Of a DNA stretch of 64,000 bases, positions 1-64,000 are shown in pieces. The notes beneath the pieces were generated by a model. It made no database searches, was not told the origin of the DNA, and was given only the letters and a program-made list of their open reading frames with translations. The translations under genes and the position numbers were made by a program. Positions within the stretch are counted from its first letter, which is position 1. Each line of letters begins with the position of its first letter. Source of the DNA: Ramlibacter alkalitolerans (GTDB lineage Bacteria; Pseudomonadota; Gammaproteobacteria; Burkholderiales; Burkholderiaceae_C); contig NZ_JAEQND010000006.1 in NCBI RefSeq assembly GCF_016722765.1, positions 62,001 to 126,000 on the forward strand, read 5' to 3'.

Positions 1-808
1 CGGTGTTGGTCTTGCGGCTCATCTCCCAGCCGCGGCGCTCGGCGTCGGCGCCGGCCTTGAGCAGCGCCTCCTGCGTCGGCTTGTCGAGGGCATTGAAGGC
101 CGCGCGGTTGACGATCACCGCGTTCTTCGGCAGCCAGGCCTGCGTGTCGTACCAGTTCTTGATGTGCTCGTAGGTCTTGGTGTCCCAGCCCGTGGAGCCG
201 GAGGACATGTACGAATCCACCACGCCCGTGGCCATGGCCTGCGACAGTTCCGCCGCCTGCACCGTCACCGGTTGCGCGCCCACCAGTTCCGCGATGCGCG
301 CGGTGGCCGGGCTGTACGCGCGCCACTTCAGGCCCTTCATGTCGGACGCCGAGTTGATCGGCTTCTTGGTGTAGATGCCCTGCGGCGGCCACGCGACGGC
401 GTAGAGGACCATCATCCCCTGTTCGCCCAGCTTCTTGTCCACCATGGGCTTCTGCGCGCGCCACAGCTTCATTGCGGAGTCGTAGCTGTCGGCGAGGAAG
501 GGGATGCCGTCGGCGCCGAAGATCTGCCACTCGTTCTGGAAGTTCACCAGCAGGATCTCGCCGATCTGCGCCTGCCCGCCCTGCACGGCGCGCTTGATCT
601 CGGGGGCCTTGAAAAGCGACGCGTTCGGGTGCACGGTGATCTTCAGCTTGCCGCCGGTGGCCTTGTCCACGTCGTTGGCGAACTGCACCAGGTTCTCGCT
701 GTGGAAGTTGCTGGCCGGGTAGGCGGCCGGCAGGTCCCACTTGGTCTGCGCGCCGACCTGGCCTGCCAGCGCAAGAGCCGCCAGCGTAAGGGCGAACTTG
801 AATTTCAT
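1..808 (-). CDS. dctP: TRAP transporter solute-binding protein DctP (partial, C-terminus off window)
   Basis: Periplasmic substrate-binding subunit of a tripartite ATP-independent transporter. The ATG at 808 is preceded by a GGAG ribosome site, and the first ~20 residues form a Sec signal peptide ending near GQVGA. The visible 269 residues carry DctP family features: a WDLP/YP start to the mature protein, then ADSYDSAMKLWRAQ, and the central MKGLKWRAYSPATARI and AMATGVVDSYMSS segments. The family is about 320-340 residues long, so roughly the last 60 are outside the window. It is on the same strand as dctM/dctQ (1946-3743), but an oppositely oriented hydrolase lies between them. The substrate is unknown; the nearby oxoprolinase suggests an amide or carboxylate. 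The family call is firm. Confidence 0.93.
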   Translation of the reverse strand, partial: MKFKFALTLAALALAGQVGAQTKWDLPAAYPASNFHSENLVQFANDVDKATGGKLKITVHPNASLFKAPEIKRAVQGGQAQIGEILLVNFQNEWQIFGADGIPFLADSYDSAMKLWRAQKPMVDKKLGEQGMMVLYAVAWPPQGIYTKKPINSASDMKGLKWRAYSPATARIAELVGAQPVTVQAAELSQAMATGVVDSYMSSGSTGWDTKTYEHIKNWYDTQAWLPKNAVIVNRAAFNALDKPTQEALLKAGADAERRGWEMSRKTNT

Positions 809-941
809 TGGATCGCTCCGCAAGGATGAGTGTTGAGCAAGGCGAAGCTTACCCGGATCGCCATCGCTCCCGATTCGGCCTTTCCCGAAGCGCGGGTGCT
901 GTCCGACGTCAAGGCGCACCGCGGCTTGCTAGATTGGCCGC

Positions 942-1817
942 ATGCCACAACAAGAGCTCGCCCTGCCCACGGCCTGGGGCCAGCTGGCCGGCACGCTGCA
1001 GCTGCCGGACAGCCCCGCGCCCTGGCCGGCGGCCTTGCTCATTGCCGGCTCGGGGCCTACCGACCGCGACGGCAACAATCCGCTGCTGGGCACGCACATC
1101 GACAACCTCAAGCGGCTGGCCGCTGCGCTGGCCGCGCGCGGCGTGGCCTCGCTGCGCTACGACAAGCGCGGCGTCGGCGCCAGCGTCTACCCGGGGCTGA
1201 GCGAGGATGCGCTGCGCTTCGAGCACCTCGTCGACGACGCGGTGGCGCTGGCCGGCTGCCTGGCGCACGACGATCGGATCAACCGGATCGCCCTGGTCGG
1301 CCATAGCGAGGGCGCCCTGATCGCTGCGCTGGCCGCCCATGAGGAGCAGGCCCAGGCCCACGCCGTCGTCTCCATTGCCGGTGCGGGCAGCCGCGCCTCG
1401 GCGCTGATGCGCCGGCAGATGGAGGACCACCTGCCGCAGGACATCGCCGGGCCGGCCTTCGCCGCGCTAGCCGCTCTGGAATCGCAGCAGCGCGTGGAGG
1501 ACGTGCCCGATGAATTGTTCCTGCTGTTCCGCCCGACCGTGCAGCCCTACCTGATCTCGTGGTTCCGCCACGACCCGCCGGCGGTGCTGGCGGACCTGCA
1601 GGTGCCGGTGATGCTGGTGCATGGCTCGGCCGATGTGCAGGTCGGCGTGGAGCACGCCCGGTGGCTGCAGGCGGGCAAGCCGGATGCGCGGCTGGAAATC
1701 GTGGCCGGCATGGACCACCTGCTGGGCATGGGCGGTGACACGCGGCGGGGCGCCGACGTGGTGGGCGGCGCGGTGGCCGCGTGGTTGCAGGAGCTGGATG
1801 TCGACGTGGCGGCTTGA
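942..1817 (+). CDS. alpha/beta hydrolase
   Basis: A serine hydrolase of 291 residues. The oxyanion-side loop GSGPTDRDGN is at about residues 36-45, the nucleophile elbow GHSEG has Ser at about 122, a candidate acid follows in VHGSAD, and the catalytic His is probably in GMDHLLG near the C-terminus. This arrangement matches dienelactone-hydrolase-like and YfhR-like cytosolic esterases. There is no signal peptide. It is transcribed divergently from dctP across a 133-base gap and lies between dctP and dctM, so it may act on the imported compound, but that is inference. No specific substrate can be read from the sequence. Confidence 0.85.
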   Translation: MPQQELALPTAWGQLAGTLQLPDSPAPWPAALLIAGSGPTDRDGNNPLLGTHIDNLKRLAAALAARGVASLRYDKRGVGASVYPGLSEDALRFEHLVDDAVALAGCLAHDDRINRIALVGHSEGALIAALAAHEEQAQAHAVVSIAGAGSRASALMRRQMEDHLPQDIAGPAFAALAALESQQRVEDVPDELFLLFRPTVQPYLISWFRHDPPAVLADLQVPVMLVHGSADVQVGVEHARWLQAGKPDARLEIVAGMDHLLGMGGDTRRGADVVGGAVAAWLQELDVDVAA

Positions 1818-1838
1818 AGCGAACGCGCTTTCCGCCTC

Positions 1839-1929
1839 GTAGGCTGGTGGTGAGGAGCGAAACGACCGAACCCCAGCGATGCGCGACAGCGCTGGGGTTC
1901 GCGCGCTGCGCGGCTCACCGCCAGCCTAC
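1839..1929. repeat. Family A long palindromic repeat, complete copy A1
   Basis: A 91-base imperfect palindrome that begins GTAGGCTGGTGGTGA and ends TCACCGCCAGCCTAC, with an inner hairpin CCCCAGCG / CGCTGGGG. It fills the gap between the convergent hydrolase and dctM genes. Related copies lie at 21106, 56154 and 62250-62349, with degenerate or half copies at 10619 and 16892. As RNA it would fold into a long stem and could terminate or protect both convergent transcripts. Confidence 0.85.
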
Positions 1930-1945
1930 AAAGACCCGTTCGCGC

Positions 1946-3241
1946 TCACATCTTCGACGGCATCCACGTCGCCATCTGCGGCACGAACCACAGCAGCAGC
2001 ACCATCCCGCACATCAGGAAGAAGAAGGGCATGGTCACCCGCGCGATCCAGGTGATCTCCTTGCCGGTCATTCCCTGCAGCACGAACAGGTTGAAGCCTA
2101 CCGGCGGCGTGATCTGCGCCATCTCCACCACGATCACGACGAAGATGCCGAACCAGATCAGGTCGAAGCCGGCCGCCTGCACCGTGGGCAGGATCACGCC
2201 CATGGTCAGCACCACCATCGAAATGCCGTCCAGGAAGCAGCCCAGCACGATGTAGAAGATCGCCAGCGCCACCATCAGCATGAAGGGCGACAGGCCCAGC
2301 GAGCCCACGAACTCCGCCAGGTGCCGCGGCAGCCCGATGTAGCCCATGGAGAGCGTGAGGAAGGCGGCCCCCGCGAGGATCAGCGCGATCATGCAGTACA
2401 GGCGCGTCGCGCCCAGCAGCGAATCGCGGAAGGTGGCCCAGTTCAGCGAACCTTGCACTGCCGACAGCACCAGCGCGCCGACCACGCCGACCGCCGCAGC
2501 TTCGGTGGCGGTGGCGATGCCGGTGTAGATCGAGCCCAGGACGGCCGCGATCAGCACCACCACCGGAATGAGGTGCCGCGACTCGCTGAGCTTCTGCGCA
2601 AAGGTCATCCGCTCGCCCGGCACCGGGATGCGCTTCTTGTTCAACACCGCCCAGACCGCGAGGTAACCGGAGAACAGGCTCGCGAGCACGACGCCGGGGA
2701 TGATGCCGGCCACGAAAAGCCGCGCGATCGAGACGTCCGCCGTCACGCCGTAGACGATCATGATGATCGAGGGCGGGATCAGCAGGCCCAGCGTGCCGGC
2801 GCCGGCCAGCGAACCGATGGTGATGTCTTCCGGGTAGCCGCGCCGGTCGAGCTCCGGCAAGGTCATCTTGCCGATGGTGGCGCAGGTGGCGGCGGACGAA
2901 CCGGAGACGGCGGCGAAGATCGTGCAACCGATCACGTTGGTATGCAGCAGCCGGCCGGGCAGGCGCGAGACCCATGGCGCCAGCCCACGGAACATGCTTT
3001 CACTGAGCTTGGTGCGAAAGAGGATCTCTCCCATCCAGATGAACAGGGGCAGGGCGGTGAGCGTCCAGCTCGAGGCCGAGCCCCACACGGTGACTGCCAT
3101 GGCATCGCCGGCCGGCCGGGAGGAAAAGAGCTGCATGCCGATCCAGGCCACGCCGCCCAGGGTGAGGCCGATCCAGACGCCGCTGCCCAGGAGCAGGAAC
3201 AGCAGCACGATCAGCATCGTCGTGATCGCGACTTCACTCAT
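1946..3241 (-). CDS. dctM: TRAP transporter large permease DctM
   Basis: The transporting membrane subunit of a TRAP system, 431 residues and very hydrophobic, with about 12 predicted membrane segments. The family signature around LGLLIPPSIIMIVYGV is present at roughly residues 150-170, and a second half-repeat contains MAQITPPVGFNLFV. The start overlaps the end of dctQ by 8 bases, which implies translational coupling. It works with DctQ and a periplasmic DctP, most likely the partial gene at 1-808. The reaction is sodium-coupled import of a small organic acid; the exact substrate is unknown. Confidence 0.94.
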   Translation of the reverse strand: MSEVAITTMLIVLLFLLLGSGVWIGLTLGGVAWIGMQLFSSRPAGDAMAVTVWGSASSWTLTALPLFIWMGEILFRTKLSESMFRGLAPWVSRLPGRLLHTNVIGCTIFAAVSGSSAATCATIGKMTLPELDRRGYPEDITIGSLAGAGTLGLLIPPSIIMIVYGVTADVSIARLFVAGIIPGVVLASLFSGYLAVWAVLNKKRIPVPGERMTFAQKLSESRHLIPVVVLIAAVLGSIYTGIATATEAAAVGVVGALVLSAVQGSLNWATFRDSLLGATRLYCMIALILAGAAFLTLSMGYIGLPRHLAEFVGSLGLSPFMLMVALAIFYIVLGCFLDGISMVVLTMGVILPTVQAAGFDLIWFGIFVVIVVEMAQITPPVGFNLFVLQGMTGKEITWIARVTMPFFFLMCGMVLLLWFVPQMATWMPSKM

Positions 3242-3743
3242 TGTGCAGGGCCTCCTCGCTCCCGGCGGACTGCCGCCGGCCCCGCAGTTCCTGGACCCAC
3301 TCGTCCAGGAAGGCCACCAGCAGGACGAGCGTGCCGATCGCCATCGTGAGCTGCGGGATCCACAGCGGCGTGGCGTCGTTGCCGGTCGAGATGTCGTTGA
3401 AGGCGTGCGAGTTCCACGCCAGCCGCACGGCGTAGACGGCGAACAGGCCGGCCAGCAGCACGCCGGCGGACAGGCCCCACATTTCCAGGCCGTGGCGCGC
3501 CTTGCCTTGCAGGCGCCCCAGCAGCAGCGTCACGCGGATGTGCTCGTTGCGCTTGAGCGTATGCGCCAGGGCGAGGAAGCCCGCCGCGGCCATGCAGTAG
3601 CCCGCATAAGCGTCGGTGCCGGGCACGTGGAAGCCGACCTGCCGGCTGACGATGGACAGCAGCACCATCAGCAGCACGCCGATCATGGCGAGCGCGGCCA
3701 GCCACGCGCTCGCGTCGTAGAGGAAGTCCAGGAGTCTTCGCAT
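3234..3743 (-). CDS. dctQ: TRAP transporter small permease DctQ
   Basis: The small membrane subunit, 169 residues with four predicted transmembrane helices. It carries the typical DctQ segments [16 protein letters not shown] near the N-terminus and [16 protein letters not shown] in the middle. It helps DctM couple to the binding protein. It starts at 3743, 65 bases from the divergently transcribed oxoprolinase gene, so promoters for both probably share that short gap. The reading frame is complete and ends inside the start of dctM. Confidence 0.92.
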
Positions 3744-3808
3744 CGGCTGAGTTTAGGCGCGCTCCGGATCCGGACATACCCGCACACCATGCCCCGGATA
3801 ATCGCCCC

Positions 3809-7483
<3,675 letters not shown>

Positions 7484-7489
7484 CAAGCC

Positions 7490-7574
7490 GTCATTCCCGC
7501 GCAGGCGGGAATCCAGGGCTTCCGCAACCCCGCGCTGCGCGCGTGCCCTGGGCCCCCGCCTGCGCGGGGGTGAC
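7490..7574. repeat. Family B palindromic repeat (GTCATTCCCGCG type), copy B1
   Basis: The 5' arm GTCATTCCCGCGCAGGCGGG is answered by CCCCGCCTGCGCGGGGGTGAC, with a shorter inner pair CCAGGGCTT / GCCCTGG. It sits directly after the oxoprolinase stop. A near-identical arrangement occurs at 14616-14709 and a degenerate tandem form at 63013-63087. Repeats of this appearance are widespread in proteobacterial genomes. Confidence 0.85.
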
Positions 7575-7610
7575 GGCCTTCGGCCGAGCTCCTTGTGCCA
7601 TCATTTCGCG

Positions 7611-8678
7611 ATGATCGAAAAGACCCCCGCCGGCGGTGCGTTCCTCGACGACCTGCCGTTCCCCAGCCGTTTCGAAAGCGAGGCGGCGCTCGAAGACTAC
7701 CTCGCCACGCCCTCGCGCGAGCTGGTGCGCGACCTCGCGCGCACCGAAGGCGACCTGCTGATCCTGGGCGTGGGCGGCAAGATGGGCCCGACGCTGGCCC
7801 GCCTGGCACGCAACGCGCTGCCGGCCTCGCGCCGCGTGATCGCGGTGGCCCGCTTTTCGGAGCCGGGCGTGCGCGAAGCGCTGCAGTCGCACGGCATCGA
7901 GACCATCGCCTGCGACCTGCAGGACCGGGCGGCGCTGCAGGCGCTGCCGAAGTCCCCGAACGTGGTCTTCATGGCCGGCCGCAAGTTCGGCGCCGACGGC
8001 AACCTGCCGCTGACGTGGGCGATGAACGCGCTGGTGCCGGCCCTGGTGGCCGAGACCTTCACGGCCTCGCGCATCGTGGCCTTCTCCACCGCCTGCGTCT
8101 ATCCCTTCGTGCCGGTGATCGGCCAGGGCGCGAGCGAGGACGAAGTGCTGGCGCCGCCCGGCGAATACGCGAACTCCTGCGTGGCGCGCGAGCGCATGTT
8201 CGAGCACTTCTCGCAGTTGCACGGCACGCCGGGCCGCCTGTTCCGCCTCAGCTACGCGATCGACATGCGCTACGGCGTGCTGGCGGACGTGGCGCTGAAG
8301 GTGTGGCGCGGCGAGCCGGTCGACGTGACCATGGGCCACGTGAACGTGATCTGGCAGGGCGATGCCAACGCGCAGGCGCTGCGCTGCCTCGCGGTGGCGA
8401 CGGTGCCGACCTCGCCGCTGAACGTGAGCGGGCCCGAGACGACCTCCGTCCGCTGGCTGGCGCAGGAATTCGGCCGCGCCTTCGGCAAGCCGGCGCAGGT
8501 GACGGGCACGGAAGCGCCCACCGCCTGGCTGATGAACACCGGCGAAGCCGAGCGCCTGTTCGGCTATCCGCGCGTGCCGCTGCGGCAGATGGTGGCCTGG
8601 GTCGCGGACTGGATCGCGCACGAGCAGCGGCTGCTCGGCAAGCCCACGAAGTTCGAGAAGCGGGATGGGCATTACTGA
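7611..8678 (+). CDS. NAD-dependent epimerase/dehydratase-like protein
   Basis: A 355-residue extended short-chain dehydrogenase-like protein. The Rossmann motif LILGVGGKMGPTLARLAR lies near residues 49-66. A VAFSTACVYPF segment matches the Ser region of SDR enzymes, and GEYANSCVARERMFE sits where YxxxK is expected, but the Lys is replaced by Cys. This may mean altered chemistry or a binding rather than a catalytic role. An ATG 18 bases upstream is in frame; 7611 was chosen because the protein resembles the family from MIEKTPAGG on. The end overlaps the GNAT gene by 14 bases and a DHDPS-like gene follows, so the three are probably one operon. Function unknown beyond the fold. Confidence 0.8.
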   Translation: MIEKTPAGGAFLDDLPFPSRFESEAALEDYLATPSRELVRDLARTEGDLLILGVGGKMGPTLARLARNALPASRRVIAVARFSEPGVREALQSHGIETIACDLQDRAALQALPKSPNVVFMAGRKFGADGNLPLTWAMNALVPALVAETFTASRIVAFSTACVYPFVPVIGQGASEDEVLAPPGEYANSCVARERMFEHFSQLHGTPGRLFRLSYAIDMRYGVLADVALKVWRGEPVDVTMGHVNVIWQGDANAQALRCLAVATVPTSPLNVSGPETTSVRWLAQEFGRAFGKPAQVTGTEAPTAWLMNTGEAERLFGYPRVPLRQMVAWVADWIAHEQRLLGKPTKFEKRDGHY

Positions 8679-9525
8679 GCGCCTGGCCGCGCCCTCGCGG
8701 GACGACCTGGCGTCGCTGCAGCAACTCGTGGTGGAGAGTCGCTGGAACCAGTCGCCGGAAGACTGGGACGTGTTCCTGCGCCTGGGCACCGTGCACGTAG
8801 TGCGCGACGAAGCCGGCCGCATCGTCGCGAGCGGCGCGGTGCTGCCCATGGGCGCTTCGCCGGTCGCGTGGATCAGCATGATCCTGGTCATGCCTGCGCG
8901 GCGGGGCGTCGGCCTGGGCCGTGCGGTCTTCGGCGCGTGCCTGCGGCAGATCCAGTTCGAAGGCCGCATCCCCATGCTCGATGCCACGCCGGCCGGCGAG
9001 GCGCTGTACACGCAGTTCGGCTTCCGCCCGCAATGGCGGCTGGCGCGCTGGCGGCGCGAGGCGAGCGAACGCGATGCGCGCAACGCCGGGCTTTCGCGTT
9101 CGCTCCAGCGCCAGCCCGCGGGAGAGGCGCTCCAGGGGCTGGTGAAGCTGGACGCGGCGGCTCTGGGGTTCGACCGTCGCACGCTGCTGGAGCAGCTTGC
9201 GGACCGGCGCGGTTCCGTGTGTGTTGCCGGCGGCGAAGCCGCGGGGCTGGTGCGCGAGGGCCGCACGGCGCGCCACGTCGGCCCCTTGCTCGCCCGCAGT
9301 GAAGCCGCCGCCGGGCCACTGCTGCGCGACATCGTCGATGCCGAAGATGCCGCGCTCCTGATCGACCTGCGCGACGCGCGACCGCTGCTGCGCGCCACGC
9401 TCGAAGCCGCGGGTTTCCGCCACGAGCGCCCTTTTGCCCGCATGGCGCTGCTTGCGCCGGGGCAGGTCCTGCCTGCCGGCGACGACGCGCTGCTGCATGC
9501 CGTCGCCGGCCCCGAATACGCCTGA
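8665..9525 (+). CDS. GNAT family N-acetyltransferase
   Basis: 286 residues, starting inside the preceding gene. The acetyl-CoA binding segment VMPARRGVGLGRAVFGACL is at roughly residues 74-92 and is followed by TPAGEALYTQFGF, a standard GNAT C-terminal element. The second half looks like another, degenerate GNAT-like domain, as in proteins that pair two such folds. The acceptor is not known. It sits between the epimerase-like gene and the DHDPS-like gene with short or negative spacing, so it probably modifies an intermediate of the same pathway. That pathway role is inference. Confidence 0.85.
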   Translation: MGITERLAAPSRDDLASLQQLVVESRWNQSPEDWDVFLRLGTVHVVRDEAGRIVASGAVLPMGASPVAWISMILVMPARRGVGLGRAVFGACLRQIQFEGRIPMLDATPAGEALYTQFGFRPQWRLARWRREASERDARNAGLSRSLQRQPAGEALQGLVKLDAAALGFDRRTLLEQLADRRGSVCVAGGEAAGLVREGRTARHVGPLLARSEAAAGPLLRDIVDAEDAALLIDLRDARPLLRATLEAAGFRHERPFARMALLAPGQVLPAGDDALLHAVAGPEYA

Positions 9526-9544
9526 AAATCCAGAGGAAGTTGTC

Positions 9545-10612
9545 ATGCCCCTGAACCGATCCGATCTCCCGCAGGACGTCCTGCAGCTGCTGGCCGGCGG
9601 CGCCGTGATCCCCGCCCATCCGCTCGCGCTCGATGCGCGCCGCCAGTTCGATCGCAATCGCCAGCGCGCGCTCACGCGCTACTACGTCGATGCCGGCGCC
9701 GGCGGGCTGGCCGTCGGCGTGCACACCACGCAATTCGCCATCCGCGAGCACGGCCTGTACGAGCGCGTGCTGTCCGCCGCCATGGAGGATCGGCTGGCCT
9801 GGACCGAGCGGCCCATGGTGATGGTCGCGGGCCTGTGCGGCCGCACCGAGCAGGCCCGCAAGGAAGCGCGCATCGCGGTCGGCCTGGGCTACCACGCCGG
9901 TCTGCTGAGCCTGGCGGCGCTGTCCTCCGCTTCGGAGGACGAGATGATCGCGCACTGCGAGCAGGTGGCGCAGGAGATCCCGCTGGTGGGCTTCTACCTG
10001 CAGACGGCCGTCGGCGGCCCGACGCTGTCGCACGCCTTCTGGCGCCGTTTCGCATCCATCCCGAATGCGCTGGCCATCAAGGTCGCGCCCTTCCATCGCT
10101 ACCGCACGCTGGACGTCGTGCGCGGCCTGGTCGAGGCCGGGGCGGAGGAGCGCGTGTTCCTCTACACCGGCAACGACGACCACATCGTGCTGGACCTGGC
10201 GCTGCCCTTTACCGCCATGCGCGCGGGTCAGCCGGTGACCGTGCGCTTCCGTGGCGGCCTGCTGGGGCACTGGTCGGTCTGGACCGCGAGCGCGGTGCGC
10301 CAGCTGGAGATGATCAAGGCCACCATCGCGGCCAACGGCGGCAGCCTGCCGCCCGAACTGCTGGCGCTCGACTCGCGCGTGACCGACTGCAATTCCGCGT
10401 TCTTCGACGTGAAGAACAACTTCCACGGCTGCATCGCCGGCTGCCACGAGGTGCTGCGCCGCCAGGGGCTGCTCGAAGGCATCTGGTGCCTGGACCCCGA
10501 GGAGGGTCTCGGCGCCGGCCAGGCGCAGGAGATCGACCGCGTGTATCAGCAGCACGCCGACCTGGCGGACGATGCGTTCGTGCGGGAGAACCTGCAGCGC
10601 TGGCTGTCGTAG
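9545..10612 (+). CDS. dihydrodipicolinate synthase family protein
   Basis: A 355-residue TIM-barrel aldolase of the DHDPS/N-acetylneuraminate lyase superfamily. The Schiff-base Lys is likely in NALAIKVAPF at about residue 178, with the preceding VGFYLQTAVGG carrying the Tyr element. An AGAGGAAG ribosome site fixes the ATG at 9545 rather than upstream in-frame codons. It is longer than true DapA (about 290 residues) and lies outside any lysine operon, so it is more likely a catabolic aldolase acting with the two genes upstream. Its substrate is unknown. Confidence 0.87.
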   Translation: MPLNRSDLPQDVLQLLAGGAVIPAHPLALDARRQFDRNRQRALTRYYVDAGAGGLAVGVHTTQFAIREHGLYERVLSAAMEDRLAWTERPMVMVAGLCGRTEQARKEARIAVGLGYHAGLLSLAALSSASEDEMIAHCEQVAQEIPLVGFYLQTAVGGPTLSHAFWRRFASIPNALAIKVAPFHRYRTLDVVRGLVEAGAEERVFLYTGNDDHIVLDLALPFTAMRAGQPVTVRFRGGLLGHWSVWTASAVRQLEMIKATIAANGGSLPPELLALDSRVTDCNSAFFDVKNNFHGCIAGCHEVLRRQGLLEGIWCLDPEEGLGAGQAQEIDRVYQQHADLADDAFVRENLQRWLS

Positions 10613-10618
10613 CAGCGC

Positions 10619-10648
10619 GTAGGCTGGTCTCGCCGCAGGCGACACCAG
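10619..10648. repeat. Family A repeat, short degenerate copy A2
   Basis: Begins GTAGGCTGGT like the full copies, then folds back at once: GCTGGT-CTCGCC pairs with GGCGAC-ACCAGC. It lies just after the DHDPS-like stop codon and could act as a weak stem-loop terminator, but no T-run follows. Confidence 0.5.
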
Positions 10649-10685
10649 CGGTCGGGCGTGCGCTGTTTGGAAACCGGCGAAGAGC

Positions 10686-10716
10686 CAAAGAAAAACCCGC
10701 CGATGGCGGGCTTTCT
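10686..10716 (-). terminator. rho-independent terminator of the comEA-like gene
   Basis: On the minus strand a stem GGCGGG/CCCGCC variant (CCCGCC at 10696-10701, GGCGGG at 10705-10710, three-base loop) is followed by TTTTTCTTT. It lies about 20 bases beyond the comEA-like stop. The other strand has CTTTCTT after the stem, so it may also stop transcription from the DHDPS-like gene. Confidence 0.8.
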
Positions 10717-10734
10717 TGCGGTGAGTGGCAGGAC

Positions 10735-11145
10735 TTACTTCTTGGCGCTCGCCGCCGGCTTGGCGGCGGCCGCCTTGTCGTCCTTCTTGTCCGCCTTGGC
10801 TTCGGCCTTCGTTTCGGCCTTCGCTTCCTTCTTCTCGTCCTTCTTCGCGGGGGCCGCGCCGGAATTGCCGCCCAGGTCGCGCTGGTACGTCTCGCCGTTG
10901 ACCGTCAGGCCGCCGGCCGAGTACCTGGCGGCGGTGATCGGCGCGATGCCCTTGATGCGGCCCATGAAGTTGTCCCAGTTCTTGAACTGGCCCTTCTTGC
11001 GCTCGTCGAGGATGCGCTTGGACATGACCGGACCGATGCCCTTGATGCCGTCCAGTTCGGCGGCGGTCGCCTTGTTCACTTCGACACCCGCGAAGGCGGC
11101 GGCCGCGTAGAGCATGGCCAGGATGGCCAGGATTTTCTTCAGCAT
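10735..11145 (-). CDS. ComEA-like helix-hairpin-helix protein
   Basis: A 136-residue exported protein. The signal peptide MLKKILAILAMLYAAAAFAG is followed at once by a helix-hairpin-helix DNA-binding domain (VNKATAAELDGIKGIGPVMS and KNWDNFMGRIKGIAP). The C-terminus is a Lys/Ala/Glu-rich low-complexity tail of about 40 residues. The ATG at 11145 was preferred over one 33 bases upstream because it starts the signal peptide and follows GGAGAGAG. ComEA proteins bind incoming DNA in the periplasm during natural transformation; whether this one does is inference. It is the last gene of the minus-strand block and has its own terminator. Confidence 0.86.
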   Translation of the reverse strand: MLKKILAILAMLYAAAAFAGVEVNKATAAELDGIKGIGPVMSKRILDERKKGQFKNWDNFMGRIKGIAPITAARYSAGGLTVNGETYQRDLGGNSGAAPAKKDEKKEAKAETKAEAKADKKDDKAAAAKPAASAKK

Positions 11146-11234
11146 GGGTCTCTCTCCAGCAGGTTGAATGGGGCGCATCCCGACGCGGGAGGCGGCCCGT
11201 CTTCAACGGTGCAGGGCCGGAGAAAGTTGACGCG

Positions 11235-12239
11235 TCAGGCGCCGAAATGGCGCTGCAGCTCCCGCATGTACTGGCCGACGCCCGTCGCCACGTCCGCGAA
11301 GGCGTGGTCGCAGCCCGCTTGCCGCAGCGCCGACAGGTCGGCCTGGGTGTAGCACTGGTACTTGCCGCGCAGGGCGTCGGGGAAGGGGATGTATTCCAGC
11401 AGGCCGAGGTCCACGGCGGTGGCGGCGTCCTGGACGCCGCCGGGGTGCAGCGCGTCCAGCACGGCCAGCGCCACGTCGTTGAACGGCTGCGCCCGGCCGG
11501 TGCCCAGGTTGAAGATGCCCGACTTCTCTGGATGGTCGAAGAACCAGAGGTTCACGGCCACGACGTCGTCGACGAACACGAAGTCGCGCGTCTGCTCGCC
11601 CGGCCCGTAGCCGCCGTACTCGCCGAACAGCTTGACCTTCCCCTGCTCGCGCAACTGGTTGAACTGGTGGAAGGCCACGCTGGCCATGCGGCCCTTGTGC
11701 TGCTCGCGCGGGCCGTACACGTTGAAGTAGCGGAAGCCCACCACCTGGTGGCTGGCACTCCTGAAATCGTTGCCGCATTCGCGCCGCATGCGCTGGTCGA
11801 ACAGCAGCTTGCTGTAGCCGTAGACGTTGAGCGGCCGCTCGAATTCCGGCGTCTCGCGGAAGGTGTCCGAGCCGCCGTAGACGGCCGCGGAAGACGCATA
11901 CAGCAGCCGGGCGCCGCGCTGCTGGCAGGACGCGAACAGCGAGCACGAGACGCCGTAGTTGTTGGCCATCATGTACTTGCCGTCCTGCTCCATCGTGTCG
12001 CTGCAGGCGCCTTCGTGGAACACCGCCTCCACCTTGCCGAAGCCGCCCTGGGCGAACAGCGCATAGAAGTCGGCGGCGTCGACGTAGTCGGCGATCTGCA
12101 GGTCGGCGAGGTTGCGGAACTTGTCGCCCTGGGTCAGGTCGTCGACCGCGACGATGTCGTCGATGCCCCGGGCGTTGAGGCCCTTGACGATGTTGGAACC
12201 GATGAAACCGGCAGCGCCGGTGACGACGACGCGCGTCAT
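11235..12239 (-). CDS. hldD: ADP-L-glycero-D-manno-heptose 6-epimerase
   Basis: Last step in making ADP-L-glycero-D-manno-heptose for the LPS inner core. It is a 334-residue SDR enzyme with the NAD motif [18 protein letters not shown] at residues 4-21, the HEGACSDT segment typical of HldD, and the YxxxK active site in [12 protein letters not shown]. The start ATG overlaps the stop of rfaE1 by 4 bases (ATGA), giving tight coupling with the kinase that acts earlier in the same pathway. Identification is strong by motif, length and context. Confidence 0.96.
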
Positions 12240-13165
12240 GCGAACAACTCCTCGTAGGAAACGGTGGCGGTGCCGAACTTGCCGACCACGATGCCGCCCG
12301 CCCGGTTGGCGATCGGCACCGCGTCGCGGATCGCCACGCCCGCGGCGACCATCGTGGCGAGGGTGGCGATGACCGTGTCGCCGGCGCCGGTGACGTCGAA
12401 CACCTCGCGCGCCTGAGCCTTCACGTGCAGCTCGCCCTGGGCGTCGAACAGCGTCATGCCTTCCTCGCTGCGCGTGACCAGCAGCGCCTGCAGCCCGAGC
12501 TCCTCGCGCAGCCGGTGGGCACGCTGGTTCAGGTCCTGCTCGCCGTGCCAGCGGCCGACCACGTCCTGCAGCTCGGCGCGGTTGGGCGTGATGACGGTGG
12601 CGCCGCGGTAGCGGGTGTAGTCCGAGCCCTTGGGGTCGATCAGCACCGGCTTGCGGGCCGCGCGGGCGTTCTCGATCATGCGCGGGATGTGGGCCAGGCC
12701 GCCCTTGCCGTAGTCGGAGAACAGCACGGCGTCCTGCTGCGGCAGCAGGCGGGCGAACTCGTCGGACTGCAGTTCCAGCACTTCGTGGTCCGGCTCGTTC
12801 TCGAAGTCCATGCGCAGCAGCTGCTGCTGGCGGCCGATCACGCGCAGCTTGACGGTCGTGCGCAGCCCGGGGTCGCGTTTCAGGTGGGTCCGGATGCCGG
12901 TGCCGGTCAGCAGCGATTCGAGGCGGTGCCCCGGCTCGTCGTCGCCGACCACGCCGAGGAAGCTCGCCTGCGCGCCCAGCGTGCTGACGTTGTAGGCCAC
13001 GTTGGCGGCCGCGCCGATGCGCTCCTCCTCGCGCGAGACCTTGACCACCGGCACCGGGGCCTCGGGCGAGATGCGCTCCACTGCGCCGTGCCAGTAGCGA
13101 TCCAGCATCGCGTCGCCCACCACCAGCACGCGCGCCTGCGCCATGCGTTGCTTGCTTGGAGTCAT
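12236..13165 (-). CDS. rfaE1: D-glycero-beta-D-manno-heptose-7-phosphate kinase (stand-alone kinase)
   Basis: A PfkB/ribokinase-family enzyme of 309 residues that phosphorylates heptose-7-phosphate at C1. It shows the N-terminal [15 protein letters not shown], the sugar-binding [16 protein letters not shown], and the ATP/catalytic [16 protein letters not shown] near residue 250. Only the kinase half of the E. coli HldE protein is present, so the adenylyltransferase (RfaE2) must be elsewhere. It overlaps lapB upstream and hldD downstream by 4 bases each. Confidence 0.95.
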
Positions 13166-14295
13166 AGTTCCTCCACCCGGCGCGGCGGGTAGCTGTCCCA
13201 GGCCTGGCAGCCGGGGCATTGCCAGAAATACTGCTTCGATTCGAAGCCGCAGGCCGCGCAGCGGTAGCGCGTGAGCGGCTTGACGGCGTGGTCCAGCGCA
13301 CGCTGGACGTCGGGGTGGAACTGCTCGTGCTCCAGCTTCTCGCCGGCGATCCACTTGGCGGCGGCGACGAGCGAAGGCTCGCGCTGCACGTGCCGCACGT
13401 ACCAGCCGCGGGCCGCGTCGGGGTCGGTCTCCAGCGCGGTGATGCCCTCCAGCACGTCCAGCGAAGGCGCGTGCTCGTAGTGCGCCTGCAGCAGCTGCGC
13501 CGCTTCCGCCTGCCGGCCGCAGGCCAGCGCCGCTTCCGTCAAAGGCCTGGCGAGCAGCGCCATCGCCGAGGGCACCTGCTCGGCGAGTTCGCACAGCAGG
13601 TCGAAGGCGCCGCGCGCGTCACCGGCGCGCCGCAGCAGCGCGGCGAGCTCGATGCGGGGGCGGGGCGCGCTGGGAGCGAGCTTGTTGGCCTTCTGCAGCA
13701 GCTCCTGTGCCGGCCCCGGCGCAGCGCTGGCCGCCATCTCGCACAGGTAGTGCGCCTGGCGCGCGGCGAACTGGCCCGAGCCGGCCGCATCGAGCTTGCG
13801 CGCGATCTCGAAGGCCTGCGGCCAGTCGCGCGAACGCTCGTAGATGGCGAGCAGGGCCAGCAGCGCCTGTTCCTCGTAGGCCGTGCCTTCGAGCTTGCGC
13901 AGCGCCTCCTCGGCGCGATCGAGCAGGCCGGCCTTGAGGAAGTCGAGCGCCAGCGCGTGCTGGGCGCGATGCCGGTCGGCGCGGCTCAGGTCCGCGCGCG
14001 AGAGCAGGTGTTCGTGCACGCGGACGGCGCGCTCGTACTCGCCGCGGCGGCGAAACAGGTTGCCCAGGGCGAAGTGCAGCTCGGAGGTGTCGGGGTCGCT
14101 CTGGACGGCTTCGATGAAGGCGTCGATGGCCTGGTCCTGCTGCTCGTTGAGCAGGAAGTTCAGGCCGCGAAAATAGGCCTTGGGCGCCAGCCGGTTCTCG
14201 ATGCGCAGCTGTCGCAGGTCGAAGCGCGAGGCGAACCAGCCGAGCGCGAAGGCGACCGGCAGGCCCCACAGCAGCCACGTCAGGTCAAAGTCCAT
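13162..14295 (-). CDS. lapB: lipopolysaccharide assembly protein LapB
   Basis: A 377-residue inner-membrane-anchored TPR protein that controls LPS synthesis by regulating LpxC turnover. An N-terminal membrane helix ([19 protein letters not shown]) is followed by about nine TPR units. The C-terminal rubredoxin-like metal knuckle has two CxxC pairs, in RCAACGF and CPGCQAWD, at about residues 344-366. lapA lies directly upstream and overlaps it by 11 bases; heptose synthesis genes follow. All diagnostic features are present. Confidence 0.96.
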
Positions 14296-14581
14296 GCGTG
14301 GGAGGCGTTCCCTGGCCGATCAGCGTGCTGGGCGCGCCGCCCGCGTCGGCGTGCACGCCGCGCGGGGCGGCGGCCTTGCGGTGCTTCCACCAGCGCGGCA
14401 CCATGCCGATCGCACCGACCACCAGGCCGGCGGCGAAAGCGGCCAGCACCACCAGCACCAGCGGCGCCGTCCAGTGCGTGCCGAAGAAGAAGTGCACGGT
14501 GACGTCCTGCTGGTTGTTCAGCGCGAAGGCGAACAGCGTAAAAAAAATGGCTGCCTTGAGCAGCCAAGCTAAATATTTCAT
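14285..14581 (-). CDS. lapA: lipopolysaccharide assembly protein LapA domain protein
   Basis: A 98-residue inner-membrane protein with two hydrophobic helices (ending FAFALNNQQDVTVHFFFG, then LVLVVLAAFAAGLVVGAIGM) and a short basic cytoplasmic tail. It matches the LapA/DUF1049 family, partner of LapB. AAGGAG precedes the start. Its distance from ihfB is occupied by a family B repeat. Confidence 0.9.
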   Translation of the reverse strand: MKYLAWLLKAAIFFTLFAFALNNQQDVTVHFFFGTHWTAPLVLVVLAAFAAGLVVGAIGMVPRWWKHRKAAAPRGVHADAGGAPSTLIGQGTPPTHGL

Positions 14582-14615
14582 CCGGCTCCTTTGGTGAGCG
14601 GAATTCTAGGACGCC

Positions 14616-14709
14616 GTCATTCCCGCGGAGGCGGGAATCCAGGGCTTCGGGGGCGCGCCGCGAGCGGCGGGCATCGGGAGCTCTGGGCCCCCGCCTTCGC
14701 GGGGGTGAC
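14616..14709. repeat. Family B palindromic repeat, copy B2
   Basis: Starts GTCATTCCCGCGGAGGCGGG and ends CCCCGCCTTCGCGGGGGTGAC, with inner CCAGGGCTTCGGG / CTCTGGG arms. It occupies nearly all of the gap between the ihfB stop and the lapA start, so a co-transcript would carry a strong stem there. It could separate expression of rpsA-ihfB from lapA-lapB. Confidence 0.85.
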
Positions 14710-14721
14710 AAGGTCGCGCCC

Positions 14722-15027
14722 TCAGCGTCCAGCCTCCATCTCCTTCGTCCGCTCGTCCACCGCCTCGCGCAGCGCCTTGCCCGGCTTGAAGTGCGGCACG
14801 CGCTTCTCCGGGATCTGCACGCTTTCGCCCGAGCGCGGGTTGCGGCCCATGCGGGGAGGGCGGCGGTTGATCGAGAAGCTGCCGAAGCCGCGGATCTCGA
14901 TCCGGTGCCCCCGCACCAGGGCGTCGCTCATCGCGTCGAGGATGGTCTTGACGGCGTATTCCGCGTCGCGATGGGTGAGCTGGCTGAAGCGGGAGGCCAG
15001 TTCTTCTACGAGGTCGCTGCGAGTCAT
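14722..15027 (-). CDS. ihfB: integration host factor subunit beta
   Basis: DNA-bending architectural protein of 101 residues, a few longer than the E. coli subunit. It has the N-terminal [14 protein letters not shown] helix, the conserved [19 protein letters not shown] segment leading into the DNA-binding arm, and FKPGKALRE near the end. The ATG at 15027 is fixed by similarity; 26 further in-frame codons upstream come from a repeat and are not expected to be protein. Just upstream of the ATG the sequence reads CCGAACCTCC, so there is no Shine-Dalgarno site. It follows rpsA, as in most proteobacteria. Confidence 0.95.
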
Positions 15028-15031
15028 GGAG

Positions 15032-15106
15032 GTTCGGCGTTGAGCGTTGAGCGTTGAGCGGGCAAGACCCGCATCCACGCTCAACGCCGCACGCTCAACG
15101 CTCAAA
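15032..15106. repeat. Family C palindromic repeat, copy C2, between rpsA and ihfB
   Basis: Left arm GTTCGGCGTTGAGCGTTGAG plus further GTTGAGCG units; right arm of CGCTCAAC units. The loop is near GGGCAAGACCCG. It fills practically the whole 85-base rpsA-ihfB gap and ends four bases from the ihfB ATG. Same family as the element inside the oxoprolinase gene. Confidence 0.85.
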
Positions 15107-15112
15107 CGGCGA

Positions 15113-16801
15113 TCAGCCGCGGTCCTGGTCGTTCAGCTTGGCACGCAGGAGCGCGCCGAGGCTGGTGGTGCCGGCCTGCTCGCGCGCGGACTGCTGCGAC
15201 AGCTGCGCCATCGCGCCCTGCTCGTCGATCATGTCCTTCTGGCGGATCGACAGCTGGATGTTGCGCGTCTTGCGGTCGATGTTGGTGATCACGGCCGTGA
15301 CTTCGTCGCCTTCCTTCAGCACGTTGCGCGCGTCTTCCACGCGGTCGCGGCTGATTTCGGAGGCCCGCAGGTAGCCGAAGATCTCGTTGCCCAGGTCGAT
15401 CTCCGCGCCCTTCGGGTCGACGGCCTTGACCTTGCCCGACACCGTGGAGCCCTTGTCGTGCACCGAGGTGAAGGTGGCGAACGGGTCGCCATCGAGCTGC
15501 TTGATGCCCAGGGAGATGCGCTCGCGGTCGACGTCGACGCCCAGCACGATCGCCTCGACTTCCTGGCCCTTCTTGTAGTTGCGCACGGCCTGTTCGCCCG
15601 GCTCGTTCCAGGACAGGTCGGACAGGTGCACGAGGCCGTCGATGCCGGCGGCCAGGCCGACGAACACGCCGAAGTCGGTGATCGACTTGATCGGGCCCTT
15701 GACGCGGTCGCCGCGCTTGGTGTTCTGCGCGAATTCCTGCCAGGGGTTGGCCTTGCACTGCTTCATGCCCAGGCTGATGCGACGCTTGTCTTCGTCGATC
15801 TCGAGGACCATGACTTCGACTTCGTCACCCAGGGACACGACCTTGGACGGGGCCACGTTCTTGTTGGTCCAGTCCATTTCGGAGACGTGCACCAGGCCTT
15901 CGATGCCGGGCTCGAGCTCGACGAACGCGCCGTAGTCGGCGATGTTCGTGATCTTGCCGAACATGCGGGTGCCGTTGGGATAGCGGCGCGAAACGCCCAT
16001 CCACGGGTCGTCGCCCATCTGCTTGAGACCCAGCGACACGCGGTTCTTCTCGGTGTCGAACTTGAGGATCTTGGCGGTGATTTCCTGACCGGCGGTGACC
16101 ACCTCGGACGGGTGGCGCACGCGGCGCCAGGCCATGTCGGTGATGTGCAGCAGGCCGTCGATGCCGCCGAGGTCGACGAACGCACCGTACTCGGTGATGT
16201 TCTTGACCACGCCGCGGACGATGGAGCCTTCCTTGAGGGTTTCCATCAGCTTGGCGCGCTCTTCGCCCATGGACGCTTCGACCACCGCGCGGCGCGACAG
16301 CACCACGTTGTTGCGCTTGCGGTCCAGCTTGATGACCTTGAACTCCATCGTCTTGTTTTCGTACGGAGTCAGGTCCTTGATCGGACGCGTGTCGATCAGC
16401 GATCCGGGGAGGAAGGCGCGGATGCCGTTGACGAGGACGGTCAGGCCGCCCTTGACCTTGCCCGTGGTGGTGCCGGTGACGAATTCGCCGGACTCCAGCG
16501 CCTTCTCGAGGGACATCCACGAAGCCAGGCGCTTGGCCTTGTCGCGCGACAGGATGGTGTCGCCGTAGCCGTTTTCCAGTGCGTCGATGGCCACGGAGAC
16601 GAAATCGCCTTCCTGGACTTCGACTTCACCCGTGTCGTTCTTGAATTCGTCGATCGGGATGTAGGCCTCGGACTTGAGGCCGGCATTCACCACGACGAAG
16701 TTGTGCTCCACGCGCACCACTTCGGCGGTGATGACTTCGCCCGCGCGCATTTCGGAGCGCTGCAACGATTCCTGGAACAACTCGGCAAAAGATTCAGACA
16801 T
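15113..16801 (-). CDS. rpsA: 30S ribosomal protein S1
   Basis: A 562-residue protein with six S1 RNA-binding domains, essentially the E. coli length. The repeated signatures are visible: [40 protein letters not shown], and [20 protein letters not shown] among others. It brings mRNAs to the 30S subunit. It lies between cmk (fused to aroA) and ihfB in the standard order. The N-terminus [19 protein letters not shown] is typical. Confidence 0.98.
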
Positions 16802-16891
16802 TGATAGTGCGGGTGACCCCGCGGGGTTGGGTTTGCGATCCCCGCCACCGGTGCGCTGCTGCGCGGAGGGAGTGTCGGGGGCCTGTTCGAT

Positions 16892-16932
16892 CGCTGGGGT
16901 TCACGCGCTGACGCGGTTCACCACCAGCCTAC
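16892..16932. repeat. Family A repeat, right half only, A3
   Basis: CGCTGGGGTTCACGCGCTG through CACCACCAGCCTAC corresponds to the 3' half of the 91-base family A element; the left half is missing. It lies between the aroA-cmk stop and the rpsA start. Confidence 0.65.
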
Positions 16933-16969
16933 GTTCGCGCCAGCGCATCACCACCGGCGCGCCAGCCGC

Positions 16970-19039
16970 TCACGGGTGGGCGAACGGCTGCTTTTCTTCC
17001 CACCAGCGGAGGACCTGGGCGACCGATTCTTCGACGGTCTGGCTCGAGTTATCCAGCAGGAGGGCATCCTGCGCGGGTTTCAGCGGGGCGACGGCGCGAT
17101 TGGAGTCGCGCGCATCGCGCGCCTCCAGGTCCGCGCGAAGATCGTCGATTTTAGCCTGAATCCCTTTTGAAATCAATTGCTTATGCCGCCGGTCGGCACG
17201 CTGGCCGGCGCTCGCCGTCAGGAACACCTTCATCGGCGCGTCGGGGAAGATGACCGTGCCCATGTCGCGGCCGTCGGCCACCAGGCCCGGCAGCCTGCGA
17301 AAGCTCTGCTGCAGCGCGACGAGGGCGCTGCGCACGGCCGGCAGCGCCGAGACCTTCGAGGCGTTCATGCCGGCCTCTTCGGTGCGGATGTCGTCCGTCA
17401 CGTCCTGGCCCGCGAGCAGCACGCTGCCGTCGACGAAGACGACGGGCAGCGTCTCGGCCATCCTGGCGATCGTATGCTCGTGCGCCACGTCCAGCGCCAG
17501 CCCGGCACGCACCGCGGCCAGGCCGGTGATGCGGTAGAGCGCGCCCGAGTCGAGGTAGTGGTAGCCCAGCCGCCGCGCGACTTCGGACGCCAGCGTGCCC
17601 TTGCCCGAGGCGGTGGGGCCGTCGACGCAGATCACCGGGATGTGCGGCGCGGCAGTGCGCGCCAGCGAGAACAGCGCCTCGAAGTAGTCGGGAAAGGTCT
17701 TGCCGACGCACTTCGGGTCCTCGATGCGCACGCGGGTCCCGGCGGGATTGAAGGCGGCCAGTGCGAAGCACATGGCCATGCGGTGGTCGTCGTAGGTGTG
17801 GATCGTCGCGGCCGACCAGGCCTTCGGCGGCGCCACCCGGATGAAGTCCTGGCCTTCCTCGACCTCGGCGCCGAGCTTGCGCAGTTCCGTGGCCATGGCC
17901 GCCAGGCGGTCCGTTTCCTTCACGCGCCAGCTGGCGATGTTGCGCAGCGTGGTGGTGCCGTCGGCGTAGAGCGCCATCACCGCCAGCGTCATCGCCGCGT
18001 CGGGGATGTGGTTGCAGTCGAGGTCCACGGCCTTCAGCGGCCAGGCGCCGCGGCGCACTTCGAGCCGGTTGGGGCCGCTGGTCACCGCTGCGCCCATCTG
18101 CTGCGCGGCCTCGACGAAGCGGATGTCGCCCTGGATCGATGCGGCGCCCACGCCTCCGATGCGCACCGGCTCGCTGCAGCCGGCGATGGCGCCCAGCGCC
18201 ACGAAGTAGCTGGCCGAGGAGGCATCGGCCTCGACGTGGATCTCGCCCGGCGACTGGTAGCGGCTGCCGGCGGGAATCGTGAAGCGCTGCCAGCCTTCGC
18301 GTGCGACCGCGATGCCGAAGCGCTGCAGCATGTTGAGCGTGATCTCGATGTAGGGCTTGGAGATCAGCTCGCCGACCACCTCGAGCACGATGTCGCGGCT
18401 GGCCACCAGGGGCAGCGCCATGAGCAGGGCGGTGAGGAACTGGCTGGAGACGTCGCCGCGCACGCGGATCGGTGCGGCGACATCCAGGGCTTGGGCCGGG
18501 CGGATGCGCAGCGGCGGGAAGCCTTCGTTGCCCAGGTAGTCGATGCGGCACCCGAGCTGGCGCAGCGCATCGACGAGGTCGCCGATGGGCCGCTCGTGCA
18601 TGCGATGCACGCCGGAGAGTTCGAAATTTCCCCCCAGAAGGGCGAGCGCCGCGGTGAGCGGCCGCATCGCGGTGCCCGCGTTGCCGAGGAACAGAGGTAT
18701 TGCTCCCTCCCCCCCTGGGGGAGGGTTGGGGTGGGGGCGCTGGGCGCTCGCTGCGGCCGCTGCGTGCCCCCCTCCCAGCCTCCCCCCGGAGGGGGGAGGA
18801 GCAAGACCCGTGATCGTCACGGTGCTGCCTGCGTGCTCCACCCCGCACCCCAGCGCCACCAGCGCCTCCAGCATCACCCGCGTGTCATCCGAATCCAGCA
18901 AATCATGGACGACCGTCGTCCCCTGCGACAACGCCGCCAGCAGCAGCACGCGGTTGGAGATGCTCTTCGAGCCGGGCAGGGCGACGGTGCCGCCGGCCTC
19001 CTCGAGAGGGGCGAGGTCCAGGAAGGCGGTGGTGAACAC
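16970..19039 (-). CDS. aroA-cmk: bifunctional 3-phosphoshikimate 1-carboxyvinyltransferase / cytidylate kinase
   Basis: A 689-residue fusion. Residues 1 to about 460 are EPSP synthase: [20 protein letters not shown] at residues 17-36, [18 protein letters not shown] after the insert, and the later [16 protein letters not shown] and [19 protein letters not shown]. From about 468 a complete cytidylate kinase follows, with P-loop [11 protein letters not shown] and [11 protein letters not shown]. The fusion is known in Comamonadaceae. The odd part is about 33 Pro/Gly/Ala-rich residues at 80-112, encoded by a double-hairpin repeat (18704-18801) just before the phosphate-binding loop. The start is GTG at 19039, six bases after the tyrA stop. 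Confidence 0.93.
18704..18801. repeat. Family D double-hairpin repeat (CCTCCCCC/GGGGGAGG) inserted in frame in aroA
   Basis: Two perfect hairpins, CCCTCCCCC/GGGGGAGGG (18705-18725) and CCTCCCCCC/GGGGGGAGG (18779-18799), enclose an inner pair GGGTGGGGGC / GCCCCCCTCCC. It contributes 33 codons to aroA with no stop in frame. Repeats of this look are known from other proteobacterial genomes, usually between genes. Confidence 0.88.
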
Positions 19040-19045
19040 GCTGAC

Positions 19046-19924
19046 CTACTTCTTGCGGCCCATGTGCCACTGGGCACGGACCTGGCTCGCCTGCGCGATC
19101 ATCTCTTCGAGCTTCTCGCCGGCACCCGTCTCGGCCAGATGCAGCATGTTCATCAGGCTGCGCTGGAACATCTTCGCCTGCTCCACCAGTTCGACCCGGT
19201 TGGACAGCAGGATGTCGCGCCAGACCTTCGGGTCGCTCGCCGCGATGCGCGTGAAGTCGCGAAAGCCCGGCCCGGCGAGCCCGAGGAAGTCCTTGCCATG
19301 CGCCTGGCCGTCGATCGCGTGGATCAGGGCGAACGCCAGCAGGTGCGGCAGGTGGCTCACGGCGGCGAAGGCGGCATCGTGCGAGTCCGGTGCCATCTGC
19401 TGCACGTGGCAGCCCAGCCCCTCCCACAGCGCCTGCGCCCGCTTGAGGTGCGCGGTCTGCGTCTTCTCGATCGGCGTCAGGATCACCTGCTTGCCGTGGT
19501 ACAGGTCGGGGTCGGCGTGCTCCACGCCGGAGAGTTCCTTGCCGGTGATCGGATGCGCCGGCACGAAGGAGCCGATGTGGTCGCGCAGCACGCGGCGCGC
19601 GGCATCCACCACTTCGCGCTTGGTGGAGCCCACGTCCATGATCAGCATGCTGTTGGTCACCAGGTGGCGGATCGCCTTGAAGGTGGCCTCCGTCGCCGCG
19701 ACGGGCACCGCCAGCAGCACGACGTCCGCGCCGGAGACGGCGAGCAGTGCCGAGGGCGCCTCGACGTCGATTACGCCCATCTGGCGCGCCCGCTCGGTGG
19801 TGGAGGGCGACTTGCTGTAGCCCACCACGCGCTTGACGAGCCCCGCCCGCTTCATGGCCAGCGCGAACGAGCCGCCCATGAGGCCGCACCCGATCAATCC
19901 CAGTTGCTCGAACATCGCTGCCAT
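19046..19924 (-). CDS. tyrA: prephenate dehydrogenase
   Basis: A 292-residue NAD-dependent enzyme converting prephenate to 4-hydroxyphenylpyruvate for tyrosine. The Rossmann motif GLIGCGLMGGSFALAMKRAG is at residues 9-28, followed by VVLLAVPVAAT and the catalytic region DVGSTKREVVDAA and HPITGKELSGV. No chorismate mutase domain is fused, in contrast to the enteric enzyme. A second in-frame ATG is nine bases downstream, so the first three residues are uncertain. It lies between pheA and aroA. Confidence 0.94.
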   Translation of the reverse strand: MAAMFEQLGLIGCGLMGGSFALAMKRAGLVKRVVGYSKSPSTTERARQMGVIDVEAPSALLAVSGADVVLLAVPVAATEATFKAIRHLVTNSMLIMDVGSTKREVVDAARRVLRDHIGSFVPAHPITGKELSGVEHADPDLYHGKQVILTPIEKTQTAHLKRAQALWEGLGCHVQQMAPDSHDAAFAAVSHLPHLLAFALIHAIDGQAHGKDFLGLAGPGFRDFTRIAASDPKVWRDILLSNRVELVEQAKMFQRSLMNMLHLAETGAGEKLEEMIAQASQVRAQWHMGRKK

Positions 19925-19942
19925 GCGTTCTTCTGGTCCTCG

Positions 19943-21028
19943 TTACTCGCCGACGGGATAGGTCCCGAGCACCTTGTAGAAGGCGCACAGGGCCTGCAGG
20001 TCCTTCAGTGCGGCGGCCACCTGGGGCTGCGCGGGATGGCCCTGCAGGTCGATGTAGAAAAAGTACTCCCACTGGCCGGAGCGGGCCGGGCGCGATTCGA
20101 AGCGCGTCATCGACACGCCGTGCTTCTTCAGCGGCACCAGCATGTCGTGCACCGCGCCGGGCCGGTTCGGCACGGAGACGATCAGGCTCACGCAGTCCTT
20201 GCCCGAAGCTTCCGGCGCGGCCAGCGTCTGCGGCAGGCAGATCACGGCGAAGCGGGTGCGGTTGAAGGCGTCGTCCTGGATCGCGTGGGCGGCGATGTGC
20301 AGCCCGAACTCGGTGGCGGCGCGGTCGCTGGCGATGCCGGCCCAGTTCGGATGCGTGGCGGCGAGGCGCGCACCTTCGGCGTTGGAGGAGACGGCGCGGC
20401 GCTCGGCATCGGGCAGGTGCGTGCCCAGCCAGCCCTGGCACTGCGCCAGGGCCTGCGGGTGCGCGAGCACGACCTCGATGCCCTGGAGCGAGGCGTTGTC
20501 CTTGCGCAGCAGGTTGTGGCGTACCAGCAGGCTGCTCTCGCCCACGATGTGCAGCGGCGTGGACAGGAACAGATCCAGCGACCGGGCGATCACGCCCTCG
20601 GTGGAGTTCTCGACCGGCACCACGCCGTATTCGGCGGTGCCCGCCGCGGTGGCGCGGAACACCTCGTCGATGCTCACGCAGGGGATCTTCTCGATGCTGG
20701 CGCCGAAGAACTGGAGGGCGGCCTGCTCGCTGAAGGTGCCGGAGGGGCCGAGGAAGGCGACGCGCTGCGGCGCCTCGAGCGCGCGGCAGGCGGACATGAT
20801 CTCGCGCCAGATGTGCGCGATGTTGTTGTCCTTCAGCGGGCCGGGGTTGGCCGTCTGCAGGCCGTTGATCACCTGCGCTTCGCGCTCGGGGCGGAACACG
20901 GGCGAGCCTTCGGCGCGCTTGAGTTCGCCGACCTCGTTGGCGAGGGCGGCGCGGCGATTGAGCAATGCCAGGAGTTCGCGGTCGACCTGGTCGATGGCGG
21001 TGCGGAGCTCGGACAGCGGTTTGGGCAT
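19943..21028 (-). CDS. pheA: bifunctional chorismate mutase / prephenate dehydratase
   Basis: A 361-residue enzyme giving phenylpyruvate from chorismate. Residues 1-90 are the AroQ chorismate mutase (LRTAIDQVDRELLALLNRRA), then prephenate dehydratase with VAFLGPSGTFSEQAA and VVPVENSTEGV, and a C-terminal ACT domain with MTRFESRPARSGQWEYFFYI, whose ESRP motif binds phenylalanine for feedback control. It starts the pheA-tyrA-aroA/cmk run; no serC or hisC lies between it and gyrA. Confidence 0.96.
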   Translation of the reverse strand: MPKPLSELRTAIDQVDRELLALLNRRAALANEVGELKRAEGSPVFRPEREAQVINGLQTANPGPLKDNNIAHIWREIMSACRALEAPQRVAFLGPSGTFSEQAALQFFGASIEKIPCVSIDEVFRATAAGTAEYGVVPVENSTEGVIARSLDLFLSTPLHIVGESSLLVRHNLLRKDNASLQGIEVVLAHPQALAQCQGWLGTHLPDAERRAVSSNAEGARLAATHPNWAGIASDRAATEFGLHIAAHAIQDDAFNRTRFAVICLPQTLAAPEASGKDCVSLIVSVPNRPGAVHDMLVPLKKHGVSMTRFESRPARSGQWEYFFYIDLQGHPAQPQVAAALKDLQALCAFYKVLGTYPVGE

Positions 21029-21105
21029 GGGCGAAGCGGCAACTATAGCGGCAGGTTACGGCTTGTCACTCGGCTGGTGGCGAAGGGGCGGCTGGCTGGT
21101 GGCGC

Positions 21106-21191
21106 GTAGGCTGGTGGTGACGCGCGAAGCGCCGGAACCCCAGCGCTTTCGCGCATCGCTGGGGTTTCGCTGCGCTGCACCGCCAGCCTGC
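21106..21191. repeat. Family A palindromic repeat, complete copy A4
   Basis: GTAGGCTGGTGGTGACGCGC at the left, CACCGCCAGCCTGC at the right, and an inner CCCCAGCGC / CGCTGGGG hairpin. It takes up almost all of the short gap between the gyrA stop and the pheA start, where it could act as transcript punctuation. Confidence 0.82.
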
Positions 21192-21207
21192 AGGAGCCGC
21201 CGCCCGG

Positions 21208-23841
<2,634 letters not shown>

Positions 23842-24072
23842 CAGGGGGCTTGCTGCAGGGCGCGGAACCCTTCATTTTACCTGTTGCGAGACCATGTCGC
23901 GACATGGCAACAGATGCCCGCAGATGCGGTTTTGTCCTACGGAACCCCGCTGGCACATCCATTCATTGCTTAAGTGCGTATGGCACAATCAACCGCACGT
24001 AATTGGTGAATAGGTCACTGAGCACGTAGCTTTGGCGCAGCGCAGCTGCGAACTTTCCCCAAGAGGAGAACC

Positions 24073-24795
24073 ATGAAGAAACTGAACAAAGTGGCGCTGC
24101 TGTTTGCCTCGACTGCGCTGCTGGCCGGTTGCGGAGTGATGTCCACGTCTGCCCCGGGCGGCAGCCGTGTCGTCGCCGCCAATGGTGGTACCGTCCTTGA
24201 CAACTGGGTCAACGGAACCGGCGAGTACGTGTGGCGCAACGGCACCAATGAACTGTGCTGGCGCGATGCGAACTGGACGCCCGCCACCGCTGCGGTTGGT
24301 TGCGATGGCGCCCTTGTTCGTGCTGCCGCCGTGGCGCCCCCGCCGCCCCCGCCGCCGCCCCCGCCGCCGCCTCCCGCGGTCGTGCCGCCCCCGCCACCGC
24401 CTCCGCCGCCGGCCCCGCCGCCGCCTGCCGCCGCCACCAAGGTGACCTATGCGGCCGACGCCTTCTTCGACTTCGACAAGGCCGTCCTGAAGCCCGAAGG
24501 CAAGGCGAAGCTCGATGACCTGATCGGCAAGATCCAGGGCATCAACCTCGAAGTGATCATCGCCGTCGGTCACACCGACTCGGTGGGCACGGACAGCTAC
24601 AACCAGCGCCTGTCGGTGCGCCGCGCCGAAGCCGTGAAGGGCTACCTGGTCTCCAAGGGCATCGAGCGCAATCGCGTGTACACCGAAGGCAAGGGCGAGA
24701 AGCAGCCCGTGGCCGACAACCGCACCGCCGAAGGCCGCGCGAAGAACCGCCGCGTGGAGATCGAAGTGGTCGGAACCCGCGCCGCAGGCCGCTGA
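24073..24795 (+). CDS. ompA: OmpA family lipoprotein with polyproline linker
   Basis: A 240-residue outer-membrane-associated protein. The signal peptide ends in the lipobox LLAGC (Cys 20), so it should be lipidated. A short domain with [12 protein letters not shown] follows, then a polyproline stretch at about residues 88-117. The C-terminal OmpA peptidoglycan-binding domain contains [40 protein letters not shown] and [10 protein letters not shown]. It tethers the outer membrane to the cell wall. An AGAGGAG site precedes the ATG and a strong terminator follows. Gene symbol is by family. Confidence 0.93.
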
Positions 24796-24820
24796 ACATC
24801 AGCGCGAAAAGCTGCACACA

Positions 24821-24845
24821 GGCCCCGCTGCGCGGGGCCTTTTTT
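24821..24845 (+). terminator. rho-independent terminator after ompA
   Basis: GGCCCCG-CTG-CGCGGGGCC stem at 24821-24839 followed by six T residues. It separates the highly expressed ompA from ubiG. Confidence 0.93.
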
Positions 24846-24886
24846 CATTTCGTCACGCGGATTCCGCCAGACAATCGCGCAAGAAC

Positions 24887-25597
24887 ATGACTGAACAACT
24901 GAACGCCGACCCGGCGGAACTCGCGAAGTTCTCGGACCTGGCCCACCGCTGGTGGGACGCCGACAGCGAGTTCGCGCCGCTGCACCAGATCAATCCGCTG
25001 CGCCTGCAGTGGATCGACGCGCTGGCGGGCGGCCTGGCCGGCAAGCGCGTGGCCGACATCGGCTGCGGCGGGGGCATCCTCTCCGATTCGATGGCGCGCA
25101 AGGGCGCCGACGTGCTGGGCATCGACCTGTCCGCCAAGGGCATCCGCGTCGCGATGCTGCACGCCCTGGAAGCCGGCACGCCCAACGTGCAATACCGCGA
25201 GGTGAGCGCCGAGGCGCTGGCGCAGGAGCAACCGGGCGCGTACGACGTGGTCACCTGCATGGAGATGCTGGAACACGTGCCCAGGCCCGAATCGATCGTG
25301 CAGGCCTGCGCCACGCTGGTGAAGCCGGGCGGCTGGGTGTTCTTCTCCACGCTCAATCGCAACCCGAAGGCCTTCCTGCTCGCCATCGTGGGCGCGGAGT
25401 ACGTCCTGAACCTGCTGCCCCGGGGCACGCACGAATACATGAAGTTCATCAAGCCCAGCGAGCTGGCGGCGTGGTGCCGCGCGGCGCGCCTGGACATGGT
25501 GAACACGCGGGGGATGCAATACAACCCCTTCACCCGCCGCTACTGGCTGTCCGGCGATACGGACGTCAACTACCTGGTTGCCGCGCGCAAACTCTGA
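24887..25597 (+). CDS. ubiG: bifunctional 2-polyprenyl-6-hydroxyphenol methylase / 3-demethylubiquinol 3-O-methyltransferase
   Basis: A 236-residue SAM-dependent enzyme performing both O-methylations in ubiquinone synthesis. The SAM motif [20 protein letters not shown] is near residues 58-77. The family-specific [20 protein letters not shown] is at 22-41, and [12 protein letters not shown] is in the middle. It overlaps gph by one base pair of codons (TGATG), a common pair in this order of bacteria. Confidence 0.97.
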
Positions 25598-26268
25598 TGT
25601 TCGAAGACGTGAAGGCCGTCCTGTTCGACCTGGATGGCACCCTGATCGACAGTGCCCCCGATCTCGGCGCCGCGGCGGACCGGATGCGCGTGGCGCGCGG
25701 CCTGCCTTCGCTGCCGCTGGAGAAGTACCGGCCCATGGCCGGTGCCGGCGCCCGCGGCATGCTGGGCGTGGCCTTTGGCATCACGCCGGAACATCCGAAC
25801 TTCGCCGAACTGCGGGAAGAGTTCTTCCGCAACTACGAGAGCGGCATGACGCAGAACACGTACGTCTTCGACGGCGTGGCGGAGATGATCGCGTCCCTCG
25901 TGGACCAGGGTGTGGCCTGGGGCGTGGTGACGAACAAGTCCATGCGCTTCACCGGCCCGCTGACGCAGAAGATGCCGCTGTTCGCGTCGGCGCGGGCCGT
26001 GATCGGCGGCGATTCCACGCCGCACGCCAAGCCGCACCCCGGGCCGCTGCTGGAGGCCGCACGCCAGGTCGGCGTGAAGCCGGCCGACTGCATCTACGTC
26101 GGCGACGACCTGCGCGACATGCAGGCAGGTCGCGCCGCCGGCATGGGCACGGTGGCCGCCACCTACGGCTACCTGGGAACCACCGAGGTCAAGGAGTGGG
26201 GCGCGGATACGCAGATCGCGACGCCGCGGGGGTTGTTGCCGCTGCTGCGGTTTCGCGTCGCGGCCTGA
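25597..26268 (+). CDS. gph: phosphoglycolate phosphatase (HAD family)
   Basis: 223 residues. The HAD catalytic motif FDLDGTLIDSAPDLGAAADR begins at about residue 10, with motif II in WGVVTNKS and motif III/IV in AKPHPGPLL and YVGDDLRDMQAGRAAGM. It removes 2-phosphoglycolate, which arises from DNA repair and oxygenase side reactions. Coupled directly to ubiG through overlapping stop and start. Substrate assignment rests on context and resemblance. Confidence 0.92.
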   Translation: MFEDVKAVLFDLDGTLIDSAPDLGAAADRMRVARGLPSLPLEKYRPMAGAGARGMLGVAFGITPEHPNFAELREEFFRNYESGMTQNTYVFDGVAEMIASLVDQGVAWGVVTNKSMRFTGPLTQKMPLFASARAVIGGDSTPHAKPHPGPLLEAARQVGVKPADCIYVGDDLRDMQAGRAAGMGTVAATYGYLGTTEVKEWGADTQIATPRGLLPLLRFRVAA

Positions 26269-26347
26269 AGCACGAGGTGTCGGGCTTGGCGCGGCGCGCC
26301 CGGCGCCGCTCCTGAGCAGGCTACACAGTGGCGCGCTCCGCGCCGCC

Positions 26348-28423
26348 TTACCAGATCTTCATCGCCGCACGCAACGAGACGATCGACCGGTGGATGTACT
26401 CGGCCGCGGCAGCATCCCCCGTCCGATTGAAGTGCACCCCGTGGTACGGAGGCTCGAGCAGGTAGGTGCCGACGTCCGCTGTGGCCTGGTCTCCGAGCAC
26501 GCTGCTGGGCCCGCCGAGATCGCACAGGCGGTGGCGCGGACTCAGGTGCCGTGCCGCCTGCGCTCGCCGCAGCCGGTTGACGGCCTCGCGGTCCTTGGGC
26601 TGGTACCACCTGCCGCTGTCGCTTCCGGCGGCCACGATCGTGTACTCCAGGATCCAGAGATTGGGATGCAGCGCAAGCAGGTAATCGACCACGGCCTGGC
26701 GGGTATCGTTATAGGCCGCGACCCCCCAGTTGTTCACCCCGCTGATCTCGGTGAAATCGTTCGTGCCCCACAGCAGGTGGTAGCACACCTTGCGTCCGGC
26801 GCGCAGCGCCGCCAGCATCATCGGCACCTCGGTGGCAAGCAGACGGCCCTGGGGGTCCATCGGAGCCGGGTAGGGGCGCGTGCCGTAGACCTCCGCGGCG
26901 CCCGTTCCGCCGCGCGAGGTGTCGCGTGCCCAGAGGTTGCGCCCCTGCCCGAAGCAGTCGTGCTCGGAGAGCAACTGCATCACGTCGCCCGTCGCCTTGG
27001 TCCAGTTGCTGTCACCGGAGAAGACGTGGAAGTCGGGGAAGCGCGCTTCGCCCTTGCCCGCCAGATGGTTCTGCACCGCCCGCGCCGCCGCCGCCCATTC
27101 CTCGTCCGAAAGGGCGCGGTCCCAGATGAGCGTCATCGAATGCCGGCCCACGACGTCGAAGTCCTTGACGTGCGCGCGCGCCGAGGTGGAGCCGGAGCCC
27201 ACATGCCAGCAGTTCGCCTTGAACGGGGCAAAGGGCACGGGCTCCGTCAGCACGGGGATCTCGTCCACGAACATGCGGCGGCCGGTGGAGTCCGCCGCTT
27301 GCCCGAGCACGACGATGCCCTGTCCCAGGGCCTGGAAGCTCGCTTGCGACCGGAAGTTGGTGGAGGGCGCGAAGTGGACCTGGCCCTGGTACGGGCTGAC
27401 GTTGGTTTCGAAGCCGACATGCAGGGTGGAAAGGGTGGTGCCCAGGCGGGCGTCATGGCGCGTGGCGAGCGCGAACCCCAGGGTTTCGCCGGACGCGGCG
27501 TTCAGGTCGTCCAGCGCACAGGCGTGCAGGACCGTGACGCCCCGGTCGTACGTGTGGTCGTCCAGGCCCGGCTCGAGGATCCAGGCGCCTCCCGAATCGG
27601 CGGTCAGCTTCCAGTTCCCTTCGGCGTCCACCGGAATCGCGCCGGGGAAAGAGAAGCCCTTGCGACCGCCGTGCAGGCGCGCCGATTCCTCGGCCCAGGA
27701 AGGGATCGCTGCAATGCCGCCGAGATATAGCTGCACCCGGTCTATCAGGATGTCCAGGCCGGCGGCGGGCAGGCGCAGCGCGATATCTCCCACTCCGCTG
27801 TACTCGAACTGCAGCGTGAAGGTGGTGGCGCTCGCGTAGGCGTCCTCGGTCCAGTCGAGATCGCGGGCGACGGCCGGGGTCAGGCGGGACGTCAGGCCGT
27901 AGCTGAACGACTGGTCGCCCGTGCCAGCCGTGGCGCGGCAGCGGAATTTCAGGCCATAAGTGCCAGGCGGGAGAGCCGGACAGGTCGTCGGGCGATAGAA
28001 ATAGAACACCTGCGGGGCGGTGGATTGCAGGCGCGTGGCGCGGCTGGTGCCCTGCCAGTCGGTCCAGGTGACGAAGCAGTTGGTCTTGGCGGGTAGCGGC
28101 GAACTGCTTTCGTTGACGATCGGTCCGGTGCTGAACGCCAGCACGTTGGCCGTCGGCGTGGCAGGGCGCGAGCGGTTGGGCACGTACCTGCCCGCGTGCT
28201 GGGCCGCATCGCCCCAGACGATGGCGTGGCGCGCAGACGCGCAGACGTCATAGAGTGAACTGGCGGCGGGTTCCACGGCGCTGGCCTGCAAGGAGCCCCG
28301 CGCAAGGGGTTCGGGGTTGGCGGCGCTCCCTGCGCCTTCGGGCTCGTTCCCGACTATGTCCTCGCCGCCGCCACAACCCGCCAACAGCGCTGCGGCTGCA
28401 AGAAAACTGCGTCTTGTTGTCAT
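26348..28423 (-). CDS. Tat-type lipoprotein with LamG-like and SGNH/GDSL hydrolase domains
   Basis: A 691-residue exported protein. The N-terminus MTTRRSFLAAAALLAGCGGG combines a twin-arginine motif with a lipobox (Cys about 17), so it is probably exported folded and lipidated. The central part (about residues 250-460) looks like a concanavalin/LamG sandwich, ending in SDEEWAAAARAVQNHL. The C-terminal SGNH domain has block I in FSGDSNWT, the Asn of block III in WGTNDFTE, and the catalytic His in YHGVHFNRTG. It is probably an esterase acting on a surface or external carbohydrate. Start at 28423 was chosen for the signal; a start 39-42 bases upstream is possible. Substrate unknown. Confidence 0.8.
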   Translation of the reverse strand: MTTRRSFLAAAALLAGCGGGEDIVGNEPEGAGSAANPEPLARGSLQASAVEPAASSLYDVCASARHAIVWGDAAQHAGRYVPNRSRPATPTANVLAFSTGPIVNESSSPLPAKTNCFVTWTDWQGTSRATRLQSTAPQVFYFYRPTTCPALPPGTYGLKFRCRATAGTGDQSFSYGLTSRLTPAVARDLDWTEDAYASATTFTLQFEYSGVGDIALRLPAAGLDILIDRVQLYLGGIAAIPSWAEESARLHGGRKGFSFPGAIPVDAEGNWKLTADSGGAWILEPGLDDHTYDRGVTVLHACALDDLNAASGETLGFALATRHDARLGTTLSTLHVGFETNVSPYQGQVHFAPSTNFRSQASFQALGQGIVVLGQAADSTGRRMFVDEIPVLTEPVPFAPFKANCWHVGSGSTSARAHVKDFDVVGRHSMTLIWDRALSDEEWAAAARAVQNHLAGKGEARFPDFHVFSGDSNWTKATGDVMQLLSEHDCFGQGRNLWARDTSRGGTGAAEVYGTRPYPAPMDPQGRLLATEVPMMLAALRAGRKVCYHLLWGTNDFTEISGVNNWGVAAYNDTRQAVVDYLLALHPNLWILEYTIVAAGSDSGRWYQPKDREAVNRLRRAQAARHLSPRHRLCDLGGPSSVLGDQATADVGTYLLEPPYHGVHFNRTGDAAAAEYIHRSIVSLRAAMKIW

Positions 28424-28765
28424 CGAAGGTAAGAATAGCCATGCCGCTCGTCGGCGTGTCATCATTGCGGCAGTGCAGCAAGCGGCTTTACATCGAGGCA
28501 TTCGGAGCACGTTCGACGGCACGGGGGCGAATGCCGGCGTGATGCACCTGTAGGACTCCGATGCAGGCAGACGCAAAGCGGCGAGGCGCAGCGGCCATTT
28601 TTCTGGTAGGGCAGCGCGGTCAGGCGGTGACCGGGTCGTGCCGTCAGCGCTCCCAGGGAAGAGCGCCTATTTCTCTCCGAGCGCGGGGAGCCGTTGGCGG
28701 CCCGGCGCACCCGCGGGCCGGCAGAACTGCGGGTACGCGGGCCGTGCGCGCTGTGGCGTGACGAC
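28424..28765. other. gap without recognised gene
   Basis: About 340 bases lie between the start of the SGNH lipoprotein gene and the end of the small zinc-ribbon gene. Short open frames occur but none has a ribosome site, recognisable domain or plausible composition. The lipoprotein promoter should be here. Nothing else can be named. Confidence 0.5.
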
Positions 28766-29005
28766 TTAGCCGGCGGGGTCGCGGCTGGACGTGCCTTGAT
28801 CCGCGTTCGACGTGCGGCGGGCCCTTGCCCGGTCCTGGGTCCGTGCGCCGAGTTCGGCCTGCTGCGCGAGAGTGACGAGAAATTCACAGCCGCAACAGCT
28901 GCATCGATACAGTGGGCGGGACGGAAAGAGCACACGCATCCACGCGGAGCGGGGCACGCGCATCACCTCGCCCGTCGAACACTGGCAAGGACCAAAGCCG
29001 GTCAT
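28766..29005 (-). CDS. small zinc-ribbon-like protein
   Basis: A 79-residue unrecognised protein. Residues 6-44 form a Cys-rich module (CQCSTGEVMRVPRSAWMRVL, then CSCCGCEFL) that lines up with the N-terminus of the LysM-like protein at 29563-30039: both show CxCSxGE, WMR, LFPxR and CSxC...FLV. The four Cys suggest a zinc knuckle. It lacks the membrane helix and LysM part of its relative and ends in a basic, low-complexity tail, so it may be a truncated copy. Its ribosome site is weak. It lies divergent to tmRNA. Confidence 0.55.
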   Translation of the reverse strand: MTGFGPCQCSTGEVMRVPRSAWMRVLFPSRPLYRCSCCGCEFLVTLAQQAELGARTQDRARARRTSNADQGTSSRDPAG

Positions 29006-29111
29006 GGATTTCTCATCGGAGGGCGAGCCTATCCTCGCGGTGAAGAAGGTGTCAACTTTTTCACCTTATGCGGGCATGCGGGGGGCGCGCCGGGCGTATG
29101 TGCCGGTGCTC

Positions 29112-29138
29112 TTGAAATCGGGGCAGTTGACGTAAGAT
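29112..29138 (+). promoter_or_regulatory. probable sigma-70 promoter of ssrA
   Basis: TTGAAA at 29112-29117 and TAAGAT at 29133-29138 with a 15-base spacer, ending 11 bases before the mature 5' end of tmRNA. Spacing is slightly short but both hexamers are good for this GC-rich genome. Confidence 0.5.
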
Positions 29139-29149
29139 ACGGATCTCCT

Positions 29150-29524
29150 GGGGCTGCACCGGTTTCGACGTGGGTTCGGACACGCAGCAGGGCATGTCGA
29201 GGGTCAGAGTACCTCGTTAATCCAGCTGAAACAAACTAACTGCGAACGACGAACGTTTCGCCCTCGCCGCTTAATTGCCGGTGAGCCTTGCAACAGTTGG
29301 CCGATGGGCTGGGTTAGGGTCGCAAGGTCCTAGCTGCAAGGTAATCTACATTGGCTGGCTCCGCACCGGGTACCTTGGTGTGGGGCGAGAAAATAGGGTG
29401 CTGGCTGGCCGGGTAGCGTGCGACTGCGCGATCCGGTTGGCGAGAAACAAAACAGATCGCTAAACATGTAGAACTGTTCGTAGAAGGCTTGCGGACGCGG
29501 GTTCAATTCCCGCCAGCTCCACCA
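29150..29524 (+). ncRNA. ssrA: transfer-messenger RNA (tmRNA)
   Basis: A 375-base tmRNA that rescues stalled ribosomes and tags their products for proteolysis. The 5' end GGGGCUG pairs with 3' CAGCUCC before the encoded ACCA tail. GGTTTCGACG near the 5' end and GGTTCAATTCCCG near the 3' end form the tRNA-like D and T arms. The tag frame at 29242-29274 (GCG AAC GAC ... GCT TAA) reads ANDERFALAA, typical of Comamonadaceae and relatives. It is one-piece, not permuted. No integrase or duplicated 3' end is nearby. Confidence 0.97.
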
Positions 29525-29535
29525 TCATCCGATCG

Positions 29536-29555
29536 CCGCGGCGCGTATGCCGCGG
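29536..29555 (+). terminator. possible stem-loop after ssrA
   Basis: CCGCGGC (29536-29542) pairs with GCCGCGG (29549-29555) 11 bases after the tmRNA CCA end. No T-run follows, so it may serve 3' processing rather than intrinsic termination. Confidence 0.35.
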
Positions 29556-29562
29556 CATCTCC

Positions 29563-30039
29563 TCAGCCCGCACAGGGCGCCGGCACCACCAGCCGGGCCC
29601 CGGGTTCCAGCCCGTTTTGCGCCGTGTCGAGCCAGCGGTTCGCGATCCTGATCTGCTGCCACATCGAGGCATCGCCGAGCTCCTGCTGGGCGATGCTTTC
29701 CAGGGTCTCACCCTCCTTGAAGACATGCACACGCTGGCACGTTGCGGATGCCGGGCGCAGGACCGGCCTGCCGGCCGCCAGGTCGTCGGCCGCAGCCTGC
29801 CGAGCGGACCAGAGCCAGCCCAGCGCCGCGAGCACAACAGCGGCTGTTGCGAGCAGCGTCATCACGGTCTTGGCGAGCACGTCATTCGGCTCCGTCGCGT
29901 CCTCTCGCACGAGGAAGCGGCGGTGGCAGGCCGAGCAGGCGAACAGCCGGCGCGCCGGGAAGAGGTTGCGCATCCAGGAGGCGCGGGAAATGCGCTTCCA
30001 TTCGCCTCCGGAACAGCGGCACGACTTCAGGCGCAGCAT
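29563..30039 (-). CDS. membrane protein with N-terminal zinc-ribbon-like module and C-terminal LysM-like domain
   Basis: 158 residues, with a perfect AAGGAGG site before the ATG at 30039. Residues 7-44 hold a Cys-rich module (CRCSGGEWKRISRASWMRNL, then CSACHRRFLV), followed by one membrane helix at about 58-76 (VMTLLATAAVVLAALGWLW). The end (about 106-158) resembles LysM, with VFKEGETLESIAQQELGD and PGARLVVPAP. This predicts a cytoplasmic metal-binding part and a periplasmic wall-binding part. The Cys module is shared with the small protein across tmRNA at 28766-29005. No specific function is known. Confidence 0.75.
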   Translation of the reverse strand: MLRLKSCRCSGGEWKRISRASWMRNLFPARRLFACSACHRRFLVREDATEPNDVLAKTVMTLLATAAVVLAALGWLWSARQAAADDLAAGRPVLRPASATCQRVHVFKEGETLESIAQQELGDASMWQQIRIANRWLDTAQNGLEPGARLVVPAPCAG

Positions 30040-30248
30040 GGTGCCCTCCTTGGTCCAGGGGCAGGAGATTAGGGCGGCGCGGCTGAACGGAGGCTGACCT
30101 CGATGGCGCCGTGGCGCACGAGCCGCCGCGTCAGCCTTGCGGCGCGCCGCAAGAGCGTCTTTCCGACATCGGCCGGCTGCCGGGTATGCCAACCTGAAAC
30201 GGTTGCGCACGCGATGCGTGCGACCCATGACTGTGAAGGGAGTATTCC

Positions 30249-30614
30249 ATGACCAAGGTTCTTGCCATCCTGCTCGCCGGCGTCTGCGTCGCCGGCACCG
30301 CCATGGCGCGCGAGCGCCATGTGCACCACGGCGATCGCCTCATCGCCTGCCCGCCCGGGCTCGTCCAGCTGCGCGAAGCATGTGTCCCCCCCGGGCAACT
30401 GCGCCGTCACGAACACCGGCACGACCTGAATGCCCGCGACACCCGCGCGCGGCACGAGCTCGCCCTGCGCGACGCGCGGATCCGCCATGATGCGGCGCTG
30501 CGGGCTGCCGAGCTTCGGCACCAGGATCAGCTGAGGCAGGCCGAGGTGCGGCACCAGGCTCTGCTCGATGCGGCGCGGCGCCGCCACGACCGCCAGCTGG
30601 CGTCGCGGCACTGA
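30249..30614 (+). CDS. exported protein with six His-containing 11-residue repeats
   Basis: An unrecognised 121-residue protein. A clear signal peptide (MTKVLAILLAGVCVAGTAMA) is followed by a short segment with two Cys (34 and 45), then an uninterrupted alpha-helical region. His occurs at residues 58, 69, 80, 91, 102 and 113, exactly every 11, each preceded by Arg; the unit is RH(D/E/Q)xxLRxAxx. Such hendecad repeats form straight helices, which would put the histidines in one stripe. The next gene encodes a protein built the same way. Metal or polyanion binding in the periplasm is a guess. Confidence 0.72.
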   Translation: MTKVLAILLAGVCVAGTAMARERHVHHGDRLIACPPGLVQLREACVPPGQLRRHEHRHDLNARDTRARHELALRDARIRHDAALRAAELRHQDQLRQAEVRHQALLDAARRRHDRQLASRH

Positions 30615-30818
30615 CGTCGCCATGGCTTAGCCGGGCTGGCAAGCGAGAGCGCTTGCCGGTGCCGGCGATCCTGGCGCTGCAACGCCTTGCGCGCTCGTTA
30701 CACGCGGCAGACACGCGGAAACGCTTGTTGCGAGCGCCGCAGGTCAACGTCGGCGCGGCAGCCCCGTTGAAGGCGAGGCGCACGGCACATTCCGTGTACT
30801 TCAACGACCAGGACTCCC
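30615..30818. other. gap between the two His-repeat genes
   Basis: About 200 bases with no gene. No clear terminator or promoter hexamers could be singled out, so it is not known whether the two repeat-protein genes share a transcript. Confidence 0.4.
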
Positions 30819-31223
30819 ATGACGCGCTACATCCTCGCCATCGCCGCTTCCGTTCTGACCTCCGCCGCCTTCGCCCAAGCGACTCCGGCGACGCCTGCCA
30901 CTCCCGCAACCCCCGCCAAGGCTGCCGCTGCTGCGCAGAATGCGCACGACGACAAGATGCAGGACGCCAAGAAGCGGCACGAAGCCAAGTTGGAGGAGGC
31001 CAAGAAGCGCCACGACGCCAAACTGGCCGAAGCGAAGCAGCGCCATGACGCCAAGCTGGCGGAAGCCAAGCAGCGCCACGAAGCCAAGGTCGCTGGTGCC
31101 AAGCAGGCAGCCCCGGCCAAGGCGGCCGAGGCCGAGCACCAGCACACCACGGGCGATGACGCCAAGCACGAGCACGGCGGCAAGGGCAAGGCGCAGGCGC
31201 GCAAGACCGAAGACAAGCATTGA
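30819..31223 (+). CDS. exported protein with 11-residue RHxAKLxEAK repeats
   Basis: An unrecognised 134-residue protein. Signal peptide MTRYILAIAASVLTSAAFAQ, then an (ATP)n spacer at 21-33. From about 43 comes a helical region with His at 43, 54, 65, 76 and 87, again exactly 11 apart; the core units read AKKRHEAKLEE, AKKRHDAKLAE, AKQRHDAKLAE and AKQRHEAKVAG. The tail is His/Lys/Gly rich (AEHQHTTGDDAKHEHGGKGK), a likely metal-binding stretch. It is evidently related in design to the protein at 30249-30614, with Lys and Ala replacing Arg and Leu. Confidence 0.75.
   Translation: MTRYILAIAASVLTSAAFAQATPATPATPATPAKAAAAAQNAHDDKMQDAKKRHEAKLEEAKKRHDAKLAEAKQRHDAKLAEAKQRHEAKVAGAKQAAPAKAAEAEHQHTTGDDAKHEHGGKGKAQARKTEDKH
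30969..31100 (+). repeat. four tandem 33-base coding repeats
   Basis: Four consecutive 33-base units beginning AAG-A/CAG-CGC-CAC encode the four 11-residue repeats. Differences are mostly at third positions, which indicates selection on the protein. Not a CRISPR: no spacers. Confidence 0.85.
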
Positions 31224-31380
31224 GCCCAGCTGGGGCGGCGCGGCCCCCGCGGCGGCGCGGCCCGTCGTTTCCCTGATTCCCGCGTTGTGGCCCGCCATCC
31301 CTGCCCTTTAAACTTGGCCGCGTACCCAGTGCCCGCACGTCGGGCGCATGGACCGCCGCCACGTGCAGGAAGGGAAGGGA

Positions 31381-33135
31381 ATGACGACGATCACCGGCAC
31401 TGCCAAATCCGAAACCATTGTCGGCACGGAAGATGACGACACGATCAATGCCTCGCTGGGGGACGATTCGGTCTTCGGCCTCGGTGGCAACGACTTCCTC
31501 ACGGGCAGCAGCGGCAACGACTTCGTATCCGGGGGGCCCGGCAACGACCAGGTGATCGGCGGCATCGGCGACGACGAGCTCTTCGGGGACGAGGGCGACG
31601 ATCGCCTGGTCGGCCAGACGGGCATCGACCTGATGCATGGCGGCGACGGCAACGACCAGCTGCTCGCCGACCCCGGGGACGACCGCCTGTGGGGCGACGC
31701 CGGCGCGGACGAACTGCGCGGAGGCCGCGACAACGACTGGCTCAACGGAGGAACGGGGAACGACCTGCTGGCCGGGTCCCCGGGATCCGACACGTTCTCC
31801 TTCACCTTCGACCCGGACATGGGCCTCGATACCGTCGAGGATTTCACCTGGGGCGACGGCGATCGGCTCGAAGTGGATTTCGACCCGACGCAAATCGACC
31901 TGCGCGACTCGGCGGCGGGCCTCGTGCTCTCGCATGCCGGCGTGGACTTCGCGCTGCTCGCGAACTTCACCAGCGCGAGTTTCACGCAGGACTGGTTCGT
32001 GCCGCTGCCGGGACCGATCCGCAACAGCGTCGTCAACCCGAACATCGTGGGGGGCACGGGCTTCGCCGACACGATGACCGGCACCGGCAGCAACGACCTG
32101 CTCAATCCGAGCGACGGCGACGACGTGGTGAACGGGTTGGGGGGAGACGACTGGATCGACGGCGGGCGGGGCAGCGACGTGCTCAGTGGCGATGCCGGCA
32201 ACGACATCCTGTATGGAGGCGTCGGGGTGGGCAACGACACGATCAACGGCGGTGCCGGCGACGACCTGGTGTTCAGCGGCAACGGCTTCAACCACGTGGA
32301 TGCCGGCGACGGCAACGATCTCGTATTCGGCGCGCCGGGGCGCGACATCGTCCGCGGCGGTCTGGGCAAGGACGTCGTGTATGGGGAAGACGGCAACGAC
32401 GTGATCAGCGGGATGAACGGCAACGACCTCCTGTTCGGTGGCGGCGGCGCCGACACGATCACCGGCGGGCCCGACAACGATACGCTGGTGGGTGGCGCGG
32501 GCGCGGACACGCTGATCGGCCAGCTGGGCGCCGACCACTTCGTGCTCTCCGCCGGCAACGTGGACCGCGTGCAGGACTTCGATTTCGCCCAGGGCGACCG
32601 GATCTCGCTGGAAGGAGTGACCAGGCTCGCCGAATTCCTCCCCCAGCTCACCGCAACGGATTCGGCTGCGGGCCTGATCCTGGCCCATTCCGGCCAGGAT
32701 TTCGCGGTGCTGGCCGGGCGCACGGCCGCCGAGTTCAGTGCCGACTGGTTCCTTCCCGCGCCGACCTTCGGCGTGCCCGCATATCCCACCGACGCGCCGC
32801 CGGCGAATCATGCGCCGGTGCTCGTGCCTTCGGGGACGTCGCCCCGCGCCGGCGAAGTGGTCGCCGCGTCCAGCCTGTTCACCTGGAGCGACGCGGACGG
32901 CGACACGCCGCTGCGCTACCAGGTGCAGGACCTGTCCGTGGCCAAGGGAAGCGGTCGCTTCGTGATCGACAGCAACGGCACGGACGGATTCATCCGCGCC
33001 GGCGACGTCGTCGACGTCACCCCCCAGCGGTTCGAAACGCTGCGCGCGGATGGCGGCCTGACGGAGGGCACGGACGGCCTGATGATCCGCGCCTTCGATG
33101 GCGGGGCCTGGAGCGACTGGCTGCTCGTCGGCTGA
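31381..33135 (+). CDS. RTX (hemolysin-type calcium-binding repeat) protein
   Basis: A 584-residue secreted protein with no Sec signal, as expected for type I secretion. Two blocks of GGxGxDxLx nonapeptides (about residues 20-140 and 220-385) bind calcium as beta-rolls. Each block ends in the same module: DSAAGLVLSHAGVDFALLA...DWFVP near 175-210 and DSAAGLILAHSGQDFAVLA...DWFLP near 430-465. The final 110 residues form a separate domain (LVPSGTSPRAG to WSDWLLVG) that may hold the secretion signal. No ABC/MFP exporter genes are adjacent. A GGAAGGGA site sets the start. There is no enzymatic domain, so it may be a surface or matrix protein. Confidence 0.87.
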   Translation: MTTITGTAKSETIVGTEDDDTINASLGDDSVFGLGGNDFLTGSSGNDFVSGGPGNDQVIGGIGDDELFGDEGDDRLVGQTGIDLMHGGDGNDQLLADPGDDRLWGDAGADELRGGRDNDWLNGGTGNDLLAGSPGSDTFSFTFDPDMGLDTVEDFTWGDGDRLEVDFDPTQIDLRDSAAGLVLSHAGVDFALLANFTSASFTQDWFVPLPGPIRNSVVNPNIVGGTGFADTMTGTGSNDLLNPSDGDDVVNGLGGDDWIDGGRGSDVLSGDAGNDILYGGVGVGNDTINGGAGDDLVFSGNGFNHVDAGDGNDLVFGAPGRDIVRGGLGKDVVYGEDGNDVISGMNGNDLLFGGGGADTITGGPDNDTLVGGAGADTLIGQLGADHFVLSAGNVDRVQDFDFAQGDRISLEGVTRLAEFLPQLTATDSAAGLILAHSGQDFAVLAGRTAAEFSADWFLPAPTFGVPAYPTDAPPANHAPVLVPSGTSPRAGEVVAASSLFTWSDADGDTPLRYQVQDLSVAKGSGRFVIDSNGTDGFIRAGDVVDVTPQRFETLRADGGLTEGTDGLMIRAFDGGAWSDWLLVG

Positions 33136-33180
33136 ACGACTTCCACGCGCCGCGAGGCCGGGGTTCGGCCGGTACCGGCA

Positions 33181-33636
33181 TCACTCTCCCCGGGCGCGCG
33201 CACGCATCCACAGCACCAATCTCGCGAGTGCGATGCCAGCCAATGCCCCGGCAACGTCCACGCCCGCATCGGTCAGTCGGGGCGTGCGTCCGGGAACCCA
33301 GAACTGTGCGATCTCGGAGGCGACCGACAGCGTGGCGATGAGTGCCAGCACGTAACGCGTGCGGACGGCCATCCCCAGCTTCACGGCGAAACCGAGGGCA
33401 ACGAAGGCGATCACGTGGGCGAGGTTGATCGAAGCCGAGTGGGCTTCGATCCAGTTCATGGGCCAGCCGATCCACGGGTACTGGATGCGCAGGAAGCGGA
33501 GGAACGTGTTCGGGGCCAGCAACAGGCACACGAGGGAAACCAGGCACACGCCCATCACGACGCGCCGCAGCGCTGGCGTCCATCGTGCGGTGCCGGGTGG
33601 GTCCCTCCGCTCGCGAAGAGACGGTTTCGCTTTCAC
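33181..33636 (-). CDS. VanZ-like membrane protein
   Basis: 151 residues with about four membrane helices. It matches VanZ-like proteins in INLAHVIAFVALGFAVKLGM and SEIAQFWVPGRTPRLTDAGV. Such proteins often sit at the ends of exopolysaccharide loci; their biochemical role is unclear. The start is GTG at 33636 and overlaps the upstream glycosyltransferase stop (GTGA). It is the last gene of the long polysaccharide operon. Confidence 0.82.
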   Translation of the reverse strand: MKAKPSLRERRDPPGTARWTPALRRVVMGVCLVSLVCLLLAPNTFLRFLRIQYPWIGWPMNWIEAHSASINLAHVIAFVALGFAVKLGMAVRTRYVLALIATLSVASEIAQFWVPGRTPRLTDAGVDVAGALAGIALARLVLWMRARARGE

Positions 33637-34781
33637 ACCCCCGGCAGCAATTCGCGGTAGACCCCGATCGTGCGGGAGATGACCGACTGCTCGTCGAATT
33701 CGCGCAGTGCCTTCGCGCGTGCAGCGGCGCCCAGTCGCGCGCGCAGCGAAGCGTCGTCGTGCAGGCGCGCGATGGCGCGTGCAAGGGCGACCGCATCCCT
33801 GGCCGGCACCAGCAGGCCGTCAACGCCATCGGTGACGACCTCGCGGCAGCCGGGCACGTCCGTGGTCACCAGCGGCAAGCCGCAGGCGGCGGCCTCGATC
33901 AGGCCCTTCGGCAGGCCCTCGCGGTAGCTCGGGAGGATCACGGCGTCGGCGGAGTGGAAGAGCGCGGGCATGTCGTCCACGTGCCCGAGCCAGCGCACCA
34001 GACCTTCGCGCTCCCAGCCCCTGATCGTTTCCTCCGACGCTGCAGCCGGGTTGCCGGGGTCCGGCTCGCCGGCCAGCAGGAATTCCATCGCGCGACCTTC
34101 CGACTGCAGCAGCCGCGCAGCCTCCACGAATTCACGCAGGCCCTTGTCCCAGAGCAGCCGCGCAGGCAGCACGACGCGGAACGCACCCTTCTTGCCGCTT
34201 CCGCTCCCGCTCTCGCGGGCCGGCTTCGGTGTGAAGCGCCGGCAGTCGACCCCCGAGCCCGGGATGAGGCGCACCTGGTCGGCACGCACCAGGCCGGCGC
34301 GGTGGAACAGGGCCACGTCGTCGGGGTTCTGCAGGATGAGCCGCGCGGTTTCGCCGCCGAGCGCGAGGCGCAGCAGCGAACTCACTACCGGACGCAGCAC
34401 GCGGGCCTTCACGTCGCCGCTGGTGAACACATACCCCATTCCCGCCACGGCGTTCACGCGGGCCGGCACACCCGCCAGCCGCGCTGCCAGGGAGCCGTAC
34501 ACGGCACACTTGATCGTGAAGCCGTGCACGAGTTCCACCTGCTCCGCGACGATGAGGCGCCGCAGCCAGCGCAGGAGTGCGAGTTCGCGCAGCGGGTTGA
34601 GGCTGCGCCGCTGCATCGGCGCCTCGATCCAGCGAAACCCCAGTTCGCCCAGTCGCGCGCCGTAAGGTCCACCCGGCGAGAGCAGCAGGACCTCGTGCCC
34701 CGCATCGCGCAGGGCGACGGCCAGCGAGCGCCGGAAGTTGTACAGGTACCAGTCCGTGTTCGCGAAGAGCAGGATTTTCAA
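33633..34781 (-). CDS. glycosyltransferase family 4 protein
   Basis: A 382-residue GT-B retaining glycosyltransferase. The N-terminus MKILLFANTDWYLYNFRRSL is typical of group 1 transferases that add sugars to lipid-linked units. The C-terminal nucleotide-sugar site shows ILPSYREGLPKGLIEAAACG (EX7E motif). It starts with TTG at 34781, overlapping the previous stop (TTGA), with GGAG seven bases upstream. It probably adds one sugar of the polysaccharide repeat. Donor and acceptor are unknown. Confidence 0.9.
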   Translation of the reverse strand: MKILLFANTDWYLYNFRRSLAVALRDAGHEVLLLSPGGPYGARLGELGFRWIEAPMQRRSLNPLRELALLRWLRRLIVAEQVELVHGFTIKCAVYGSLAARLAGVPARVNAVAGMGYVFTSGDVKARVLRPVVSSLLRLALGGETARLILQNPDDVALFHRAGLVRADQVRLIPGSGVDCRRFTPKPARESGSGSGKKGAFRVVLPARLLWDKGLREFVEAARLLQSEGRAMEFLLAGEPDPGNPAAASEETIRGWEREGLVRWLGHVDDMPALFHSADAVILPSYREGLPKGLIEAAACGLPLVTTDVPGCREVVTDGVDGLLVPARDAVALARAIARLHDDASLRARLGAAARAKALREFDEQSVISRTIGVYRELLPGV

Positions 34782-37700
34782 CGAAGGGCTCCGTCCGTTC
34801 GTGTGGCAGGCATGGTGTCGGCTTTGTCAGGGGCATGGACAGCAGCCAGGGCATTCTGCGGGATGACGCGCATGATGTCCTCGACGATCAGACGTACGCC
34901 CAGGTTCGACAGGTGGTCCGCGTCACGGTACAGGGGAACGGCGTTCAGGTGCGTCACGCATCGCCCCGGCACCACGGTATTGCACAGGTGCTGTGCCGGC
35001 CGCACGAGCACGACGTTCCTCGCGCCCCGCAGGTCCGCGAACACTTCCGTCGCATGCCGCGCCCTGGCCTCGTACACGGCGAAACTGGTGGAGCCATCCG
35101 CGGGCGCCAGCGTGCCGTGGCGGGACAGCAGCTTCATCAGGTAGTCGGGAACGTACCAGCCGGCCTCCGGCACCGACTGAACGACGATCACCTCCTTTCC
35201 TGCCGCTGCATAGCTGCGGATCGTCCGCTGCATGCGCTGCTGCAAGCCGGCGAGCCGCTCCTTCTCCGGCGTCGTCAGTCGTGTTCCGTTCGCCACCAGG
35301 TCGAGCCGGGTGGGCTGCCCCTTCTCGACGCCGCCTTCGCCGTTGTCGAAGCGCGCGCGCTCCAGGTAAAGCGGCCAGCGTGCCACCAGCACCACGTAAT
35401 GCAGTTCGGGCTTGCGGGCGAGGTACTCGAAGGTGGCCTTGTTGTGCTCGTAGCAGCGGTGGTCGGTCCCCTGGTCCGCCCGGTACACGTCGAGAATGGG
35501 CGGACAGCCTTCGTAGGTGAACTGGGTGACCTTGAGGCCACGCTTGCTGGCGGCCTGCGACAGCTCGTAGACCAGCGCGCGGGCGTGCGAATCGCCCACC
35601 ACTGCGATCCGGGCCTCTCCCTCCCCGTACGAACAGGCGTGCTCGGGCGCGACGAACTTCTTCGGATTCGATGCGCATCCGACATAGCGGAAGAAGTTCT
35701 TGTCCTCCGGCTGGAAGCGCGCGAACTCGGGACCCCATCGCAGGCGAAAACCGTTGCTGCGGTCACCGAGCACTCCGAAGGCCGCGAACACGGCCAGCCC
35801 CGCAAGGGACAGCGCGAACACATGGTTGCGGGTGAGGAACTGGCGGCCGCGGAACGGCATCTCCACGTACTGCCAGCTCAGGTAGGCGAGCACGAGACTG
35901 GCGGCGCACATGGAAAGCAACAGCATCGCCGGCGGCTCGTTGATGGAGGCGTGGCGCGCGAAAGCCAGCAGCGGCTGGTGCCACAGGTAGGCGCTGTAGC
36001 TGACCAGGCCGACGCCGACGCACCAGCGGCTGCCCAGGATGCGGCCCGCCAGGTTCTCCGGCCGCGCGAACAGGATGATCAACAGCGCGCCCAGCGTCGG
36101 GACGAGCGCGTACGCGCCGGGAAACGGCAGCGACTTGTCGAACACGAACACCGCGTACGCGATCAGACCCAGGCCCAGCAACGCGGCGAATGCGCCCCAC
36201 GCGGCAAGGCGGTCGGTGATCGCGCGATCGTGCCGTCCGCTGGCGAACACCGCCCCGAGCGCGCCCACCATCAGTTCCCAGGCGCGCGTCGGCAGCAGGT
36301 AGAAGGTGGCGTCCGGCGCCCGCGTGGCGCCCCATTGCGCGAGCGCAAGGCTCAGGACGAGGATGGCGCCCAGTGCCACGTAGGCCGCGCGCCGGCCGAA
36401 TCGCCACAGGAAGACGAGCAGGAGGGGAAACAGCACATAGAACTGTTCCTCCACGGCGAGGCTCCACGTGTGGAGCAGCGGCTTGAGTTCGCTGGCCGTA
36501 TCGAAATAGCCGCTCTGCTGCCAGAACAGGATGTTGGACGAGAAGGCCGCCACCGCCACGACGCTCCTGGCGAATTCCCGCATGTCCACGGGCGTGAGCA
36601 GGCGCCAGGCAAGCGGCAGGCAGAAGACGAGCACCAGGAAGAGGGCGGGCAGGATGCGCCGCGCCCGGCGCTCGTAGAAGCGGGCGACGGAGAACTTTCC
36701 CTGCTCCTGCTCGTCCAGGATGATGTACGTGATCAGGTAACCGCTGATCACGAAGAACACGTCCACGCCGACGAAGCCGCCGCTGAAGGTCGTCATCCCG
36801 GCGTGGAACAGCATGACCGGGACCACGGCGACGGCGCGCAGGCCGTCGATCTCACGCCTGTACTTCATGCCTTCCCCGCCCTTGCGCGCGCCGTTGCCGG
36901 AACCGGGCGGCCGCGTGTTCCCCCGCGGCTGCCGGGACGCTCCGAAATGGCCGATCACGCTGGTGTCGATCCCGGTCAGGCGCACCGAGCCGAGCCAGGC
37001 CGCCGCGTTCCAAACGGCCATCGCCACGGCGTTGCCCGCGGCAGCGCCCATGATTCCGAAGCGCGGGATCAGCAGCGCCGACACCACGGCGTTCACGATC
37101 ACGCCCAGCGCCGTGAACCGCAGCAGCTTGCCTTCGTGGCCGCTCATCATGAGCTGCGAGCTCGCCATGCCGGCTGCTGCATTCACGGCCTGGCCGGCGA
37201 ACAGGACGAGCATGGGTCCGTAGGCGGCTTCGAACGGGGCGCCGAACACCAGCCGCAGCGGCGAACTGCCGAACAGCAGGAAGAACAGCGGGAGCGGCAT
37301 GGCCCCCAGGAGTGCCAGCCGCGCCATGAAAACGGCCGTGGATTGCAGCGTGGCCGTCTCGCCGGCCGCACGCAAGGTTGCGAACTTCGGGGTGGCCAGC
37401 AGGTTCACGGCGGTGTACACGAAGCCGCTCAGAAGGGCCATCTGGGTGGCGATGCGATAGATCCCCACCTGCTGCAGGGTGCCCAGGGCGCCCAGCAGGA
37501 GGATGTCGGTGTACGAGTTGAGCAGCATCAATCCGGAATTGCCGGCCATGACGGTGGCACTTCCGAGCCACGCGCGCGTGTGGAAGCTCGGAGCCGCCGC
37601 CGCCAGCGGCGCCGGAGACATCCGCCGCAACACCAGGATGCCGGCCACGGCCGCGGCCAGCGATCCGATCGCGAGGGCTGCAAAGGCGTGCACCAGTTGC

Positions 37701-38230
37701 GCGCCGTGCCACAGCAGCACCACGAGGCCGAAGCACACGATCTGCAACCCGGGCCGCAGCAGCATTTCGGGCAGCTGTCCCCACACCGGGTGGTTCAAGC
37801 CGCGCAATACCGCGAGCCTGAGCGCGGAGAGCTGGTCGAGGAAGAGCACGGCCGCCAGCAGCAGCGCCGCCGACGCCGTGAAGGAAACCGTGGCCGGTTG
37901 CACGGCGAGCCGCGCGAAGACGATCGCCGCGACGGCGCCCACCAGCGCGATCACCGCGGCGTACTGCGTGCCGCGCCGCATCATGCCCTTCGCTTCCGCC
38001 CAGCCATCGTCCTGCAGGGCTGCCGCGACGCGCCGCAGCAGCAGGGTGCCCCACCCGTAGCTCACGGGGACGCCGGCCAGCGTCAGGATGATCACCGCGT
38101 AGCCGTATGCGCCGAGTCCGTCCGGCCCCAGCGTACGGCCGAGGATCACGGTGACGAGCAGGCCCAGGCCCATGCCGGCGACCCGCAGCGCCCCGAGCGC
38201 CGCGGCGGATGCGACCAGGGCCCCTTTCAT
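34778..38230 (-). CDS. Wzx-type flippase fused in frame to OafA-type acyltransferase with SGNH domain
   Basis: One uninterrupted 1150-residue frame. Residues 1 to about 440 are a polysaccharide flippase (start MKGALVASAAALGALRVAGM, then GRTLGPDGLGAYGYAVIIL) with 12 or more helices. After a basic linker, MKYRREIDGLRAVAVVPVML (residue 455) begins a complete acyltransferase-3 domain including HTWSLAVEEQFYVLFPLLL. The last third is an SGNH domain with VVGDSHARALVYELS and DADHLSNLGV. These are normally two proteins. GGGGAAGG just before the internal ATG at 36868 could also allow separate translation. The fused parts would move and O-acylate repeat units. Confidence 0.82.
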   Translation of the reverse strand: MKGALVASAAALGALRVAGMGLGLLVTVILGRTLGPDGLGAYGYAVIILTLAGVPVSYGWGTLLLRRVAAALQDDGWAEAKGMMRRGTQYAAVIALVGAVAAIVFARLAVQPATVSFTASAALLLAAVLFLDQLSALRLAVLRGLNHPVWGQLPEMLLRPGLQIVCFGLVVLLWHGAQLVHAFAALAIGSLAAAVAGILVLRRMSPAPLAAAAPSFHTRAWLGSATVMAGNSGLMLLNSYTDILLLGALGTLQQVGIYRIATQMALLSGFVYTAVNLLATPKFATLRAAGETATLQSTAVFMARLALLGAMPLPLFFLLFGSSPLRLVFGAPFEAAYGPMLVLFAGQAVNAAAGMASSQLMMSGHEGKLLRFTALGVIVNAVVSALLIPRFGIMGAAAGNAVAMAVWNAAAWLGSVRLTGIDTSVIGHFGASRQPRGNTRPPGSGNGARKGGEGMKYRREIDGLRAVAVVPVMLFHAGMTTFSGGFVGVDVFFVISGYLITYIILDEQEQGKFSVARFYERRARRILPALFLVLVFCLPLAWRLLTPVDMREFARSVVAVAAFSSNILFWQQSGYFDTASELKPLLHTWSLAVEEQFYVLFPLLLVFLWRFGRRAAYVALGAILVLSLALAQWGATRAPDATFYLLPTRAWELMVGALGAVFASGRHDRAITDRLAAWGAFAALLGLGLIAYAVFVFDKSLPFPGAYALVPTLGALLIILFARPENLAGRILGSRWCVGVGLVSYSAYLWHQPLLAFARHASINEPPAMLLLSMCAASLVLAYLSWQYVEMPFRGRQFLTRNHVFALSLAGLAVFAAFGVLGDRSNGFRLRWGPEFARFQPEDKNFFRYVGCASNPKKFVAPEHACSYGEGEARIAVVGDSHARALVYELSQAASKRGLKVTQFTYEGCPPILDVYRADQGTDHRCYEHNKATFEYLARKPELHYVVLVARWPLYLERARFDNGEGGVEKGQPTRLDLVANGTRLTTPEKERLAGLQQRMQRTIRSYAAAGKEVIVVQSVPEAGWYVPDYLMKLLSRHGTLAPADGSTSFAVYEARARHATEVFADLRGARNVVLVRPAQHLCNTVVPGRCVTHLNAVPLYRDADHLSNLGVRLIVEDIMRVIPQNALAAVHAPDKADTMPATRTDGALR

Positions 38231-40212
38231 GCCGGCGCGCCTCTTTGGCTGCGGCGCCAGCCCTGGTACATGAGGATGGACCACAACTGCGTCTCGTGGT
38301 CGCGGCGGCCGGACAGGTGATCCGCCCAGAGCCGCCGCACGTGCGCCACATCGAACACGCCCGCATCCTGCAAGGCCTGCGCGTCGAGGAGCGACTCCGC
38401 CCAGTCGCGCAGGCCCGCGCGCAACCAGCGCCCCACTGGCACGGCGAACCCTGCCTTCGGGCGATCGACGAGCGCACGCGGGACGTGCCGGTACAGCAGC
38501 TCGCGCAGGATCGTCTTGCCCTGGAGGCCATCGACCTTCATCGGCAGCGGCAGCCGCCAAGCCAGCTTGAACACCTCGCGGCTCAGGAACGGCGTGCGCA
38601 CCTCCAGCGCCACGGCCATGCTGGCGCGGTCGACTTTCGTGAGGACATCGTCGGGGAGGTAGTTCGCCGTGTCCAGCAGCATGGCCTGGCCGGCGAACTC
38701 GAGGGCGGCCGAGCGCGTGTCGCTGCGCGCCGTCAGGGCGCTGCCCGCATGCGGATGCGCCAGCACGCGCAGCGGCGCCCCCGTCGTCAGCAGGCGGTTG
38801 TGGAAGTCGGCGCAGTTGTGCGCCGAAAGCAGCCCGGCGAGCTTGTGGATCTTCTCGCCGGCCTTGCCCGCGGCGAGTTCGCGCGGCGCCAGCCGGCCCG
38901 CCAAGCTCACCGCCCGGTTCAGGGCCGCAGGTGACACGGTCCGCAAGGTGGCGGAGGCGGCATGGCGCAGCGGCGAGGGCACGCCCGAGAGGCGAGACCA
39001 CACACGGGGGCCGTGGAAGTAGCGGTTGTAGCCGGCGAAGAGTTCGTCTCCGCCGTCCCCGGACAGCACCACCGTCACGTGCTCGCGCGCCATCCGCGAG
39101 ACCAGGTAGGTGGGCACTTGCGAGGAGTCCGCGAACGGCTCGTCGTAGGTTGCCGCCACCTCGGGAATGGCGGCCTGGACCTCCGCGGACGTGAGCCTCA
39201 GCTCTGTATGCCGGGTGCCCAGGTGCTTGCTCACGGCGCGGGCATGGACCGCCTCGTCGTAGCCGGCTTCCTCCATCCCGATCGTGAAGGTGCGCACGGG
39301 CTGCGAGGCGCCGTCCTGCATCAGCGCGGTGGTGAGCGACGAGTCGATGCCGCCGGAGAGCAGCGCGCCGAGCGGAACGTCCGACACCATGCGCCGCCGC
39401 GCCGAGCGTCCGAGCACCTCCTGCAGTTGCTCCAGAGCCGATTCGCGCGTTCCGGCGAAACCCCGCTGGCGCGCGGCGAGGGCGGTGCCGACCATGTCCC
39501 AGTAGGCGACCGGCGCAGGCAGCGTTCCGCTGCGGACGTTTTCCTCGCGCACGGTCAGGCTGGTCGCGGGCGGAAGCTTCCACACCCCTTCGTAGATGGT
39601 CGCGGGCGCCGGCACGTAGCTGTACTTCAGGAAGTCCGCCAGCGCGTCGGCGTTCTCGGATGGCGCAAAGCCGGGCCAGGCCCGCAGCGACTTCAGCTCG
39701 GAGCCGAACAGGAGGACGCCGTTGGCGCACCCGTAGTACAGGGGTTTTTCGCCGAAGGGATCGCGGGCGAGCGTGAGCGTGCGCTCCGCGCGGTCATGCA
39801 CGGCCAGCGCGAACATGCCATCCAGCAGTTCGAGGGCGCGCTGCACGCCCAAGTCGGCGAAGAGTTCGAGCAGGACTTCAGTGTCGGAATGGCCGCGCCA
39901 GCGAATGGAGCCCCGGCGCTGCTCTATGCCGACCCGCAAGTCGGCGAAGTTGTAGATCTCACCGTTGAAGGCGATGACGAACCTGCCGTCGTGCGACTTC
40001 ATCGGCTGCGCGCCCGCAGGCGACAGGTCGATGATCGACAGGCGCCGATGGCCCAGTCCGGTGAGGGCCGAGCCCGCGCCACCCAGCACCTCGTGGCCGT
40101 CGGCGTCGGGGCCGCGGTGGGCGATCGCACGGGTCATGGCCTGCAGGCGCAGCAGGCCTTCGGCCGGGCCGACCGACGGCGAGACGGAGAGGAAGCCGGT
40201 GATGCCGCACAT
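38227..40212 (-). CDS. asnB: asparagine synthase (glutamine-hydrolysing)-type amidotransferase
   Basis: 661 residues. The N-terminal class II glutaminase starts at MCGITGFLSVSP with catalytic Cys2. The synthase domain has the pyrophosphate loop GALLSGGIDSSLTTALMQDG at about 283-302 and LSGDGGDELFAGYNRYFHG. In polysaccharide loci such proteins amidate uronic acid carboxyls (for example WbpS-type proteins in Pseudomonas O-antigen clusters), which fits the wbpO/wbpP genes here. This role is inference; free asparagine synthesis is the alternative. Overlaps the flippase start by four bases. Confidence 0.92.
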   Translation of the reverse strand: MCGITGFLSVSPSVGPAEGLLRLQAMTRAIAHRGPDADGHEVLGGAGSALTGLGHRRLSIIDLSPAGAQPMKSHDGRFVIAFNGEIYNFADLRVGIEQRRGSIRWRGHSDTEVLLELFADLGVQRALELLDGMFALAVHDRAERTLTLARDPFGEKPLYYGCANGVLLFGSELKSLRAWPGFAPSENADALADFLKYSYVPAPATIYEGVWKLPPATSLTVREENVRSGTLPAPVAYWDMVGTALAARQRGFAGTRESALEQLQEVLGRSARRRMVSDVPLGALLSGGIDSSLTTALMQDGASQPVRTFTIGMEEAGYDEAVHARAVSKHLGTRHTELRLTSAEVQAAIPEVAATYDEPFADSSQVPTYLVSRMAREHVTVVLSGDGGDELFAGYNRYFHGPRVWSRLSGVPSPLRHAASATLRTVSPAALNRAVSLAGRLAPRELAAGKAGEKIHKLAGLLSAHNCADFHNRLLTTGAPLRVLAHPHAGSALTARSDTRSAALEFAGQAMLLDTANYLPDDVLTKVDRASMAVALEVRTPFLSREVFKLAWRLPLPMKVDGLQGKTILRELLYRHVPRALVDRPKAGFAVPVGRWLRAGLRDWAESLLDAQALQDAGVFDVAHVRRLWADHLSGRRDHETQLWSILMYQGWRRSQRGAPA

Positions 40213-40219
40213 GGCCGAC

Positions 40220-41161
40220 TCAGCTGGGTGCGGCTGTCAGCGGGAAACCGCGGGCTTGCAGTTCGGAGGCGGAGCGGGTGGTGAACAGCCAGTCGCGCTC
40301 CAGCTTCACGGGCACGATGCGATCGGCGGGGCGCAGGCCCGCGTCGCTGATGTGGAAGATGTTGTAGCCGACCTGGCGCAGGAAGGCTTCCATCTCCGGC
40401 ACGTTCGGCGCGCGGCGCAGGACCTCGCAGACCATATCGGGCTTCACGCGGGCGATCAGTTGCCGGCCGCCCCGCAACACTTCCCACTCGAAGCCTTCGA
40501 CGTCGATTTTCATGACCATCTTGGAGGCGTACCCCGCGTAGAGCTCATCGAGCGCGGCGATCGGGATGTCGACACCGTCGGCGGCGACCGAATCGAGCGC
40601 CACGGACGAAGCGAGTGCGCCGCTGCCGAAGCTGCCCGGGACCTTCAGCGTGCCCTTCGCCGCCCCGAGACCGACCAGGCGCGGGTGCACGCGCGCCACC
40701 AGGTTGTTGCGGATCGTGTTTTCCCACATGAGGACATAGTTGTCCGGCACGATCTCGTAGGCGTCGCACTGGATGCGCGGGTTCTCGCGCGCGACGGCCA
40801 GGGCGAACAGGCCCGTGTAGGCGCCGATGTCCAGGAAGGTGTCGGCGTCGGCGCTCAGCGTGATCGCCAGTTGCAGGGCCAGGCGGTCCGCCGCGCCGTG
40901 CAGGTGGCCCTGACCCCAGTAGACCTCCTTGGCCACTTGGCAGCGCTCCGCCTTCTGGAGCACGACGCTGCGGTCGTTGCCCAGCCGCAGCGTGGCAGCG
41001 CCGACGACGGGAATGCGCCGCTTCCATTCGGCCGCCTGCAGGGGAGCGAGTGCCATCACCACCGGCCGGTTGATCGCCGGCGTGAGCAGCAGGCGGCGCG
41101 CCATCGCCTTCCACAAGGCCGGCGTGGCGACCCGCCTGTAATCGGTACCCACGGCACTCAT
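40220..41161 (-). CDS. FkbM family methyltransferase
   Basis: 313 residues. The SAM-binding segment TFLDIGAYTGLFALAVAREN is central, and the FkbM signature MKIDVEGFEWEVLRGGRQL lies in the C-terminal half. These enzymes O-methylate sugars or polyketides. It begins within the stop of the preceding methyltransferase gene (ATGA at 41158-41161) and ends seven bases before asnB. It probably methylates a hydroxyl in the polysaccharide. Confidence 0.87.
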   Translation of the reverse strand: MSAVGTDYRRVATPALWKAMARRLLLTPAINRPVVMALAPLQAAEWKRRIPVVGAATLRLGNDRSVVLQKAERCQVAKEVYWGQGHLHGAADRLALQLAITLSADADTFLDIGAYTGLFALAVARENPRIQCDAYEIVPDNYVLMWENTIRNNLVARVHPRLVGLGAAKGTLKVPGSFGSGALASSVALDSVAADGVDIPIAALDELYAGYASKMVMKIDVEGFEWEVLRGGRQLIARVKPDMVCEVLRRAPNVPEMEAFLRQVGYNIFHISDAGLRPADRIVPVKLERDWLFTTRSASELQARGFPLTAAPS

Positions 41162-42024
41162 GCCGTGCCCTTGCGGCCGACGGCGCACCAGTAGGGCTCC
41201 GCAGGCGAGAAGCGCATGTCCACCAGCCCCGCCTTGCGCATCATGGCTTCGACCTCGCTGCGCGTGAAGCGCTGTTCGAGCGGGGTGCCGAAGCGGTCGC
41301 GGCTGTCCGTGCGCAGCGTCGTCATGCTGGAGTTCCGGTAGAAGGAAAGCGGCACCGACGCCACCGGCAGGCCCACGCGATCGAGCACGCGCGCCAGCCG
41401 CGCCAGCGGCCAGTAGACGGTGAAGGCGATCAGGTCCGTCGCCGTGTGCTTGGCGCGCGGCGGCAGCGCGCTCACGCCGCGCCGCACCAGGTTGCTCGCC
41501 TGCCACAAGGCGCGGAACCACAGCGGACGATTGTCGAAGCGGTAGTACAGGTAGACGAGGAAAGGCGCGCCCGGTTTCAGCAGCCGCACGCAATCGGCGA
41601 GCGCGCCGGCCGTGTCGGGAATGTGGTGCAGCACGCCGAGCGAATAGCCGAAGTCGCAGCTTGCCGGCGCGAGGGGCGCGGTCTCGGTGGTGGCATGGTG
41701 GAAGCTCGCGTTGCGGCAACTTGCGAGGTTGGCGCGGGCGATGGCCAGCGCCTCGTGGGAGGCGTCGATGCAGTGCAGGCGCCCGACCCGGGGCGCGACC
41801 ATGCGGGCCCAGCGGCCGCTGCCGCAGCCCATGTCGAAGCCCTGCGCGTCCGGCGGCAGGCTGTCCCAGGGGAAGATGCCGAAATAGCCGTCGAAAAGCC
41901 GCTGGACTTCGCCCTGGTCGAGGTTGGCCTGCGTGAACTTCGTCCACTCATCGCCGAAGGAGGCGATCGTCGCTTCGTCCCGGTTCGCTGCTGCTGTCTT
42001 GGTGTCGACCACGCAATCCTCCAT
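41158..42024 (-). CDS. class I SAM-dependent methyltransferase
   Basis: 288 residues from the ATG at 42024. Motif I is FDMGCGSGRWARMVAPRVG, followed by the acidic CIDASHEAL and YSLGVLHHIPDTAGAL. It resembles methyltransferases of polysaccharide and O-antigen clusters. The start lies 77 bases inside the preceding glycosyltransferase gene, an unusually long overlap; a GTG start 12 bases later would not remove it. Target unknown. Confidence 0.85.
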   Translation of the reverse strand: MEDCVVDTKTAAANRDEATIASFGDEWTKFTQANLDQGEVQRLFDGYFGIFPWDSLPPDAQGFDMGCGSGRWARMVAPRVGRLHCIDASHEALAIARANLASCRNASFHHATTETAPLAPASCDFGYSLGVLHHIPDTAGALADCVRLLKPGAPFLVYLYYRFDNRPLWFRALWQASNLVRRGVSALPPRAKHTATDLIAFTVYWPLARLARVLDRVGLPVASVPLSFYRNSSMTTLRTDSRDRFGTPLEQRFTRSEVEAMMRKAGLVDMRFSPAEPYWCAVGRKGTA

Positions 42025-43123
42025 GTTGGTCAAGCTGTACGAGAAGTGCCTCCCAGGCGTCGAGCACGCCCCCGAGCGCATAGCGGCTGACCGACGCGGG
42101 CCCTGCCGCGCCGAGGCGCGAGCGCAACGCCTCGTCTCTCATCATCCGTTCCATGCCCGCCGCCAGGGTGGCCACGCGATCGCCCGACGCGGAAACCAGC
42201 AGTCCGTTGATCTCGTCGCGAACCATCTCGGCGACGCCGACGCAGCTGTCGAAGGCGAGCACGGCCCGGCTGCTCGCCAGCGCCTCGGCAGCGACCAGGC
42301 CGAAGGACTCGTAGAGTGAGGGCAGGACGACGAAGCTCGCCGCCGCGTACTCGGAAGCGACGTCGCGCGTGACACCCGGCAGCACGGCGCGATCCTGCAA
42401 TCCCAGCCGCGCGATTTCCGCCTCGAGCTGCGGGCGCAGTTCGCCTTCCCCGACGATCCTGAGCGTCCACTCGGGGAAGCCCGGCGCCAACCGGGCGAAG
42501 GCCTGCAGCAGCTCGATGTGGTTCTTCTGCGCCATGAAGCGGCCGATCGTGAGCAGCACCGGCGGCTGCCGCGGCGCTTCCCGGCCGCGCTGCATGAAGG
42601 TCGCCAGGTCCACGGCATTGGGCAGGACGTGCACCTTGCGGCGGGCCGCCGGCGGGTGCTCCTCGCGCAGCGGCGCCGAGGGGACGGTCTTGGCGATCGC
42701 CAGCCGGTCGCCCAGGCGCACGAGCATCCGCTGCAGGGGACGGTCGGCGTAGTGCGCGGCGTCGATGTGTTCGCTGAACACGAGGCGCGTCCCGGTGCCG
42801 AGCAACGCAGCGGCCACCGGCACATAGGTGGAATGCATGAAGGCGATGACCAGGTCCACCTTCTTGCTCACGACGGCGCGACGGATGCGCGGGATGTTCA
42901 TCAGGAAGCCCAGGCGCGGCGTCGAGCGCCCCGGTTCCCCGATGCCGGTATCGGTGCGCTCGATGCGCGGGTCGAGGCGGTAGAACGACTCCCCCGCCGG
43001 GTCGAAGGTCAGGACCTTCACCTCGTGCCCGCGGGCGACGAGCCCGTTGGCGACGTCCACGAGCACGCGCTCGGCGCCGCCGCCGACCACGTTCAGCGAC
43101 TTGATGACGAACAGCAGCTTCAA
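41948..43123 (-). CDS. glycosyltransferase family 4 protein
   Basis: 391 residues, GT-B fold. Start is TTG at 43123, supported by a perfect GGAGGTGA site and by the family-typical KLLFVIKSLNVVGGGAERVL right after it. The C-terminal donor site shows VLPSLYESFGLVAAEALASS. The last 25 residues run over the following methyltransferase gene and look unlike family sequence. Probably builds the repeat unit in the cytoplasm. The start overlaps the acetyltransferase stop (TTGA). Confidence 0.88.
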   Translation of the reverse strand: MKLLFVIKSLNVVGGGAERVLVDVANGLVARGHEVKVLTFDPAGESFYRLDPRIERTDTGIGEPGRSTPRLGFLMNIPRIRRAVVSKKVDLVIAFMHSTYVPVAAALLGTGTRLVFSEHIDAAHYADRPLQRMLVRLGDRLAIAKTVPSAPLREEHPPAARRKVHVLPNAVDLATFMQRGREAPRQPPVLLTIGRFMAQKNHIELLQAFARLAPGFPEWTLRIVGEGELRPQLEAEIARLGLQDRAVLPGVTRDVASEYAAASFVVLPSLYESFGLVAAEALASSRAVLAFDSCVGVAEMVRDEINGLLVSASGDRVATLAAGMERMMRDEALRSRLGAAGPASVSRYALGGVLDAWEALLVQLDQHGGLRGRHQDSSSEPGRSDDRLLRR

Positions 43124-43863
43124 CCCGTCACCTCCGATGCGGTCACGAGGTCGGCGCTGCCATCCAGATCCGGACGCGTCGGGAAGGTGACCAGCTTGAT
43201 CGTTTCCTCGTCGAGCTGCTTCACGACCTTGGCGGGCACGCCGGCGAGCAGCACGCCTTCCTCGGTGTGCGCCTTCGTGATCACCGAACCGAGTCCGACC
43301 ACGCAGTGCCGGCCGATGCTGCTGCCGGGAACCATCTGGATGCCCGAGCCCACGTAGCTGTGCGCGCCAATGCGCACCGGTGCCACGTCCTGCCGGTTGT
43401 GCGTCCACAGGTTGGAGACGCGGCCCGCGAGAACCACGGATTCTTCCAGCGTGACGCGGTCGGTGAAGTCGATCTTGTGCCACGCCGTCACCACCGCGCG
43501 CTGGCCGAGCGTGAGCACCGGGTCGTTATTGCCTCGCGCCAGTGGGCTCAGGATCGAGTTGATCTCGTTGAAGCGGCCGATCGTCGCACCGTTGCCGAGT
43601 TCCACCAGCCTCCCGCCCAGCAGGATGTTCACGTGCCCGATGCGCACGTCCTCGCCCAGGGAGAGCTCCTGCATGTAGGCGATGTAGTTCAGGTTGCCTA
43701 TCCGGGTGCGCGCACCGATGCGGCACTTGCTCGCGATGAGCACGCTGAATCCGATGTGCACGCCCTTGCCGATCTGATACCCGAGCAGATACCGGTAGGC
43801 GAGCACTTTCAGGAAGGAGGGCAGCGGCAGCAGCAGGAATGCGATGAACTTCTGTTTCGTCAT
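43120..43863 (-). CDS. left-handed beta-helix (hexapeptide repeat) acyltransferase
   Basis: 247 residues with imperfect hexapeptide repeats, for example IGARTRIGNLNYIA, VRIGAHSYVGSGIQMVPGSS and IGRHCVVGLGSVITKA, ending in the common LLAGVPAKVVK. A short hydrophobic N-terminal part may sit at the membrane. It is probably a sugar O- or N-acetyltransferase using acetyl-CoA. Together with the two acyltransferase-3 proteins it points to a heavily acylated polymer. Confidence 0.87.
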   Translation of the reverse strand: MTKQKFIAFLLLPLPSFLKVLAYRYLLGYQIGKGVHIGFSVLIASKCRIGARTRIGNLNYIAYMQELSLGEDVRIGHVNILLGGRLVELGNGATIGRFNEINSILSPLARGNNDPVLTLGQRAVVTAWHKIDFTDRVTLEESVVLAGRVSNLWTHNRQDVAPVRIGAHSYVGSGIQMVPGSSIGRHCVVGLGSVITKAHTEEGVLLAGVPAKVVKQLDEETIKLVTFPTRPDLDGSADLVTASEVTG

Positions 43864-43872
43864 GGAGGATGC

Positions 43873-45036
43873 CTACGTCGGCGCTTGCGCGGAAGGATGG
43901 ATCGCGGCCTGGGTGGCCTGCGACGTGCGCTCGCGCCCCTTCCTGATCAGGGGGTATTCGAAGTACTTCCAGGAGACGGCGGCCAGGGTGAACACGATGG
44001 CGCACGCCAGTGGGAGCGCCTGCCAGTAACCGAGCCTCACCCCCACCAGGTGCTGCAGTTGCAGGATCGCCTCCAGCACAAAGAGATGGAACAGGTAGAT
44101 GAAGTACGAGTACTTGCCGAAAGTGGCCACGCCTTGGGCGATGGGCGCGAGCGCGGATTGCACTGCTCCGCGCCGGGCGCCGCCGACCCGCGAGCGGGCA
44201 CGCGCGACATCCGCGGCCGCGAGGCCGGAAACGAGCGCCGCCGTCGCGATGCCGAACACCGTGTAGCCCACGAGGTACAGCCGCTGGTCCGAGATGCGCA
44301 CGAACTGGAACATCCAGATCAGGGCGAACACAGCGCAGCCGGCGACCGGCACCTGCCAGCGCCGGTGCTGCTGGCCGATGGTGCTGATCGCTGCGAGGCC
44401 GCCGAGGGCGATCGAGTCCAGCCGTGCCGGAACGAAGTAGTAGAGGTTTTCTGGGTCGAACCACCCGCCCGTCGCGACGGCGATGCGCAGCAAGGGGGCA
44501 CCAACCAGCATGGCGAACAGCCCGGCGCGGAGCGCACGCCGGCCGCCGAGGCAACTCAGGCCGAGCACCAGGTAAGCGGTCTCTTCGACGGAAAGCGACC
44601 AGGTGATGGTGAACGGCACCGTACTCGCGCCGAAGATGGGGATCGTCCAGCCGTTCAGGAAGAGGGCCGGGCTCCAGAGCAGGAACAGGCGGTCCGCCCC
44701 GATGCCCGTGGCGATCGTCACCAGCACGAAGCTCGCGATCGCGACCAGGAAGATGGGCACGATGCGATAGATGCGGCGTACGAAGAAGGCCTTGATGTGT
44801 TCCGCGTCCCGCCACAGGATGGACGTGATCATGAAGCCGCTGATGCCGAAGAAGATGTCGACACCGATCCAGCCACTCCCCTTCAGCAGCTGGCCGACGA
44901 CGTCACCCGCAGCCGGGCGGAAGCGCCACGCCGCGTGGTGGCCGATCACGAGAAAGACCGCCAGCGCGCGCAGCATGTCCAACGAGGCGAGCCGGCTCGC
45001 ATCGTCGCCGCCGGAGCGCGCGGTCGTCAGCAGCAT
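43873..45036 (-). CDS. acyltransferase 3 (OafA/YrhL-like) membrane protein
   Basis: 387 residues with about ten helices. Family motifs: LDMLRALAVFLVIGHHAAWR near residue 20, WIGVDIFFGISGFMITSILW and FTITWSLSVEETAYL. It lacks the SGNH extension found on the other acyltransferase. It moves acyl groups across the membrane onto sugars. No good ribosome site precedes the ATG; the gene overlaps the epsG-like gene by 10 bases and may depend on coupling. Confidence 0.87.
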   Translation of the reverse strand: MLLTTARSGGDDASRLASLDMLRALAVFLVIGHHAAWRFRPAAGDVVGQLLKGSGWIGVDIFFGISGFMITSILWRDAEHIKAFFVRRIYRIVPIFLVAIASFVLVTIATGIGADRLFLLWSPALFLNGWTIPIFGASTVPFTITWSLSVEETAYLVLGLSCLGGRRALRAGLFAMLVGAPLLRIAVATGGWFDPENLYYFVPARLDSIALGGLAAISTIGQQHRRWQVPVAGCAVFALIWMFQFVRISDQRLYLVGYTVFGIATAALVSGLAAADVARARSRVGGARRGAVQSALAPIAQGVATFGKYSYFIYLFHLFVLEAILQLQHLVGVRLGYWQALPLACAIVFTLAAVSWKYFEYPLIRKGRERTSQATQAAIHPSAQAPT

Positions 45037-46097
45037 AGTTCGCGTTCGGAGGGGAAAGTGTTCAGCAGGTTCCGGTAAGGCACATAGGCGATGCCCGAGT
45101 TCGACGCCACCAGCCAGAACACCAGCAGGAGGACGAACAGACTCCCGCACAGGAACTTGTAGACGGCCATGGTGCCCGCCCCGCGCAACACACGCGGCAG
45201 GGCGGAAAAGACGTACATGGAGACTGGGAACAGGTACAGCGTGATGCGCCCCGCTGCGGCGGAGACCACGAAGGAAAGGGGCACGAGGCAGATGGCCAGT
45301 ACCGCCATGTTCCGGTGCAACTCGTTCGGCAGCAGCTTGTCGCGGTAAGGCTTCATCAGGAAGTAGATCATCGCCGGGCCCGCGTTGAGCAAGGTGTGGA
45401 ACAAGGCGCCGGAAGAAGACGTGAGCCCCAGTTGGTTGCTCACGTACAGCGTGTCGTAATAATCGAGCCGGCCGGTGGCATCCAGCACGTACAGCCCCAC
45501 GGACCCGAAGATGAAGACCATGGCGAACTTCATGGTCCGCTGCATCTGGATGTCCGCGGCGACGACCAGCAGGAACAGCAGGGCGCTGAAGTGGAACAGC
45601 GCCGCCAGCCCGACGAAGGCGGCCCGCGTGATCAGCGAGTACTTGTCCCAGCGTGCCACCGCCCACAGCAGGATGCCGATGGCCGCGGCCTGGCGATTGG
45701 CGCTCATTCCGATCACGACGACCAGGAACGGCAGGGCGGTCAGCAGGGCCAGCCAGGGGTAGGGCGTGGTGCGTGCGTACCTGAAGAGGCCGAGCATGAG
45801 GATGACGGCGACAACCAGGTTGGCTCCGTACACGCCGTAACCCATCTGACCCGACTGCCGCAGGATCAGCGCGTAGGCAGGCTCCGCCGCCCCCAATGCT
45901 TCGTTCAGCGGCGTCCAGGTGACCTTCTGGATCATCAGCAGGTAGTTGTTCCAGTCCATGCCGACGTGATGGCGCAGTCCGACGAAGCCGACGAGGATGA
46001 AGAACGCCCCCGTCCACATGACAATGTGCAGGCGGTGCTGCTGCGACGCCATCGCCATGAAGGCGATGGGAATGCAGACAAACAGGTAAGGCAGCAT
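45027..46097 (-). CDS. EpsG-like polysaccharide polymerase (Wzy-type)
   Basis: 356 residues with about ten membrane helices. It resembles EpsG proteins in VGLRHHVGMDWNNYLLMIQK (the GxDWxxY element) and MSANRQAAAIGILLWAVARW. In Wzx/Wzy pathways such proteins join lipid-linked repeats in the periplasm. This is the only polymerase candidate in the operon. Confidence 0.8.
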   Translation of the reverse strand: MLPYLFVCIPIAFMAMASQQHRLHIVMWTGAFFILVGFVGLRHHVGMDWNNYLLMIQKVTWTPLNEALGAAEPAYALILRQSGQMGYGVYGANLVVAVILMLGLFRYARTTPYPWLALLTALPFLVVVIGMSANRQAAAIGILLWAVARWDKYSLITRAAFVGLAALFHFSALLFLLVVAADIQMQRTMKFAMVFIFGSVGLYVLDATGRLDYYDTLYVSNQLGLTSSSGALFHTLLNAGPAMIYFLMKPYRDKLLPNELHRNMAVLAICLVPLSFVVSAAAGRITLYLFPVSMYVFSALPRVLRGAGTMAVYKFLCGSLFVLLLVFWLVASNSGIAYVPYRNLLNTFPSERELCC

Positions 46098-46100
46098 GCC

Positions 46101-47726
46101 TCAGGCTCCGTTGCTAGGCGGCCGCGCCAGGTCCAGCGGCCGGGCGGGGCGAACGGAGTTCCAGACTTCCGTGAACCGCGCCTGATAGGTGGCGTCCTCG
46201 TCGAGCTCGCGCAGCAGCGCGCCGAGCGCGTCCGGGTGGGCTGGAGGACATGGAAACTGCGCCGGCGCCGTGCCGGCCGCGGACTCCTGCAGGTCGACGA
46301 CGACGCAGAGCGTCCCCTGGACCAGCAGGTCGATCGCGGTGGTCGAGGGGCTCGTGATCACCCAGCGCGCGCCGGCGGCCGCCGGCCCCATCGGCTCGGC
46401 GTGGTCCTGCTCGACGAACCCGAGGCGGCTCGCCTCCTGGCGGATCTGCGCCGAAACGTCGGCCGGCAGGCGCCGCAGCACGGGGTGCGGACGCCACAGC
46501 ATGCGTTGCCCTGGCGGGCCGAGCTTGCGCGCCGCGGCGGCCACGAGGCGCAGCAGGGCGATCTCGTCCTCCGGTCCGCGGGCAATGAAGCCGGGATTCA
46601 TCGGGTGGGCGAGATTGGTGAGCAGGTAGATGCCTTCGCGGCCGCGCACCGGTTGCGGCGCAGGCGCTTCCTGCACCAGGCATTCCCCGTAGGTGCCGAG
46701 GCGCGCGTACTGCTCCGCGTCGAAGCCGCAGCGGAACCAGGCAACGTCGGAAAAGCCCGGGAAGTTGGGCCCTGTGGCGAGTCCGTGCACCACGTGGATG
46801 GTCCGCGTGCCCCTGGCCTGCATCGCCGCCTCGAGGGCGGTCGTATCCGCCACCCCCGTGTGGCCGAAGAAGACCGTATCCACCGCGGTACCGTGCATCT
46901 TCCACCACTGCTCCATCGCCGCGCCCAGCAGCACCCGGAAGACGATCGCCAGGTGTTCGCGCGCGCCGGGGAGGTAGTGGTGCCTGGGGGCCTCCCGCCA
47001 GCCCTCGGCCAGCAGGCGCAGCATGCGCGGCACGGCGCGCACTGCGGCCGTGGCCGAGAACGGATGAACTAGTCGCGGCACGGGCGCGCCCGCCATCGCG
47101 GCCCACTCCTCTCGCAGCGTGGCGAGGGAGGTGCGCAGCCGCCCGATCACGACGATGCAGCAGGGACGCGCCTGCTCGATACCGGCCTTCAGCAGGTGCT
47201 GCGTGCGGGTGGCGCGCTCGCCGTGCAGGGCCAGGGCTGTGTCGCCAGCCACCGGTGCCGCTGCGCCCCGCATGCGGCGACCGACGGTCAGCGTGTACGC
47301 GACCAGGCTGGCCGCCGCGCCAGTGGCGGCGACGAGGAAGCGCAGGCGATCGAGCAAGGCCTGCGCGCGCGCCAGGCCCTGCCGCGCGAGCCCGCGGCAC
47401 GCGAGTTCGCGGTTGACGACGCGCGCATCGGCGTACAGCGCCGGCACCGAGAGGCTGCGCTCGCTGGCTTGGGCGGCGCCGGCCTCGCAGCCTTCGGCCA
47501 GCAGGTGGGCATAGCCCAGCGTGATTTCCGGGGAGCCGAGCGCGGCCTTCTGGCATTCGAGCTGCCACGGCGAGCGAGTGCGTCCAAGGTCGCGCGCAAG
47601 TTCCCAGGCCTTGGCACGGCCGGCGAGGCTGGCTTGCGGCAGCCCCGGCGCCTCGGGGCTCGCCTGCGCGCTCAGGCTCGCTTTCCAGCCGTCATCGGTG
47701 CGACGCGCGACCAGCGAGGTCATCAT
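46101..47726 (-). CDS. uncharacterised GT-B-like polysaccharide biosynthesis protein
   Basis: 541 residues, not firmly recognised. The first ~190 residues are helical and Ala/Arg-rich. The C-terminal half looks like the nucleotide-binding half of GT-B or CDP-glycerol/capsule transferases: TIHVVHGLATGPNFPGFSDV, MLWRPHPVLRRLPADVS and WVITSPSTTAIDLLVQGTLC. There is no signal peptide or clear membrane helix. It probably transfers a sugar or a phosphate-linked group to the polymer. Starts inside the stop of the pyruvyltransferase gene (ATGA). Confidence 0.65.
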   Translation of the reverse strand: MMTSLVARRTDDGWKASLSAQASPEAPGLPQASLAGRAKAWELARDLGRTRSPWQLECQKAALGSPEITLGYAHLLAEGCEAGAAQASERSLSVPALYADARVVNRELACRGLARQGLARAQALLDRLRFLVAATGAAASLVAYTLTVGRRMRGAAAPVAGDTALALHGERATRTQHLLKAGIEQARPCCIVVIGRLRTSLATLREEWAAMAGAPVPRLVHPFSATAAVRAVPRMLRLLAEGWREAPRHHYLPGAREHLAIVFRVLLGAAMEQWWKMHGTAVDTVFFGHTGVADTTALEAAMQARGTRTIHVVHGLATGPNFPGFSDVAWFRCGFDAEQYARLGTYGECLVQEAPAPQPVRGREGIYLLTNLAHPMNPGFIARGPEDEIALLRLVAAAARKLGPPGQRMLWRPHPVLRRLPADVSAQIRQEASRLGFVEQDHAEPMGPAAAGARWVITSPSTTAIDLLVQGTLCVVVDLQESAAGTAPAQFPCPPAHPDALGALLRELDEDATYQARFTEVWNSVRPARPLDLARPPSNGA

Positions 47727-48739
47727 GCGAGCTCCCGGATGTCGCGGAACATGCGCTCGGCGCCGCTTCGCGCATCGGCCACGTGGGTCGCGATCGCTTC
47801 ACGCTCCTGCGGCGACCAGCCTGCGGCGCTGGCGTGCGCGATGCTGTTCGCATCGAGGTCCGTGCTGGCGCGCCAGGGCGCAAGCCCCGCGTCGGCGACC
47901 AGCGTCGCGATCTTGCTCGTATTGGAGGGCACGCTGATGAAAGGCGTGCCCGTGATCAGCGCCAAGGTGCAGGCATGGAAGCGGCCCGAGACGAGGAGGC
48001 GATAGCGACCGAGGGCAGACAGGAAAGGCTCGGTGCGCGTGAAGCTGTTGCGGCCCAGGCGGTTGCGCAAGCGCACGATGCGCAGCAGCTGCGCGGGCGT
48101 GAGCGCGTCGCGAGCCGCGAAGCCCTGGCGCAGGAAGCGCAGGTATCCCGCAGCCCCGGGAGGCGGAAAGACGATGGAGAGCGTGTCGCCGCCGACCTGC
48201 CGACGGCAGCGGTCCAGGGCCACGGCCTTGAACCGGTCCACGCTGTCGGTGAACACGATGCGTTCGCGCGCAGCGGCGCCAGCCTCCGGGGCCGGCAGGT
48301 ACAGGCTCAGGTCCGGCACCACCCGACAGGCCACACCGCCGGCGCGTACCGCGTCGGCGCTGGCGCCGTCGCGCAACGCGACGAGCGCGAAGTCGCGCAG
48401 CATGGCCAGCAGCTCGGGGCCGTTCGCCTCCCAGCCGGCGTTCACCAGCACCGCGGGCACGCCGGTCGCGCGCGCGTAGGCGCCGATCTCGAGCAGCCGG
48501 CGCGCCGCGGGCCGGTCATGGTGGAGCGTGCCCTCGCCGTTGACGATCACCAGCCGGGCACCTTCCAGGGCCTTCAGGAATGCCGGGTCCTTCCAGTCCG
48601 CGTGCGCGGGGCACGAGCCGGTCACCTGCATGCCGTTGCGCGCCACCAGTGCCTCGATCGCACCCATCACCCGCTCACAACCGTGATGCCGGTCCACCCT
48701 GGTGTCGTTGAGGATGCAGACGGGAAGGGGTGTGCTCAT
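47723..48739 (-). CDS. polysaccharide pyruvyl transferase family protein
   Basis: 338 residues matching the pyruvyltransferase family: VIVNGEGTLHHDRPAARRLL near the N-terminus and RLLVSGRFHACTLALITGTP with FISVPSNTSKIATL towards the end. These enzymes add ketal-linked pyruvate from phosphoenolpyruvate to sugars, introducing negative charge. It precedes the GT-B-like gene with a four-base overlap. Confidence 0.88.
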   Translation of the reverse strand: MSTPLPVCILNDTRVDRHHGCERVMGAIEALVARNGMQVTGSCPAHADWKDPAFLKALEGARLVIVNGEGTLHHDRPAARRLLEIGAYARATGVPAVLVNAGWEANGPELLAMLRDFALVALRDGASADAVRAGGVACRVVPDLSLYLPAPEAGAAARERIVFTDSVDRFKAVALDRCRRQVGGDTLSIVFPPPGAAGYLRFLRQGFAARDALTPAQLLRIVRLRNRLGRNSFTRTEPFLSALGRYRLLVSGRFHACTLALITGTPFISVPSNTSKIATLVADAGLAPWRASTDLDANSIAHASAAGWSPQEREAIATHVADARSGAERMFRDIRELA

Positions 48740-48762
48740 GGGTGGACGGCGGAGGCCGGACC

Positions 48763-50636
<1,874 letters not shown>

Positions 50637-50649
50637 GCGTGGCTGCCGC

Positions 50650-51927
50650 TCACAGGCGGCCCTCGGCGCTGCCCAGCGGCAGCAGGCCCTTGACGTCGAA
50701 GATCACCGCACCGGGTTGCCCGAAGGCGCGGACGCCGGCTTCGCCCAGTTCCAAGAACTCCCGGTGGCCGACGGCGATGACGATGGCCGCGTACTCGCCG
50801 GCCTGGGGCACCGCGTCGAGGCACGCGAGGCCGTATTCGTGCCGCGCCTCCTCGACGTCGGCCCAGGGGTCGTACACATCGACCTGGGTGTTGTAGCCCT
50901 CCAGGGTGCGGATGATGTCCACCACCTTCGTGTTGCGCACGTCCGGGCAGTTCTCCTTGAACGTGAGGCCCAGGACCAGCACCTTGCTCCCCAGCACCGG
51001 CAGGCCCTTGCGCAGCATCAGCTTGACCGTTTCGTCGGCCACTACCTTGCCCATGTTGTCGTTGATGCGCCGGCCCGCGAGGATCACCTCCGGGTGGTAG
51101 CCCACCTCCTGCGCCTTGTGGGTCAGGTAGAACGGATCGACGCCGATGCAGTGCCCGCCCACCAGGCCGGGGCGGAAGGGCAGGAAGTTCCACTTCGTCC
51201 CCGCGGCCTGCAGCACTTCCAGCGTGTCGATGCCCAGGCGGCGGAAGATCAGGCTCAATTCGTTCATGAGCGCGATGTTCACGTCCCGCTGGGTGTTCTC
51301 GATCACCTTGGCGGCCTCGGCCACGCGGATGCTGCTGGCCTGGTGCGTGCCGGCCGGGATGATCTGCGCATAGAGTTGGTCGACCTCGTCGGCCACTTCC
51401 GGCGTGCTGCCGCTGGTGACCTTGCGGATCGAGGGCAGGCGGTGTTCCTTGTCACCGGGGTTGATCCGCTCGGGGCTGTAGCCGCAGAAGAAGTCGCTGT
51501 TGAATTTCAGGCCGCTGGCGCGTTCGAGCACCGGCACGCAGACTTCCTCCGTGGCGCCCGGATACACCGTCGATTCGTAGACCACGATGTCACCGGGCTT
51601 GAGCACCGAGCCGACCGTCTCGCTGGCCTTGACCAGCGGCGTCATGTCGGGGCGGTTGGCGCGGTCGACGGGGGTGGGGACGGTCACGATGAAGATCTGC
51701 GCCTGCCGCAGGTCCTCCACGTCGCTGGTGTAGCGCGCGTGCTTCGCCGCCTTGAGTTCCGAGCGCGAGCACTCCAGCGTGTGGTCTTCCTCCGCCTGCA
51801 GTTCGGCGACGCGGTCCTTCTTGACGTCGAAGCCGATGACGGGGCGACGCTTGCCGAATTCGACGGCGAGCGGCAGGCCGACGTAGCCGAGCCCGATGAC
51901 GGCGAGCGTCTTGTCCTTGAGGTCCAT
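50650..51927 (-). CDS. wbpO: UDP-N-acetyl-hexosamine 6-dehydrogenase (WbpO/TviB type)
   Basis: 425 residues. The NAD motif [20 protein letters not shown] is at residues 8-27, the catalytic Cys in [20 protein letters not shown], and the C-terminal [20 protein letters not shown]. It oxidises UDP-HexNAc twice to the uronic acid. ATG 51927 is preferred because GAGAGG lies about ten bases upstream; an ATG nine bases earlier is possible. It follows the EPS regulator and is coupled with wbpP. Confidence 0.94.
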
Positions 51928-51941
51928 CCGGTTCATCCCTC

Positions 51942-52313
51942 TCAGTGCGTGCTGCTCTCGGCCGATCGCGCGTGGTCGCCGGCCATCTCCGCCTGTAGCG
52001 CGGCGATCTCCGCGTGCAGGGCCTCGTACTCCTCCATCTTCCGTTTCAGGAAGCGGCCGGTCATGCTCGCCTTCTGCGCGATGCCAGCCGGCGTGAGCAG
52101 GTACGCGTACCCGAGGTGGTGCTTCGAGTTCGCGAAGTTGCTCAACTTCACCAGTCCCTTGTCGATCAGGGCCTTCATGCAGTAATGCAGCTTGCCGTTG
52201 CTCACGCCGACGATGCGCGCGAGCTCCCGCTGCGACAGGGCAGGGTTGTCCTGCAGCAGCTTCAGCACCCGGAAGTGCAGGTCTTCGACCTCTTGGGGAT
52301 GTCTGCTCGGCAT
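51942..52313 (-). CDS. MarR family EPS-associated transcriptional regulator
   Basis: 123 residues. A winged helix-turn-helix at about 8-70 (LSQRELARIVGVSNGKLHYC, then LLTPAGIAQKA) is followed by a C-terminal coiled coil (FLKRKMEEYEALHAEIAALQ). This matches the small MarR-type regulators found at the head of exopolysaccharide loci. GGAGG lies six bases before the ATG. As first gene of the operon it probably controls the operon and itself. Confidence 0.9.
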   Translation of the reverse strand: MPSRHPQEVEDLHFRVLKLLQDNPALSQRELARIVGVSNGKLHYCMKALIDKGLVKLSNFANSKHHLGYAYLLTPAGIAQKASMTGRFLKRKMEEYEALHAEIAALQAEMAGDHARSAESSTH

Positions 52314-52504
52314 CGCTGCCTCCGCGGCCTGACCGTTCAAGACTGAGCACTCTAGCGATCTCCGGGCCTTGTGGGCAGCGTTCTTCCTCCGCATTTGTAC
52401 GGAGGCGAAACGATTTGAGCTCGACCGTGGTAACGGCGCTGTGCAACCAGTGCCCGGCCGTGGTAGATCGCGAGCTTGGCGCTTTCGCGGATACTCGCGG
52501 CCGC

Positions 52505-53236
52505 ATGGAACTGCAGGACCTTCTCTATTCACAAGGCTTCGGCCCGCGCCGCGTCTGCCTCGGCCTCGTCCAGCACGGGCTGGTGACCGTGGACGGCGCA
52601 CCCGTCACGGACCCGCACGCCGAAGTCGAGCCCGAGCACGTCACCTTCACGGTCGAGGGCAAGGCCTGGACCTACCACGCGAAGGCCTATGTGATGCTCC
52701 ACAAGCCGGCCGGCCATGAATGCTCGCAGCGGCCTTCGGCCTGGCCGAGCATCTACACCCTCCTGCCGGCGCCCCTGCGCCAGCGTCCCAGCAAGGGCGG
52801 CACGCCGGGCGTGCAGGCGATCGGCCGGCTGGACCAGGACACGACAGGCCTGCTGCTCCTGAGCGACGACGGCACCTTCATCCATCGCATGGGCTCGCCG
52901 AAGCACCACGTGCCCAAGGTCTACGAGGTGACGACGGCCGATCCGGTGCGCGATGAGCACATCGCGCGCCTGCTGGCCGGCGTCGTGCTCGATGACGACC
53001 CCAGGCCGGTGCGGGCGGCGGCCTGCGAATGCACCGGCGCCGACACGCTGCGCCTCACGCTCACCGAGGGCAAGTACCACCAGGTCAAGCGGATGGTGGC
53101 GGCGGTGGGCAACCGCGTGACGGCGCTGCACCGCTCGCGCATCGGGCGGCTCGAACTGCCCGCCGATCTGCCGGCGGGCGGCTGGCGCTGGCTGACGCCA
53201 GCGCAGGTGGCGGAGGCTTCCGCGAAGGCGGTCTAG
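52505..53236 (+). CDS. rsuA: 16S rRNA pseudouridine synthase (RsuA family)
   Basis: 243 residues. An N-terminal S4-like RNA-binding domain (LQDLLYSQGFGPRRVCLGLV) precedes the catalytic domain with AIGRLDQDTTGLLLLSDDG, which has the active Asp, and LTEGKYHQVKRMVAAVGNRV. It modifies U516 of 16S rRNA. The ATG at 52505 starts at the S4 domain; in-frame codons upstream do not look like protein. Divergent from the EPS regulator. Confidence 0.92.
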   Translation: MELQDLLYSQGFGPRRVCLGLVQHGLVTVDGAPVTDPHAEVEPEHVTFTVEGKAWTYHAKAYVMLHKPAGHECSQRPSAWPSIYTLLPAPLRQRPSKGGTPGVQAIGRLDQDTTGLLLLSDDGTFIHRMGSPKHHVPKVYEVTTADPVRDEHIARLLAGVVLDDDPRPVRAAACECTGADTLRLTLTEGKYHQVKRMVAAVGNRVTALHRSRIGRLELPADLPAGGWRWLTPAQVAEASAKAV

Positions 53237-53337
53237 TCGCCGGGCGACATTCGCGGCCCGGACTTCCCCCACCCGCACGCGACCGCGGATCACGGACAAT
53301 GGCGCTCCCGTCCACCACCGGCCCGCGCGCCGGTGGG

Positions 53338-54357
53338 ATGAGGCGCAAACCTTCCGAGACCGCCCGAGCAGTGAACCTTTCCATCGTCCGCCGCGCCTGG
53401 CTCTGTGCCCTGTTGCTGGTGAGCACCGGCCTGGCCCTGGCCCAGCCCGCGCCGATCTTCGTCCTCAACTCCCTCGATGCCGACATCAGCGTGATCGATC
53501 CGGTCACCTGGAAGGAGATCAAGCGCCTGCCCACGGGCAAGGAGCCGCACCACCTGTACATGACGCCGGACGAGAAATCGATCATCGTCGCCAACGCGCT
53601 GGCCGATTCGCTCACCTTCGTGGATCCGCGCACCGCCACCATCCAGAGAACCGTGCGCGGCATCGTCGATCCCTACCACCTGCGCTTCTCGCCGGACATG
53701 AAGTGGCTGGTGACGGCCGGCAACCGGCTGCAGCACGTGGACCTGTACCGCTGGGACGGCAAGGACCTGAGCCTGGTCAAGCGCATTTCCACCGGCAAGA
53801 CGCCCAGCCACATCTTCATCGACGCCAACAGCACCGTGGCCTATGTGACGATGCAGGACAGCGACGAGCTCGTGGCGGTGGACCTGGAGCAGCAGCGCAT
53901 CCGCTGGCGCGTGCGCACCGGCGCGATGCCGGCGGACGTGTTCGGCACCGCCGACGGCCGCAGGCTGCTCGTCGGGCTCACGGGCAGCGACAGCGTGCAG
54001 ATCTTCGACGTGAGCTACACGAAGGTCCCGCGCTCGATCGGCTACATCCGCACCGGCGCCGGGGCGCATGCCTTCCGCGCGGCCGGGGACGGCAAGCACG
54101 TCTTCCTGAGCAACCGGGTGGCCAACACGATCAGCAAGATCGACCTCGAGACCTTCAGGGTGGTGGACTCGTACCCCGCTCCGGGTGGGCCGGACTGCAT
54201 GGAGGTGCTGGCGGGCGGCCGCTACCTGCTGGCCACGGCCCGCTGGGCCCGCAAGCTGCTCGTGATCGACACCCAGACCAGGCAGCTCGCCCGCGAAGTG
54301 AACGTCGGCAAGTCGCCGCACGGCGTCTGGACGGTCGACCACACGCCGAGGAGCTGA
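53338..54357 (+). CDS. exported YVTN-type beta-propeller protein
   Basis: 339 residues. A signal-like hydrophobic stretch (WLCALLLVSTGLALAQP) is followed by about seven blades, e.g. IFVLNSLDADISVIDPVTWK and HVFLSNRVANTISKIDLETF. Such propellers are periplasmic or surface proteins that bind other proteins or act in electron transfer. The start could also be the GTG at 53371, which places the signal peptide closer to the N-terminus; neither has a strong ribosome site. The deacetylase-like gene follows two bases after its stop. Confidence 0.8.
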   Translation: MRRKPSETARAVNLSIVRRAWLCALLLVSTGLALAQPAPIFVLNSLDADISVIDPVTWKEIKRLPTGKEPHHLYMTPDEKSIIVANALADSLTFVDPRTATIQRTVRGIVDPYHLRFSPDMKWLVTAGNRLQHVDLYRWDGKDLSLVKRISTGKTPSHIFIDANSTVAYVTMQDSDELVAVDLEQQRIRWRVRTGAMPADVFGTADGRRLLVGLTGSDSVQIFDVSYTKVPRSIGYIRTGAGAHAFRAAGDGKHVFLSNRVANTISKIDLETFRVVDSYPAPGGPDCMEVLAGGRYLLATARWARKLLVIDTQTRQLAREVNVGKSPHGVWTVDHTPRS

Positions 54358-54359
54358 GC

Positions 54360-55148
54360 GTGCGGCGGCGGCGCCTGGCCGGACTGCTGGCCCTGTCGTC
54401 GCTGGCCCCGCGCCTCGTGCTGGGCCAGCCTTGCGACAAGCCGGTCTACCTCACCCTGGATACCGGCCACATGGGGGTGGCGGAGCTCATCGCCAACGTG
54501 CTGAACCGGCAGCAGGTGAAGGTCACCTTCTTCGCGGCCAACGAGAAGACGCAGGAGGGCGACGGCAGCCTCGGCAGTTTCTGGGCGCCGTGGTGGAAGG
54601 CGCGCGCCGCCGAGGGCCACGAGTTCGCCTCCCATACCCTGGACCACGTCTACTGGCGGGCCGACGTTCCCGGCGAGCCGCCGCGCTTTCGCGTCCGCCC
54701 GTCGGCCGGGCCCCAGGCCGGCAAGGACCTCACGTGGACAGCCCCGGAATATTGCGCAGAAATCGAGCGGGCGTCCCGGCGCCTGCAAGAAGTTACTGGA
54801 CGTAAACCGCTGCCCCTGTATCGTGCGCCAGGAGGGAAGGTGTCGCCCCGTCTGCTGGCTACCGCAAAGAGTTGTGGCTACCTGCACGTCGGCTGGGCGC
54901 CGGCGGGATTCCTGGGCGATGAACTGCCGAGCGAACGCGCCAGCAACCAGGAACTACTACAAAAGGCCTTGCGCGAAGTGCGCGGTGGCGACATCCTACT
55001 GGCTCATCTGGGGATCTGGTCCCGCAAGGACCCGTGGGCGCCGGCCGTGCTGGAGCCCCTGATCGCCGGGCTCAAACAGAGGGGATTCTGCTTTGCCACC
55101 TTGCGCGACCATCCGGGCTATCGCGACTGGGTGGCGCGCGTTCGCTAG
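54360..55148 (+). CDS. polysaccharide deacetylase-like protein
   Basis: 262 residues with a signal peptide (LAGLLALSSLAPRLVLGQ). NodB-fold motifs: motif 1 reads TLDTGHMG instead of TFDDG, motif 2 FASHTLDH keeps both metal His, and motif 3 is YRAPGGK. The second Asp of motif 1, a metal ligand in most deacetylases, is replaced by Thr, so activity or metal binding may differ. GTG start at 54360 with GAGGAG eight bases upstream. Last codons run into the start region of the next gene. Confidence 0.8.
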   Translation: MRRRRLAGLLALSSLAPRLVLGQPCDKPVYLTLDTGHMGVAELIANVLNRQQVKVTFFAANEKTQEGDGSLGSFWAPWWKARAAEGHEFASHTLDHVYWRADVPGEPPRFRVRPSAGPQAGKDLTWTAPEYCAEIERASRRLQEVTGRKPLPLYRAPGGKVSPRLLATAKSCGYLHVGWAPAGFLGDELPSERASNQELLQKALREVRGGDILLAHLGIWSRKDPWAPAVLEPLIAGLKQRGFCFATLRDHPGYRDWVARVR

Positions 55149-55150
55149 CC

Positions 55151-56137
55151 ATGCAATGGATACTGAACTTGTTTGAAGCGGCGCAGCAGTGGCTGTTCCA
55201 GTCGGCCGTGGAGCCGATCCTGTACGCCTTCGGCCTGGGCGGCATGCTGGAAGACGGCTTCGTGGCCACCGGCTGGATCCTGGCCGGGCTGGTGCAAATC
55301 GCCGTGCTGCTCGCCGTCATCGGCCCGCTGCAGCGCTGGCGCCCGGTGGACCAGGCGCTCGACGCCGGCGAGATCCGCACCGACGTGCTCTACACCCTGC
55401 TGCACCGGCTGGGCATCTTCCGCGTCGCGCTGTTCCTGAGCGTGGAGCCGCTGTTCGACCAGCTGTTCGGCTGGTTCCGGGTGATGGGCCTGGGCACCGT
55501 CCATATCGACCAGCTGATGGTCGGCGTCACCGACCACCCGCTGATCAGCTTCGCGATCTACCTGGTGGTGTTCGATTTCTTCGACTACTGGATCCACCGC
55601 GCGCAGCACCGCTTCGAGTGGTGGTGGAGCCTGCACTCGCTGCACCATTCGCAGCGCTCCATGACGATGTGGAGCGACAACCGCAACCACCTGCTCGATG
55701 ACCTGATCCACGACAGCCTGATCGTGATCATCGGCCAGCTGATCGGCGTCGGGCCGGGCCAGTTCATCGGCCTGGTCGTGATCGCGCAGCTCAGCGAGAG
55801 CCTGCAGCACGCCAACGTGCGCCTGCACTTCGGCTGGCTGGGCGAGCGCCTCTGGGTCAGCCCGCGCTACCACCGGCTGCACCACGCGATCGGCATGGGC
55901 CACGAGAAGGACGCCGACGACGCCGACAACCTGGTCTATGGCCGCAGCCCCGCGATGGGCGGCCACAACTTCAGCGTGCTGCTGCCGTGCTGGGACATGC
56001 TGTTCGGCACCGCCAACTTCGAGATGCGCTGGGATCCCACGGGCATCCGCGACCAGGTCGAGGCGGGGCGAGAGTACGGGCGGGGATTCTGGGAGCAGCA
56101 GAAGCTGGGGTTGCTGCGGCTGCTGGGGCGCGCTTAG
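55151..56137 (+). CDS. sterol desaturase / fatty acid hydroxylase family membrane protein
   Basis: 328 residues with several membrane helices. The di-iron His boxes are present: HRAQH near residue 149, HSLHHSQ near 162 and the late HRLHHAIGMGHE near 243. These enzymes use oxygen to hydroxylate or desaturate lipids. It begins two bases after the deacetylase-like gene, so it is probably co-transcribed. The lipid substrate is unknown. Confidence 0.88.
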   Translation: MQWILNLFEAAQQWLFQSAVEPILYAFGLGGMLEDGFVATGWILAGLVQIAVLLAVIGPLQRWRPVDQALDAGEIRTDVLYTLLHRLGIFRVALFLSVEPLFDQLFGWFRVMGLGTVHIDQLMVGVTDHPLISFAIYLVVFDFFDYWIHRAQHRFEWWWSLHSLHHSQRSMTMWSDNRNHLLDDLIHDSLIVIIGQLIGVGPGQFIGLVVIAQLSESLQHANVRLHFGWLGERLWVSPRYHRLHHAIGMGHEKDADDADNLVYGRSPAMGGHNFSVLLPCWDMLFGTANFEMRWDPTGIRDQVEAGREYGRGFWEQQKLGLLRLLGRA

Positions 56138-56153
56138 CGCGGGTCGCAACTGC

Positions 56154-56255
56154 GTAGGCTGGCGCGACAGCGGAAGGTGAGCTGCGCGAACCCCAGCTTC
56201 TTCGCGCGACAGGAATCGCTGGGGTTCGCGCTGGCGCGGCTCACCGCCAGCCTAC
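56154..56255. repeat. Family A palindromic repeat, complete copy A5
   Basis: 102 bases from GTAGGCTGGCGCGAC to CTCACCGCCAGCCTAC with inner CCCCAGC / GCTGGGG arms. It fills the gap between the convergent desaturase-like and ugd genes, like copy A1. Confidence 0.85.
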
Positions 56256-56265
56256 CGGATACCCC

Positions 56266-57432
56266 TCAATCGCTGCCGAACAAGTCCCGCGTGTAGACCT
56301 TCTCGCGCACGTCCTCCAGCTCCGGCGCCGGGCGGTTGGCGATGATCACGTCGGCCTCCCGCTTGAAGCGCTCCAGGTCGCGCAGCACGGGCGAGTTGAA
56401 GAAGGCGTCGTCCTTCAGCGCCGGCTCGTACACCACGACCTGCACGCCCTTGGCCTTGAGCCGCTTCATCACGCCCTGCACGCTGCTGGCGCGGAAGTTG
56501 TCGGAGCCCGATTTCATCACCAGCCGGTACACGCCCACCGTCTTCGGCCGGCGCCGCAGGACGTCCTGCGCGATGAAGTCCTTGCGCGTGCTGTTCGCCT
56601 CCACGATGGCGCTGATCAGCGTCTGCGGCACGTCGCGGTAGTTGGCCAGCAGCTGCTTGGTGTCCTTGGGCAGGCAGTAGCCGCCGTAGCCGAAGCTCGG
56701 GTTGTTGTAGTGGCTGCCGATGCGCGGATCGAGGCTCACGCCGTCGATGATCTGCCGCGAGTCCAGCTCGCGCATCGTGGCGTAGCTGTCAAGTTCGTTG
56801 AAGAAGGCCACCCGCATCGCCAGGTAGGTGTTGGCGAACAGCTTGATCGCCTCGGCTTCCGTGCTGCCGGTGTGGAGCACCGCCACGTCGGGCTTGCGCG
56901 AGCCGCGCACCAGCAACTGCGCGAAGGCGCGCGCGCGCTCCGAGTCCTCGCCGATCACGATGCGGCTCGGATAGAGGTTGTCGTGCAGGGCGCGCCCCTC
57001 GCGCAGGAACTCGGGGCTGAAGAAGACGTTGGCGCCGGGGAAGCGTCGCCGCAGGCCTTCGGTGAAGCCCACCGGCACGGTCGATTTCACCACCATCACG
57101 GCCTGCGGCGCGATGCGCAGCACGTCCTGCACCACGGCCTCGACCGAGCTGGTGTCGAAGTAGTTGGTCTGCGGGTCGTAGTCGGTCGGCGACGCGATCA
57201 GCACGTACTGCGCGCCCGCGTAAGCCTCCTGCGGATCCTGCGTGGCGCGCAGGTCCAGCGCCTCCTCGCGCAGGAAGTGCTCGATGTCCGCGTCCTCGAT
57301 CGGCGACTGCCGCGCGTTGATCATGTCCACCTTGGACCGGGCGATGTCCAGGGCGACGACCTGCTGGTGCTGGGCGAGCAGGACGGCATTGGCCAGGCCG
57401 ACGTAGCCGGTGCCTGCGATGGCGATCTTCAT
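56266..57432 (-). CDS. ugd: UDP-glucose 6-dehydrogenase
   Basis: 388 residues, the same length as E. coli Ugd and closely similar throughout: [20 protein letters not shown] at the start, [20 protein letters not shown], the catalytic Cys in [20 protein letters not shown], and [10 protein letters not shown] at the end. It makes UDP-glucuronate for surface polysaccharides or lipid A modification. It is distinct from the wbpO-type enzyme in the EPS operon. Divergent from the EI24 gene. Confidence 0.97.
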
Positions 57433-57474
57433 GGGCAGATTGTCCCTGATCCGGGCCGGGTATCCTCCGCCCCC

Positions 57475-58311
57475 ATGTCCCTGTTCCTGGATTCGTTCTG
57501 GCGCGCCGTGTTCTATTGCCTGCACCCGCGCGTCATCTTCCTGTCCCTGCTGCCGCTGGTGCTGATGGTGTTGCTGGCCTCGGGCCTGGGCTACTTCTTC
57601 TGGGACAGCGCCGTCAACGGCGTGTTCCTCTGGCTGGAATCCACCGCCTGGATGGAGAACATCGCGCGCTGGCTGGGCGAACTCGGCTTCGGCGGGCTGA
57701 AGAACGCCCTGGCGCCGCTGCTGGTGATCTTCGCCATCACGCCGCTGCTGGTGGTGGTGGTGCTGTTCCTGGTCGCCGTGATGATGATGCCGGCGGTGGT
57801 GAACCTGGTCGCGCGCCGGCGCTTCCCGGCGCTGGAACGCAGGCATGGCGCCTCGTTCACGCGCGGCGCGCTGTGGTCGCTGGGCTCGATGCTGCTGGCG
57901 GTGATCGCGCTGGCGGTGTCACTGCCGCTGTGGTTCATCCCGCCCCTGGTGCTGGTGCTGCCGCCACTGATCTGGGGCTGGCTCACGTACCGCGTGATGG
58001 CGTTCGACGCGCTGGCGGACCACGCCAGCCCCGGGGAACGCGCCCGGATGTTCCGCGAGCACCGCAGCTGGCTGCTGCTGATGGGGGTCGGCACCGGCTA
58101 CCTCGGCGCCGCGCCCAGCATCGTGTGGGCCTCCGGCTGGTTCTTCGCCGCCGCCTTCCCGATCCTGATCCCGGTCGCGATCTGGATCTACACGCTGGTC
58201 TTCGCGTTTTCCTCGCTCTGGTTCGCGCACTACTGCCTGGCGGCGCTGGAGCAGATGCGCGGCGCGCCGCCCGACGCGCCGGCGCAGGCGCCGCTTCAGG
58301 CCCTGCCGTAG
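57475..58311 (+). CDS. EI24 domain-containing membrane protein
   Basis: 278 residues with about six hydrophobic helices and the EI24/CysZ-like pattern, e.g. [20 protein letters not shown] at the N-terminus and [20 protein letters not shown] with [10 protein letters not shown] later. CysZ members carry sulfate; the substrate here cannot be inferred. Its 3' end overlaps the convergent manC gene by 16 bases. Confidence 0.85.
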
Positions 58312-59714
58312 GTGTCTTCGAGGCGGACGATGTCGTCCTCGCCGAGGTAGCCCCCGGACTGCACCTCGATCATCTCCAGCTCCATCTTGCCGGGGTTGTG
58401 CAGGCGGTGCACTTCGCCGATCGGGATGTAGGTCGACTGGTTCTCGCTCAGGAGGAAGGTTTCGGCGCCGCGCGTCACTTCGGCGGTGCCGCGCACCACG
58501 ATCCAGTGCTCGGCGCGGTGGTGGTGCTTCTGCAGGCTCAGCGAGGCGCCCGGCTTGACGCCGATGCGCTTGACCTGGAAGCGCTCGCCCGCGTCCACGC
58601 TGTCGTACCAGCCCCAGGGCCGCACCACCTTGCGGTGGAACGCCGCCTGCGACGCATTCGACTTCTCCAGGTTGGCCACCACGTCCTTCACCTGTTCGGC
58701 GCAGGAGCGGTCGGCCACCAGCACGGCGTCGGGCGTGTCGATGATCAGGAGGTCCGTGGTGCCGAGCGCGACCACCGGCCGGTGGGGCGCATGGATGAAG
58801 GTGTTGCGCGCACCATGTACCCGGCCCTGGCCCAGCACCCGGTTGTCCTGCGCGTCGGCCGGCGCGAGGTCGGCGACGGCGTTCCAGCTGCCCACGTCGC
58901 TCCACTGGCCGCGGAACGGCAGCACGGCGACCTGCTTGTGCGGCTCCATCACGGCGTAGTCGATGCTCTGCGAGCGGCACGCGGCGAAGGCGGCGGCGTC
59001 CGGACGCACGAAGGCCACGCCGGGTGCGGCGCTGCCGGGCTCTTCACGGCGGGCGGCTGCCAGCGCGGCGCGGCAGGCGGCCAGGATGTCGGGCGCATGC
59101 TCCTCCAGCGCTTCCAGCATGAAGCGGGCGCGCGTGAGGAAGATGCCGGCGTTCCAGAGCGTGTCGCCCGCCAGCAGCAGTTGCTGCGCGGTGGCCGCGT
59201 CGGGCTTCTCGATGAACTTGCTGACCTGCAGGGCGCCGTCCGGGCGCAGCGCACCCTGGCGGATGTAGCCGTAGGCCGTGCTCGGGAACGTGGGCACCAC
59301 GCCGAAGGTCACGATGGCGCCGCTGTCCGCCGCGCTCAGGCCTTCCTTCACGGTGCGGGCGAAGGCGGCAGCGTCGGGGATGTAGTGGTCCGCCGGGCAG
59401 AACAGCAGGGCATCGTCGGGATCGGCCTGCAGCGTGGCCAGCGCGATCGCCGCCGCGGTGTTGCGCGCCACCGGCTCCAGGATCGTGGTGCCGCGCGCGT
59501 TCGCCTGGCGGAAGCTGTCGGCCACGAGGAAGCGGTGGTCTTCGGCGGCAACCGCCATCACCTGCGGGCCGAGCAGCGCGACGCGTTCGAGCGTCAGTTG
59601 CAGCAGGCTCTTGTCGCCCACCAGCGGGACGAACTGCTTGGGGAAGCTCTTGCGGCTCAGGGGCCAGAGGCGGGTGCCGGAGCCGCCGCACAGGATCACG
59701 GGAATCAGGGACAT
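58296..59714 (-). CDS. manC: mannose-1-phosphate guanylyltransferase / mannose-6-phosphate isomerase
   Basis: 472 residues. The N-terminal nucleotidyltransferase carries VILCGGSGTRLWPLSRKSFP and FIEKPDAATAQQLL; the C-terminal cupin isomerase has VKPGASLSLQKHHHRAEHWI. It makes GDP-mannose, a precursor of EPS, fucose and rhamnose sugars. Single gene near ugd, about 6 kb from the EPS operon, so it may feed that pathway. Confidence 0.95.
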   Translation of the reverse strand: MSLIPVILCGGSGTRLWPLSRKSFPKQFVPLVGDKSLLQLTLERVALLGPQVMAVAAEDHRFLVADSFRQANARGTTILEPVARNTAAAIALATLQADPDDALLFCPADHYIPDAAAFARTVKEGLSAADSGAIVTFGVVPTFPSTAYGYIRQGALRPDGALQVSKFIEKPDAATAQQLLLAGDTLWNAGIFLTRARFMLEALEEHAPDILAACRAALAAARREEPGSAAPGVAFVRPDAAAFAACRSQSIDYAVMEPHKQVAVLPFRGQWSDVGSWNAVADLAPADAQDNRVLGQGRVHGARNTFIHAPHRPVVALGTTDLLIIDTPDAVLVADRSCAEQVKDVVANLEKSNASQAAFHRKVVRPWGWYDSVDAGERFQVKRIGVKPGASLSLQKHHHRAEHWIVVRGTAEVTRGAETFLLSENQSTYIPIGEVHRLHNPGKMELEMIEVQSGGYLGEDDIVRLEDTYGRA

Positions 59715-59793
59715 CGGTCGATGTTACCTGTTGTGTACGGCGCGTCCGCAGGGGCCGTGCCTGCGCGGGCGGCCAGACCGGTAGGATTACCGC

Positions 59794-60609
59794 ATGACGT
59801 CTCCCCTGCGCCCAGACATCGGCCTCATCATCGTCGGCGACGAGATCCTCTCCGGCAAGCGCGCCGACAAGCACCTGCCCAAGCTGATCGAGCTGCTCAC
59901 CGAACGCGGGCTGCAGCTCGGATGGGCGGAGTACGTGGGCGACAAGCCCGAGCGGATCACGCAGACGCTGCGGCGCGCCTTCGCCTCGGGCGACATCGTG
60001 TTTTCCTGCGGCGGCATCGGCGCCACGCCGGACGACCACACCCGCCAGTGCGCCGCGCGGGCGCTGGGCGTGGAGCTCGAACTCCATCCCGAGGCCGAAC
60101 GGCTGATCCGCGAGCGCATGCAGGACGTGGCCCGGGAGCAGGGCGTGGCCTACGAGCCGGACCGGCCGGACAACATCCACCGCCTGAACATGGGCGTGTT
60201 CCCGAAGGGCGCGGCGATCATCACGAACCCGTACAACAAGATCCCGGGCTTCAGCGTGGGCTCGGTGCACTTCGTCCCGGGCTTCCCGGTGATGGCGTGG
60301 CCGATGATGCAGGACGTGCTGGACACCCATTACGCGCACCTGTTCCGGCGCGGCACCTACGTCGAGAAATCGGTGATCGTGTTCGGCTCGATGGAGGCCA
60401 CGCTGACCCCGCTGATGGAGCAGATCGAGCGCGAGCACCCGGATGTGAAGGTCTTCAGCCTGCCCAGCGTGGACCATCCGACCTGGGGCCGCCACATCGA
60501 CCTGGGCGTCAAGGGCGAGCCGGATCACGTCGAGCCGGCCTACCGGACCCTGCTGGACGGCCTGGGCTTGCTGAAGGTCCGCCTCGGCCCTGAATTGGTG
60601 CGTCCCTGA
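59794..60609 (+). CDS. CinA-like molybdopterin-binding domain protein
   Basis: 271 residues. It has the MoCF-type domain with GLIIVGDEILSGKRADKHL at the N-terminus and IVFSCGGIGATPDDHTRQCA. The C-terminal deamidase domain of full CinA is missing. Proteins of this shape are common in Burkholderiales, and their role (pyridine nucleotide repair or cofactor binding) is not settled. It lies 80 bases from the divergent manC gene and upstream of the glnA regulatory region. Confidence 0.85.
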   Translation: MTSPLRPDIGLIIVGDEILSGKRADKHLPKLIELLTERGLQLGWAEYVGDKPERITQTLRRAFASGDIVFSCGGIGATPDDHTRQCAARALGVELELHPEAERLIRERMQDVAREQGVAYEPDRPDNIHRLNMGVFPKGAAIITNPYNKIPGFSVGSVHFVPGFPVMAWPMMQDVLDTHYAHLFRRGTYVEKSVIVFGSMEATLTPLMEQIEREHPDVKVFSLPSVDHPTWGRHIDLGVKGEPDHVEPAYRTLLDGLGLLKVRLGPELVRP

Positions 60610-60612
60610 GTC

Positions 60613-60627
60613 GCACTGTCGTGGTGC
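60613..60627. promoter_or_regulatory. NtrC-binding site, distal
   Basis: GCACTGTCGTGGTGC matches the dyad GCACN-N5-GGTGC bound by NtrC. It is about 135 bases upstream of the glnA sigma-54 promoter, a usual distance for an enhancer. Confidence 0.72.
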
Positions 60628-60639
60628 GTTGGAAGAAAT

Positions 60640-60654
60640 GCACCTTCACGGTGC
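60640..60654. promoter_or_regulatory. NtrC-binding site, proximal
   Basis: GCACCTTCACGGTGC is a perfect GCACC-N5-GGTGC dyad, 27 bases centre to centre from the distal site. The pair resembles the tandem NtrC enhancer of enteric glnA. Confidence 0.8.
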
Positions 60655-60749
60655 GCTGTCGCGCTGAAAACGCAAGGGTTCAGTAGGGAAAAGGCATCAG
60701 ATTGCAGGACAATCCCCGAGCTTCACGCGGCCTCGCATGCACCAGCTTT

Positions 60750-60765
60750 TGGCACAGAACCTGCA
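60750..60765 (+). promoter_or_regulatory. sigma-54 promoter of glnA
   Basis: TGGCACAGAACCTGCA fits TGGCACRNNNNTTGCW with one mismatch. GG and GC have the required spacing. Transcription should start near 60776, about 45 bases before the glnA ATG. Confidence 0.88.
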
Positions 60766-60820
60766 TTCCCGCAAGCCGCACATTTCGTTCACAACCAACC
60801 ATCCCCCCAGGAGAAACCTG

Positions 60821-62242
60821 ATGGCAGCAGCCAAGAGCGTCGCAGACGTGATGAAGATGGTGAAGGACAACGAGGTCAAGTTCGTTGACTTCCGCTTCAC
60901 CGACACCCGTGGCAAGGAACAGCACGTGACCGTGCCGGTGTCGCACTTCGACGAGGACAAGTTCACGTCCGGCCACGCCTTCGACGGTTCGTCCATCGCC
61001 GGCTGGAAGGGGATCGAAGCCTCCGACATGCTGCTGATGCCGGATCCGTCCACCGCCAACATCGATCCCTTCTTCGAAGAGACGACGGTCATCCTCACCT
61101 GCGACGTGCTGGAGCCGGGCGACGGCAAGGCCTACGACCGCGACCCGCGCTCGATCGCCAAGCGCGCCGAGGCCTACCTGAAGGCCTCCGGCTTCGGCGA
61201 CACGGCATTCTTCGGCCCCGAACCCGAGTTCTTCATCTTCGACGACGTCCGCTGGAGCGACGATCCGTCGGGCTCGTTCGTCGAGATCGACGAGTACGAA
61301 GCCCCCTGGAACACGGGCAAGAAGACCGAAGGCGGCAACAAGGGCCACCGCCCGACCACCAAGGGCGGCTACTTCCCGGTGCCCCCGGTCGACAGCACGC
61401 AGGACATGCGCGCCGAGATGTCGCTCATCCTCGAGCAGCTGGGCATCCCGGTCGAAGTGTTCCACCACGAAGTGGCGGGCGCCGGCCAGAACGAGATCGG
61501 CACCCGCTTCAGCACGCTGGTGCAGCGCGCCGACTGGACGATCCTGATGAAGTACGTGATCCACAACGTGGCCAACGCGTACGGCAAGACGGCCACCTTC
61601 ATGGCCAAGCCGATCGTGGGCGACAACGGCTCGGGCATGCACGTGCACCAGTCCGTGTGGAAGGACGGCAAGAACCTGTTCGCCGGCGACGGCTACGCGG
61701 GCCTGTCCGAGTTCGCGCTGTACTACATCGGCGGCGTGATCAAGCACGCGCGCGCCCTGAACGCGATCACGAACCCCGGCACCAACAGCTACAAGCGCCT
61801 GGTGCCCGGCTTCGAGGCCCCGGTGAAGCTGGCCTACTCGGCCCGCAACCGCTCCGCCTCGATCCGCATTCCCTACGTGGCCAACCCGAAGGGCCGCCGC
61901 ATCGAGGTGCGCTTCCCGGACCCGACCTGCAACCCCTACCTGGGTTTCGCGGCCATGCTGATGGCCGGCCTGGACGGCGTGGAGAACAAGATCCACCCCG
62001 GCGAGGCGGCCACCAAGGACCTGTACCACCTGCCGCCGGAAGAGGACGCGAAGATCCCGACCGTGTGCCACAGCCTCGACCAGGCGCTGGAATACCTGGA
62101 CCAGGACCGCGCCTTCCTCACCAAGGGCGGCGTGTTCACGGATTCGATGATCGACGCCTACATCGAACTGAAGATGCAGGAAGTCACCCGCTACCGCATG
62201 ACCACCCATCCGGTGGAGTTCGACATGTACTACTCGCTGTAA
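60821..62242 (+). CDS. glnA: type I glutamine synthetase
   Basis: 473 residues, the main ammonia-assimilating enzyme (glutamate + NH3 + ATP to glutamine). Motifs: [32 protein letters not shown], the ATP site [15 protein letters not shown], and the adenylylation site DLYHLPPEE near residue 399, implying control by GlnE. AGGAG precedes the ATG at 60821. An upstream NtrC/sigma-54 promoter controls it by nitrogen supply. Followed by a terminator, then a small exported protein and glnL. Confidence 0.98.
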
Positions 62243-62249
62243 TCGCGAG

Positions 62250-62349
62250 CGCTGGGCTTCGCGCGCTTCGCGGCTCACCGCCAGCCTACCGAACGCCGCT
62301 GGGTGCACCGGTAGGCTGGCGGTGACGCGCGAAGCGCCGGAACCCCAGC
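62250..62349. repeat. Family A repeat in inverted 'inside-out' arrangement, A6
   Basis: A right half (GCTGGGCTTCGCGCG ... CCAGCCTAC, 62250-62289) is followed by a left half (GTAGGCTGGCGGTGAC ... CCCCAGC, 62311-62349), the reverse of the order in A1, A4 and A5. Together they form a new large palindrome centred near 62300, just after glnA. Confidence 0.82.
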
Positions 62350-62362
62350 AAACAACCGAAAG

Positions 62363-62389
62363 GGCGACTTTTGTCGCCTTTTCCTTTTT
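62363..62389 (+). terminator. rho-independent terminator after glnA
   Basis: GGCGAC-TTTT-GTCGCC stem (62363-62378) followed by TTTTCCTTTTT. It comes right after the inverted repeat pair. Confidence 0.92.
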
Positions 62390-62475
62390 GAATCAACAGG
62401 TTATTTGCCAATCTGCAGAGTTTGCGTGATACTGAAAGGCCGTCCCTGCGCATCCTGGGATGCGAGGAGTGCCGC

Positions 62476-63006
62476 ATGAAGCTGTCTTACGCCCTGATTC
62501 CCCTGGCGGCCCTGGTCCTGGTCGGGCCCGGCTATGCCCAGACGAAGATCTTTCGCTGCGGCAACGCCTACACGAACGACGAGGCCCTGGCCCGCACCCA
62601 GAACTGCAAGCTGGTGGAGGGCGGCAACGTCACCGTGGTGCAGGGCACCCGCGTCAACGGCGCGCCCGCGCCGGATGCCGCGCGCACGCGTCGCTCCGAC
62701 AGCGTGGCGACCGCGCCCCAGACCGCCGGCTCCGGCGGTGCCCGGGTGGACGCCGGCGAGCAGAAGGCGCGCGACAACGATGCCCGCGCGATCCTCGAGG
62801 CCGAACTGAAGAAGGCCGAGGCCCGCCAGTCGGAGCTCCAGCAGGAGTACAACAACGGCGCTCCCGAAAAACTCGGCCCCGAACACCGCAACTACCAGAA
62901 GTATCTCGATCGCGTGGCCGAACTCAAGGCTGCCCTCGAGCGCAACGAGAAAGACATTGCCGGCCTCAAGCGCGAGCTCGGGCGCGCCACCAGCGCCGCG
63001 AGATAA
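62476..63006 (+). CDS. exported DUF4124-like protein with coiled coil
   Basis: 176 residues. Signal peptide MKLSYALIPLAALVLVGPGYA, then a Cys-containing start (KIFRCGNAYTNDEA...NCKL) resembling DUF4124-type proteins, a low-complexity middle and a C-terminal coiled coil (about 110-170, AELKKAEARQSELQQEYNN). A protein of this type commonly lies between glnA and glnL in this order of bacteria; its role is unknown. GAGGAG site precedes the ATG. Confidence 0.8.
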   Translation: MKLSYALIPLAALVLVGPGYAQTKIFRCGNAYTNDEALARTQNCKLVEGGNVTVVQGTRVNGAPAPDAARTRRSDSVATAPQTAGSGGARVDAGEQKARDNDARAILEAELKKAEARQSELQQEYNNGAPEKLGPEHRNYQKYLDRVAELKAALERNEKDIAGLKRELGRATSAAR

Positions 63007-63012
63007 GGCACT

Positions 63013-63087
63013 GGATCCCCGCCTGCGCGGGGATGACGCTGTCGCGCGCGGGGATGACGCTGGCGTGCGCGGGAATGACGCCGGCGC
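63013..63087. repeat. Family B repeat, degenerate tandem form B3
   Basis: GGATCCCCGCCTGCGCGGGGATGACG followed by two further near-copies of the GCGCGGGGATGACGCTG unit. It reaches into the possible start of glnL, and its frame with that gene is open. Confidence 0.75.
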
Positions 63088-64000
63088 GCTCGGCGAAGGC
63101 GCGGCCGCCCGCGCCCCTGCCGTCACGCCGCGGCCTGCGCGCACCGGCCGGGCCCCGTCGCCGTCCTTTCCCCGCTTCCACGCCTTCGACCTCCTGGCCA
63201 CGCTGGTGGCGGTGGTGCGCGGCGACGGCACCGTGCTGTTCGCCAACTCCGCGCTCGAAGACGCCGTGGGCCTGTCCCGCCGCAGCATCGAAGGTGCGAG
63301 CCTGCTGCCCCTGTTCGCCGAACCGCACATCCTGCGCACCGCGCTCGACGGCGCGCGCATCAACGAATACGCGGCGCTGCGCTACGACACGCGCCTTCTG
63401 CGCCAGCAGGGCGAGGCGCTGCCGGTGCACGTGGTGCTGGCGCAGACCGACGTCCAGGACGAATTCGTGGTCGAACTGCTGCCGCTCGAAGCGCAGACGC
63501 GGCAGGACCGCGAGGAGCGCCTGATCGATCAGGCGCAGGCGAACAAGGAACTGATCCGCAACCTCGCCCACGAGATCAAGAACCCGCTGGGCGGCATCCG
63601 CGGCGCGGCGCAGCTGCTGGAGATGGAGATCGACCCGCAGCTGAAGGAATACACGCGCGTCGTGATCCACGAGGCCGACCGCCTGCAGACGCTGGTCGAC
63701 CGCCTGCTGGCGCCGCACCGCCGGCCGCACATGGTGGGCGACGTGAACATCCACGAGGTGTGCGAGCGCGTGCGGTCGCTGATCCTGGCGGAGTTCCCGC
63801 GCGGGCTGAAGTTCGTGCGCGACTACGACACCTCGATCCCCGAATTCCGCGGCGACCGCGAACAGCTGATCCAGGCAGTGCTGAACATCGCGCACAACGC
63901 CTGCCAGGCGCTGGCGCAACGCATCGAGGCGGGCGATGCGCAACTGACCTTCAAGACGCGCATCGGCCGCCAGGTCACCTTCGGCAAGCAGCGCTATCGA
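63065..64000 (+). CDS. glnL: nitrogen regulation sensor histidine kinase NtrB (partial, C-terminus off window)
   Basis: Sensor kinase that phosphorylates NtrC when nitrogen is limiting. The PAS domain begins around FHAFDLLATLVAVVRGDGTV, and the H-box is NLAHEIKNPLGGIRGAAQLL, with the catalytic His. There is no ATG in frame between the previous stop and the PAS domain; the only usual start is GTG 63065, inside the family B repeat, or a rare CTG. About 35 residues of Pro/Ala/Arg-rich sequence would then precede the PAS domain. The ATP-binding domain lies partly beyond the window. Confidence 0.9.
   Translation, partial: MRGNDAGALGEGAAARAPAVTPRPARTGRAPSPSFPRFHAFDLLATLVAVVRGDGTVLFANSALEDAVGLSRRSIEGASLLPLFAEPHILRTALDGARINEYAALRYDTRLLRQQGEALPVHVVLAQTDVQDEFVVELLPLEAQTRQDREERLIDQAQANKELIRNLAHEIKNPLGGIRGAAQLLEMEIDPQLKEYTRVVIHEADRLQTLVDRLLAPHRRPHMVGDVNIHEVCERVRSLILAEFPRGLKFVRDYDTSIPEFRGDREQLIQAVLNIAHNACQALAQRIEAGDAQLTFKTRIGRQVTFGKQRYR

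Follow-up and report, generated by a model that had tools for sequence, protein, structure and literature searches.

A REP-like palindromic repeat in frame within an EPSP synthase loop that carries several repeat families across Ramlibacter

Introduction

How does a palindromic repeat come to lie in the reading frame of an EPSP synthase gene, and is such an insert a solitary event or one of several at the same place? The question is raised by the aroA-cmk fusion gene in a 64,000-nucleotide stretch of the Ramlibacter alkalitolerans genome (the window). A first-pass annotation had recognized a hairpin palindrome translated in frame within this gene and, by implication, a single isolated insertion of one repeat family. 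The movement and target choice of REPs are unsettled, and because most copies are intergenic, aligning empty with filled sites is difficult. Where several families have entered one conserved loop in close relatives, empty and filled sites can be aligned, as can sites that are apparently half-deleted—with the reading frame as an internal check. The inserts in EPSP synthase, DNA ligase, and PurL form, in addition, a natural series of variants that bears on what extra sequence essential enzymes tolerate.

The repeat within aroA-cmk

The reading frame of aroA-cmk (Table 1) runs through the palindromic repeat without a stop. The annotated palindrome is confirmed: both 9-bp stems and the inner arms are present, and the frame is open throughout. 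The repeat has a length of approximately 113 bp, lies in frame, and codes for nearly all of the loop residues 79–115. Comparison with single- and two-unit copies elsewhere shows it to be a tail-to-tail pair of units of ~42 bp each. Its ends are uncertain by ~6 bases because a conserved Gly is encoded by the last GGT (gene strand) as well. The repeat strand folds with -85.4 kcal/mol versus -64.55 (sd 3.76) for 200 dinucleotide shuffles, none of which equals it (0/200; z -5.55), and all six frames are open across the core of the element (18698–18806).

The insert loop comprises the 37 residues that separate G78 (in ITG) from L116 (in the conserved LFLGN segment), whereas the same interval in the commonest Ramlibacter loop has 11. 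The net gain is therefore 26 residues, fewer than the ~33 first estimated, and the original short loop seems to be mostly replaced by the repeat, not split. In a phmmer search against the PDB, the alignment breaks at the insert in the three alignments displayed, and some other PDB rows are aligned unbroken; between the aligned stretches lie 17 residues in E. coli EPSP synthase and 40 in the window protein. Rfam yields nothing above the gathering score for positions 18400–19100 of the window, with two sub-threshold matches, the better of which reaches 25.8 bits versus 168 required. The AroA query piece has one match in its own genome, as have the ligase and PurL query pieces considered below, so that the three proteins probably work. 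Judged from the sequence, AroA would be a functional protein that contains the insert peptide.

Table 1. Features of the aroA-cmk locus and further genes of the same genome that carry the element in frame. Positions of the first seven rows are those of the window; names of the eight further hosts that go beyond the Pfam names are presumed.
Feature	Position	Strand	Description and basis
aroA-cmk fusion gene	16970..19039	minus	689 aa, GTG start; ORF list, PDB matches for both parts
EPSP synthase part of aroA-cmk	residues ~1-461		PDB match
Cytidylate kinase part of aroA-cmk	residues ~467-684		PDB match
Palindromic repeat, GGAG-type dimer	~18696..18808 (+/- ~6 bases)		own-genome blastn; bounds set by end motifs common to other copies
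Hairpin A	18705..18725 (18705-18713/18717-18725)		9-bp perfect stem, 3-base loop; sequence, motif scan
Hairpin B	18779..18799 (18779-18787/18791-18799)		9-bp perfect stem, 3-base loop; sequence, motif scan
Inner arms GTTGGGGTGGGGGC and GTGCCCCCCTCCCAGC	18725..18779		able to pair mutually, variable centre; sequence, fold, comparison with other copies
DNA ligase	L200		element inside or between domains; Pfam
PurL-type protein	L201		element inside or between domains; Pfam
DUF3418 protein	L207		element inside or between domains; Pfam
Nitrate reductase alpha type molybdoprotein	L209		element inside or between domains; Pfam
2-Oxoacid dehydrogenase acyltransferase	L212		element inside or between domains; Pfam
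FAD monooxygenase	L216		element inside or between domains; Pfam
OHCU decarboxylase/M20 fusion	L220		element inside or between domains; Pfam
TruB	L232, 1586-1681		element in C-terminal part, past the last Pfam domain; Pfam

A dispersed family in the same genome

The element gives at least 55 blastn match rows in its own genome (G000), with 40 of 146 first-look candidates scored; this number is a lower bound, and one palindrome may yield one row per strand. After merging, 42 places are found in the fetched stretches (38 further stretches and the window), which corresponds to ~40 places over many contigs, again as a lower bound. The unit of ~42 bp is often preceded by GGTCTT. It occurs either singly or, as in the window copy, in tail-to-tail dimers whose centre varies. 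In size and copy number, the element agrees with REPs in the broad sense (a unit of ~20–40 bp, high copy, dispersed). The same holds for its mainly extragenic location, with 27 of the 42 places outside long coding-like ORFs. Fifteen of the 42 places lie within such ORFs, spread over 12 stretches and the window, and nine genes are convincing. Since the element is a member of a REP-like family dispersed over its own genome, it is repeat DNA and not an old protein loop. In the latter case, all relatives had been expected to share one segment that conserves its residues and lacks the hairpin; the segments of the relatives differ.

The 42 copies have on average 5.36 of six frames open versus 4.92 in dinucleotide shuffles, a modest excess, and all six frames are open in 5 of the 17 long copies. 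The window carries CGTC-type palindromes as well: an opposed pair at 7489–7575 (7489–7509 plus, 7555–7575 minus) and further ones at 14615–14635 and 63018–63038.

Other genes with the element

A look for the hairpin inside other genes in the 38 further stretches of this genome, as the first-pass annotation had proposed, yields the element in frame in eight genes besides aroA (Table 1), nine in total. Different genes read it in several different frames. The loci L210, L218, L225, and L227 were considered as genic insertions as well and are unconvincing.

Two of these sites were followed across the genus. A match was obtained in 59 (ligase) and 57 (PurL) genomes, and 30 loci were read per gene; the ligase loops of G004, G018, and G054 and the PurL linker of G036 were unreadable. 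Repeats of two related hairpin families are present in 4 of the 27 readable ligase loops and in 10 of the 29 readable PurL linkers. As repeats recur at the ligase and PurL sites, the recurrent sites number at least three, among which AroA has the most repeat families seen. Genes of tRNA pseudouridine synthase B are described as targets of REPs and RPEs in unrelated bacteria in the available text of PMC3733652. Together with the TruB gene hit here, these targets hint at tolerant sites shared across bacteria.

The AroA loop across Ramlibacter

Sixty Ramlibacter genomes were searched with the first 73 AroA residues; 55 matched, and all 55 loops could be read. Every one of them is in frame and free of stops. 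The five genomes in which no aroA N-terminus matched were queried downstream as well, with 576 residues and no positive control; 0/5 matched, and no out-of-frame allele comes from them. The standard length is found in 34 loops, at least 22 extra codons in ten, and seven extra codons in five; six loops (G058, G014, G018, G053, G006, and G036) differ from the standard by -2 to +4 codons. Nine of the ten long loops are strongly palindromic in the fold test (z -3.5 to -8.4), and G056 is weakly so (-1.8). The five seven-codon inserts are near the null (z -0.2 to -1.5) and the standard-length loop of G057 has a z of -3.9, and therefore the fold test alone cannot identify inserts.

Recognized repeats occupy 14 of the 55 loops: ten were recognized by blast (E < 1e-6), and those of G001, G004, G011, and G056 as repeats of their own genomes. 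These 14 loops feature at least four families—GGAG-type, CGTC-tagged, GTAG-bearing, and the TTCGACAGG type—at odds with the solitary insertion of one family that had been implied. The GGAG-type element was found by blast in G000, G021, G022 (half), G027, G043, G045, and G055, and CGTC units in G029, G046, and G049, where orientation or frame differs among the three. Reading of the sequences indicates that the halves of the GGAG element are in reversed order in G045 and that the palindromes of G001, G011, and G056 have GTAG-bearing arms. The loop of G004 contains the TTCGACAGGCTCAG repeat. The inserts of G004, G011, and G056 are repeats of their own genomes with at least 78, 91, and 94 rows, respectively (40 candidates scored in each case, many palindromes being counted on both strands), and that of G001 recurs at one other G001 locus among the stretches examined.

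In the blast comparison, 16 of the 55 loops had some match. Those of G002, G014, G016, and G053 (E 0.0003–0.001) were excluded, since they probably reflect flanking aroA DNA or chance; the match between G011 and G056 is equally weak (E 0.0003) and was not taken as proof of one family. The SMI hairpin query was partly taken from G055, so that its match to the G055 AroA loop is circular. The CGTC pattern, with at most one mismatch, has 335 hits in G000, 107 in G029, 58 in G046, 50 each in G014 and G049, and 22 in G036; the reversed pattern, used as a control, has none in all six genomes. The loops of G014 and G036 hold CCTTGGATCCCCGCC and were called CGTC remnants by eye, unscored. The loop of G023 features an unclassified seven-codon extension, and that of G058 is two codons shorter than the standard. 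The G055 loop (L023) is the longest of all; two different palindromic repeats apparently lie adjacent in it, one of them apparently split by further sequence.

An assembly or consensus error is very unlikely as the source of these inserts, to the point of being negligible. Many of the relatives are metagenome bins, but separate isolates and bins concur in frame, and each has repeats that belong to families of its own genome; the named isolate R. ginsenosidimutans KACC 17527 (G021) is among the concurring assemblies.

Distribution over the tree

A maximum-likelihood tree of AroA-Cmk minus the loop was calculated in a quick and a careful version from 55 Ramlibacter and four outgroup rows. One clade of 16 species (support 96/83 in the careful tree and 85 in the quick tree) has the standard loop length in none of its members: 12 loops contain recognized repeats, two apparent remnants, one an extension, and one is shorter. 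In the careful tree, some of the forks within the clade are open, and the bootstrap values are unsettled. Outside the clade, repeats are borne by G004 and G043; G052, the sister of G004 (95/91), has a loop of standard length. The tree requires a minimum of seven insert-type changes for the 14 recognized loops only, eight if CGTC is split by orientation or frame, and 11 when G014 and G036 are taken as CGTC and G023 and G058 as a separate class. Presence and absence alone need three changes, or seven if the four doubtful loops are scored as empty.

Three starred sister pairs have unlike contents, namely G056/G014 (100/98), G021/G036 (98/90), and G000/G023 (97/90), and each of them includes one by-eye remnant or unclassified loop. 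The pair G001/G046 (94/92), which is unstarred, combines two recognized families; G001 fills 24% of the columns.

As presence alone needs few changes, a shared ancestral insertion could lie behind part of the GGAG inserts. A single ancient insertion behind all loops, inherited and later changed by ordinary mutation in each species, would account for the three changes of presence; however, the clade species hold unrelated repeats, each matching high-copy families in the respective genome, and the CGTC inserts differ in orientation or frame. The unrelated families contradict such a common descent, which we regard as quite improbable.

The inserts might also be selected because they tune the expression or activity of AroA—by an mRNA hairpin, by folding, or by inhibitor sensitivity near the active-site loop. 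The site adjoins the conserved LFLGN segment and all 16 clade members are non-standard, as would be expected, but sequence, length, and family of the inserts vary, their hairpin z ranges from -0.2 to -8.4, and ligase and PurL likewise show recurrent repeats. Selection of this kind is unlikely on balance.

Strong intragenic hairpins are skipped in a few known systems, which sets a precedent for a repeat that is removed or skipped at the level of the RNA or the ribosome and is absent from the protein. In Ramlibacter, this is hardly credible, because the 55 loops stay in frame and free of stops across at least seven changes of insert type, and skipping would not need the frame. With each change having a chance of ~1 in 3 to be in frame and the frame being irrelevant to a skipped or spliced segment, reading through is the simple inference.

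Origin of the inserts

We consider it quite likely that the window copy is a REP-like insert in a tolerant and repeatedly used AroA loop. A REP-like palindrome of mobile type would have landed within aroA, presumably by transposition-like copying, and would have been retained because it is stop-free, preserves the frame, and lies in an EPSP synthase loop that tolerates extra residues. The ribosome would read through the repeat, and the Pro/Gly-rich peptide probably loops out of the protein; the insert loop is presumably surface exposed. In Ramlibacter, the AroA loop would be a reusable landing place, in which unrelated palindromic families inserted repeatedly and inserts were apparently in part deleted and replaced—the enzyme staying in frame.

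Tolerance of the loop, that is, a filter by selection, probably accounts for a larger part of the recurrence than does the choice of targets at the DNA level. By target choice, a first palindrome would draw others into or beside the existing hairpin, e.g., during replication, and the loop would be a true mutational hotspot instead of just a tolerant place. It is the less probable explanation, yet one of real weight. The missing standard length throughout the 16-species clade speaks for it, as do the G055 loop that seems to combine two different repeats and the multi-unit appearance, on reading, of the G055 ligase loop and of the G000, G022, and G055 PurL linkers. The GGAG inserts of G000, G027, G043, and G021 start near the same codon, though G043 stands outside the clade, whereas the insert ends of other families are several codons apart. 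Against target choice, G004 was hit while its sister G052 keeps the standard loop, and neither a target-site duplication nor a consensus target was noticed by inspection. More tentatively, a founder insertion may have made the loop a docking site within an essential enzyme, at which unrelated palindrome families replace each other, palindromes preferring palindromes. If this were true, protein loops would offer selfish DNA shared habitats of long duration and would steadily supply new peptide sequences.

Relation to known repeats

The RPEs of Rickettsia are palindromic dispersed repeats of several families that lie in frame in unrelated genes, as described in the available part of PMC10969869. 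The comparison with RPE spread made in the first-pass annotation applies in so far as the Ramlibacter element is dispersed, palindromic, and inserted in frame in coding genes (nine genes); its nearest described relatives, however, are REPs and not RPE-1. By description, RPEs have a length of ~150 bp compared with the unit of ~42 bp here. They are said to encode a conserved peptide, whereas several frames are used here, and in Ramlibacter unrelated families share one site of one gene.

GTAG/CGTC-tagged REPs are high-copy palindromes that occur singly or as dimers, and their intragenic dimers code for 20–30 residues, according to the available text of PMC3733652 (Di Nocera et al. 2013). The targets given there include a DNA ligase and tRNA pseudouridine synthase B. 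Ligase and TruB are hit here, too, and CGTC units are found in three aroA loops (G029, G046, and G049); the window element, in contrast, features neither of the two unpaired tags and has GGTCTTGCTCC-like ends. The nearest precedent found is in the same text, which describes different REPs at about the same recB site in two Xanthomonas species. Its main text has no mention of aroA, Ramlibacter, or Variovorax, the gene list being a supplement.

The first-pass annotation placed the host in Comamonadaceae, which agrees with Ramlibacter, and stated that translated palindromes are not commonly reported there. This stands for the element itself but is too broad otherwise, since BREs are GC-rich dispersed repeats of betaproteobacteria including Comamonadaceae, some copies of which lie entirely in coding sequence, as given in the available part of PMC3110155. 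By the description in PMC3110155, BREs would differ from the element in their length of ~90 bp, often tandem arrangement, and few copies. In the literature searched, which covered few subscription journals, neither several repeat families in one enzyme loop nor palindromic repeats in aroA or Ramlibacter were found. In-frame palindromes are thus known from Rickettsia and elsewhere; the use of one enzyme loop by several unrelated repeat families looks new.

Outside the genus, the best 80 Burkholderiales loci among the matches listed were considered. Of these, 79 were readable (L136 was left out), and removal of the Ramlibacter loci L089, L095, and L157 left 76, among which unnamed bins may be near Ramlibacter. 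None of these 76 AroA loops matches a repeat at E 1e-3, with queries that carried flanking aroA bases and covered only families derived from Ramlibacter, so that other families elsewhere would be missed. The 76 loops are short, except for L154, L100, L105, and L108. In L100, L105, and L108 (Comamonadaceae; one titled Limnohabitans), the AroA loop is longer by 12 residues and has no match to any repeat; it is possibly a decayed old insert.

REPINs and their RAYTs resemble the present system in that the palindromes are paired and of high copy number and in that a Y1_Tnp gene is widespread, being present in 57 of the 59 Ramlibacter genomes searched, mainly once per genome. They differ from it in the location of the repeats, which flank the RAYT gene in RAYT/REPIN systems. 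Here, none of the GGAG, CGTC, and GTAG motif forms was found near Y1_Tnp, either in a 5-kb stretch with the gene in the own genome or in the stretches read around it in ten relatives, all ten being genomes without a recognized aroA repeat; degenerate forms could be missed. The Y1_Tnp match of the own genome (L039/L235) is located in an open stretch of 714 codons, compared with ~240 codons in many relatives.
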